Assembly (NCBI GenBank): GCA_003211275.1
Contig: QCTE01000012.1
Coordinates: 1-42,682, forward strand
Reading direction: 5' to 3'
DNA length: 42,682 bases
Origin: Synechococcus sp. AG-673-A03
GTDB taxonomy: Bacteria; Cyanobacteriota; Cyanobacteriia; PCC-6307; Cyanobiaceae
Part shown: positions 1 to 42,682 of the stretch, piece by piece
Layout: every line of letters begins with the position of its first letter
Position numbering within the stretch: the first letter of the stretch is position 1
Program-made: the position numbers and the translations under genes
Notes under the pieces: model-generated
The model's input: the letters and a program-made list of their open reading frames with translations, nothing else
What the model was told of the DNA's origin: nothing
Database searches by the model: none

Positions 1-119
1 AAGACGAAAGGCAAGCGATCAATACGATCTCGGATGCAAATGATTCACCAAACCGTCAAAACAGGATCACGAGATTGAGGCAAGAAGGCGCATCACCAGG
101 AAAGAATTAAATCTATCAT

Positions 120-437
120 TCAATAGGGACTAATTTCTTTAATGTCGTCATACAGCTGCTTGGCAAGCTTGTTGTTATATCCAGTGCATAACTCACGCAT
201 GCACAGAGCGTCAAAAATTGAAAACAAGGCTGGCAACAACGTCCAAAAAAAGACAAGGAATACGAAACCACTTTTGCGATCATTCAGCCAAAAGCGATGG
301 TAACCAAACCAGCCTAAAAGAAGAGCGTAAACAACTCCCAACGAAGGCTGCCGGCAACGAAGCTCAAACTCATTCTCAAAAACCATTTGCTCACCATGAG
401 ACATCTTCTTGGCAAGATGTTGATACTCTTTTCTCAT
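120..437 (-). CDS. TM2-domain small membrane protein
   Basis: This 105-residue protein matches the TM2 family layout: a first hydrophobic helix (about residues 33-50, containing LLGWFGYHRFWL), a short polar turn (NDRKSG), and a second helix (about 57-78) ending in FSIFDAL. The pattern of G-x-H-R-F just after the first helix and an Asp in the second is typical of TM2 proteins, whose function is generally unknown. The N-terminal 30 residues are polar and charged and probably cytoplasmic. It starts with ATG; no clear Shine-Dalgarno sequence is visible. No same-strand partner lies close by, so it is probably a single-gene unit. The family call is fairly secure, the role is not known. Confidence 0.7.
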   Translation of the reverse strand: MRKEYQHLAKKMSHGEQMVFENEFELRCRQPSLGVVYALLLGWFGYHRFWLNDRKSGFVFLVFFWTLLPALFSIFDALCMRELCTGYNNKLAKQLYDDIKEISPY

Positions 438-945
438 CTGCAGCGACTAGAAATATACTGTTGACAGACTAACAACAACGGAAGACAGGATCAAGCAACA
501 GGAAAATGGCCAACCAAATTAGTCTGATCAGACAGGAGGCCTCAAAAGACGGGGCTGTCACAGAAGACAGCTTTAATCTACAGAAAGCAGGCCAGCACTG
601 ATTTTTTTCAAACTTATAGTCGTCTTCAATCAACCAACATCTGAACTGATCAGGAAAGAAAGGAAATAGAAAGAATGAGATCACAGCACGTGGCCGTGAT
701 TAAAGTCAACCATATCCAAGAAAATCAGATTGATGCCACACTGTAGTAAATGTGGAAAATTGCCACCACTCGGGATAAAAAGGTTGTTTAAAGCGATCAT
801 GAGACTGCTTCAGAACCTATTTACATCAATGAAAATGTTGCTGAAAGCAATGAAGAAAGAATAGAGTCAATCAATCAAGCATCGCTTTATTTCCAAACAA
901 GAAATTGAGAAGGCAAGAACATAATTGAGAGAATAAAGCTAAGAC
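438..945. other. Gene-poor AT-rich gap
   Basis: About 500 bases lie between the TM2 gene and the next minus-strand gene without a convincing reading frame. A 71-codon frame on the minus strand (469-684) is rich in Phe and Cys and looks unlike a protein. Two small structures can be seen: a 6-bp hairpin with loop ACAGAA (554-571), followed on the plus strand by TTTAAT, and one copy of TGTGGAAAA (751-759), the complement of the cyanobacterial DnaA-box consensus TTTTCCACA. Neither is convincing as a functional site on its own. Confidence 0.4.
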
Positions 946-1434
946 TTAAGCAACAATCCAAGCATCTTCCTGGTCGTGCTTTTGAATTATTCCGGACAAA
1001 TTATCCTTCCAATGCTCATAAGCAACATCAAACTCACGGTCCCACAGAGGTGGGATGTCAATAACAGCTTTTTGGAAATAGCCATCCTCGATTGCACTTA
1101 AATAGAGCCTACGCAATGCAATCCATCTTGGTTCATTTTTATGAGACATCCTAAGCATAATGTCTTGAAACTCGCCATCAATATTCTCAGCCGGAATGCA
1201 ATAAAAATCCCCAACCCTACGCTTTGAACGCAAAAAATGGCCTTCTTCAAGAAGATGATTGACAACAGCGTTTTGGCCATCTTTTTGATCCAAGAGTTGG
1301 AATAATGTTCGTGCTCTCTTAAGACCTATTTGGTATCTTCTATTAGCAAGCCACTGAGTTATCGCCGTACGACGTGTAATTGCTATCAAAACAAGTACAA
1401 GCGCGATGAGCAATTCAATTTCAATAATCAGCAT
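946..1434 (-). CDS. Membrane-anchored protein of unknown function
   Basis: I do not recognise this 162-residue protein. It begins with a single hydrophobic helix (about residues 3-19) followed directly by Arg-rich sequence, so it should sit as a monotopic membrane protein with its soluble part in the cytoplasm. The remaining 140 residues are charged and look like a folded domain with several aromatic positions (for example PRWIALRRLYLSAIEDGYF around 105-123). It starts with ATG, and there is no good ribosome site. It reads away from feoA, leaving a 250-bp shared upstream region. The composition is normal for a real protein, so coding is likely although no function can be assigned. Confidence 0.55.
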   Translation of the reverse strand: MLIIEIELLIALVLVLIAITRRTAITQWLANRRYQIGLKRARTLFQLLDQKDGQNAVVNHLLEEGHFLRSKRRVGDFYCIPAENIDGEFQDIMLRMSHKNEPRWIALRRLYLSAIEDGYFQKAVIDIPPLWDREFDVAYEHWKDNLSGIIQKHDQEDAWIVA

Positions 1435-1684
1435 GATTACGAATATTCTTTTTAAAAACTAGCAGCGTTTCATAGTCCGACAAGCAACATCAATTACCTC
1501 GTATCATTTACTACCAACAATACATTCGCGGAAGCTTTTTACTCTTTTTATTTATGATTCCAAGGCCGATAGCTAAAGAGCGTAACAAATTCTACAGTGA
1601 TTGCGGTTTTAAGTCTTCTGTAATTGCCAGCCGATTCCTGTAGCTCTAGCCTTTTCAATAGAGACGCAATCGCACAGCTACGCA

Positions 1685-1945
1685 ATGGATTTAAGTGAAC
1701 TAGCAGTTCATCATTCAGCAACTGTCGTTGGTGTGAGCAGTGACGGTAGCGATCTGAGTAATTCCTTCAAGGATCGCTTGGAGGCAATGGGGATCAGGAG
1801 AGGGCGGACCGTGCAAGTCATGCGCAAAGCTCCTGGTGGAGATCCCTATGAGGTGAGAGTTGGCAGCACCACCGAGATTGCCATACGCAAGTCAGAAGCA
1901 GCTTTGGTGGAAATCACTGATGTAATTGATCTAAAGAAGTCATAA
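1685..1945 (+). CDS. feoA: Ferrous iron transport protein A
   Basis: FeoA is a small cytoplasmic protein with an SH3-like fold that supports FeoB-mediated Fe(II) uptake. The 86-residue product carries the family signature: RLEAMGIRRGRTVQVMRKAP near the middle, then the beta-rich segment YEVRVGSTTEIAIRKSEA ending in a hydrophobic strand. Its length fits the family (75-90 residues). It starts with ATG and is followed 43 bp later by feoB on the same strand, the usual feoAB order, so the two are very probably cotranscribed. I looked for a Fur-type operator in the 250-bp upstream region and saw no clear match. Confidence 0.9.
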   Translation: MDLSELAVHHSATVVGVSSDGSDLSNSFKDRLEAMGIRRGRTVQVMRKAPGGDPYEVRVGSTTEIAIRKSEAALVEITDVIDLKKS

Positions 1946-1988
1946 CAAGGACCGTTTGTTCCAGTTCAATCAGCTTTGAAACTCCATC

Positions 1989-3833
1989 ATGATCACTGCA
2001 GAAATCGGCAAGACAACGCAATCAAAAAACGAGTTGCCCAGGATCGTCTTTGTTGGTCAACCCAACACTGGCAAATCAACGTTTTTTAATCGCGTCACGA
2101 ACGCCACGGCTGGTGTAGCCAATTGGCCTGGCTTGACAGTTGATTTCATGCAGGCAAAGGTTGAACGTGATGGCAAAACAGTCGAGTTTGTTGATTTACC
2201 AGGAATCTACGATCTAGATGGATTCACAGAAGATGAAAAAGTTGTTCAAGACTTTCTAGAACAATACAGTTTTGATTTAATTGTCTGCGTAGTTAATGCT
2301 TCTCAGATTGATCGACAAATACTCCTACCTCTGCAGCTAAAAAAACTAGGAATACCTAGTTTGGTTGCATTAAATATGGCCGATGAAGTGAAGCGTTTTG
2401 GGGTGAAGATCAATACGCAGAAGTTATCTCAGTATCTTGAGATGCCTGTTTATACGATTAGTGCAAAATATGGTGCTGGTTGCAGTCTGGCAATAGACGG
2501 AATCTGGAAGACTGTTAACGACATTTCAGATTCTTATAAGGTGACAGAACTTGTTGAGTTCTGCAGAGAAAATAAGATTTCCGATGCTGAGATTCAAGAG
2601 TCTTTAGATCAAGGAATAGAAATGCCACCAGAGAACCTGGTGACCTTCACGAATCGGATGGATGCAGTGCTCTTGCACCCGATTTTCGGTTTGCCGATCT
2701 TTTTCCTGACCATGTTGGTCCTATTCCTATTCATATGGAATATCGGAATGCCAGCGCAGGATCCCGTCGGGGATTTCACTGATTGGTTACAAGCCACGGT
2801 CTTAGAGCCAGGGTTGAGCTTCCTCCCAGACATCGTCAAAGATTTCGTTATCAGTGGGCCATATACAGGTTTCGCTTCGTTGCTGGGTTTTGTACCACTT
2901 GTTGCCTTCTTCTTTGTGGTGATGACTGCTCTCGAAGATAGTGGTTATCTCTCTAGAGCTGCGTATCTGATGGATAACATCATGCGCAAGGCGGGGCTTG
3001 ACGGACGTGGCTTTGTCATGCAGCTGTTTGGATTCGGATGCAATGTTCCCGCAATCATGGGAACCAGAACAATTCGTTCACGTAGCCAACGATTATTGTC
3101 GATCCTTGTTATCCCATTCGCGTTGTGTTCAGCAAGACTACAAGTTTTTGTTTTCTTTCTAGGAATTATCCTTCCAAGCAACATGGGTGCTGTGGCCCTA
3201 TGGCTTCTTTATATCATTAGCTTCATCGTAGCTTTTATCATGGCAATGATATTCAATGCCAGCGGACAATTCAAATCAAAAGATCCATTTGTTATTGAAC
3301 TACCCCCTTACAGAACTCCTACATTCAAACAAGTTGCGCTGAATGTCTGGAGTGAAATGAAGACATTCGTGCAAAAATTATCGGTCTTCATGATTATTGG
3401 CACAACAATCACTTGGTTCCTTACGAATTATCCTGGTGGCTCTGAGGGATTGAATACATATGCAGGACAAATCGGAACCTTCTTCCAACCTTTGATGGCT
3501 CCTTTGGGCGTCAATCCACTACTGACAGTTTCACTCATTATTGGCTTCGTCGCCAAAGAGGTTCAGTTGGCTGCTGTTGCGACAATGTATGGAATGACTG
3601 AAGGAAGCGACGCACTCAAATCAACACTTGGAGGGGTCATCAACTTCCAACAAGGATTCAGTTATTGCCTGTTTAGTCTTCTCTACGTTCCATGTCTTAC
3701 AACGGTTGCCACGATCTGGGGTGAAACCAAGTCGGCTCGATTTACACTCTTTTCTGTTGCTGTATCAATGATCGTAGCCTGGGTTGTAGCTTTTGGTTTC
3801 TATCAAGGATATAATCTAATATTCACCTCCTGA
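1989..3833 (+). CDS. feoB: Ferrous iron transporter FeoB
   Basis: FeoB is the inner-membrane Fe(II) permease with an N-terminal G domain. Visible G motifs are the P-loop GQPNTGKST (residues 23-31), the switch segment GVANWPGLT (42-50), DLPG (69-72) and NMAD (129-132), with SAKYGAG as a plausible G5. After a helical linker the membrane part starts near residue 230 with repeated hydrophobic helices and the two Gate-type domains, including a segment around GRGFVMQLFGFGCNVPAIMG typical of the family. At 614 residues it is shorter than E. coli FeoB (773) but in the range of short bacterial forms. No feoC gene follows; instead the same frame continues past the stop as an interrupted Cys-rich reading frame. 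Confidence 0.93.
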   Translation: MITAEIGKTTQSKNELPRIVFVGQPNTGKSTFFNRVTNATAGVANWPGLTVDFMQAKVERDGKTVEFVDLPGIYDLDGFTEDEKVVQDFLEQYSFDLIVCVVNASQIDRQILLPLQLKKLGIPSLVALNMADEVKRFGVKINTQKLSQYLEMPVYTISAKYGAGCSLAIDGIWKTVNDISDSYKVTELVEFCRENKISDAEIQESLDQGIEMPPENLVTFTNRMDAVLLHPIFGLPIFFLTMLVLFLFIWNIGMPAQDPVGDFTDWLQATVLEPGLSFLPDIVKDFVISGPYTGFASLLGFVPLVAFFFVVMTALEDSGYLSRAAYLMDNIMRKAGLDGRGFVMQLFGFGCNVPAIMGTRTIRSRSQRLLSILVIPFALCSARLQVFVFFLGIILPSNMGAVALWLLYIISFIVAFIMAMIFNASGQFKSKDPFVIELPPYRTPTFKQVALNVWSEMKTFVQKLSVFMIIGTTITWFLTNYPGGSEGLNTYAGQIGTFFQPLMAPLGVNPLLTVSLIIGFVAKEVQLAAVATMYGMTEGSDALKSTLGGVINFQQGFSYCLFSLLYVPCLTTVATIWGETKSARFTLFSVAVSMIVAWVVAFGFYQGYNLIFTS

Positions 3834-4096
3834 AATCAAAGAAGCAGTCAGCCTGATTGCGTTTGCATGGTCTGCTATGAGGCTTAATCGGTTGTTGACA
3901 AATTTAAAATAAATGAACTGCCTCAATGGCCGGATCAAGAAGCAAGTGCATGTATTTCTTGCATCAAACAAGAGGGCATAATTAGCACTGAGATGCAATC
4001 AACGCAATCAATCCTTCACTAAAAATAGACAACCCATGACAGTCGATTAAACTAGTCTTTTTAATGACTTACCGGCAATCAACATATCAGCTTGAA

Positions 4097-4789
4097 TCAT
4101 GCAGCTCTCTGTTCCAATGGTGTGAAATCCCAACCGATTGGAGTTAATGGGCTTGTTGTTTCCCGATGAACCTTGTAAAGCTCTTCGATCTCAAGACACG
4201 CTTTGTCGTAAGCAGACCAGCCCTTCATACGCCTTGAATGTGCCCGACCTCTTTGATCAACAGACTGATCCACGGTGACACCGTTTGTTTCGGCGCTCTC
4301 AAATGCACTTAAAAGGGGAATTTGAGACTGCAATACATGAATATCAAAACCTTCGAGGATTTCAACGGCTGAATCTGCTGAGGACCGTTTGCGTGAATCG
4401 ACCTTAACTAATAAAGCGGCGTAAGGAATACGGTAATTGTTTAATAATGTCGACATTTCAACCGTCAACTCTAGTGAGCGACTCTGAGGTGTTGTCGGAA
4501 GCACGATAATATCCGAGCCTTCAACAAGGTTTTTAAGTTCTTCTTCGTTGCTACTTGCCTGACCATCGGTCACAACGATGTCAGCACCTCTTGCGACTTT
4601 GGCAGCTGCTTCAATCGGAATGACTGGATAAGGGAGCAATTCTCGTGCTCCATAAGCAGTGGCCGAACGATTCCTATCCGCGTCAATCAAGGCAACTTTT
4701 TTGTGTTGATGAGCCCAGATAGCAGCTAGATGAACACTCGTACATGTTTTTGCAACACCTCCTTTCTGGCCGAAAACAGTGATAAACAT
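4097..4789 (-). CDS. ParA/Soj-type ATPase (solitary)
   Basis: The protein has the deviant Walker A box KGGVAKTCTS at its N-terminus, the A' motif LIDAD near residue 38, and a Walker-B-like DIVVTDGQ, followed by LPTTPQS, all features of the ParA/MinD family that position DNA or cell structures through ATP-dependent dimerisation. It is about 230 residues long. I chose the ATG at 4789 (MFITVFGQKGG); a TTG four codons upstream is possible but adds nothing conserved. No parB gene or obvious centromere-like repeats are visible near it, so it is not a complete partition system within this window. It may be an orphan, a plasmid-derived remnant, or a McdA-like positioning ATPase. Confidence 0.8.
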   Translation of the reverse strand: MFITVFGQKGGVAKTCTSVHLAAIWAHQHKKVALIDADRNRSATAYGARELLPYPVIPIEAAAKVARGADIVVTDGQASSNEEELKNLVEGSDIIVLPTTPQSRSLELTVEMSTLLNNYRIPYAALLVKVDSRKRSSADSAVEILEGFDIHVLQSQIPLLSAFESAETNGVTVDQSVDQRGRAHSRRMKGWSAYDKACLEIEELYKVHRETTSPLTPIGWDFTPLEQRAA

Positions 4790-5096
4790 TGTTTTGAACA
4801 ATTTTTTTTATCATTGCGTCAACAAGCAAATTGTCAAGGGCTTTTAAACTCCATGTCATGGCATGGCGGGTTTTTGGCTACGAATCGGACGCTCCTGTGA
4901 GTTCGCAGGGCAACATGCATCAAGGGTCCGATCAACACACAACAAAAACTGGCTCGACACAGACATCAAATTGATCGCAACAGAATCGCAACGGTTTCCT
5001 GAAGCCGATTTCTTGTCGTCCTCTTGGGCTCCCCACTTCTACGCCATTGATGGGGAAACCTGTTTTAGCAACCATTGGACTTTGCTCATCATCAAT
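4790..5096. other. Non-coding gap upstream of parA
   Basis: About 300 bases lie between the parA start and the terminator of the candidate small RNA. A plus-strand frame spanning 4863-5180 has no family resemblance and runs through the terminator, so I do not count it as a gene. One feature stands out: a 7-bp perfect inverted repeat (ATCGGAC at 4884-4890 with GTCCGAT at 4926-4932) enclosing a smaller 4-bp hairpin (4894-4909). This could be a structured leader for parA on the minus strand, but chance is a fair alternative. Confidence 0.35.
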
Positions 5097-5126
5097 AAAA
5101 AACGGAGCGGTATCCCTATCGCCCCG
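5097..5126 (-). terminator. Intrinsic terminator of the candidate small RNA
   Basis: On the minus strand CGGGGCGATA (5126-5117) pairs with TACCGCTCCG (5112-5103) over a GGGA loop. The stem has one G-U pair and one A-C mismatch and is followed directly by six T residues. The T run is on the minus strand only, so it ends a minus-strand transcript. No recognisable minus-strand protein gene ends just before it. Confidence 0.75.
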
Positions 5127-5160
5127 TCAGAGAAGAGTGCCTGGGGCAAGGACTCCAGAC
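5097..5160 (-). ncRNA. Candidate small RNA with CU-rich linker
   Basis: Read on the minus strand, this 64-nt segment has the layout of a compact bacterial regulatory RNA. A 5' hairpin pairs GTCTGG (5160-5155) with CCAGGC (5144-5139) over a 10-nt loop. A 12-nt pyrimidine-rich linker, ACTCTTCTCTGA (5138-5127), should be single-stranded. A 10-bp terminator hairpin with a T run follows. A -10-like GATAAT (5172-5167) lies six bases before the first G of the 5' hairpin, so the predicted start coincides with the base of the structure. No good -35 was seen. The layout resembles cyanobacterial Yfr1 (two hairpins flanking an unpaired element), but the linker is not the Yfr1 core ACUCCUCACAC. No open frame is plausible here. 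Confidence 0.55.
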
Positions 5161-5166
5161 TGAGTC

Positions 5167-5172
5167 ATTATC
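5167..5172 (-). promoter_or_regulatory. -10-like element of the candidate small RNA
   Basis: GATAAT on the minus strand differs from TATAAT at one position and sits six bases before the predicted first base of the small RNA (5160). The region 16-19 bases further upstream lacks a TTGACA-like hexamer, which is common in cyanobacterial promoters. The assignment depends on the neighbouring RNA being real. Confidence 0.4.
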
Positions 5173-5387
5173 CCGAATGAGAAGGATCGACTGTGGCTCG
5201 ATTGATTGAAAGATGAGAATTCAGCCATGAGGCCCATGCCATACGAGGTCGGGAAACAGCGATGCCATGCACACGGACGACTTCAGTGTTCAAATCCAGT
5301 GGAAGGAACCTGAGGATGATCAAACAATCACAGCTGAATGAATGAAATCGCACGTGATGATCACTGCTTCTGACCAGATTGTTCTCC

Positions 5388-5528
5388 ATGAACGAAAATT
5401 CCAACGAAACTCTTCCTCAACAGGAGGAGGGCGAAAGCTTTAGAGCCTGGCTCAAGCGCAACCGTCTTGATAAAGGCCAGCCGTGGTTGTTCTACGGCGA
5501 AGATGAATTATTTGAAGATGTCATCTGA
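5388..5528 (+). CDS. Small acidic protein of unknown function
   Basis: This 46-codon frame encodes a compact acidic protein with a Glu-rich start (LPQQEEGESF), a basic helix (RAWLKRNRLDKG) and an aromatic-acidic end (PWLFYGEDELFEDVI). The mix of charged and aromatic residues and a clean ATG-to-TGA frame look more like a real small protein than a random frame. No ribosome-binding sequence is obvious before the ATG. It lies between the candidate small RNA and the next unknown gene, with no partner on its strand. I cannot assign a family; the size suggests a small regulatory or accessory protein. Coding is only moderately likely. Confidence 0.45.
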   Translation: MNENSNETLPQQEEGESFRAWLKRNRLDKGQPWLFYGEDELFEDVI

Positions 5529-5731
5529 ACATTTGAATCATTATGCAGAGATGAAAGACTGAAAAAAAAGCTATTAATAAATACGACTTGGCATTCAAAA
5601 TTGTAATTTTCCTTACTCAATCAATTCACTGCATCACTCACTTAAAACAAATAATTCGGATTCAACAGTGCTTTCACTCAGAAAGGGTTGAATTAATAAT
5701 TGTATTGAAAACTGTTGATGTTGATCAGCTT

Positions 5732-6073
5732 CTAAGCGACTTGATGTTCGGAAGACCTGATCTGACGCACAAGTCTTGGCGCCGAAGTGTCCACATTCGT
5801 CTCCAACAACCAATGATCAAGATCAATGGTTTGAATCATCTCAAAAATTTCATTCACTGAGGCCAAATCCTGTTGCATAAATTCCATAACCACTCTAATT
5901 TTTGAATAAACCTCAAGCTCTGACTCACAAAAATAGCGAACAGGTCCTTGAACGCCCCGGCTGACATATTGATTAAGGAATCGTTCGAGACTATCTTTCT
6001 CATATCCGTCGACGATCGAACTCTTGAGTTCGATGCAACGTATGGTGAAATAGCTCACTGTTGTATCAGGCAT
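5732..6073 (-). CDS. Hypothetical protein
   Basis: I do not recognise this 113-residue protein. It has no membrane helix or signal peptide. It contains a plausible alpha/beta composition with a segment LERFLNQYVSRGVQGPVRYF followed by a helical region EVYSKIRVVMEFMQQDLASVNEIFEMI, and ends in a basic tail. Codon and residue composition favour this frame over the overlapping plus-strand frames (5588-5860 and 5948-6154), which lack coherent composition. The ATG at 6073 follows an A/T-rich stretch without a Shine-Dalgarno sequence. It is isolated, in the AT-rich left part of the window, and may be a strain-specific accessory gene. Confidence 0.5.
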   Translation of the reverse strand: MPDTTVSYFTIRCIELKSSIVDGYEKDSLERFLNQYVSRGVQGPVRYFCESELEVYSKIRVVMEFMQQDLASVNEIFEMIQTIDLDHWLLETNVDTSAPRLVRQIRSSEHQVA

Positions 6074-6470
6074 CTATTTAAAAAAAATTTGAACCACGCT
6101 AGTGGTTTCAATTCTGACTCTGCGAATAACCAGATACACAAGCAAAGCTCTTAAGGCACTCTGGACAAATCATGACCAAGCCAACAAAACACAATTTTCA
6201 CTCAAATGAAGGCCTTGCCTGCAGGGCCAAGTGCAATTCAAACCCCATAATTGCTATTACTTAAGAGATGAATTCACTTTAATTACCACTTAATCGAAGA
6301 AATTATTCAGTGGGTTTGAGCTTTTAGCGACTTGAAGCAGGGAGACCAATGACATGGGTTCAACGGCAGTTTCACTGATTTTTCATTCACTGATTTTTCA
6401 TTCACCGACTTTTCCGTAAATTCATCTTAAAAGGCTTCGGTATTCTGGCAATGCTTCAACATAATTCCGA
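6074..6470. other. Non-coding gap with a short tandem repeat
   Basis: Almost 400 bases separate the hypothetical gene from ppk2. No reading frame longer than about 30 codons is persuasive. The only ordered element is a three-unit 15-bp tandem repeat at 6371-6415. There is no GC-rich hairpin with a T run that would serve as terminator for ppk2. Confidence 0.4.
6371..6415. repeat. 15-bp tandem repeat, three units
   Basis: Two identical copies of TTCACTGATTTTTCA (6371-6385 and 6386-6400) are followed by a third copy with three substitutions (6401-6415). It lies in non-coding sequence about 55 bp past the ppk2 stop codon. It looks like a local slippage duplication; a role is not evident. Confidence 0.8.
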
Positions 6471-7418
6471 TCAATAGGGATAACCATTGGGAACAAAGAA
6501 CTGTTCGTTGATGGGAGGGCGCGCATAGTCACCCTTTTTGGGCCTGGGAGGAAGCTTGATCCCTGGAGGTGTCATATCTTCCCAAGGCACCTTGCTGAGA
6601 ATGTGGCGAAGACAATTTAGTCGCGCTCTTCGTTTGTCATCCGCTTCAACAGTGAACCAGGGAGCCTCTGGAATATTGGTTCGCGTGAACATTTCATCCT
6701 TAGCCTTAGAAAAATCAACCCAACGATTGCGTGCCTCAAGATCCATCGGACTCAGCTTCCAACGGCGTGTGGGGTCATCGATACGCGACTGAAAACGTGC
6801 CTCCTGCTCAGTGTCGCTGACTGAAAACCAATACTTGAGAACAAGAATGCCACTGCGCACCAGCATCCGTTCAAATTGAGGAGCATCATCAAGAAACTGT
6901 TCAACTTGTTCAGGGCTGCAGAACCCCATGACCCGCTCAACACCCGCTCGGTTGTACCAGCTTCGATCGAACACAACAATCTCGCCAGCAGCCGGGAAAT
7001 GTTCGACATAGCGCTGGAAATACCACTGGCTTTTCTGGCGCTCTGTTGGCGTTCCCAGTGCCACAACCCTGCAACCTCTTGGATTCAAGGGTTCGGTCAA
7101 TCGTTTGATCGTGCCCCCTTTGCCAGCAGCATCACGCCCTTCAAACAGAACGATCATCCGATAGCCAGTTTCACGAATCCAGTACTGCATCCTGACCAGA
7201 TCAGTCTGGAGGCGGATCAATTCAGCCTCATAGAGCTTCTTATTCAGCCTCACAATCTTGGTCTGATGATCATCCATGAGACCCTCGGACCGCTCAGATG
7301 GAGTGTCAACGTCCTGAGCCCTGGCCCCAAGGCTTTCCAATGCCATGGCAGAGACGCGGCCTAAACGGGCTTTGACCTTGGCTTGATCGTGTTTTTTTGC
7401 CTTGCCCTTGTTGCCCAT
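6471..7418 (-). CDS. ppk2: Polyphosphate kinase 2
   Basis: PPK2 enzymes transfer phosphate between polyphosphate and nucleotides, usually in the direction of making NTP or NDP. The 315-residue protein shows the Walker A box GRDAAGKGG (94-102), the following TIKRLTEPLNPRG, the Walker B segment VVFDRSWYNR (148-157), and the arginine-rich lid with RIDDPTRRWKLS. It is a single-domain form, and the first 50 residues are a Lys- and Arg-rich extension that is not conserved in the family. The ATG at 7418 is the first Met. It lies 75 bp downstream of the sensor kinase gene on the same strand, so it could be the third gene of that operon, linking phosphate or energy storage to the two-component system. 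Confidence 0.9.
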   Translation of the reverse strand: MGNKGKAKKHDQAKVKARLGRVSAMALESLGARAQDVDTPSERSEGLMDDHQTKIVRLNKKLYEAELIRLQTDLVRMQYWIRETGYRMIVLFEGRDAAGKGGTIKRLTEPLNPRGCRVVALGTPTERQKSQWYFQRYVEHFPAAGEIVVFDRSWYNRAGVERVMGFCSPEQVEQFLDDAPQFERMLVRSGILVLKYWFSVSDTEQEARFQSRIDDPTRRWKLSPMDLEARNRWVDFSKAKDEMFTRTNIPEAPWFTVEADDKRRARLNCLRHILSKVPWEDMTPPGIKLPPRPKKGDYARPPINEQFFVPNGYPY

Positions 7419-7493
7419 ATTCGGAACAGATCCGCTCCTATTGGAGGCATCGGATATGCACAGCTCAACATCTGCTCCAGTTTTTCTCAGATT

Positions 7494-8837
7494 TCAGTTC
7501 GTCAGGGATCTGGCCTGGGCAGCCAATAACGGCAGGCTGAAGCGGATCGCAAACCTGCCTGGATCAGGCCCTAAATCGACCTCGTCTCGATGGAGGCACT
7601 CCAACCGGCCGCCGTGGAGACGCGCGACATGGGAAACGATGGCCAGCCCTAAACCGCAGTGCCCCTGCTGGCCGCGGGATGAATCAAGACGATGAAAGGG
7701 TTGCAGAGCCTCGTCCCATTGCTGAGCAGGCATTCCTTTGCCTTGATCCCAGACCTCGATGCAGCAGCGCGAATTATCGACATGCAGTCGAAGAATGACC
7801 GGAGCAACTCCGTAGGAAAAGGCATTGTCGATGAGGTTGGCAATTGCGCGACCAAGGGCGACAGGTTTGACCGAAACAGAGAGAGGAGCCAGGTCGAGAC
7901 GCAATTGATCGGCCGGATGACTACTAGCTACCTCAGCCAGCAATTGATCCAAGGGGACTTGCACCGAGGTTTCACTGTCACCACCGCCGGCAAACAGCAA
8001 AAACTGCCCCGTAATTCTCTCAAGAGACTGAAGGTCTCCAGCACACCGCTCCCGTTCATCCGCTGAAAGCTGCGGCATGGAAAGACGGAACTGAAGACGG
8101 GTGATCGGTGCTCTCAGATCATGGGCGATGCCGGCAAGCATCGTCGCGCGTTCTCGACGATTGGCAGCCAGCCTCTGCACCATGGCGTTGAAACGCTGGG
8201 TGAGGCGCTGGACCTCAGGAGCTCCTCGGGCAGTGACCGCATCAGGGTCCTCACCATCACCGACGCGGGAGAGCGCTTTTTCCAGACCGCGCAAAGGTGC
8301 CTCCACCTCCACAAGCAGAAACAATCCGCCGCAGATAATGCCTGCTCCCACCAAGGCAAGCCCAAGCAGTGTGGGTTCAGGAGGCCATCGCATCATCGAG
8401 GGCACGTCCACACGCAACCAGATGGGCTCCAGAGGAGAAATCAATTCGATCCAAACACTGCGTTCACCGCGGGCAGCCCGGTCGGGCAACACCATTGGAC
8501 AGTGGGAGAGTCGTTGACAAAGCTGCAGCTGCAACGCCTCCGCCTGTCGTTTAAAAGCCGCTGACGGTGGCAGCGGGGCGGGTTTAGGACGGACCGTGAC
8601 CTCAAGATCAAGGCCGCTCAGTTCCGCAACCAGATGAGGGGGGTAACGCTCAAGAGCCAGCTCAGTGAGCCTCACGTTCAGAGCAAGATCTCTCCCAAGC
8701 TGAATGGTCTGCAACTGCTCCAGCTGGCGCCCGAAGAGAGCCTGGAAAACCACCAGGCAAAATGCCGAACTACCAAGGGCCAGTCCTCCCCAACCCAGCA
8801 AAGCAGTGAGACGCTTCTGCCAAAGTCGTGAAGGCAT
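7494..8837 (-). CDS. EnvZ-type sensor histidine kinase
   Basis: This is a classic membrane sensor kinase of about 447 residues. It has a first membrane helix (11-33), an extracytoplasmic loop of about 120 residues, a second helix (155-177), a HAMP segment, then the phosphoacceptor box AGIAHDLRAPITRL with His239. The ATP-binding domain shows an N box (NLIDNA, about 334-339), G1 (DQGKGMP, 364-370) and G2 (GHCGLGLAIV, about 392-401). I take the ATG at 8837; a TTG two codons earlier is the alternative. It starts 23 bp after the response regulator gene and should phosphorylate it. The stimulus is not evident from the loop sequence. Confidence 0.9.
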   Translation of the reverse strand: MPSRLWQKRLTALLGWGGLALGSSAFCLVVFQALFGRQLEQLQTIQLGRDLALNVRLTELALERYPPHLVAELSGLDLEVTVRPKPAPLPPSAAFKRQAEALQLQLCQRLSHCPMVLPDRAARGERSVWIELISPLEPIWLRVDVPSMMRWPPEPTLLGLALVGAGIICGGLFLLVEVEAPLRGLEKALSRVGDGEDPDAVTARGAPEVQRLTQRFNAMVQRLAANRRERATMLAGIAHDLRAPITRLQFRLSMPQLSADERERCAGDLQSLERITGQFLLFAGGGDSETSVQVPLDQLLAEVASSHPADQLRLDLAPLSVSVKPVALGRAIANLIDNAFSYGVAPVILRLHVDNSRCCIEVWDQGKGMPAQQWDEALQPFHRLDSSRGQQGHCGLGLAIVSHVARLHGGRLECLHRDEVDLGPDPGRFAIRFSLPLLAAQARSLTN

Positions 8838-8860
8838 CGGCAACAGTCGTGAGGGAGAGA

Positions 8861-9631
8861 TCAGCGGGATCTTGGTTCGCCATCTGGGACGAATACATAG
8901 CCATAACCCCAGACGGTCTGCAGATAACGCGGGCGGGTTGGATCCGGCTCCACCAGTTTGCGCACTCGTGAGACCTGAACATCCATGCTGCGGCTGTCGG
9001 TGTCACAGCCAGGCCCACGGGCTAGCTCAATCAACCGCTCGCGCGACAAAGGGCGATGCGGATGCTGAACGAAGGACGCCAACAGGCTGAACTCCCCACT
9101 GGTGATCACGACAGGCTTGCCTTCACGGGTGAGCGTGCGGGCAGCCAGATCCAGCACGTTGTCGCCAAAGACCACATCACCCCCTTCAGCTAGAGGTGTG
9201 CCTGCAGGCAGTGCACTGCGCCGTCTCAACACCGCTTCAATCCGAGCTGAAAGCTCACGGGGCAGAAAAGGCTTGGCCAGGTAATCATCAGCCCCCTGCT
9301 CCAGACCGATGATGCGATCCACGCCTTCTCCACGGGCCGTCAGCATCACCACCGGCAGGTCATCGCCTGCATCCCTGAGACGACGGAGTGCAGTCAGACC
9401 ATCATCACCGGGCATCATCAGGTCGAGCACGATCAGATCAGGTCGCTGAAATTCGAGACGGGCCTCAAGCTGCTTCACATCGCTGAGACTGCGCACGTCA
9501 TACCCCTGATCAAGCAGATAGGTGCCGACCATCTGGCGCAAATCAGGATCATCATCGACTACCCAGATCATCGAAGTGCGGGGCATGGGTTCTGTCGCTG
9601 CTTCAAGTTGCACTGATCGTATGGATGTCAT
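8861..9631 (-). CDS. OmpR-family response regulator
   Basis: The receiver domain contains the acidic pair after WVVDD (about 26-27), the phosphoacceptor Asp70 in LIVLDLMMPGDDG, Thr98 in VMLTARG and Lys120 in LAKPFLPREL. The C-terminal half is a winged-helix DNA-binding domain ending in YLQTVWGYGYVFVPDG, the usual OmpR/PhoB signature. I choose the ATG at 9631, which has AGGA seven bases upstream; an in-frame ATG at 9586 lies closer to the conserved domain, and an upstream ATG at 9685 is less likely because it extends further into the divergent gene region. Sensor and regulator form an operon, regulator first. Target genes are unknown. Confidence 0.9.
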   Translation of the reverse strand: MTSIRSVQLEAATEPMPRTSMIWVVDDDPDLRQMVGTYLLDQGYDVRSLSDVKQLEARLEFQRPDLIVLDLMMPGDDGLTALRRLRDAGDDLPVVMLTARGEGVDRIIGLEQGADDYLAKPFLPRELSARIEAVLRRRSALPAGTPLAEGGDVVFGDNVLDLAARTLTREGKPVVITSGEFSLLASFVQHPHRPLSRERLIELARGPGCDTDSRSMDVQVSRVRKLVEPDPTRPRYLQTVWGYGYVFVPDGEPRSR

Positions 9632-9729
9632 TGCGTCCTGTCGCGCTGAAACGGACCTTGTCACAGCTGATCGATGATCTGTCACGACTCAGACATGTCC
9701 ATGTCGCCGAATCTCCATATGCTCAATGG

Positions 9730-10194
9730 ATGGCGAAGCGCTTGACACAACCGGTGTTGATGGCCTTTGTGCTGGTTGGGATGCAAAGTCTTGTCCCTTT
9801 CGACTCGGTTCTGGCGAGCCCGCGTCATGTGCAGATCTATGGCCGACGCATGGAGGCACTGTTCATCCGCATGGATGTGAACGGTGACGGTCGTCTGGAA
9901 TCAGGAGAAGTCAGGGGTCGGCCCTATTTCGAACGGCGTCTGCAACGACCCGACTCGCGTGGCTATCTGCTGCTGAAAGATCTCAGACCCTTAAGCCCTC
10001 ACCCGAGTGGTCAGCGTCTGCAAAAACGTTTCAATCAAGCCGATCGCAATGGTGATGGTCGGATCGACCGTCATGAATGCCAATCACTGCCCTGGTTGAG
10101 CCGGAATTTTGTGAGCTTCGATCTTGACGCCGATGGTGGACTGACGCTTGAAGAACTGTGGACGGTGCAGCGTTCACTCGCTCCTCGCCACTGA
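9730..10194 (+). CDS. Secreted EF-hand calcium-binding protein
   Basis: The 154-residue product has a signal peptide (basic MAKR, hydrophobic core to about residue 29, cleavage near VLAS) and three canonical calcium-binding loops: DVNGDGRLESGE (49-60), DRNGDGRIDRHE (105-116) and DLDADGGLTLEE (131-142). Each has the expected acidic residues at positions 1, 3, 5 and 12 or close substitutes. It should fold outside the cytoplasm and bind Ca2+ or a similar ion. An ATG at 9625 would add 35 residues before the signal peptide, so I prefer the ATG at 9730. It reads away from the response regulator gene, with about 100 bp between the chosen starts, which suggests possible control by that system. Confidence 0.8.
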   Translation: MAKRLTQPVLMAFVLVGMQSLVPFDSVLASPRHVQIYGRRMEALFIRMDVNGDGRLESGEVRGRPYFERRLQRPDSRGYLLLKDLRPLSPHPSGQRLQKRFNQADRNGDGRIDRHECQSLPWLSRNFVSFDLDADGGLTLEELWTVQRSLAPRH

Positions 10195-10196
10195 CG

Positions 10197-10610
10197 TCAA
10201 CGCCGAGGTCTGGATCGACCATGAATCGTCTGACTCGGCTTGAGACGCTTAGATCTGATCAACCGTGTGAAGGATTTAATCAGGCGGAATACTCCTGACA
10301 CCAAGGCCAAAAGGCCTGCGAGAAGCAACATTGCAATCAGGATGACCGCGGCCAGACCGAGCAGTGCTTCCAGGAGCTGTCCAAGACCTCGAATCAGATC
10401 AGCAATGGCCTCACTCACCACCACCATGGCGTCGACCTTCTGAGGCAACCAGCTCAGGAATGCGAGCAACCCTGTGCCAAGGGCCAACAACAGAAGCCCC
10501 TCAAGCATCTGACGGCCGACTGAAACAGCCCTGGACCTGTGCCGCTTGCTGAATACTCTCCGAGTCTTGGGCACAGCACTAAGAGGTCTCAGATTGGGGG
10601 AATTGATCAC
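10197..10610 (-). CDS. Small membrane protein of unknown function
   Basis: The 137-residue protein has a basic N-terminus of about 33 residues, a hydrophobic helix (about 36-54), an amphipathic segment (QKVDAMVVVSEAIADLIRGLGQLLEAL), a second hydrophobic stretch (about 82-108) and a basic tail. Both ends therefore lie on the cytoplasmic side. It starts with GTG, supported by a strong AGGAGG four bases upstream. It converges with the EF-hand gene, only two bases between the two stop codons. No family is recognised. The middle segment resembles small pore- or channel-associated proteins only in composition, so no function is assigned. Confidence 0.65.
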   Translation of the reverse strand: MINSPNLRPLSAVPKTRRVFSKRHRSRAVSVGRQMLEGLLLLALGTGLLAFLSWLPQKVDAMVVVSEAIADLIRGLGQLLEALLGLAAVILIAMLLLAGLLALVSGVFRLIKSFTRLIRSKRLKPSQTIHGRSRPRR

Positions 10611-10779
10611 ACCGCCTCCTGAACGAACTCCTGAGCGAAGCCAGTGATCGGACAGCGGCGCTGCAAGCTGATCAAAAAGCAGAAAGATGCTGACGGCAAG
10701 AACTCAGCAATCCGAACAACAGAACTCTTGAGGTTGGACGGAATCTCTGCCATTCGAATCGTGAGGCAATCGCGTCATT

Positions 10780-10797
10780 CTGAGCCGCCTGGCTCAG
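10780..10797 (-). terminator. Hairpin after the DUF4335 gene
   Basis: A perfect 7-bp stem, CTGAGCC with GGCTCAG around a 4-base loop, lies directly after the stop codon of the minus-strand DUF4335 gene. There is no T run behind it, so it may be a processing or stability hairpin instead of a true intrinsic terminator. The rest of the gap (10611-10800) shows no gene. Confidence 0.35.
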
Positions 10798-10800
10798 AGG

Positions 10801-11442
10801 TCAACGCTCTTGATCAGGTTGTGCAGGATCGCTGATCGGAGTTTCTGTCTTGACCTCGGGAGCCTGTGCAGGCGTGGGAGATTGAACCTCAGGCAATGGC
10901 AACAGAAGCCCCAAGACGCCCAAGACCACAACCGTGGCACCTCCAAGCAGGGGAGCTGTCAGCCTCTGCGTCAACGGGATCCGCTCAACAAGATCCCGAC
11001 GAGGAAGAGGTTCATGCTGAATCGATGGCCAGGCAAGACAGACACGGCCGTCGCTTCGCAAGGCATCAAGACAACGAACGAGATCGGCCAACTGAGCATC
11101 ATCAAGCTGGATCGACAGAGGCGGAATACCTGGCTGGCCACTGGTGAGGTCAAGACGATGCTGAGACCCATCGGGAACCAGCCGAACCGGATCGTTCTGC
11201 TCACCCAGGGAACGAACCACCCCTGAAAGGCGCAGGCGCACATAGGGAATCACCACCTGCATTAATGCTTCGAGATGCTCACGCTTGCCCTCCAGCTCGG
11301 AGGCGCCGACGATTTGCAAACGCCAGCTTGAGAGAATTCCGATGGCCTGCTCTGCATGACCAGCTGAAAAGTCCGGCAAGCCTTCAACTTCCAGGCGAGC
11401 GGTGGTTTGGTCGTAGCGGTAGGACTGTTTGAGCATCAACAT
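10801..11442 (-). CDS. DUF4335 domain protein
   Basis: The 213-residue product matches the cyanobacterial DUF4335 family: an N-terminal soluble domain beginning LKQSYRYDQTTARLEVEGLPD with beta-strand pattern, then a basic linker, one membrane helix (about 163-182) and a Pro-rich tail after it. The function is unknown. It starts with ATG three bases before its upstream neighbour's stop ends: the DUF3038 stop TGA is directly followed by this ATG, so the two genes are cotranscribed and probably translationally coupled. This DUF3038-DUF4335 pairing is one I associate with cyanobacteria generally, which suggests that the two proteins act together. Confidence 0.8.
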   Translation of the reverse strand: MLMLKQSYRYDQTTARLEVEGLPDFSAGHAEQAIGILSSWRLQIVGASELEGKREHLEALMQVVIPYVRLRLSGVVRSLGEQNDPVRLVPDGSQHRLDLTSGQPGIPPLSIQLDDAQLADLVRCLDALRSDGRVCLAWPSIQHEPLPRRDLVERIPLTQRLTAPLLGGATVVVLGVLGLLLPLPEVQSPTPAQAPEVKTETPISDPAQPDQER

Positions 11443-12000
11443 TCAGGGGGTCGGATCAAGAAGACTGGCGCGGAGACGATCCACCCCACCGGGTCCAGCA
11501 GCCAGGGCCAGTGTTAACACCAGCTGTCGCTGCAGCGGGCCTTCGGGCTCACTGCCGAGAAAACGCTGAATGGCGCCACGCCGAAGATTCATGCGCTCTT
11601 CAATCAGATCGCGCAAGCGCTGGTGGACCAGCTGCCAGCGCTGACGAGTGAGGTCCTGGGGCTCTTTACTGGACAGCAACTGGTGAAGCATGGGATAGAG
11701 CCTGTCTGCCATCACGCAGAGGATCCTGATCAAGGCCTCAGTTTCCACGGCACTGAGTTGACCACGACGTGTGGAACGCCTGAGCGGGTTATGGCAGCGA
11801 CGTTTCCAAAGCTCAACGCGATTGGGAAAGATCGTTTCAAAACCAAGCTGACGGGTCGCCCAGAGCATGGCCTCCCCACCGTTCAGGTCAAGAGATTCAA
11901 CAGTGAGCAGAAGCAGATCAAGGCGCTCGAGAGCACGGCGGCCAAGAACCGCTTCAGGAATCGACGGATCTGGAGCCGCCTCAGCAGTGACATCGGTCAT
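11443..12000 (-). CDS. DUF3038 domain protein
   Basis: This 185-residue, all-helical soluble protein matches the cyanobacterial DUF3038 family, with the segment [29 protein letters not shown] (given in part: [14 protein letters not shown]) near residues 40-53 and the helical core [18 protein letters not shown]. No catalytic motif is visible. Its ATG at 12000 overlaps the first possible ATG of apt on the other strand (11999-12001), so the two genes share a very short divergent promoter region or their promoters lie inside each other's coding sequence. It is the first gene of a two-gene operon with DUF4335. Confidence 0.8.
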
Positions 12001-12562
12001 GGCTGCGATGATGCCAGGGTTCAGGCCTTCGCGTCACCACCCTGTGGATCTTCGTCAGTTCATTCGCGATGTGCCGGACTTCCCAAAACCCGGAATTTTG
12101 TTCCGCGACATCTCACCATTGCTGCGCGATCCCCATGGATGGAGCGAAGTGATGCAGCAACTTGGCGGGATCTGTGACCGTCTTCAACCAGACCTGATCG
12201 TGGGAATTGAGTCCAGGGGCTTCATCGTGGGCACTCCTCTGGCCACGCAGCAAAAGATTGGCTTTGTGCCGGTCCGGAAGCCCGGAAAACTTCCCGGCGA
12301 AGTGACGGGTGTTGACTACACCCTTGAATACGGCAGCGATCGTCTTGAAATCCAGACCGATGCTCTGACAGATGGAGCCCGTGTCTTGCTGGTCGACGAT
12401 TTGCTCGCAACAGGCGGAACTGCAGCCGCCAGTGTTGAGCTGATTCAAAAAGCTGGAGGCAAGCTCGTGGGCTGCGGTTTTGTCATTGAGCTGGCAGATC
12501 TGGCCGGACGCCGTCGATTGCCAGAGGGACTTCCGATCGAATCACTGATCCGTTACGACTGA
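11999..12562 (+). CDS. apt: Adenine phosphoribosyltransferase
   Basis: Apt converts adenine and PRPP to AMP in purine salvage. The product has the conserved N-terminal block [19 protein letters not shown], the IESRGFIVG segment, and the PRPP-binding signature [16 protein letters not shown]. About 187 residues fit the family size of 170-185. The start is uncertain among in-frame ATGs at 11999, 12008 and 12011; a frame opening at 11867 runs through the divergent gene and is not credible. It is transcribed away from DUF3038 and converges with DUF2949, so it is probably a single-gene unit. Confidence 0.92.
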
Positions 12563-12604
12563 ATTGGTGGTCAAACCGTGAAAGTGAGCAGCTAACTGGC
12601 TGGG

Positions 12605-12817
12605 TTAATCCTGCTGCTGTTGCCAATCAAGAACCTCTTGATACTGAGCAAGGTTCAACAATCCAAAGCTCCAGAGAACAACGGGAAGGGGCGCCTGCTC
12701 CAGATGGGCCTGACGAATGCCGAGATTGATGGCGTTCTCGCTCAATCCCAGCCGCTGCTGCAGGAACGCAATCAATGCTCGGGATGCCACTGGTTGTGGA
12801 TCACTGCTGATGACCAT
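12605..12817 (-). CDS. DUF2949 domain protein
   Basis: A 70-residue soluble protein with the DUF2949 hallmark LPVVLWSFGLLNLAQYQEVLDW at its C-terminus (here PVVLWSFGLLNLAQYQ), preceded by a helix LIAFLQQRLGLSENAINLG. The family is small, cyanobacterial and of unknown function. The ATG at 12817 is preceded by a TTG that I do not use. It follows the FAD monooxygenase gene by 19 bp on the same strand, so it is probably the last gene of that run. Confidence 0.8.
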   Translation of the reverse strand: MVISSDPQPVASRALIAFLQQRLGLSENAINLGIRQAHLEQAPLPVVLWSFGLLNLAQYQEVLDWQQQQD

Positions 12818-12836
12818 CAACTTCAGAGCTAGGTAC

Positions 12837-14048
12837 TTACTTTGGCAGTGGTTTCAGCAAGCTGCCCGGGCCGTCTGTCATCGCAGACAGACTGAAGCGT
12901 CGAATCCAGCCGATGCGCTTCAGCAGGAAGAGCGCCAGACGCCTGAAAGGCATCAACAGAGGATTGTGATTGGAGAAGAAACGAATCAGCAGATCCGTTG
13001 ACAACAAAACTCCCACCAAATCCATGCGTCGGCGACGGGAATAGCGTCGGGGCAGCGATGGGGGCGCCATCTCTCCACGCTGAACTGCCGCAGTCAGATT
13101 CAAAAGGTCAGTGACATCGCGCCAACACAGATTCAAGCCCTGACCACCCACTGGATGGCAGCGATGACCTGCCTCTCCCACCAGAAGCAAGGATCCACGG
13201 TGAAGACGTGGCGCCAGACTTAACTCCAAGGGGAAAGCTCCAGGTTCGTCGAGTAGCTGAACAGCGTTGACCCCATCGGGAAGGATGGCATTTAACGCCG
13301 ACAACAGCTCGGGTGGAGAAGAAGCAGTTCGATCTCGACATCGCATCATCGGAGCACTCCAAACCACCTGGTAACGGTCCTGCCCCAGGGGCAGAACAGC
13401 CATAGGACCTTCCGGCCGGAAAAGTTCGTAAGCGCAGTGTTGATCGGCTCCCGTCAAACGAAGCTTCACGGTCAGACAACCCTGTTGGTATGCATGGGAC
13501 CAGAAAGGCACCTCAGCCCAGCGACGCAACATGGAACTAGGGCCATCCGCAGCAACAATCCAACGGCCAGATCCAGCGTTGGCGAGAGCCTCTTCTGCTG
13601 GTGTGGCGTCATCCAATTGCAGCGCGACCAGATCCGAGGCCTCAAGCCGTTCGAGCAAAAGACTCATCAAGGGTCGATGGTCAAGAATCCAGCCAATCGC
13701 CTCCGCGGTGCGATTGGCCAGTCGCAGATCGCGAATGTGAAACCAGGCTGTGCAGTGGTTGGAGCAGTCATCAAGCCGAAGGGAGCGAAAGGCCTCCATC
13801 TGATCTTTCAAGTCAGCCCAAAGGCCGAGATCCTGCAGAAGACGCCTGGACGAGTGCGTAATGGCGTAAGCGCGGCTGCGGCTCACCAGCAAATCAGCGC
13901 TCAAGCGATCGCAAAGAACAACAGAAAAGCCCTGTTGCGCTAATCCAAGCGCTAACAGGGCTCCTGTAGGTCCAGCTCCAATAATGCGGAACTGTTGTTG
14001 GACTGCGTTGACAGCAAAGTCTCGGACTTGAGGAACAGCTGTCACCAC
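12837..14048 (-). CDS. UbiH/Coq6-type FAD-dependent monooxygenase
   Basis: The 403-residue protein has the Rossmann dinucleotide site IIGAGPTGALLALGLAQQG (24-29 is GAGPTG) followed by an acidic end of strand two (CDR), and the second FAD motif GEAGHRCHPVGGQGLNLCWRD, the family's GD(A)xHxxxPxxGQGxN block. These flavoproteins hydroxylate aromatic rings, typically quinone precursors; in a cyanobacterium plastoquinone- or tocopherol-related chemistry, or another aromatic substrate, is possible. The start is GTG at 14048, nine bases after the hli stop, suggesting cotranscription with hli and coupling to light stress. The substrate is inferred only at family level. Confidence 0.82.
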   Translation of the reverse strand: MVTAVPQVRDFAVNAVQQQFRIIGAGPTGALLALGLAQQGFSVVLCDRLSADLLVSRSRAYAITHSSRRLLQDLGLWADLKDQMEAFRSLRLDDCSNHCTAWFHIRDLRLANRTAEAIGWILDHRPLMSLLLERLEASDLVALQLDDATPAEEALANAGSGRWIVAADGPSSMLRRWAEVPFWSHAYQQGCLTVKLRLTGADQHCAYELFRPEGPMAVLPLGQDRYQVVWSAPMMRCRDRTASSPPELLSALNAILPDGVNAVQLLDEPGAFPLELSLAPRLHRGSLLLVGEAGHRCHPVGGQGLNLCWRDVTDLLNLTAAVQRGEMAPPSLPRRYSRRRRMDLVGVLLSTDLLIRFFSNHNPLLMPFRRLALFLLKRIGWIRRFSLSAMTDGPGSLLKPLPK

Positions 14049-14057
14049 ATCAAATAA

Positions 14058-14309
14058 TCAGCCAATGCCGAGAAGACCACGAGTGAAAGCTTCGCCACCC
14101 AGAGCGAATTCCGTGGCCAACAACGCGATGAAACCCAGCATGGCCATGCGGCCATTCAGCATTTCTGCGCGCTCATGGAAGCCCCAACCGCTTTCGGTGT
14201 CCACCACTTCCATGCGGGGCTCAGTCGCAAAAGCATTGAGCCGGCCACCATCTTCTGTCGTCACAGTGGCGCCGCGGATTGCGGGTGAGTTGGAGGGAGC
14301 TTGAGACAT
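14058..14309 (-). CDS. hli: High-light-inducible (Hli) chlorophyll-binding protein
   Basis: Hli proteins are single-helix members of the LHC/ELIP superfamily that bind chlorophyll and carotenoid and dissipate energy or handle chlorophyll under light stress. The 83-residue product ends with the diagnostic helix ERAEMLNGRMAMLGFIALL followed by ATEFALGG, with the Glu and Asn/Arg ligand positions present. The N-terminal 45 residues are variable, as usual. I use ATG at 14309; a TTG two codons earlier is less likely. The gene lies 36 bp after the preceding membrane-protein gene and nine bases before the FAD monooxygenase. An inverted repeat in the 36-bp gap may regulate it. Confidence 0.92.
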   Translation of the reverse strand: MSQAPSNSPAIRGATVTTEDGGRLNAFATEPRMEVVDTESGWGFHERAEMLNGRMAMLGFIALLATEFALGGEAFTRGLLGIG

Positions 14310-14325
14310 GAACAACCTGACTTCT

Positions 14326-14338
14326 TTACACAGTGTAA
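14326..14338. promoter_or_regulatory. Inverted repeat upstream of hli
   Basis: TTACAC-A-GTGTAA is a perfect 6-bp inverted repeat with one central base, located 16-28 bases before the hli start codon. On the coding strand it contains GTTACAC, which includes one full half-site (GTTACA) of the HLR1 element bound by RpaB at high-light genes in other cyanobacteria. A second proper HLR1 half-site at the required spacing is not present, so this is only a candidate operator. Confidence 0.35.
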
Positions 14339-14345
14339 CACACTA

Positions 14346-14999
14346 TTAAGAAGTTTTACGCAAGCGCATTCTGCAAAGGTCTTGAAAAGCTGGCCTGAGC
14401 AAAAAGGGGTACTCACCAACCCAGAGCTTGAGTTGCGGCAGCCACGCATCCGTGAGAGCTCCAACACTGGCAAAGTCCTTGCGGTCACTGAGAACAATGC
14501 AGCGAACCAACACGCCTGCACGGATCGCTGAATGGGTCTTGGCCATAGGAAAACTGATCCTCCCCAGATAGCCGTCCTCATCAGCTAGCTCCAGGATCAT
14601 CCAGGTCCTGCGGTTTTCGACCAATTCAAGTTTTCCGCTCGCGTCTGCCTGTTCGCGCTGATTCTCAACACGCTCCATGGTGTAAGCCTCGATCACCTCG
14701 CCCTCAAACAGGGCGGCAGATGGGTAGCGCCGCAAGGACGCATTGCGTCGACCCGCCTCAAGAATCGGACCCCACAGGATGTAGAGCAGCAGTACAACTC
14801 CAGAGATGAGCCAGACAGATCCCCAGCGGTTGAAGGAAAGGCTCTGACTGATCAACAGCATGATCACTCCTCCAATCACTGAGATCAACAAACGCTGGAG
14901 GATTTTGCGTGGATCACCCAGTGCAAATCTGAACTGAGTACCGGTCGCCACGGCTGGTATCAGCGTCTGCAGTTCGCCGGGACGAAGTGGAATCAGCAT
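14346..14999 (-). CDS. Conserved cyanobacterial membrane protein
   Basis: The 217-residue protein starts with a conserved N-terminus (MLIPLRPGELQTLIPAVATG), has two adjacent membrane helices (about 37-52 and 60-77, with WGPILEAGRRN after the second) and then a soluble beta-rich domain of about 120 residues. I associate this layout with a cyanobacterial family often labelled phosphate ABC transporter permease, but it lacks the EAA loop and helix count of a permease, so that label is doubtful. It is 6 bp downstream of the dapB stop codon on the same strand and upstream of hli, so it may belong to a dapB-hli transcription unit. Confidence 0.65.
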   Translation of the reverse strand: MLIPLRPGELQTLIPAVATGTQFRFALGDPRKILQRLLISVIGGVIMLLISQSLSFNRWGSVWLISGVVLLLYILWGPILEAGRRNASLRRYPSAALFEGEVIEAYTMERVENQREQADASGKLELVENRRTWMILELADEDGYLGRISFPMAKTHSAIRAGVLVRCIVLSDRKDFASVGALTDAWLPQLKLWVGEYPFLLRPAFQDLCRMRLRKTS

Positions 15000-15005
15000 G
15001 AAAAC

Positions 15006-15857
15006 TCAGATCAGCCTCTCCAGGCCATAGACAAGTCCTGAAAGCTTCCGCACCTTGCGCACACACAGCAAAACACCGGGCATATAAGCGGAGCGATCAA
15101 TCGTGTCGTGGCGAAGCGTATAGGTCTCACCCGGTGCACCAAACATGACTTCCTGATGAGCTACCAGCCCTGGCAGGCGAAGGGAATGCAGACGCAACCC
15201 ACTGGGGCGTTCACCGCCGCGGCTGCCCTCAAGCGACTCGTGTTCATCAACCTCGGCGGCATTAAATGTTTTGCCCAGCTCTTCCATCAGCTCAGCTGTC
15301 TTGATACAGGTTCCACTGGGTGCATCGGCTTTGCGGTTGTGATGCAACTCAGTGAGCTCGGCATGGTCGTAAAAGCGTGCCGCCGCCGCCGCCGCCTGCT
15401 GAAGCAACACCATGCCCACCGAAAAGTTAGGAATGACAGCGCCGCCGACGGAAGCCTTCTCTGAAAAACTCTGCAGGTCCTTGAGTTGCTCTGGCGAAAG
15501 ACCGGTTGTGCCGATCACAGGATGCACGCCATAGGCGATGGCTGCTCGGGTGTTTGCATACACCACTGACGGATGGGTGAAATCCACCATCACTGCTCCT
15601 TGACCAGGGCCGTAATCGCGAACCGCCTGGCTGGTGGCGCAGAGGCAACCTTCCAAATCAGCTGTGACGGCCACCTCCAATGCTCCGAGGCCAAGCAGTT
15701 CGCCGATGTCAGCGCCTTCCTTTCCGGGTGTCGTATCGACAGCCCCCACGAGGTGGCAGTCCATTGAGGACTGAACGGCGCGGATCACTTCAGCACCCAT
15801 CCGACCAAGAGCTCCGGTGACCAAAACAGGGATCGACTGATTCGCAGCAGCACTCAT
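15006..15857 (-). CDS. dapB: 4-Hydroxy-tetrahydrodipicolinate reductase
   Basis: DapB performs the NAD(P)H-dependent reduction in the lysine/diaminopimelate pathway. The 283-residue protein shows the nucleotide site VTGALGRMG (13-21), GTTG (116-119), and the catalytic stretch [14 protein letters not shown] with His172-His173, Lys176 and the SGT substrate loop (181-183). A run of six Ala codons (155-160) arises from a GCG repeat and sits in a helix. The ATG at 15857 is the first Met and lies 117 bp from the chlH start on the opposite strand, so the two genes share a divergent regulatory region. Confidence 0.95.
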
Positions 15858-15951
15858 GCCAGGGGATATCTCTCCTCAGAGCCTATGGGGAGATCGTGTT
15901 GTAACACCGCGAGAAAACCTGGGCGTAGAACTGCTCGTCGCCGTAAAGTTC

Positions 15952-15958
15952 GTTACAC
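15952..15958 (+). promoter_or_regulatory. GTTACAC motif upstream of chlH
   Basis: GTTACAC lies 16 bases before the chlH start codon and the same heptamer occurs on the coding strand upstream of hli (14339-14333). Both contain an intact HLR1-type half-site. A GTAAAG sits next to each, in opposite order. Position close to the start codon argues for a leader or repressor site more than for an activator site. The evidence is only the shared sequence. Confidence 0.25.
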
Positions 15959-15974
15959 AGGTATATACGCGCCG

Positions 15975-18900
15975 ATGTTCACACAGGTCCGCTCCGCCAA
16001 TCGCCGCGTGGCTCCTGTGGAGGGTCAGAACCATAAATCCGTCATGAAGGCGGTGTACGTCGTGCTGGAGCCCCAGTACCAGAACGCACTCACGCAGGCG
16101 GCCACCGCTCTCAACGCCAGCGGAGGCGACCTGGGTATCGAACTCAGCGGCTACCTGATCGAGGAGCTTCGGGACGACACGAATTACGAAGACTTCAAAC
16201 AGGATGTCTCCGAAACGGATGTGTTCATCGCCTCGTTGATCTTCATCGAAGATCTGGCTCAAAAAGTCGTCGATGCCGTCACCCCCCATCGCGATCGTCT
16301 CAAAGCCGCGGTTGTCTTTCCCTCCATGCCGGAGGTGATGCGTCTCAACAAACTGGGCAGCTTCTCGATGGCTCAGCTTGGGCAGAGCAAGAGCGCCATT
16401 GCCGGGTTCATGAAAAAGCGCAAGGAGGCTGGCGGCGCTGGTTTCCAGGACGCCATGCTCAAGCTCCTCAACACCCTGCCCACTGTTCTCAAATATCTGC
16501 CTGTTGAGAAGGCGCAGGACGCGCGCAGCTTCATGCTCAGTTTCCAGTACTGGCTGGGTGGAACACCAGACAATTTGCGCAACTTCCTACTGATGCTGGC
16601 TGACAAATACGTCTTCCCTGCAGAGGAGGGCGAGGAGCGTCCTGTCATGGACGTTGCAGCCCCCGAAGTCTTTCCTGACCTCGGGATCTGGCATCCACTG
16701 GCTCCATCGATGTTCGAGGACCTCAGGGAATACCTCAACTGGACCTCAAGCCGCACCGATCTCTCTGATCAAGCCCTGAAAGGGCCAGTGATCGGTCTTG
16801 TGCTTCAGCGCAGCCACATTGTGACCGGAGACGATGCCCACTACGTGGCGACGATCCAGGAATTGGAGTTCCGTGGTGCCCGGGTGATTCCCATCTTCTG
16901 CGGAGGGCTCGACTTCTCCAAGCCCGTCAATGCCTTCTTCTACGACCCTCTCAATCCAGAGCAACCTCTTGTTGACGGCATCGTCTCCCTCACTGGTTTT
17001 GCTCTGGTGGGTGGCCCTGCCCGTCAAGACCATCCAAAGGCAGTCGAATCACTGAAAAAGCTCAATCGTCCCTACATGGTGGCTCTGCCGCTGGTGTTTC
17101 AGACGACCCAGGAATGGGAAGACAGTGATCTCGGCCTGCATCCGGTTCAAGTCGCACTCCAAATCGCCATTCCCGAGCTCGATGGTGCGATCGAACCGAT
17201 TGTTCTCTCCGGTAGAGATGACGCCACCGGCAAAGCTCACACACTGCAGGATCGGGTTGATGCGATCGCTGAACGGGCGATCAGGTGGTCATCTCTGCGC
17301 ATCAAACCCCGCGTTGACAAGAAACTGGCGATCACGGTGTTCAGCTTCCCGCCCGACAAGGGCAACGTGGGCACAGCGGCCTATCTCGATGTTTTCGGCT
17401 CCATCCATCGCGTCATGGAGGAGATGAAAGCAAAGGGATACGACGTGAAGGATCTACCTGCCACACCCCGAGGCTTACTGGAAGCCGTGATCAATGACGC
17501 CAACGCCATGCAGGGCTCTCCAGAGCTTTCGATCGCGCACCGGATGAGCGTCGAGGAATACGAACGACTCACTCCCTACTCAGAACGGCTTGAAGAGAAC
17601 TGGGGAAAACCCCCCGGCAATCTGAACAGTGATGGTCAGAACCTGCTGGTGTTCGGCAGACACTTCGGCAACGTCTTTGTCGGCGTTCAACCCACCTTTG
17701 GCTACGAGGGTGACCCCATGCGTCTGCTCTATTCACGCAGCGCCAGCCCTCATCACGGATTTGCCGCCTACTACACCTATCTGGAAAAAATCTGGAAGGC
17801 CGATGCAGTGCTGCACTTCGGCACCCACGGCTCGCTCGAATTCATGCCCGGTAAACAGATGGGCATGAGTGAAACCTGTTACCCCGACTCGCTGATCGGT
17901 TCCCTGCCGAACCTCTACTACTACGCAGCCAACAATCCCTCTGAAGCCACGATCGCCAAACGTCGTGGTTACGCATCAACGATCAGCTACCTCACTCCAC
18001 CCGCGGAGAACGCTGGGCTTTACAGGGGGCTCAAAGAACTTGGCGAATTGGTGGGCTCCTACCAACAACTCCGTGAGGGTGGTCGCGGCGTTCAGATCGT
18101 CAACACCATTGTTGAAACCGCTCGCCAATGCAACCTCGACAAGGATGTTGATCTCCCCGAGGAGGAGGCCTCAGCACTTGATCTGGAAGGCCGCGACGCC
18201 CTCGTTGGTGCCGTTTACCGCCAACTGATGGAGATCGAGAGCCGTCTGCTTCCCTGCGGACTCCACACCATCGGCAAGCCTCCCACCGCCGAGGAAGCCA
18301 TTGCCACCCTCGTCAACATCGCAGCTCTGGAACGAGATGAAGACGAACTTCGTTCCCTTCCAGGCCTGTTGGCTGAATCCATCAATCGAACGATCGAAGA
18401 CGTCTACAAAGGAAATGACAACGGTGTTCTTGCTGATGTTGAGCTCAACCGCACCATCACCGAGACATCGCGTGCAGCGATCTCCGCCATGGTCCGGTCT
18501 GTCACCGGCAGTGACGGACGAGTCAATCTGCGCAACAACTGGTCGTGGTTCAACGACCTGCTGACCCGCTTCGGCTTCAAGCTGCCTACACCATGGCTCA
18601 AGGCCTGCAAAACCAACGGGTTCAGTGAGATCGATCCAACGGAGCTCGACAGGCTGTTCGGCTATCTGCGTTTCTGCCTTGAGCAGATTTGCGCCGACAT
18701 GGAGATGGAGAGTCTTCTGAAAGCACTCGATGGCGAATACATCCTCCCGGGTCCTGGCGGTGATCCGATTCGTAATCCCGGGGTTCTCCCCAGTGGCAAA
18801 AACATCCACGCTCTTGATCCTCAGGCGATCCCAACCCGAGCTGCTGTTGCCGCTGCCAAAGGGGTGGTTGACAAGTTGATCGAGCGTCAACGCGAGGAGC

Positions 18901-19991
18901 AAGGAGACTGGCCCGAAACCATTGCCTGCGTCCTCTGGGGCACGGACAACATCAAGACCTACGGAGAATCTCTGGCCCAGATTCTCTGGTTTGTGGGTGT
19001 GAAACCCATGCCTGACTCCGTTGGTCGAGTCAACAAACTTGAGCTCATTGCTCTTGAGGAGCTGGGACGCCCCCGTGTTGATGTGGTGGTGAACTGCTCT
19101 GGAGTCTTCCGCGATCTGTTCATCAACCAGATGGCACTGATCGATCAGGCCGTGAAGATGGCTGCCGAAGCTGATGAGCCGCTTGAGCAAAATTTTGTGC
19201 GCAAACACGCCCTTGAGCAGGCTGAAAAAGAGGGAAGCAGCTTGCGAGACGCGGCTTGTCGGGTGTTCTCGAATGCCAGTGGCAGCTACAGCTCCAACGT
19301 GAATCTGGCCGTTGAAAACAGCACCTGGGAAGAGGAAGGCGAGCTGCAGGAGATGTATCTCTCAAGGAAAACCTTTGCCTTCAATGCCGACAATCCTGGT
19401 GAGATGAACCAGAAGCGTGATGTCTTCGAAAATGTCATGAAAACCGCCGACGTCACCTTCCAGAATCTGGATTCCGCTGAGATCTCCCTCACCGATGTGA
19501 GTCACTATTTCGACTCTGATCCCACCAAACTGATCGCTGGTCTGCGTGATGACGGCAAGGCACCCACCAGCTACATCGCCGATACGACCACGGCCAATGC
19601 TCAGGTGCGTTCCCTGAACGAGACGATTCGTCTCGACTCGCGGACCAAACTTCTCAATCCGAAGTGGTACGAGGGAATGCTCGACTCGGGTTATGAGGGT
19701 GTTCGAGAAGTGGCAAAGCGGCTTAATTTCACTCTTGGCTGGAGTGCCACCAGTGGCTCAGTTGACAACTTCGTCTATGAAGAAGCCAACGAGACGTTCA
19801 TCAACGATCCTGAAATGCGCCAGCGGCTTCTGGATCTGAATCCCAACAGTTTCCGCCGCATTGTGGGGACGTTGCTCGAGGTGCACGGTCGTGGTTACTG
19901 GGAGACCTCCGACGAAAACATCGAACAGCTCCAGGAGCTCTACCAGGAAGTTGAGGATCGGATTGAGGGCGTCACGACCGCCGAATCCTGA
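15975..19991 (+). CDS. chlH: Magnesium chelatase subunit H
   Basis: ChlH is the large porphyrin-binding subunit of Mg-chelatase, which with ChlD and ChlI inserts Mg2+ into protoporphyrin IX, the first committed step of chlorophyll synthesis. At 1338 residues it has the family length. The N-terminal domain ([20 protein letters not shown]) is the ChlH-specific DUF3479 region, and the CobN/Mg-chelatase core includes [18 protein letters not shown] followed by [16 protein letters not shown]. An open frame extends upstream to 15885, but the ATG at 15975 ([11 protein letters not shown]) precedes conserved sequence directly. chlD, chlI and gun4 are not in the window. The gene ends with its own terminator hairpin. 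Confidence 0.97.
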
Positions 19992-20026
19992 ACACTGACC
20001 TCTCAGCGCTGAGATTTCAGCCATTC

Positions 20027-20053
20027 AGCCGGTGCTCTGACACCGGCTTGTTT
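20027..20053 (+). terminator. Intrinsic terminator after chlH
   Basis: AGCCGGTG (20027-20034) and CACCGGCT (20041-20048) form a perfect 8-bp GC-rich stem with a 6-base loop followed by TGTTT, 36 bases past the chlH stop. The T run is short. A 12-bp palindrome, CTCAGCGCTGAG (20002-20013), lies just before it. The gene on the other strand ends at 20073, so the hairpin may serve both. Confidence 0.65.
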
Positions 20054-20072
20054 CATGGGTGGCCACCTCAGT

Positions 20073-20477
20073 TCACTGCGGCAGCGAACAACGCTCCTGA
20101 CAAAGCTGATCCAGCGATGCACGGTTGGTGATCTTCAGCCGATAGCGCGCCCAGATGCCATAAAGACCATCAACCACTGGCCCGATCACTGGCCAGCGGG
20201 TTGGTGCATACAGCCAGCCGAGACCGATCAAGCGATAGGCCTCGCGAAACACCGCGACATCAGTCAGCACTGTTCCGTTGGACTGAATGGCATGAATCCT
20301 TGCCATTGCCTGGCGATAGCTAATGCCGGACCAATCCTCTGGGGAATAGTCCTGTGCATCAACGTCAATAAAGCGGATGGACTGATCGCGATCCTTGCGA
20401 CGCAGAAACGTCACCTCGCGAACACAAAGTGGACATCCCCCGTCGTAAAGCAGGGTGAGCTCAGGGCTCGTGCTCAT
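20073..20477 (-). CDS. DCC-family thiol-disulfide oxidoreductase-like protein (DUF393)
   Basis: The 134-residue protein begins with the family motif LLYDGGCPLCVREV, where Cys15-Pro-Leu-Cys18 forms the CxxC of the DCC (DUF393) family, and continues with the usual RFIDVDAQD and VFREAYRLIGLGW segments. Proteins of this family have a thioredoxin-like fold and are thought to handle thiol-disulfide exchange, but substrates are mostly unknown. It is on the minus strand, 33 bp downstream of folP, so it may be the last gene of a tpiA-folP run. Confidence 0.85.
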   Translation of the reverse strand: MSTSPELTLLYDGGCPLCVREVTFLRRKDRDQSIRFIDVDAQDYSPEDWSGISYRQAMARIHAIQSNGTVLTDVAVFREAYRLIGLGWLYAPTRWPVIGPVVDGLYGIWARYRLKITNRASLDQLCQERCSLPQ

Positions 20478-20510
20478 GTATGCCTCACGAAAGGGTCTGT
20501 TCTAGCCAGC

Positions 20511-21365
20511 TCAGTCACGAACGTTGGCGGGCGAACCTTGCCGAGCCACCGCCGCAGCCATGGTCACCACCTGATGGATCGGCCCTACATCGTGGACTCG
20601 CACCACGTGGACCCCAGCCTCCACAGCCCTGGCGCAGACAGCAGCTGTCCCCCAGATCCTTGCCTTGGCTCGGGGCTGGTCAAGAACAGCACCGATAAAA
20701 CGTTTACGGGAAGGGCCAAGCAACAGCGGAATGCCGTCCTGCTGAAGCTCGTCCAACTGTCTGATCAGCCGCAGATTCTGGTCTGTGGTCTTCGCGAAGC
20801 CAAGACCTGGATCCCAAATCAGCTGTTCCCTGCTCAGTCCTGCTTGGAGAGCTCGGTCGGTGCTGAGCCTGAGTTCCTGCAACACTCCGGCAACAACGCC
20901 CTGTTCGCCGTAATCGGTGTAGTCGTCCATGGTCTGACTGTCACCACGACTGTGCATCAGCACGTATGGGCAACCAGCATCGGCGACCAACGCGAGCATG
21001 ACCGGGTCGCGCCTGCCTCCACTGACATCATTGATCCAATCAGCACCGGCCTCCAGAGCAGCTCGGGCCACGGATGCCCGAAATGTGTCGACAGACAGAA
21101 TCACCTGCGGATGGGCTGCACGAATGCTTTGAAGGCAGGGGAGAAGACGCGACAGCTCTTCTTCCGGACCCACATCAACAGCACCAGGCCGTGTGCTCTG
21201 GGCACCGAGATCAAGCACCTGCGCTCCATCGCGCAGCTGACGTGACGCCTCGTTCAAGGCCAGATCCACACGGTTGAAACGTCCTCCATCACTGAAGGAG
21301 TCCGGGGTGAGGTTGATCACCCCCATCACAGCCGGGCGATGGCCCCAGCAGTCGGGATGACGCAT
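20511..21365 (-). CDS. folP: Dihydropteroate synthase
   Basis: FolP condenses p-aminobenzoate with 6-hydroxymethyl-dihydropterin diphosphate in folate synthesis. The 284-residue protein has the signature GVINLTPDSFSDGG (15-28), LDLGAQSTRPGA, the DINDVSGG-like WINDVSGGRRDP, and DPGLGFAKT, all parts of the pterin site in the TIM barrel. The ATG at 21365 is the first Met and lies 6 bp past the tpiA stop, so the pair is cotranscribed. A long frame on the opposite strand is a shadow. Confidence 0.94.
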   Translation of the reverse strand: MRHPDCWGHRPAVMGVINLTPDSFSDGGRFNRVDLALNEASRQLRDGAQVLDLGAQSTRPGAVDVGPEEELSRLLPCLQSIRAAHPQVILSVDTFRASVARAALEAGADWINDVSGGRRDPVMLALVADAGCPYVLMHSRGDSQTMDDYTDYGEQGVVAGVLQELRLSTDRALQAGLSREQLIWDPGLGFAKTTDQNLRLIRQLDELQQDGIPLLLGPSRKRFIGAVLDQPRAKARIWGTAAVCARAVEAGVHVVRVHDVGPIHQVVTMAAAVARQGSPANVRD

Positions 21366-21371
21366 GACGAA

Positions 21372-22103
21372 TCAGGCGACCTGATAGTTGGCGATGCGAG
21401 CGAAGCTTTCAGCATCCAGTGACGCCCCACCCACGAGCACACCGTCAATATCACTCATGCCCATGAGCTCATCGATGTTTCCGGGCTTGACGGATCCTCC
21501 GTACTGAATGATCAGATCAGGAGCACCGACCCAACTACGAATCAGGCCACAAATTCGGTTCGCCTCCGATGATTCGCAGGTCTTGCCGGTGCCGATGGCC
21601 CAGATGGGTTCATAGGCAACGACAAGACGATTTGGATCCAGTCCTTCGAGGCCCTGCTCGACCTGACGGCGGATCACGCGCTCAGCTTCACCACGGCTGC
21701 GCTGTTCATCACTTTCTCCAACGCAGACGATGGGAATCAGGCCATGGGCTTGAGCTGAACGCGCACGATGATTGATCTGCTCATCACTCTCACTGAAATA
21801 CTTGCGCGGCTCGCTATGTCCAACGATCGCGTAACGCACTCCATGCTCTTCCAGCATTGATGGAGCGATCTCACCGGTGAACGCGCCCTCGGCTTCCCAG
21901 TGCACGTTCTGACTTGAAATCTCCAGCCGTGATCCTGAAGTGACTTCAGCGGTGGTGCTGATCGCCGTAAATGGAGGCGCAACCACCAATTCACGATCAT
22001 CAGGCGTGTCGGCGATCAGTGGCAGAAATGTGGCCAACCAGTCCCGGGCCTGGGCGCACGTCATGTGCATCTTCCAGTTTCCAGCAATCACCGGTTTGCC
22101 CAC
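21372..22103 (-). CDS. tpiA: Triose-phosphate isomerase
   Basis: TpiA interconverts dihydroxyacetone phosphate and glyceraldehyde 3-phosphate in the Calvin cycle and glycolysis. Catalytic residues are all visible: Asn9 and Lys11 in AGNWKMHM, His96 in [10 protein letters not shown] and Glu165 in [11 protein letters not shown], with the phosphate-binding GG near the C-terminus ([11 protein letters not shown]). The 243 residues match the family. The start is GTG at 22103 with AGAGGA upstream at a proper distance. It leads the tpiA-folP pair. Confidence 0.95.
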
Positions 22104-22163
22104 GCTTGCGTCCTCTGCGGCTCAGCAGCAGCCAACTTACGGTCCTACGGGAGCAAAGTCGTC

Positions 22164-22346
22164 TCAGATCTTCGTGACGACAGCCTGATCGCCACCCACA
22201 ATCACGCAATCCCCGAGCTTGAGCTGTCGACCGCGCTGAGTCACAACGCTGTCATTCACACGCACTTGCCCGCCCTGGATCAACATCTTGGCCTCACCAC
22301 CGGTGCTAACCCATCCTTGCCATTTCAGGAACTGATCGAGTCGCAT
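22164..22346 (-). CDS. S4-domain RNA-binding protein
   Basis: The 60-residue product is a single S4 domain: MRLDQFLKWQGWVSTGGEAK, then the loop QGGQVRVNDSVVTQRGRQL and a C-terminal strand. It belongs to the small YbcJ/YaaA-like S4 group, which binds structured RNA, probably rRNA. The motif for RNA contact (LIQGGQVRVN) is intact. It begins 41 bp from the start of the ABC transporter on the other strand and is followed after 60 bp by tpiA. Coding is very likely; the exact RNA target is unknown. Confidence 0.85.
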   Translation of the reverse strand: MRLDQFLKWQGWVSTGGEAKMLIQGGQVRVNDSVVTQRGRQLKLGDCVIVGGDQAVVTKI

Positions 22347-22387
22347 CAGCCCAAGAGATCACGAAAGAGCATTGATAGTGTGACGCG

Positions 22388-24130
22388 ATGCTGAAAACCT
22401 CCGAGGCAGGATTCCGCAGGCTGCTGCCATTGCTGCGTCCGCACCTGCCCCAGCTGAGCCTCGGGCTGGTCTGCATGCTCATCTATGTGAGCAGCTTTCT
22501 GTTGCTGCTCAACCTCGCGGGTTCCCTCTTCCCCGCACTGGGATCGAGGGATCTTGGGCGGGTGCTCGGGTTGATCGGGCAGGGCGTTCTGATTTTCGCG
22601 ATCCAGAAACTGGCTCAGTTCGGCCAGGACTCCCTGTTGGCCGGACCAGCCCTTCAGGTGAGCAAGACCCTGCGCAGCAGTCTGTTTCATCGTCTGCAGA
22701 CCGTTGAACTGGGAGCACTGGAAAAACTCTCAGCAGGCGATCTCACTTACCGACTGACCGAAGACGCGGATCGTGTCAGCGAAGTGCTGTACAAATCGAT
22801 TCACGACACACTGCCAAGTGCGCTCCAGCTGCTGGCGGTGCTGGGGTACATGCTCTGGCTGGACTGGAAACTCACTGCTTCCATCCTGCTGCTGGCACCG
22901 TTGATCATCTGGCTGATCAGCCTGTTTGGCGCCAAGGTGATGGAGGCCACCGAACGCAGTCAGAAAAAAGTGAGCGAACTGGCCGGTTTGCTCGGCGAGG
23001 CCATCGAGGGCCTGCCGCTTGTGCGTGCATTTGCCGCAGAGCCCTGGCTTCAAGGTCGATTTGAAGACGAAATTGATCAGCATCGTCAGGCTCGACATCG
23101 CACCTACAGCCTTGTTGCGCTGCAGCATCCGGTGGTGGGCATGATCGAAGTGGTAGGCCTTTTCTCCGTGCTGGGACTGGCCGCCTGGAGGATTCAGAAC
23201 GATGGCCTGAGCATTGCTGGCTTAAGCAGCTACCTCACCGGCCTTGTGGTGCTGATCGACCCCATTGCTCATGTCACCAACAACTTCAATGAATTTCAGC
23301 AGGGCCAGGCTTCGCTGCGACGACTGCGCCAGATCGAACAGGAGCCACAGGAACCTGCGGATCCGGATCCGGCCTTGCCGATTGGTCGACCTGCAGGTCA
23401 CCTGAATCTGGATCGCGTCCACTTTGCTTACGGGAATGGCAAACCGGTGCTTCGTGATATCAATTTGACCATCGAAGCCGGTCAGGTGGTGGCGCTGGTT
23501 GGCCCATCCGGTGCCGGCAAAAGCACATTGTTCTCCCTGCTTCTGCGCTTCAACAGTGCCCAGTCAGGAGAGATCGAGCTGGATGGGAACAACCTGGCGC
23601 AAGTGAAAGCGCGCGAACTCAGGCAGCAGGTCGCCCTGGTGCCCCAGCGCACAACGGTGTTCTCCGGCAGCATTGCCGAGGCGATTCGTTTCGGCAGACC
23701 AGCAAGCCATGATCAGCTGCTCGAAGCAGCCCGTCTGGCCAATGCCCACGACTTCATCATGGCCTTGCCAGATGGCTACGAGACGAAGCTGGAAGAACGC
23801 GGTACCAATGTGTCTGGGGGCCAGCTGCAGCGCATTGCCATTGCCAGAGCCGTGCTGGGAAATCCCGCGGTGCTGTTGCTCGATGAAGCCACCAGCGCCC
23901 TAGACGCTGAGGCTGAGGCGGCTGTTCAGCTGGGACTGCGCCAGGCAATGCATGGCCGCACCGTGCTGGTGATTGCGCACCGACTGGCCACGGTGCAGGA
24001 AGCCGACCAGATCGTGGTGCTTGACCGTGGCCAAATCAGTGAACGTGGCAGCCATGATCAGTTGATGGCGAACAACGGTCGCTATCGAGATCTGTGTGAA
24101 CGCCAAATGATTCGCGATCGGTGCGGCTAA
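22388..24130 (+). CDS. ABC exporter, fused permease and ATPase (MsbA-like)
   Basis: This 580-residue half-transporter has about six membrane helices in the first 310 residues and a nucleotide-binding domain in the rest. The domain has Walker A GPSGAGKST, a Q loop (VALVPQRT), the signature NVSGGQLQRIAIARA, Walker B VLLLDEATSALD and the switch His in VIAHRLATV. It should act as a homodimer or heterodimer exporter of lipid, peptide or drug type; the sequence does not decide the substrate. It ends by overlapping the upstream region of the DUF6447 gene, the two being 35 bp apart if that gene starts at 24166. Confidence 0.93.
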   Translation: MLKTSEAGFRRLLPLLRPHLPQLSLGLVCMLIYVSSFLLLLNLAGSLFPALGSRDLGRVLGLIGQGVLIFAIQKLAQFGQDSLLAGPALQVSKTLRSSLFHRLQTVELGALEKLSAGDLTYRLTEDADRVSEVLYKSIHDTLPSALQLLAVLGYMLWLDWKLTASILLLAPLIIWLISLFGAKVMEATERSQKKVSELAGLLGEAIEGLPLVRAFAAEPWLQGRFEDEIDQHRQARHRTYSLVALQHPVVGMIEVVGLFSVLGLAAWRIQNDGLSIAGLSSYLTGLVVLIDPIAHVTNNFNEFQQGQASLRRLRQIEQEPQEPADPDPALPIGRPAGHLNLDRVHFAYGNGKPVLRDINLTIEAGQVVALVGPSGAGKSTLFSLLLRFNSAQSGEIELDGNNLAQVKARELRQQVALVPQRTTVFSGSIAEAIRFGRPASHDQLLEAARLANAHDFIMALPDGYETKLEERGTNVSGGQLQRIAIARAVLGNPAVLLLDEATSALDAEAEAAVQLGLRQAMHGRTVLVIAHRLATVQEADQIVVLDRGQISERGSHDQLMANNGRYRDLCERQMIRDRCG

Positions 24131-24165
24131 GTTTCGTTGGATTCAACAGTGACTCAGTCCATCCG

Positions 24166-24390
24166 ATGACCGCAACGCCAGCAGAAAATCCAGTGCTCAC
24201 CTTCGAAGGCAAGCGCTACAACCTCAATGAACTGCCTGAAGATCTGAAGGAACTGGTGCGCGGCATGCAGGTCGCCGATGCGCAATTACGGATGCACGAA
24301 GACACCCTGAAAGTTCTGGCAGTGGGACGTCAGTCGATGGCCATGCAGCTGAATGAGCGCCTGAAGAACGTCACCCCGATGCCCGATTAA
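24166..24390 (+). CDS. DUF6447-like small protein
   Basis: The 74-residue protein LTFEGKRYNLNELPEDLKEL-VRGMQVADAQLRMHEDTLKV (read as two adjoining parts) matches a small picocyanobacterial family that I recall as DUF6447, with the helical heptad pattern VRGMQVADAQLRMHEDTL and LAVGRQSMAMQLNERL. It may form a coiled coil. Function is unknown. I use the ATG at 24166 because sequence before it is unlike the family; an upstream GTG at 24121 overlaps the ABC gene. It is probably cotranscribed with the ABC exporter and ends just before a strong terminator. Confidence 0.75.
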   Translation: MTATPAENPVLTFEGKRYNLNELPEDLKELVRGMQVADAQLRMHEDTLKVLAVGRQSMAMQLNERLKNVTPMPD

Positions 24391-24430
24391 GGCTGAGCGA
24401 TCAAGAGACCCGCACAAGCCTCACTTTCAA

Positions 24431-24460
24431 AAAAGCCTCCGGCGAATGCCGGAGGCTTTT
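24431..24460. terminator. Bidirectional intrinsic terminator
   Basis: AAAAGCCTCCGGC (24431-24443) pairs perfectly with GCCGGAGGCTTTT (24448-24460) over a GAAT loop, giving a 13-bp stem. T runs flank it on both strands (four on the plus, six on the minus). It separates the plus-strand DUF6447 gene from the minus-strand symporter, and serves both. Confidence 0.9.
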
Positions 24461-24487
24461 CCACACCGGATCGCTCAGCCGATGCGC

Positions 24488-25861
24488 TCAGTTGGATGAT
24501 TCCGACGCATCGGGGAAGCGATAACGACGGGTGAGCTCAAACACTGTTCCTGACAACAGCAACAGCGCGATCAGGTTGGGAATGGCCATCAGGCCATTGA
24601 GAGTATCCGCGACACCCCACACCACTCCGCGATCGCCGACCAACGAACCGATCACCACCACAGCCACCCAGACGCCCCTGAAAGGAAGAATCGCCTTCAC
24701 CCCGAAAAGATATTCGGTGCAGCGTTCGCCATAGAAACTCCACCCGAGAACGGTGGTGAACGCGAAAACGAGCAGACCGAAGGTGACGATCCAACCCGAA
24801 CCGGCCAGTGCCTCATTGAAGGCTGCGATCGACAGCTCAGACCCCGACAATCCACCTCCAGCAATCCCACTGACCAGGATCACAAGGGCAGTGAGCGTGC
24901 AGATAATCATCGTGTCGATGAAGGTGCCGAGCATCGCCACCGTGCCCTGACGGACGGGGTCATCAGTGCGCGCAGCAGCATGGGCAATCGGTGCACTGCC
25001 CAGACCGGCTTCATTGGAGAAAATCCCCCGTTTGAATCCCATCAAAATCACCTGCGTGAGCGTGCCCGTTGCAGCTGCCTGTCCAGTGAATGCATTGCTG
25101 AAAATGCTGGCGAAAGCGTCACCGACGCTGCCGATGTTGGCCCAGAGAATGATCAGGCAGGCGAGCACATAGGCGATCGCCATGAACGGCACAATCGCGG
25201 AGGCGGCCTTGGAGATCCGGCGTACACCGCCGATGATCACGGCAAAGACCAACACCCCTAGGACCACGGCTGTCACTTCCCGAGGCACCCCCAGCCCAAG
25301 CAATGCACTGGAGACTTCAAAGCACTGAACGCCGTTGCCGATGCCAAAACCGGCCAGCATGCCAAACAGAGCGAACACTCCTCCGAGCCAGACCCATCGA
25401 GGACCAAGACCTTTGCTGATGTAATACATCGGCCCACCGACGTGGTCACCCAGGTCATCCACCTCGCGGTAGTGAACCGCCAGAACAGCTTCGGCGTATT
25501 TGGTGGCAATGCCAAAGAAGGCGATCAACCACATCCAGAAGACCGCACCTGGCCCACCGATGGCGATCGCTCCTGCCACACCGGCGATATTTCCGGTGCC
25601 GACGGTGGCCGCCAGCGATGTCATCAGAGCCTGGAAGGAACTGATGTCACCCTCAGCTTCCTGGTCTGAAGGGGCCAACATCATGCGCACTCCATAGGGG
25701 AGCCGCAGGATCGGCATGAAGCGCAGACCGACCATCAGCAAAACGCCGGTGATCGAAATCAGACCCACGGTCGGCCATCCCCAGGCGAAGGAACTGACCG
25801 GACCATTGATGGCGGTGATGACGCTATCGAAGTTGTCGACAGCGCTGGCAGAAACTGACAT
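24488..25861 (-). CDS. Sodium:alanine symporter (AGCS family)
   Basis: The 457-residue membrane protein matches the alanine/glycine:cation symporter family. It has about 10-11 hydrophobic helices and conserved segments including SLAATVGTGNIAGVAGAIAIGGPGAVFWMW (in part TVGTGNIAGVAGAIAIGG), the GGPMYYISKGLG loop and SNEAGLGSAPIAHAAA. It takes up alanine or glycine with Na+. Its ATG overlaps the stop codon of the DUF3386 gene (TGATG), so the two are coupled in translation. Substrate specificity is not decided by the sequence. Confidence 0.92.
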   Translation of the reverse strand: MSVSASAVDNFDSVITAINGPVSSFAWGWPTVGLISITGVLLMVGLRFMPILRLPYGVRMMLAPSDQEAEGDISSFQALMTSLAATVGTGNIAGVAGAIAIGGPGAVFWMWLIAFFGIATKYAEAVLAVHYREVDDLGDHVGGPMYYISKGLGPRWVWLGGVFALFGMLAGFGIGNGVQCFEVSSALLGLGVPREVTAVVLGVLVFAVIIGGVRRISKAASAIVPFMAIAYVLACLIILWANIGSVGDAFASIFSNAFTGQAAATGTLTQVILMGFKRGIFSNEAGLGSAPIAHAAARTDDPVRQGTVAMLGTFIDTMIICTLTALVILVSGIAGGGLSGSELSIAAFNEALAGSGWIVTFGLLVFAFTTVLGWSFYGERCTEYLFGVKAILPFRGVWVAVVVIGSLVGDRGVVWGVADTLNGLMAIPNLIALLLLSGTVFELTRRYRFPDASESSN

Positions 25862-26514
25862 CAGAGTGCAACCAGATCGTTGAACTCGAACACCTGAAGC
25901 GTGTCCTTACCGTCGGCATCCTTGGAGCCGATCGCTCGACGCTCAAGGACCCAACAGCCCTGTTCACCAACGGGCACGAACGTGTCTTCAAACGTGCTGG
26001 AGGCACCCCTGGCTTCGCCGCTGGTGGGATCCGAGTACTGGCTGGTGTAGTTGCGACTGAGGTAACCCGATCCAGTGTCCGTCGTGCTTCCGGTGTGAAT
26101 CGTGACCACCGTTCCGTGGATATGCCGGTGAACCATCGTTACCACATCAGCTTTGATGCGATAACGATCACCCTCACCTTTCCCTCCGATCAAAACCTCC
26201 AAGCCTTCATCGGTGCTGTCACCGGCAGTGAAGGTGTTGGCACCATGCACCTGCTCAAAAGGTCGGCGAACACGATGAATGGCGACTTCCCAGAGTTGGG
26301 ATGCGATCGCCTTCTCCACCTCAGCATCATCAATGCCCTCGACCTTGGCCTTCAGATCGGCACCGATCTGGAAACGACCTTCAACACGACGGTCGCCCTG
26401 TTCCCAGACACACCGTCCTTTGTATCCACCAAATCCCGGTTCCCAGGTGTAGCGGTTTTGATAAGCAGCTTGAAAAGCATCCCGGCAGTCACTGCCGGGG
26501 GCAACGTTGGGCAT
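25861..26514 (-). CDS. DUF3386 domain protein
   Basis: The roughly 217-residue soluble protein has the DUF3386 hallmarks: an N-terminal AFQAAYQNRYTW, GYKGRCVWEQ, then a beta-rich domain with VTMVHRHIHGTVVTI and a C-terminal FEDTFVPVGEQGCWVLERR. The family is cyanobacterial and plant-like, of unknown function, and looks like a beta-barrel that may bind a ligand. I take the ATG at 26514; a GTG at 26529 is also open. It follows carB by 41 bp and overlaps the symporter gene, so the three genes may be one transcription unit. Confidence 0.78.
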   Translation of the reverse strand: MPNVAPGSDCRDAFQAAYQNRYTWEPGFGGYKGRCVWEQGDRRVEGRFQIGADLKAKVEGIDDAEVEKAIASQLWEVAIHRVRRPFEQVHGANTFTAGDSTDEGLEVLIGGKGEGDRYRIKADVVTMVHRHIHGTVVTIHTGSTTDTGSGYLSRNYTSQYSDPTSGEARGASSTFEDTFVPVGEQGCWVLERRAIGSKDADGKDTLQVFEFNDLVAL

Positions 26515-26570
26515 GCAGGTGACAGTCACTTGAAGACATTGACGTTTCGGCGACCTTACCGGGGCTGAGC

Positions 26571-29500
26571 CTATCGATGAACATCCTGAAGGGCATGAAT
26601 ATCAAACGTCTGCGATTGCAGCGCCTCAATTCCCTGAACAGCGGACCGCGCTCCGGCAAGCGTGGTGAGAGTCGGTACGGAGTAATCGAGCGCAGCACGC
26701 CGCAAGTAGCGATCGTCATGGGCCGCTTGACGCCCGATCGGCGTGTTGATCACAAGCTGCACAGCACCGGAGCGAATCAGATCTTCAATGTTCGGGCGCC
26801 CTTCATGGACCTTCAACACTGACTGCACCTGAAGACCAGCCTCACTCAACGTGGCCGCTGTGCCAGCGGTGGCGGTGAGCGAGAAACCCAGATCAAGCAA
26901 ACGCTTGGCCACAGGAACGAGCGCCAGCTTGTCCCGGTCATGGGTCGATAGAAAAACGTTGCCCTTGGTGGGCAGGGCCTCCCCAGCGGCCAGCTCTGCC
27001 TTGGCGTAAGCCATCCCGAAGTGCGGAGCCCATCCCATCACCTCCCCGGTGGAGCGCATTTCCGGGCCCAGCAGTGAATCCGCACCGGGGAAGCGCCGGA
27101 AGGGGAGAACAGCTTCTTTCACCGCTTGAAGCGGCGGAGAAGGCTCCTGGCTAAGACCGATGTCAGCGAGAATCTCACCAGCCATCAGGCGAGTGGCGAT
27201 TCGTGCCAATGGGACACCGGTGGCCTTGGCGACAAATGGCACTGTCCTTGAGGCGCGCGGATTGGCTTCGATGATGAACACCCGCTCATCCCCTGAGGCA
27301 GTGCGTTGAACAGCGAACTGAAGATTGATCAGACCCTGAACTTGAAGGCGCAGGGCAAGGGCCTTCGTCCAGGAGCGAATGGTGGCAAGGGCCTCATCTC
27401 CGAGAGACACCGACGGCAGACAGCAGGCGGAATCACCTGAATGAATCCCAGCGGGTTCGATGTGCTCCATCAACCCACCGATCACCACCGCACCATCCCG
27501 GTCACAAAGAGCATCCACATCCACCTCAACAGCGTTCTGGAGGTATTGGTCGATGAGCACTGGATGATCCGGTTCCACCTGCACCGCTTCGGTCATGTAG
27601 CGATTGAGCTCCAACTCGTCGTGAACGACCTCCATCGCCCGACCACCCAGCACGTAAGAGGGGCGCACCACAACCGGATACCCCACGGTCTCTGCCACCG
27701 CGCGTGCCTGGTGTTCGCTGCGAGCGAGCCCGTTGCGTGGTTGGCGGATGTCAAGTTCACGCAGAATCGCTTCGAACTGCTCACGGTCCTCAGCACGATC
27801 AATCGATTCCGGAGATGTTCCCCAGATCCGGGTTCCCGTGGCCTGACCTGCCGGCGAGTTCAACCAACGCAGCAGGGGCATCGCCAGCTTGAGCGGCGTT
27901 TGGCCGCCGAATTGCACAATCACGCCTTCGGGTCGTTCCGCCTCGATCACATTGAGAACATCCTCAAACGTGAGTGGCTCGAAATACAGACGGTCACTGC
28001 TGTCGTAGTCGGTGGAGACCGTTTCGGGATTGCTATTGAGCATCACCGTGGCGAAGCCACGGTCCTGGGCGGAAAACGATGCATGGCAACAGCAGTAATC
28101 GAATTCGATGCCTTGGCCAATGCGATTGGGACCGCCGCCCAGGATCATCAGCTTGCGCCTGTTGTCCTCTGACACTTCCGTCGCCGGGGGCTGAACCGTC
28201 AGTGTCCCGGTTGCATCCAGGCGAGACCAAGGACGTTCATAAGTTGAGTAGTGGTACGGAGTGGTCGAAGCGAATTCGGCCGCACAAGTGTCCACGGTCT
28301 TGAACACTGGACGCACTCCAAGGTTCAGTCGCGCTTCGCGCACATCCAACTGATCTGAACCGGTGAACCAGGCGATCTGACGATCGGAGTAGCCGAGCTG
28401 CTTCAGCCTGAGAAAATCTGCAGCGCTGAGGTCCGACAACTGCCGGTCGTTGAGCAGTTCAGATTCGGTGTTGATCAGAACGCGCAACTTGGCCAGGAAC
28501 CAGGGGTCGATGCGACTGAGCTCATGAATCTGCTCATCCGAGCGTCCCGCCACCATGGCGGCTCGCACAGTGAGGATTCGTTCCGGTGAGGGCGTGCGCA
28601 GGGAGCGGTCAAGTTCTGATGCGGCGAGCTCCGGCTCAGCGCGAGCACCGCCCCAGCCGGCCAGGCCAGTCTCCAGGGATCGCAAAGCTTTCTGGAACGA
28701 CTCCTCGAAACAGCGTCCGATGGCCATGGCTTCACCCACCGATTTCATGGCCGTGGTGAGCACTGCAGGCGAGCCCCTGAATTTTTCAAAGGCGAAGCGT
28801 GGAACCTTGGTGACGACGTAATCAATCGTCGGTTCAAAGCAGGCGGGTGTTTTACCGGTGATGTCGTTGAGGATCTCGTCGAGGGTGTAGCCAACAGCGA
28901 GACGCGCAGCAATTTTGGCAATGGGGAATCCAGTGGCCTTGCTGGCCAGAGCCGACGATCGGCTGACGCGGGGATTCATCTCGATGACCACCACCTCGCC
29001 ATCGGCGGGATTGATCGCGAACTGGATGTTGCTGCCGCCAGTGGCCACACCGATCTCGCGAATAATGGCAATGGATTGATCCCTCAGTCGCTGGTACTCG
29101 CGATCCGTGAGAGTCTGAGCTGGGGCCACGGTGATCGAATCACCGGTATGTACACCCATGGGATCAAGGTTTTCGATGCTGCAGACAATCACCACGTTGT
29201 CGGCGAGATCGCGCATCACCTCCAGTTCAAATTCCTTCCAACCCAGCAGCGACTGCTCGATCAGAATCTGCGAGACGGGACTGGCATCAAGGCCGGTTTT
29301 GCAGATCGAGGCATATTCCTCAGGGTTGTAGGCAATGCCACCGCCACTTCCACCCAGAGTGAAGGCAGGGCGGATGATTCTGGGATAAGTACCGATAGCG
29401 GCTCCGACAGCCTCCGCCTCCTCTATCGATGACGCGATTCCCGAAGGACAGACCGTCACTCCGATCCTCTCCATCGCCTGCTTGAACAGCAATCGATCCT

Positions 29501-29879
29501 CCGCTTTTCGGATCGCCTGCAGATCGGCACCAATCAGTTCGACCCCGAATCGCTCCAGGGTTCCGTCCTCAGCGAGGTTGACAGCAAGATTGAGGGCGGT
29601 CTGGCCTCCCATCGTGGGAAGCAGGGCATCAGGTCGCTCCTGTTCAATCACCCTTGCAACCACCTCAGGAGTCAGCGGTTCCACGAAGGTTCGGTCTGCC
29701 ATATCCGGATCGGTCATGATCGAAGCCGGGTTGGAATTCACCAGCACGACCTCATATCCCTCGGCGCGAAGTGCTTTGCACGCCTGCGTTCCGGAGTAAT
29801 CGAACTCACAAGCCTGGCCGATCACGATCGGCCCTGAACCCAGCAGAAGAATGCGACGAAGATCATTCCGCCGGGGCAT
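26571..29879 (-). CDS. carB: Carbamoyl-phosphate synthase large chain
   Basis: CarB makes carbamoyl phosphate from glutamine-derived ammonia, bicarbonate and two ATP, for arginine and pyrimidine synthesis. The 1102 residues contain the two ATP-grasp halves, each starting with a similar glycine-rich block ([20 protein letters not shown] in the first, [19 protein letters not shown] in the second), an oligomerisation segment between, and a C-terminal MGS-like domain ([20 protein letters not shown]). E. coli CarB has 1073 residues. I choose the ATG at 29879 (MPRRNDLRR); the upstream extension to 29936 is not conserved. carA is not in the window, as is common in cyanobacteria. Confidence 0.97.
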
Positions 29880-30002
29880 GGGCGTTCTCTCAGCGGCCAA
29901 ACCTTGTGAGTCTCCCACGCAGCCCCATGTCCACATGCATCTGTTCAGCGGCAGGTGCCCAGCAGTCGCTAGCGTTAGTGGTCAGGAGAACAATCGACAG
30001 TT

Positions 30003-30638
30003 ATGAGTGAGCTCCAGCGTCTGAAAGGGTTGCTTCCCCCAGAGATGCAGAGCTGGGTGTTCGTCGAGGCAGCCGCTGCCGTTGAGCCGGCTTTGATCAC
30101 CCTTGAAGAGATCGGCAGGGATGAGGTTGAGATTCAGATTGATCTCGACGCTTGGGACAACCTGGCCCTCGACCACCGCAATCTGCTGTTCTGGCACGAG
30201 GTGGGCAGGATTCAGAACGACACCATTCCCCGCGATGGCTGGGAGATGGCAGCTTTAGCGATCGGTCTGGGCGGAGCCATCGGCGAGCTCTGGGTTCAAG
30301 ACGGCCTGCTGTTGTTCATGGCCCTTGGTTTATCCGGATTCGCGGGCTACCGCCTCTATTTGAAGAACAATGCGGAAAAACGGCTGCGTGATGCCATCTC
30401 CGCTGATGAACGGGCCATCGATCTGGCCTGTCGCTTCGGCTACAGCGTCCCGAATGCTTACAAAAGCCTGGGCGGGGCACTGAAGGAGCTCGTTGAAAAA
30501 ACCAGAAAGAAGAAAAAACGCAGCTTCTACGAAGACCGACTCGAGGCGTTACGCAAGAGTGCAGGGAAAGCTCGCGCTGAAATGGCGCAACAGCAAGGTT
30601 CCAGTCAGTCCGTCACCAGCGAAAATGTCTATGGATAG
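30003..30638 (+). CDS. DUF3318 membrane protein
   Basis: The 211-residue protein matches cyanobacterial DUF3318: an N-terminal soluble region (LKGLLPPEMQSWVFVEAAA), the block NLALDHRNLLFWHEVGRIQ, two membrane helices (about 79-97 and 101-118) and a basic, helical C-terminus rich in Lys (KKKKRSFYEDRLEALRK). Both ends are likely cytoplasmic. Function is unknown. The HEVGRIQ segment is reminiscent of a zinc metalloprotease helix (HExxR) but lacks the second ligand set, so no enzyme activity is claimed. It overlaps rsfS by several bases, so cotranslation is likely. Confidence 0.8.
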   Translation: MSELQRLKGLLPPEMQSWVFVEAAAAVEPALITLEEIGRDEVEIQIDLDAWDNLALDHRNLLFWHEVGRIQNDTIPRDGWEMAALAIGLGGAIGELWVQDGLLLFMALGLSGFAGYRLYLKNNAEKRLRDAISADERAIDLACRFGYSVPNAYKSLGGALKELVEKTRKKKKRSFYEDRLEALRKSAGKARAEMAQQQGSSQSVTSENVYG

Positions 30639-30996
30639 TGAACAGCTTGCGGAACTCGCGGCCGATGCGTGCGATGACCGTAAGGCGGTAGACATTCAGC
30701 TCATCCGCGTAGACGAGGTCTCAAGTCTTGCCGACTGGATGGTGATCGCCGGTGGCCAGAGTGACGTTCAGGTCAGAGCGATTGCACGCTCAGTCGAGGA
30801 TCGGATTGAGGATGAGGTCCAGAGACTTCCCTTACGCAAAGAGGGGGTGAACGAGGGACGCTGGGCCTTACTGGATTACGGCGAACTTATCGTGCACGTG
30901 CTCCAACCTGGAGAAAGGAGTTACTACGACCTTGAAGCATTTTGGAGTCACGGGGAATGCCGTCCCTACCTAACCTCCAGATCATTAGACGATTAA
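30631..30996 (+). CDS. rsfS: Ribosomal silencing factor
   Basis: RsfS binds ribosomal protein L14 on the 50S subunit and blocks subunit joining in poor nutrient conditions. The 121-residue product has the family features: DWMVIAGGQSDVQVRAIARSVE, then GRWALLDYGELIVHVLQPGERSYYDLEAFW (LDYGELIVHVLQPG, then YYDLE). The ATG at 30631 is best; another at 30625 is two codons earlier. It overlaps the DUF3318 end (stop at 30636-30638) and is 13 bp from the CGLD27 gene, so the three are one operon. Confidence 0.93.
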   Translation: MDSEQLAELAADACDDRKAVDIQLIRVDEVSSLADWMVIAGGQSDVQVRAIARSVEDRIEDEVQRLPLRKEGVNEGRWALLDYGELIVHVLQPGERSYYDLEAFWSHGECRPYLTSRSLDD

Positions 30997-31009
30997 CAGG
31001 CGGCCCGGC

Positions 31010-31504
31010 ATGGCCTCGAGCATTTCTTGCCCTGTTCCCCCTGAGCAAAGACCTCAGGAGGAATTTGCTCAATTCAGCCGATCCTGGTTTTTTGCCTGGC
31101 CCTGTACGGCCCAGGTGTCGCTCGACCGGGCTTTGTTGATCAGCTGGCTGCTGATTTCGCCAATCACCGTGTTGGTTGCCAGTGGTAGTTGGACCTTGCG
31201 CCACGATCCAGTGCGTTTGCTGCTTGCCGGTGCTGTTGCAGCGCTTGTGATGCCGATGCTGCTGTTGATTAGGCAATGGCTGGGCTGGACCTACGTGCAC
31301 AAACGCCTGCTATCGGAGAAGGTCGAATATGAGGAATCAGGCTGGTATGACTTTCAGGTCTGGGAAAAGCCTGTGTCCTGGCGAGAACGTGACCTTCTGC
31401 TTGCTCAGCATGAGGTCAGGCCAATCCTTGGCCGTCTCGGTAGGGCCATGGCCCTCGTGACAGGTCTAATGCTGGGCGGAGCAAGCATCTGTCAGGCTCT
31501 CTGA
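31010..31504 (+). CDS. CGLD27-family (DUF1230) membrane protein
   Basis: The 164-residue protein begins with the CGLD27 signature CPVPPEQRPQEEFAQFSRSWFF, then has two hydrophobic helices (about 41-57 and 70-87), the block WTYVHKRLLSEKVEYEESGWYD and QVWEKPVSWRERDLLL. The family is conserved in cyanobacteria, plastids of plants and diatoms; in Arabidopsis it was linked to iron deficiency, but the molecular role is unclear. It is 13 bp after rsfS and 19 bp before the asparaginase start, within one same-strand run. Confidence 0.85.
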   Translation: MASSISCPVPPEQRPQEEFAQFSRSWFFAWPCTAQVSLDRALLISWLLISPITVLVASGSWTLRHDPVRLLLAGAVAALVMPMLLLIRQWLGWTYVHKRLLSEKVEYEESGWYDFQVWEKPVSWRERDLLLAQHEVRPILGRLGRAMALVTGLMLGGASICQAL

Positions 31505-31523
31505 ACCTTTGGAACATCAGGGC

Positions 31524-32498
31524 ATGTCGATCCCATCGGGTTACCGCGGTTCGGCGCGCTCCCTGAGTACTCCACCTCTTGAGGTGAAGCTGCGGCGAGG
31601 CTCCTCCATCGAGTCCACCCACCGTGTGCACGCAGTGGTCTGCGACAGCCGCGGCCGGGTGCTGATGAAAGCTGGGCAGCCAGACTTCGAAACGTTCATT
31701 CGTTCGGCGCTCAAACCTTTTCAAGCGCTGCCGCTCATCAGCAGCGGTGCCTCTGAGACCTACAGCTGTGGGGAGCGAGGGATCGCCATTAGCTGTGGAT
31801 CTCATTCAGGCACCCCTAATCATGCGCGTGAGGCCTTCCGGTTGCTGTGGAACGCAGAACTGAACAGTGATGATCTGCAGTGCCCGATCCCATCAGGCTG
31901 TTCTAGCCCTCTCGAGCACAACTGCTCGGGCAAGCACGCTGCCTTTTTGATCACTGCCCGCAAAATGGGATGGCCCGTTGAGACCTATCTCCAGGGGGAC
32001 CATCCTTTGCAGCAGGAGATCACGCGTCGCGTGGCAGAACTTCTCGGCCTGCCCCCTGATGAACTGGTCGCTGAACGCGATGACTGCGGGGCCCCCACAC
32101 TGCGCCTTCAGCTCGACCAGATGGCCTTGTTGTTTGCCCATCTGAGCTCATCCGCTCATGCGGAGCTGGAACAGATCAGCCGGGCGATGCTGGCGCATCC
32201 CGAACTGGTGGCTGGAGAAGGGCGATTCGATACAGAATTAATGCGACGCTCCCATAACCAGGTGATCAGCAAAGGAGGGGCAGAAGGCATTCAATGTCTG
32301 AGCCGAACAGGAGAAGGCCTGGGCGTTGCCATCAAGGTTGAAGATGGCGCCCGACGTGCCAAGCAGGCTGTAGCCCTGCATTTGCTGCGTCAGCTCGACT
32401 GGATGACGCCGAGCGGACTGAAGGAACTGGAAGAACAGCTGCTGATCGTCAACCCTGGCGTTCACCTGGATGTGGAAGGTGAGCTGCGAACCTCCTGA
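31524..32498 (+). CDS. Asparaginase family protein (type II, Rhizobium-like)
   Basis: The 324-residue protein belongs to the asparaginase family of the Rhizobium etli type (PF06089), unlike the E. coli enzymes. Visible blocks are SGASETYSCGERGIAISCGSHSG (here CGERGIAISCGSHSG), the NCSGKHAAFL segment, ERDDCGAPTLRLQL and SKGGAEG near the C-terminus, which carry the conserved Ser, Lys and Cys residues of the site. It should hydrolyse L-asparagine to aspartate and ammonia. I use the ATG at 31524; a TTG at 31509 is open but less likely. It closes the run that begins with DUF3318. Confidence 0.88.
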   Translation: MSIPSGYRGSARSLSTPPLEVKLRRGSSIESTHRVHAVVCDSRGRVLMKAGQPDFETFIRSALKPFQALPLISSGASETYSCGERGIAISCGSHSGTPNHAREAFRLLWNAELNSDDLQCPIPSGCSSPLEHNCSGKHAAFLITARKMGWPVETYLQGDHPLQQEITRRVAELLGLPPDELVAERDDCGAPTLRLQLDQMALLFAHLSSSAHAELEQISRAMLAHPELVAGEGRFDTELMRRSHNQVISKGGAEGIQCLSRTGEGLGVAIKVEDGARRAKQAVALHLLRQLDWMTPSGLKELEEQLLIVNPGVHLDVEGELRTS

Positions 32499-32549
32499 GC
32501 ACCATTGAGTGGTGTCTTCGATCACCAAGTTGTATAGTTGATTGGTCAC

Positions 32550-32626
<77 letters not shown>

Positions 32627-32631
32627 ATTTC

Positions 32632-32657
32632 AAAAGCCCCACTTTGCTGGGGCTTTT
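32632..32657 (+). terminator. Intrinsic terminator after the initiator tRNA
   Basis: AAAAGCCCCA (32632-32641) pairs perfectly with TGGGGCTTTT (32648-32657) over a CTTTGC loop, followed by a T run, beginning six bases after the tRNA end. It is a textbook intrinsic terminator and may act in both directions. Confidence 0.88.
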
Positions 32658-32695
32658 TAATGCTTTCTTGTTTGATTGACCTTGTTCGAATTGCT

Positions 32696-32935
32696 TCAAA
32701 TGCAAGACCTGAGCTCGGACCGCGATCTCAATATCTTGTCTTGAAAGCAAGACATCGGTTGCAGACTTCCCACACATTGCTGGTCAGCAGCATGGTGAAA
32801 CTTTGCATCTGGACGACAAAGTAGAGAGTCAACTTTGCGAGAAAGATCTCCATCGTCAATGAAGTAAGAAGAGTCAAAGTGAGCCTCTTCAGCTGATTCA
32901 ACAACTGCCTGAATCAGCCTTGGAATCTTCTCCAT
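32696..32935 (-). CDS. Small hypothetical protein
   Basis: A 79-residue frame from an ATG at 32935, within a longer frame opening at 32989, encodes MEKIPRLIQAVVESAEEAHF followed by an acidic and Cys-containing stretch. The first 30 residues look like a regular amphipathic helix with a plausible hydrophilic partner; the rest is less protein-like. No ribosome site is visible and I know no family. It is isolated between the tRNA terminator and the GMC gene on the other strand. It may be a real small gene or a chance frame. Confidence 0.3.
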   Translation of the reverse strand: MEKIPRLIQAVVESAEEAHFDSSYFIDDGDLSRKVDSLLCRPDAKFHHAADQQCVGSLQPMSCFQDKILRSRSELRSCI

Positions 32936-33091
32936 CTGTTCTCGGCGATGGGTCTTACTGCCAACAAGCTCTGACGGCTCAGCTCGCAAACAGGTCTGAG
33001 CAAAAGGGACGGCAGCCGCAGCATGGAGACTCGGGAGACTGGCCAGAGCCGTCGACCGCGTCGGACACTATCGGTAGGTCGTCGTCATGCC

Positions 33092-34747
33092 GTGTCCTTG
33101 AATCCCTTTGAAGCGATTGTGATCGGGTCGGGGGCCACAGGTGGCGTCGCCGCGATGACACTTGCCGAAGCAGGGCTCCGGGTTTTGGTCGTTGAAGCAG
33201 GCCCCGATCGATCAGCTTCGGAAGCCCTGGGGAGCGAGCCAGGCAACAGTGTCAGGCGGGCCGAAGGGCTGATCAGCGGCCGCCATCGGCGTCAGATCCA
33301 GCATCCTGGCTACTGGAAACAGAACCCCTCTCTCTACGCAGATGAGCGTCAGTACCCGTACAGCACGCCTGACGATCAACCTTTTCTGTGGACCCAGGGT
33401 CGTCAAGTGGGCGGCCGCAGCCTCACCTGGGGTGGCATCACACTGCGACTCTCAAACTATGAATTCAAGGGCGCGGATCATGACGGATACGGACAAAACT
33501 GGCCCATCTCTCATGCCGATCTCGATCCTCACTACAGCGCACTCGAGCAGCTTTTTGATGTCCGTGGAGAGCAGGATGGCCTTGAGCAGCTTCCTGATGG
33601 TCTGACCGCACCGGCGTTGCCGTTCATGCCTGAGGAGGAGCGGTTCCGTGAGCTGCTGACAAGGGAACGCGGCATCCCCTTCATCCATTCGCGAGGCTTT
33701 GAGGCCCACCAACGCCAGCAGACCTCGACCTGGCCGAAATCAAGCAGCAACGGCTCCAGCCTTCAGCGCGCTCTGGCAACGGGTCGGGTCGAGATTCTGT
33801 CCAATTCGATGGTGGAACACCTCGAGATGGGCCCAGCACAAGAGCGTGCCCGTTCTGTTGTGGTGGTGAACCGCCGCACTGGAGAACGTCAGCGACTGGA
33901 CTGCAACCTTGTGGTGGTCTGCGCTTCAACGATCGCAACGCTGCGTCTGCTGCTGCAGTCAGAGAGCCAGTTCCATTCCAGGGGGTTCAGTGATCCCTCC
34001 GGCCAACTGGGGAAAGGATTGATGGACCATGTGTCCTGTTGTCGATTTTTTTCCGTTCCCAGCGCAACCGGACGTGGGGCGACACAACAATCCGACCCTT
34101 CCAGCACGCTTTCAGGAGCAGGCAGCTTCTTCCTGCCCTTCGGAAATGTTCCAGAGACTTGCGCAGGGCGCCCCTTTCTGCGCGGCTATGGGATTTGGGG
34201 GGGCATCAACCGGTTTGATCCGCCCTGGTGGCTGAAACGCAACCCGGACCATCGGCTTGGCTTTCTGATCGGCCACGGCGAGGTGCTCTCAGATGCAAGG
34301 AATCAGGTGTGCCTCTCGCAACGCTGCGATCCACTGGATGTGCCAATGCCCCATATCAGCTGCCGCTGGAGAGCGAATGAGACAGCGATGGTGCAAGACA
34401 TGCAGAACACCATTGAAGACTGCATCAACGTTGCCGGAGGTGTCATGACATCCCTGGCTGATCAAGTGCACCTACCGCTGGTGAAGCCGCTCGTTGCCAA
34501 AGCCCTTTCTGCACAGGAAGACGCTCCACCTCCCGGGTATTACATCCACGAAGTCGGTGGGGCGCCTATGGGAACCAGCGAAGACAACAGCGTCGTTGAT
34601 CGATGGAACCGTCTCTGGCGCTGTCCCAACGTGCTGGTGGTGGATGGGGCCTGCTGGCCCAGCTCCGGATGGCAGAGCCCAACGCTCACCATGATGGCCA
34701 TCACCCGCAGGGCATGCCTGGCGGCGATTATGCCTGGGAACGACTGA
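33092..34747 (+). CDS. GMC-type FAD oxidoreductase
   Basis: This protein of about 551 residues has the FAD site IVIGSGATGGVAAMTLAEAG followed by VVEAGP at the end of strand two, the mid-protein GGRSLTWGG block typical of the glucose-methanol-choline group, and a C-terminal HEVGGAPMGTSEDNSVVD with the catalytic His, then VVDGACWPSSGWQSPTLTMMA. The last motif usually has Asn before PTLT; here it is Ser, with Gln before it. It probably oxidises an alcohol or sugar group. The start is taken as GTG at 33092; an ATG at 33023 is open but its extension is not protein-like. It converges with the DUF2811 gene, overlapping its end by 20 bp. Confidence 0.85.
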   Translation: MSLNPFEAIVIGSGATGGVAAMTLAEAGLRVLVVEAGPDRSASEALGSEPGNSVRRAEGLISGRHRRQIQHPGYWKQNPSLYADERQYPYSTPDDQPFLWTQGRQVGGRSLTWGGITLRLSNYEFKGADHDGYGQNWPISHADLDPHYSALEQLFDVRGEQDGLEQLPDGLTAPALPFMPEEERFRELLTRERGIPFIHSRGFEAHQRQQTSTWPKSSSNGSSLQRALATGRVEILSNSMVEHLEMGPAQERARSVVVVNRRTGERQRLDCNLVVVCASTIATLRLLLQSESQFHSRGFSDPSGQLGKGLMDHVSCCRFFSVPSATGRGATQQSDPSSTLSGAGSFFLPFGNVPETCAGRPFLRGYGIWGGINRFDPPWWLKRNPDHRLGFLIGHGEVLSDARNQVCLSQRCDPLDVPMPHISCRWRANETAMVQDMQNTIEDCINVAGGVMTSLADQVHLPLVKPLVAKALSAQEDAPPPGYYIHEVGGAPMGTSEDNSVVDRWNRLWRCPNVLVVDGACWPSSGWQSPTLTMMAITRRACLAAIMPGND

Positions 34748-34964
34748 ACAGATCATCGAGATAGCGCTCCGTGACAGCGCGCTCGGAACAGCCGTTCTGA
34801 AACAGGAAGTAGGCCAGCGCGGAACTCATGACCTGGCATTGATCCCAAGCAGGATTGGATCCGATGAAGGCTTTCATGCCCTGATAGAGCACTTCAGGGA
34901 TTTCAGCCTCAAGACTCACGTAGGGCGATTCACCACCCGATGCGGTGAGCGGCCGCGAATCCAT
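34728..34964 (-). CDS. DUF2811 domain protein
   Basis: The 78-residue product matches DUF2811, with SLEAEIPEVLYQGMKAFIG, then PAWDQCQVMSSALAYFLFQNG and a C-terminal YLDDLF. The layout suggests a small ribbon-helix-helix or similar helical fold, function unknown. A GGAG sits six bases before the ATG at 34964, which decides the start over an upstream ATG at 34991 and a frame opening at 35090. Its last 20 bp overlap the end of the GMC gene on the opposite strand. Confidence 0.78.
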   Translation of the reverse strand: MDSRPLTASGGESPYVSLEAEIPEVLYQGMKAFIGSNPAWDQCQVMSSALAYFLFQNGCSERAVTERYLDDLFSRSQA

Positions 34965-35378
34965 ACAGCGCTCCAAATAATTGCGATCCATCCGCGCGCC
35001 TGCGTCCCGTTTCCACCAACAGAGAGCCACACAACTGCCCTGATCGTCAAAGCGAACAACGCGTTGCCACCAAACGCTGATCTCAAACAAGACTCATTGC
35101 AGTGCAAGCGGTTGATCCTCTAGACGAGCTCAGGCCACAACTCGGCGAATCAGCAGTGGCTTCTGTCAAGTCACGAAAGACACCGGAATCCAAAACCACA
35201 GATTCAGCCCTCAGACGAATGCTTTCGGGAAACGGCAGTGGAAAAGCGCCCCAAAGCTGTGGAAAACAACAGCTGTTCTCCACAGCACAGCCAGGCATCA
35301 GGCACGCTTATACGAGCGAGTCTCTCGAGACTCGGGCAAGACAGAGACGCTTGAGCGCACTATTCCTACTGAATTGCT
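34965..35378. other. Non-coding gap with DnaA-box-like cluster and hairpins
   Basis: No convincing gene is present in these 414 bases; a plus-strand frame from 35102 runs into the His-rich tail of the CbiX gene and is a shadow. Within 48 bases lie one exact copy of the DnaA-box consensus (TGTGGAAAA, 35258-35266) and two one-mismatch copies (35237-35245 and 35276-35284, the latter on the opposite strand). The second and third form the arms of an imperfect inverted repeat with a central AACAGCTGTT. A further 8-bp inverted repeat (CGAGTCTC and GAGACTCG, 35317-35334) lies downstream of the CbiX gene and may aid its termination. Confidence 0.4.
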
Positions 35379-36491
35379 TCAGATTTGAGATTCAGTGGGC
35401 TCCTGCTGTGGTGTTAGGCGACGCAGCGTCGTCGGTCCAAGGGGGTGATCGGCATGGGGATAGGGGTGGTGTCCATGGTCATGGCTGTGATGGTCATGCT
35501 CATGGGAATGGTCGTGATGGTGGCCAGCGCCGACAGGAACCGGGATGCCATCGGGTTGACAAACCCCCGTGCATTCGCGTTCGCAGAGGGCGCAAGCTTC
35601 GGTAAGTCCCTCAACATGGTGGTGGTGGCTTGACTGATCAAGCCCCACTTCCTGCTCAAAGCCCAGCACCTGAGCCCTGTATTTGCAGAGAGAGCAGTTC
35701 ATTGCGGTCTCTCCGCCCATCACCTCCTGAACCCGCTCCAGGAACGTATCTAGAACGAAGCTGTGATCTCCCAGATAGGACGCGTTAACAAAATCAACCT
35801 CTGGATGATCCTGCGCAACCCGTTCTGTGTGCTGACGGATGCGGCTGACCAACACCCCGGAAAACAGAAAATAAGGAAACACGATGATGCGCTTGAACCC
35901 AAGCTTCACCACATGACGCAGCCCGGGTTCCACCAGTGGAAACGTGACGCCCGAATACACGGTTTCTCCCCAGCCGAAGCCAAAACCCTCCACCAGCATC
36001 CTGGTGACCTTGGCGACGTTGGAATTGGCGTCCGGATCGGAGGAACCACGACCGACAACGACAAGCATGGTGTTGGAGAGATCAACACTGGATGTCCTGT
36101 TGAGAGCCTCCTGAATGCGTGCTCCTGCTGCGGCGATCATCAGCCTGTCCACGCCCAGTTCACGGCCGTAGTCGATCTCCAGTCCGGTTTCAGCGCTGTA
36201 GGTGTTGAGCACGGAAGGGATGTCGTTCTTGGCGTGCCCAGCGGCAAACAACATCGCCGGCACGGCCAGCACCTTGACGACACCCTGCTCGCGCAGCCGT
36301 TCCAGGCCATCTCTCAGGATGGGTCTTGCGAATTCCAGGAACCCGTATTCCACCGGCAAACCCGTCAGACGCTGTTTAAGTCCGTTGGCCAGCCCCTCGA
36401 ACTCGGCAACCGCCAGACGGTTGCGGCTGCCATGACCACAGATCAGAACTCCATGTTTGGTTGCAGCAGGAGCAACGATCTGCTGGGTCAC
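35379..36491 (-). CDS. CbiX-type sirohydrochlorin chelatase with Cys/His tail
   Basis: The 370-residue protein has the two-domain chelatase core: active-site His20 in CGHGSRN and His86 in AAGHAKNDIPS, followed by a second half with VVVGRGSSDPDANS. CbiX inserts cobalt (or iron, in the SirB role) into sirohydrochlorin. After the core comes an MxCxxC motif (264-269) known from long CbiX proteins with an Fe-S centre, four His (289-292), a second cluster C300-x2-C303-x3-C307-x3-C311 and a His/Asp-rich region (324-349). The start is GTG at 36491, with no in-frame ATG nearby. It is divergent from the FAD oxidoreductase gene over 50 bp, sharing a promoter region. Confidence 0.88.
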   Translation of the reverse strand: MTQQIVAPAATKHGVLICGHGSRNRLAVAEFEGLANGLKQRLTGLPVEYGFLEFARPILRDGLERLREQGVVKVLAVPAMLFAAGHAKNDIPSVLNTYSAETGLEIDYGRELGVDRLMIAAAGARIQEALNRTSSVDLSNTMLVVVGRGSSDPDANSNVAKVTRMLVEGFGFGWGETVYSGVTFPLVEPGLRHVVKLGFKRIIVFPYFLFSGVLVSRIRQHTERVAQDHPEVDFVNASYLGDHSFVLDTFLERVQEVMGGETAMNCSLCKYRAQVLGFEQEVGLDQSSHHHHVEGLTEACALCERECTGVCQPDGIPVPVGAGHHHDHSHEHDHHSHDHGHHPYPHADHPLGPTTLRRLTPQQEPTESQI

Positions 36492-36541
36492 ACGTGCGGT
36501 GCATCTGTATCAAACCTATTCACGGCTGTAAAACAAAGACC

Positions 36542-37783
36542 ATGAATCCGCTGGCGAGTGACGCAAAAACCCTTGGTTGCCTGACTCCCGGTCCGGAACT
36601 GTTGAGACAGCTGATGTTGCAACCGCTCACATCAACACCCCTGAGGGTTTGCTCAGGAGGAAGCACCAGTCGCTGTGCAGGCGATGGCTGCTGGACCATG
36701 GATCTGCGACGCCATCGGGCGGTCCGTTATGACGAGAACTCCGCAGAAATCGAGTTCGGCACAGGCCTGACGATGGCTGAACTGCTGCAAGTCCTACAAG
36801 CGGCTGACCGCAGCCTTCCCATTGGACTCTCAGGTCTGACGGGAAGCGGCTTCATCCTCACCGGAGGGATGGGTCCCCTGAGCCGTTCACAAGGCCTTGC
36901 TCTGGACTGCATCACTGCAATCGAAGGGATCTGGGGATCAGGTGAGTCCTTTGCCCTTCAGAAGGATCAGACAACAGAGTGTGGCCGCCGCTGGCGCGGC
37001 CTGATGGGCGCATCCGCTTTCCTGGCTGTTGTGACGCGCCTTCGCCTGCGTACACAACGACGCCAACCCCTGCGCGTACGCCATGGGTTGATCGATCCAT
37101 CGCAACTGCCAGAGCTACTCAACATCGCGGAGGGCTGGCCTGAAACCTGCAGCCTGCAGTGGAACTGGGGCGACAGGTTGGAGATCTACGCGGTGGACTG
37201 CAGCTCCGAACAGACCACACCCCAAACGCTGAAGGAACTTGATCCAATCCTGGGCAGAGATCATCACGCTGCCATCCAGTCCTGCACAGATCAACTGGAT
37301 CAACCGACCTTTGGCAGGCTCGCCTCGGACACCACTGCATCCATTCCGGTCCACAGCGAGGTGCTCGCACGACTCGGTCCAGCCATGGGGCAAGAGGCCG
37401 GCCCGTTAATGCAGTGCCTCAGCTTGCGGATGCAGGAGAGACCCCATGGCGGGTGTCGCATCAGCGCTCAACAGCTCGGGGGAGCAACCACGCGGGTCAA
37501 CCGCGGCAGCACATCGTTCATCCACCGTGATTCGGTCTGGAAACCTTGGATCACAGCGGCCTGGAATCCAGGCGACCGCGTCGGGCGACAACAAAGCCTT
37601 CAGTGGATGGATCAGGTGAGTTCCGACTTCAGCACGACATGCCCTGGAGTGCATCTCGCTCAGTTGCACGACCATCTGCCCGGCCATCACCGAGAACTGG
37701 TTGATGCCTTCGGTGAGTGGTTGCCGGAACTGCGCCAACTCAAGAGCGAACTGGATCCGGAGGGACGATTGCCGCCGCTCTGA
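36542..37783 (+). CDS. VAO-type FAD-binding oxidoreductase
   Basis: The 413-residue protein has the PP-loop-like [22 protein letters not shown], followed by [17 protein letters not shown] and [28 protein letters not shown], the FAD-binding pattern of the vanillyl-alcohol oxidase type (PF01565). The C-terminus ends in the usual FDPEGRLPP-like sequence [10 protein letters not shown]. The substrate is unknown. I use the ATG at 36542; sequence from 36461 would overlap the divergent chelatase gene and lacks conservation. It reads toward SulP with 30 bp between, so they may be cotranscribed. Confidence 0.78.
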
Positions 37784-37813
37784 ACTACGGTCCCTGCACT
37801 CAACAGATGATTG

Positions 37814-39394
37814 ATGGCCTCAGGATCCGCTCCTCGGCAGTTGAATCTCAGCTTCGGCAACCCAAGCAAGGATCTGCTGTCCGGACTTGTGGTGGCCTTC
37901 GCCATGATTCCGGAGGCGATTGCGTTCTCCGGCATTGCTGGTGTGGATCCGCAGGTCGGCCTGTTCGGAGCGTTTCTGCTGTCGATCACCATCGCTTTCG
38001 TCGGTGGTCGCTCGGCGATGATCACCTCCGCCACCGGCTCCACGGCACTGCTGATGACCGGTCTGGTCGCAACGGGGGAAGCGCGCGGCGAAGGGCTGGG
38101 ACTGACCTACCTCTTGGTTGCGGGAGTCGTCACAGGCATCCTGCAGATTCTCTGGGGTTGGCTGCGTCTGGCCTACCAGATGCGTTTCGTGCCTCTTGGT
38201 GTGCTCAGCGGCTTTGTGAACGCGCTGGCGCTGCTGATCTTCCAGGCACAGTTTCCTCAGCTGGGCATCAATCTGCACTTCGGCGAATCAGACGTGGCGG
38301 GCCATGCCCATGACCTGCTGCCCCATGGCAGCCAGATTCCGATTGTCTGGGGGCTGGTCCTGCTTGGTCTGGTGATCATCTATGGATTGCCGCGCCTCAC
38401 ACGGCTGGTGCCATCACAGCTGGTAGCCATCATTGTGCTGACCGTGATCTCGATCGGTTTCAGCCTGGAGATCCCCACCGTCAGCAGCCTCGGAGACTTG
38501 CCAACCGGACTGCCGCTACCGAGCTGGCCCTTCGGTTCACCAGCCAACATGAAAGTGCCCTTCAGTCTGGAGACCTTGGGCATCGTTCTGCCAACGGCAC
38601 TGGCCATCTCACTTGTGGGTCTGATGGAAACCTTCCTGACCCAAGACATCCTCGATGACCGCACCGACAGCAACTCCAACAAGAACGTCGAAGCAAGAGG
38701 TCAGGGCATCGCCAACATTGTGTCTTCACTGTTTGGTGGCATGGCGGGCTGCGCGCTGGTCGGTCAATCAGTGATGAATATCGACAACGGCGGACGCACC
38801 CGGCTTTCGACACTCTTTTCAGGGGTCAGCCTGCTCGCCATGATTCTGCTGGGCCGGCCATGGCTTGAACAGATCCCGATGGCGGCACTGGTCGCCGTGA
38901 TGATCAGCATTGCCGTCAGCACAGCTGACATCGCCGGACTGCGTCGCCTTCGATCCATCCCGAAGAGCGACACGGCGGTGATGCTGATGACCTTCGCCGT
39001 CACCATGCTCACCACGCCTCACAATCTGGCGCTTGGAGTGATTGCAGGAGTTGCGCTGGCAGGCGTCCTGTTCAGCCGCAAGGTGGCCAAGGTGATCCGC
39101 GTTGAAGCTGTGGATGTGAATGAGGAGATGCGCCGCTACGTCGTCACCGGGCAGTTGTTTTTCGTCAGCAAGATCTATTTTCTTCAGGGATTTGACGTTC
39201 ATGATCATCCCAGTCAAATCACGATTGATCTTTCAGCAGCTCATATCTGGGATCAAAGCGGTGTCAGCGCACTCAACCAGGTGATTCGCAAGCTTCAGCA
39301 AGGTGGATCAAAGGTGGAAGTTCAAGGATTGAACGAAGAAAGCCTCAATCTTTTCGAACGAATCGGGTCTCAGCCTGAAGGGGGACATGGCTGA
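37814..39394 (+). CDS. SulP-family anion transporter with STAS domain
   Basis: The 526-residue protein belongs to the SulP group: a membrane core with about 12-14 helices (first helices [23 protein letters not shown], then [17 protein letters not shown]) and a C-terminal cytoplasmic STAS domain ([23 protein letters not shown]). Substrates of this group include sulfate and, for BicA in cyanobacteria, bicarbonate. The sequence differs clearly from PCC 7002 BicA as I remember it, so I leave the anion open. The ATG at 37814 is preferred over a TTG just before it. It follows the FAD oxidoreductase by 30 bp. Confidence 0.88.
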
Positions 39395-39441
39395 AGGGGG
39401 CAATTCTCAAGGCTGCGATCCGAACAGATGAACCAACAGGT

Positions 39442-39786
39442 TCACTGGCCGCTGTAAAGAAGTCCCAAGCAGGAGGTGAAGTCATTGCGCATTCCTTGCA
39501 ATCGCTGTTCGATCTGCTGGTCGTTGGAATGCTCCTGGAGATAGCGCTCGGTCACGTCATTACCGATACTCATCACGAGACAAAGAGTCTGGAGATCGTC
39601 GGTGTCAACCGCACGCTGCTTGGCTCCCTCAAGCATCACATTGAGCAAGGCCATCTTGTTGTTGTATGCCTGTCGGTCTCCGAGCTGCCAGCTCAAAGCT
39701 GGAGAACCAACCACGGACAGTGCAAATGCCATGGCGAAGAAGGATCCCGGTCGGAACCGAGACATCTTTCGGCTCTTGGTCAACAT
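39442..39786 (-). CDS. Small secreted protein of unknown function
   Basis: The product of about 114 residues starts with a basic segment and a signal peptide (RPGSFFAMAFALSVVGSPALSW) with cleavage probably after ALS. The mature part is helical and acidic, with two Cys residues that could pair outside the membrane. No family is recognised. Starts at 39786 and 39765 are both possible ATGs; a TTG at 39813 is less likely. It lies convergent with SulP and divergent from the amino-acid binding protein gene. Confidence 0.6.
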   Translation of the reverse strand: MLTKSRKMSRFRPGSFFAMAFALSVVGSPALSWQLGDRQAYNNKMALLNVMLEGAKQRAVDTDDLQTLCLVMSIGNDVTERYLQEHSNDQQIEQRLQGMRNDFTSCLGLLYSGQ

Positions 39787-39879
39787 GCTTAAGACAGTAG
39801 AGATTCCTACCAAGGTCAGCAGACATCGGTCTCAAAACTCTCGAAGTTCTGACAAAATTGCCCTTCAAGGATCACTCGT

Positions 39880-40932
39880 ATGACCAAGCGTCGCTCACTG
39901 ATCTCCCTTCTTTCTGCATGCCTGGCAATTTCAGCCTGCGCAACCCTTGGAGACGGCGATGCATCCAGGGTTGATCTGATTCGCAACAGGGGAGAACTGC
40001 GATGCGGCGTCAGCGGAAAGATCCCAGGTTTCAGCTTCCTGCAGAGAGATGGCAGCTATGCGGGCCTTGATGTGGATCTATGCAAGGCCTTCGCGGCAGC
40101 GATCGTAGGTAACCCCAGCAAGGTGCAATACAGACCGCTCACAGCACCGGAACGATTCACAGCACTGAAAACTGGAGAGATCGATCTTCTTTCACGCAAC
40201 ACAACCTTTAACCTCAGTCGAGATGCTTCAGGTGGGAATGGCGTGAGCTTCGCGCCAGTCGTTTTTCACGATGGGCAGGGGTTATTGGTGCAACGAAACA
40301 GCGGAATCCGCAGTCTTCAAGATCTCAAAGGTCAGTCGATCTGCGTTGGCTCAGGTACCACGACCGAACAAAATCTGAATGATGCGTTTCAGTCACTCGG
40401 GCTGCCCTACAAGCCGATTAAATATCAGGATCTCAACCAAGTGGTTGCTGGTTATCTCCAGGGACGTTGCCAAGCAATGACCTCAGACCGATCCCAACTG
40501 GCATCGGCACGCTCAGGGTTTGAGCAACCTGAGCAGCATGTCATTCTCGGCGATGTTCTCAGCAAAGAACCTCTGGCTCCCCTGTCTTCAGGTAGAGATC
40601 AACAACTCTCGGACGCCATGCGCTGGGTGGTTTACGCATTGATCACGGCAGAGGAGATGGGTATCACCCAGGACAATGTGGACAACAAGCTTCAACAGGC
40701 GCAGGACAACCCTGATCTCACGAAGTTGAGACGATTTCTTGGCGTTGAAGGTGATCTAGGCGACAAGCTGGGACTCAGCAATGATTTCGTGGTGAACGTG
40801 ATCAGGGCCACCGGCAACTACGGAGAGATCTACAACCGACACCTGGGGCCAGACAGCGCCGTTCCGATCCCACGCGGACTCAATCAGTTGCATCGCGATG
40901 GAGGAGTGATCACCGCGCCACCATTCCAATAA
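39880..40932 (+). CDS. Polar amino-acid ABC transporter, binding lipoprotein
   Basis: This 350-residue protein is a family 3 solute-binding protein of the AapJ/BztA/NatF type. It has a lipobox, ISAC with Cys20, so it is anchored on the outer face of the inner membrane. The core shows RGELRCGVSGKIPGFSF, the YAGLDVDLCKAFAAAI segment that binds amino-acid backbone, FTALKTGEIDLLSRNTT and LKGQSICVGSGTTTEQNL. It probably binds acidic and neutral polar amino acids. It is the first gene of the importer operon, ten bases before the permease gene. Confidence 0.92.
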   Translation: MTKRRSLISLLSACLAISACATLGDGDASRVDLIRNRGELRCGVSGKIPGFSFLQRDGSYAGLDVDLCKAFAAAIVGNPSKVQYRPLTAPERFTALKTGEIDLLSRNTTFNLSRDASGGNGVSFAPVVFHDGQGLLVQRNSGIRSLQDLKGQSICVGSGTTTEQNLNDAFQSLGLPYKPIKYQDLNQVVAGYLQGRCQAMTSDRSQLASARSGFEQPEQHVILGDVLSKEPLAPLSSGRDQQLSDAMRWVVYALITAEEMGITQDNVDNKLQQAQDNPDLTKLRRFLGVEGDLGDKLGLSNDFVVNVIRATGNYGEIYNRHLGPDSAVPIPRGLNQLHRDGGVITAPPFQ

Positions 40933-40942
40933 AACCGTTCCA

Positions 40943-41842
40943 ATGAAACGGAAACGCTTCCCATGGCTTGAGATCGTCCTGCTGATCGTGGTTCTCACGG
41001 TTGTGGGAGTTCTAGTCAACAACCTGGCGGTGAATCTGATCCGCACAGGCTTGGGACTGAGCTTCGAATGGCTCTGGCAGCCTGCAGGATTCGCCCTCAG
41101 CGAGCACACACTTCCCTATCAACCAGGAGACAGCACAGCCTGGGCCTTGCTGGTGAGCTGGCTCAATAGCCTCCGTGTGATCGCATGCAGCATCGTGCTG
41201 GCCACGGTTCTGGGTGTTGGGGCCGGAGCGGCAAGACGAAGTCTCAATCCCCTGCTCCGTCAGCTGGCGGCCTTGTACGTGGGCTTGATCCGCCAAATCC
41301 CCTTGCTGCTGCAGCTTCTCTTCTGGTACTTCGTGGCTTTTCTTGGCCTGCCATCCGAACCGATGGCTCCCATTGGAGCGCTGATCAGCATCTCCAATCA
41401 GGGCGTCGCCATTCTTGGTCTGAACCTGAGTGTGGAGTTTTCTGCGGTTCTGGTGGGCTTAAGCGTCTTCACTGGTGCGGCGATCGCGGAGGTGGTTCGA
41501 GGTGGGCTCGACTCCGTCCCCAAGGGACAGTGGGAAGCATTCCGCAGCCTCGGAATCAGCGAACTCCTGGGCCTAAAAAAGGTTGTGTTGCCGCAGGCTT
41601 TGCCGGCCATCCTTCCGGCTTTGAGCAGTCAGTATCTAAACCTCGCAAAAAACAGCACCTTGGCAATCGCCGTTGGCTTCGCCGATCTCTACGCCGTGAG
41701 TGATACAGCGATCACCCAGACCGGAAGAGCAATCGAAGGCTTCCTGATCCTTTTGCTGAGCTTTCTCGCACTAAATCTTCTGATTAATGGAGGCATGCAG
41801 GTCCTGAATCGAATCGTGGTTCGTCCTGCACAGCGGACCTAG
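40943..41842 (+). CDS. Amino-acid ABC transporter permease (AapQ/BztB type)
   Basis: The 299-residue permease has a first helix (about 8-30), a long extracytoplasmic loop, then the HisMQ-type core with RQIPLLLQLLFWYF and the EAA loop EAFRSLGISELLGLKKVVLPQALPAILP that docks on the ATPase. The family pairs with an AapM-type second permease, which indeed follows after one inserted gene. The cognate ATPase gene is not in the window and would be expected just past the right edge. Confidence 0.93.
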   Translation: MKRKRFPWLEIVLLIVVLTVVGVLVNNLAVNLIRTGLGLSFEWLWQPAGFALSEHTLPYQPGDSTAWALLVSWLNSLRVIACSIVLATVLGVGAGAARRSLNPLLRQLAALYVGLIRQIPLLLQLLFWYFVAFLGLPSEPMAPIGALISISNQGVAILGLNLSVEFSAVLVGLSVFTGAAIAEVVRGGLDSVPKGQWEAFRSLGISELLGLKKVVLPQALPAILPALSSQYLNLAKNSTLAIAVGFADLYAVSDTAITQTGRAIEGFLILLLSFLALNLLINGGMQVLNRIVVRPAQRT

Positions 41843-41866
41843 CATCAATTCATCAGTCCTTGGCTC

Positions 41867-42367
41867 ATGAATTCCCGTCGTATCGCTGCGGTGCTGCTGG
41901 TCATCGCCGCAATCGCTGCGATCCTGCTTCCCTTTGCTTCAGCAACTCTTCTCACCATTGGAATTGGTGGAATCGCATTTGCCGCAGGCATCGGTCAGTT
42001 TCTACGCCTTGGCGATGAGAGCAACAGTCAGGGAAAACTGTTCCGTGTTCTCTCAGGATTGCTGTACGTCGGTGGCTCAATCTTCATCCTGATTGATCCC
42101 ATCGACAGTGAAATCAGCCTCACCTTGTTTGCAGGAATCCTGCTGTTGGTCGAAGGTGTCATGGAGCTTGCCTCAGGAGCCAGTGCATCAAGTCCAGCCG
42201 GCGGTTTGAGCCTTGTTGATGGCATACTCACCTCCTTAATTGGAGTTCTGCTGGTGTTGGAGTGGCCTTCCGACAGCCTCTGGGCATTGGGAACTCTGTT
42301 CGGAGTCGCCTTGTTCACCTCAGCTCTCAAGCTGTTCAGCTCACCAGCGGAGCAGCCCGGGAATTGA
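41867..42367 (+). CDS. DUF308/HdeD-like membrane protein
   Basis: The 166-residue protein has six hydrophobic helices arranged in pairs, with repeated glycine-rich helix starts, ILLPFASATLLTIGIGGIAF and GLLYVGGSIFILIDP, as in the HdeD/DUF308 family of small membrane proteins (acid stress in E. coli, otherwise unknown). It sits inside an amino-acid importer operon: 24 bp after the AapQ-type permease and with its stop codon overlapping the start of the second permease (TGATG). A role in importer function, or simply an inserted passenger gene, are both possible. Confidence 0.8.
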   Translation: MNSRRIAAVLLVIAAIAAILLPFASATLLTIGIGGIAFAAGIGQFLRLGDESNSQGKLFRVLSGLLYVGGSIFILIDPIDSEISLTLFAGILLLVEGVMELASGASASSPAGGLSLVDGILTSLIGVLLVLEWPSDSLWALGTLFGVALFTSALKLFSSPAEQPGN

Positions 42368-42682
42368 TGACCGGGTCATGGACTGCATATCGGAAACGAC
42401 TTCTCCAGGCCAGACGTCATCCACTGCAGACAGTGCTCAGCGTTGTGATCCTGGCCCTGATCGCTTGGGTCGTCTGGTCTACAGCGACCTGGCTGGTTTT
42501 TGGTGCTGATTGGACTGTGGTCTCGGAAAATCTGCCGCTGTTCGCCGTTGGGGCCTATCCGGAGAACGAACGCTGGAGACCTTGTCTTTGGCTTGGACTG
42601 TTATGCCTGATGACGGCGGCAACTTTGCTGCAGCCCCTCATGTCCGCACGCTGGCGAATCAGTGGATTAGCTCTTTCATGGT
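42367..42682 (+). CDS. Amino-acid ABC transporter permease (AapM/BztC type), partial
   Basis: Only the first 105 codons are in the window; the gene runs off the right edge. The N-terminal half is a cytoplasmic basic tail, one membrane helix (about residues 21-42), and the AapM hallmark WTVVSENLPLFAVGAYP followed by RWRPCLWLGLLCL, which starts the next helix. The ATG at 42367 overlaps the stop codon of the DUF308 gene, so expression is coupled. Together with the AapQ-type permease it forms the heteromeric channel. Confidence 0.88.
   Translation, partial: MTGSWTAYRKRLLQARRHPLQTVLSVVILALIAWVVWSTATWLVFGADWTVVSENLPLFAVGAYPENERWRPCLWLGLLCLMTAATLLQPLMSARWRISGLALSW

Follow-up and report, generated by a model that had tools for sequence, protein, structure and literature searches.

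The locus at positions 5097-5172 of the window raised the question of whether a small RNA is encoded on its minus strand and, if so, through which part such an RNA would act. The window, which is the whole stretch of 42,682 nucleotides that was analysed, comes from a Synechococcus genome of 1.87 Mb in 93 contigs (70% complete). An earlier note on the same DNA had proposed a novel small RNA of Yfr1-like architecture, with an unpaired CU-rich linker as its working part. All the elements it had named, namely GATAAT, a six-base gap, a 5′ hairpin, a 12-nt linker and a terminator with six T, were located on the minus strand at the positions it had given, and they fitted one 64-nt transcript whose minimum-energy fold comprised both hairpins and left the linker unpaired (Table 1). 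Moreover, two conserved elements absent from that note were found, the CCACAG box and a TTCG preceding GATAAT, the latter being invariant in the alignment of all five orthologues described below.

Table 1. Positions of the putative RNA gene, of its parts and of the neighbouring frames in the window.
Feature	Positions	Strand	Remarks
CCACAG box, candidate −35 region	5196-5191	minus	18 nt before GATAAT; in 4/5 orthologues
GATAAT, candidate −10 box	5172-5167	minus	Invariant in 5/5 orthologues
Gap GACTCA, −10 box to transcript start	5166-5161	minus	Mean pairwise identity 0.23 among the five orthologues
Predicted small RNA, 64 nt	5160-5097	minus	5′ end placed from the −10 box and the first conserved G
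5′ hairpin GUCUGGAGUCCUUGCCCCAGGC, 22 nt	5160-5139	minus	Six outer pairs; loop CCUU within invariant UCCUUG
Unpaired CU-rich linker ACTCTTCTCTGA, 12 nt	5138-5127	minus	Drifts among orthologues
Terminator stem-loop, core CGAUAGGGAUACCG	5126-5103	minus	GNRA-type loop GGGA, A-C mismatch
T tail of terminator, six T	5102-5097	minus	At least five T in 5/5 orthologues
46-aa frame MNENSNETLPQQEEGESFRAWLKRNRLDKGQPWLFYGEDELFEDVI	5388-5528	plus	Also in six related loci, 68-87% identity; no Pfam family
113-aa protein	5732-6073	minus	No Pfam match; in 7/31 genus genomes
ParA-like ATPase	4097-4789	minus	Conserved TTGACA..AATGAT promoter-like site

The 64-nt transcript folded at −24.1 kcal/mol, and 10 out of 200 shuffles folded equally well (z −1.89), so that the folding of this single sequence was only mildly unusual and constitutes weak evidence. 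Neither the promoter nor the terminator of the element was listed by a simple scan of positions 1-12000. It was because of its conservation across genomes, and not of single-sequence folding, that the element was raised above chance. In a BLAST search with 101 bases, 9 of 60 genomes, including its own, presented a match at E ≤ 0.01, four of them in the terminator part only. At E ≤ 1e-4, most of the element was recovered in 5 of the 31 genomes of the genus, its own included, and in 3 of the 24 that were at least 90% complete. These five orthologues, found in its own genome (G000), G001, G016, G022 and G024, were used for the comparison.

Mean pairwise identity among the five orthologues was 0.86 in the CCACAG region and 0.54 in the spacer, the hexamer itself being present in four of them and reading CCACGG in the fifth. 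The identity of the six bases after GATAAT was as low as expected of a promoter discriminator (Table 1). Within the transcript, the 5′ hairpin (0.89) and the terminator (0.96) were highly conserved, and the linker was the least conserved part, with a mean of 0.52, a lowest value of 0.23 and a length of 11-13 nt. Such a pattern fits a promoter with a structured transcript directly after it. Furthermore, the four neighbouring genes had DNA identities of 79.6-92.4% across the five genomes, and the intergenic stretch aligned only in islands, corresponding to the 46-aa frame, to the RNA together with the boxes of its putative promoter, and to the promoter-like site ahead of the ParA-like gene. The best of these began at the CCACAG box and ended with the T run, and had poorly aligning flanks. 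The earlier note had named loss of stem pairing and linker in related strains as grounds for refutation; the pairing was kept in the relatives and the linker was lost. The comparison corrects the guess as to the functional part of the RNA, the CU-rich linker not being supported in that role by its identities compared with those of the hairpin and the terminator.

The five carriers had a common gene order, consisting of a response regulator, a histidine kinase, PPK2, the 113-aa gene, the RNA and the ParA-like gene. The 46-aa frame lay on the opposite strand between the 113-aa gene and the RNA, and FeoB (split into two frames in G016) and FeoA were found beyond the ParA-like gene. Between the RNA and the ParA-like gene there were 190-355 nt of poorly conserved sequence in the orthologue loci and, as the latter has its own conserved promoter-like site downstream, there is no need to regard the RNA as its leader. 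In G010 and G015 the locus with the 113-aa gene was present and the RNA was not found, so the RNA, lacking in these two sister genomes, is dispensable. A four-gene tree grouped G010 with G015, the own genome with G001, and G016 plus G024 with G022, with bootstrap supports of 100 each; the simplest history would be that of an ancestral RNA lost once, unless the root lies on the G010/G015 branch. An open frame on the plus strand at 4863-5180 was considered probably spurious and dropped, because only pieces of 21-28 residues matched in six related loci, in four of which these pieces overlay the RNA itself.

Relatives of the element were searched for in 400 genomes drawn from the larger family, using strict filters in both covariance searches, so that weak relatives may escape. 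The covariance model including the promoter had matches in 17 of the 400 genomes, and the model of the transcript alone in 21, the four extra genomes (G002, G007, G010 and G011) being added by weak or partial matches; in both cases the matches were restricted to 2 of 59 genera. Many sites of the second genus had a CCAC box, and at most of its sites the terminator core was preceded by a 5′ hairpin and a linker. For the analysis of covariation, 10 of 22 sites were taken, namely all five orthologues and 5 of the 17 others, picked for distinct hairpins; since these sequences were chosen, the resulting counts lean towards structure. In these 10 sequences, 94.7% of the cells paired (38.8-55.0% in slid versions), and none of 500 shuffles reached this pairing or the covariation score. 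Changes on both sides were found in 6 of 17 pairs, a number reached by 17 of 500 shuffles, and 15 further pair types were counted, reached by 72 of 500. In particular, the 5′ hairpin had two-sided changes in four of its eight pairs with 88.8% of cells paired, and the terminator in two pairs. No pair had changed on both sides among the five orthologues alone, and thus the covariation depends on the second genus being homologous. The strongest link to that genus was site L027, where the 5′ hairpin contains TGGTGTCCTTGCCCCAGGC as it does in G001 and G022. It was also the one further relative in which the loop UCCUUG was kept, the others having UCGUCC, CAUU and similar loops (comparison in a 22-nt frame, which L037 and L038, kept in the counts, fitted badly). 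A second, diverged member was also observed in G001 (L041, L045; G001:C1:561596-561715), with a changed outer terminator stem and the core kept.

Overall, the comparison of genomes shows a conserved putative gene with its predicted hairpins, its candidate −10 box and a shared position. The proposal of a small RNA gene was upheld by the site common to five genomes, by the box and hairpins kept there and by compensatory changes with respect to the second genus, and the gene is very probably real. The family is not found in the RNA library searched (Rfam 15): at gathering scores, no family was reported at 5097-5172, and the whole window gave a tRNA at 32550-32623 only. The closest entry was sroB, also called ChiX or MicM. 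The match to its model (RF00368) was full-length and weak, with 28.6 bits and an E-value of 0.075 for 351 bases, and was best in the linker end and the terminator. Identity with sroB was rejected, as the score fell below the gathering cut-off of 44 and the family was unlisted at E ≤ 10 for the four other orthologues. Another RNA compared, by its description only, was the abundant picocyanobacterial Yfr103, which is likewise multi-copy in marine Synechococcus, as the relatives in the second genus may be; its paralogues span 290-328 nt according to the available part of the source (PMC5069720). In the available parts of the literature on marine Synechococcus small RNAs (e.g. PMC2190773, PMC5069720, PMC6778093 and PMC7368042), with most subscription papers and supplementary tables outside the scope of the search, the present RNA was not described.

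As to how the RNA would act, we infer its start site, expression, pairing and targets as follows. A sigma-70-type promoter, with GATAAT and with CCACAG in the −35 region, would drive transcription of the minus strand from near 5160, and the transcript would end at the terminator (5103-5097) as a non-coding RNA of approximately 62-65 nt with two hairpins, most likely acting in trans. The 5′ loop UCCUUG would pair with Shine-Dalgarno-like AAGGA stretches of target mRNAs and block their translation, and the 3′ hairpin with its invariant core would provide termination, protection of the RNA and possibly a grip for a protein. Taken as a whole, a free-standing trans-acting RNA gene working with its 5′ loop and 3′ hairpin is the best explanation, at close to an even chance of being right. 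The loop and the terminator core CGAUAGGGAUACCG were the parts of the RNA that were both invariant and exposed. The loop CCUU was predicted to be unpaired with values of 0.89-0.96 in the own genome, G024 and G016, and the 5′ loop with merely 0.31-0.40 in G001 and G022, where an alternative fold competes. A precedent counted in favour of pairing by the 5′ loop is Yfr10, which also presents UCCU in a loop borne on a stem, and whose target binding was lost when UCCU was changed. However, as far as its description is available (PMC6778093), Yfr10 carries the whole Yfr1 motif in that loop, whereas UCCU stands alone here and is also a plain anti-Shine-Dalgarno stretch. Because the loop was mostly closed in G001 and G022, confidence in it as the pairing part was lowered slightly, and the assignment is a tentative one, rather doubtful in its own right.

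The targets predicted by this mechanism were searched for in the 31 genomes with a Shine-Dalgarno-like pattern (GGCAAGGA shortly before ATG), and no consistent excess was found in the carriers. The numbers of matches were 9 in G000, 28 in G001, 19 in G016, 10 in G022 and 23 in G024, compared with 4-23 in the 26 non-carriers. The places of the matches were taken from among the matches listed for G001 and G016, the own genome, G022 and G024 being compared by counts. Ten of these stretches (four G001/G016 pairs and two more from G016) were inspected and revealed no clear target: the site lay inside a long open frame in L141-L144, matched a window site within a 134-aa frame in L139/L140, and preceded frames of 13, 108, 32 and 112 codons in L137, L138, L145 and L146, respectively. 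In the window, GGCAAGGA appeared at four sites, one of which was the complement of the RNA itself, and 31 of 100 shuffles reached that number.

A rather unlikely alternative, which weighs most among the others, assigns the work to the 3′ hairpin: its core CGAUAGGGAUACCG would be bound by a protein or by a second RNA, and the 5′ hairpin and the linker would be packing. The RNA would then act as a sponge or scaffold common to a family whose 5′ parts can be exchanged. It is consistent with the core staying while the outer stem, the linker and the 5′ hairpin change, and with the distribution of the core. A total of 31 sites with CGATAGGGATACCG were found in the 400 genomes, 29 of them in the two genera and 2 elsewhere, and the reversed core used as a control gave 14 sites, none of them in the two genera. 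After leaving out one site without a locus, 28 of the 29 were read: a run of at least five T followed within 20 bases at 21 of them and was missing at 7, so termination alone may not explain every core. Against this alternative, a GGGA loop with U-A and A-U as its closing pairs is simply a good terminator tip, and a similar one is present in the enterobacterial sroB model. The conservation of the terminator might reflect only the need to terminate, which also counts against the best explanation given above.

The motif CCAC[AG][GT] appeared within 120 nt upstream of 18 of the 28 core sites, downstream of none and in 11% of random windows, and GATAAT was not found within 120 nt upstream of 23 of the 28, that is, of all but the orthologues. 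Since relatives that lack GATAAT thus also have a CCAC box upstream, the role of this box may go beyond that of a promoter part, and the CCACAG box, besides being a candidate −35 element, may be an old component of the family. Some core sites sat in otherwise different surroundings. Cores without a long T run in a different setting were observed at G010:C1:2247012 and 2630242, G002:C57:1589 and G015:C53:17164, in genomes where the RNA gene was not found. Searches for the terminator pattern in a named genome collection returned eight contigs, all from Synechococcus, and no matches in viral contigs; a distant BLAST search of phage records likewise gave no match to the element.

The competing fold mentioned above raises the possibility of a switch, in which a strand of the 5′ hairpin would pair with the 5′ arm and loop of the terminator, either as an antiterminator that allows transcription to continue in the direction of the ParA-like gene or as an alternative conformation of the free RNA. 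This alternative fold, involving the 5′ hairpin and the terminator arm, was found in all five orthologues at 0.6-6.3 kcal/mol above the two-hairpin fold, with 1 to 40 of 500 shuffles of the 5′ hairpin doing equally well, although rows that are invariant are not independent tests. The competition was strong in G001 and G022, where both loops were unpaired at 0.3-0.5 only. Cross-pairing was further scored at 16 other sites (15 of the second genus and one more in G001, leaving out L029, whose hairpin is as in L028), and it was clear at L027 alone, where 12 of 300 shuffles were as good, compared with 63 of 300 at the next best site. A switch was ranked low and is considered quite improbable, because L027 alone was clear and the downstream gene, beyond a poorly conserved stretch, has its own promoter-like site.

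Still less probable is a relic or selfish repeat, meaning that the locus captured one unit from a multi-copy element and that this unit has no function of its own. Some second-genus genomes did contain related units at two or more sites, and the presence of the element in its own genus was patchy, but a site shared by five genomes whose neighbours are 80-92% identical over DNA, with hairpins at 0.89 and 0.96 and GATAAT invariant, argues against it.

Lastly, the likeness to Yfr1 put forward in the earlier note was borne out in part. In the available parts of its description (PMC2190773), Yfr1 is an RNA of 54-69 nt with two stem-loops, an unpaired section of 16-20 nt between them and a U-tailed terminator; it carries the ultraconserved unpaired ACUCCUCACAC, appears in nearly all cyanobacteria and is frequently, not universally, adjacent to guaB or trxA. 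The present RNA resembles it in size, in its 5′ hairpin, in the open pyrimidine-rich linker between two hairpins and in the terminator with a U tail. In contrast, going by the same parts of that source (PMC2190773), its linker is shorter in the five orthologues and not conserved, its loops are conserved and those of Yfr1 are not, it is found in two genera of one family, and its neighbours are the 113-aa and ParA-like genes. The linker was also correctly said to differ from the Yfr1 core, since the undecamer ACUCCUCACAC had no match at 5097-5172 with up to 3 mismatches allowed; exact copies were found elsewhere in all 31 genus genomes, with six in the own genome, any match being counted, whether yfr1 or other. 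The reading of a Yfr1-type RNA that works by means of its linker is therefore, in spite of the shared layout and size (PMC2190773, available parts), highly improbable, and membership in Yfr1 was rejected: the undecamer is missing, the linker is not conserved and the neighbours are others.

Returning to a free-standing trans-acting gene, it is possible, if on balance doubtful, that the RNA is one member of a modular family in two Synechococcus-type genera, in which a constant 3′ hairpin (CGAUAGGGAUACCG) would be recognised by a partner and exchangeable 5′ hairpins and linkers would direct each copy to targets of its own, the units of the second genus standing in terminator-rich RNA arrays and the present one being a compact gene with its own promoter. 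If this were true, direct capture of an RNA-binding partner would become feasible in bacteria that are abundant in the ocean. With its orthologues, a covariance model and an invariant 3′ module, the compact RNA gene also adds a concrete and testable entry to the small RNAs described for marine picocyanobacteria.

Finally, terminator-rich and apparently non-coding arrays were observed in 17 of 300 family genomes, 14 belonging to the second genus and 3 to the own genus. An example is L050:5868-7317, with similar arrays in L049 and L051-L059 and pieces in G001, G008 and G023. Their layout comprised conserved approximately 235 bases ending in the terminator core, followed at varying distance by approximately 660 bases in which several units of a hairpin and a T run were seen by eye. 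These arrays may be runs of small RNA genes, and none of their units was listed by Rfam. Furthermore, tRNA genes were present near the array element in L049, L051, L055 and L058, and a Cyano-2 RNA in L053.
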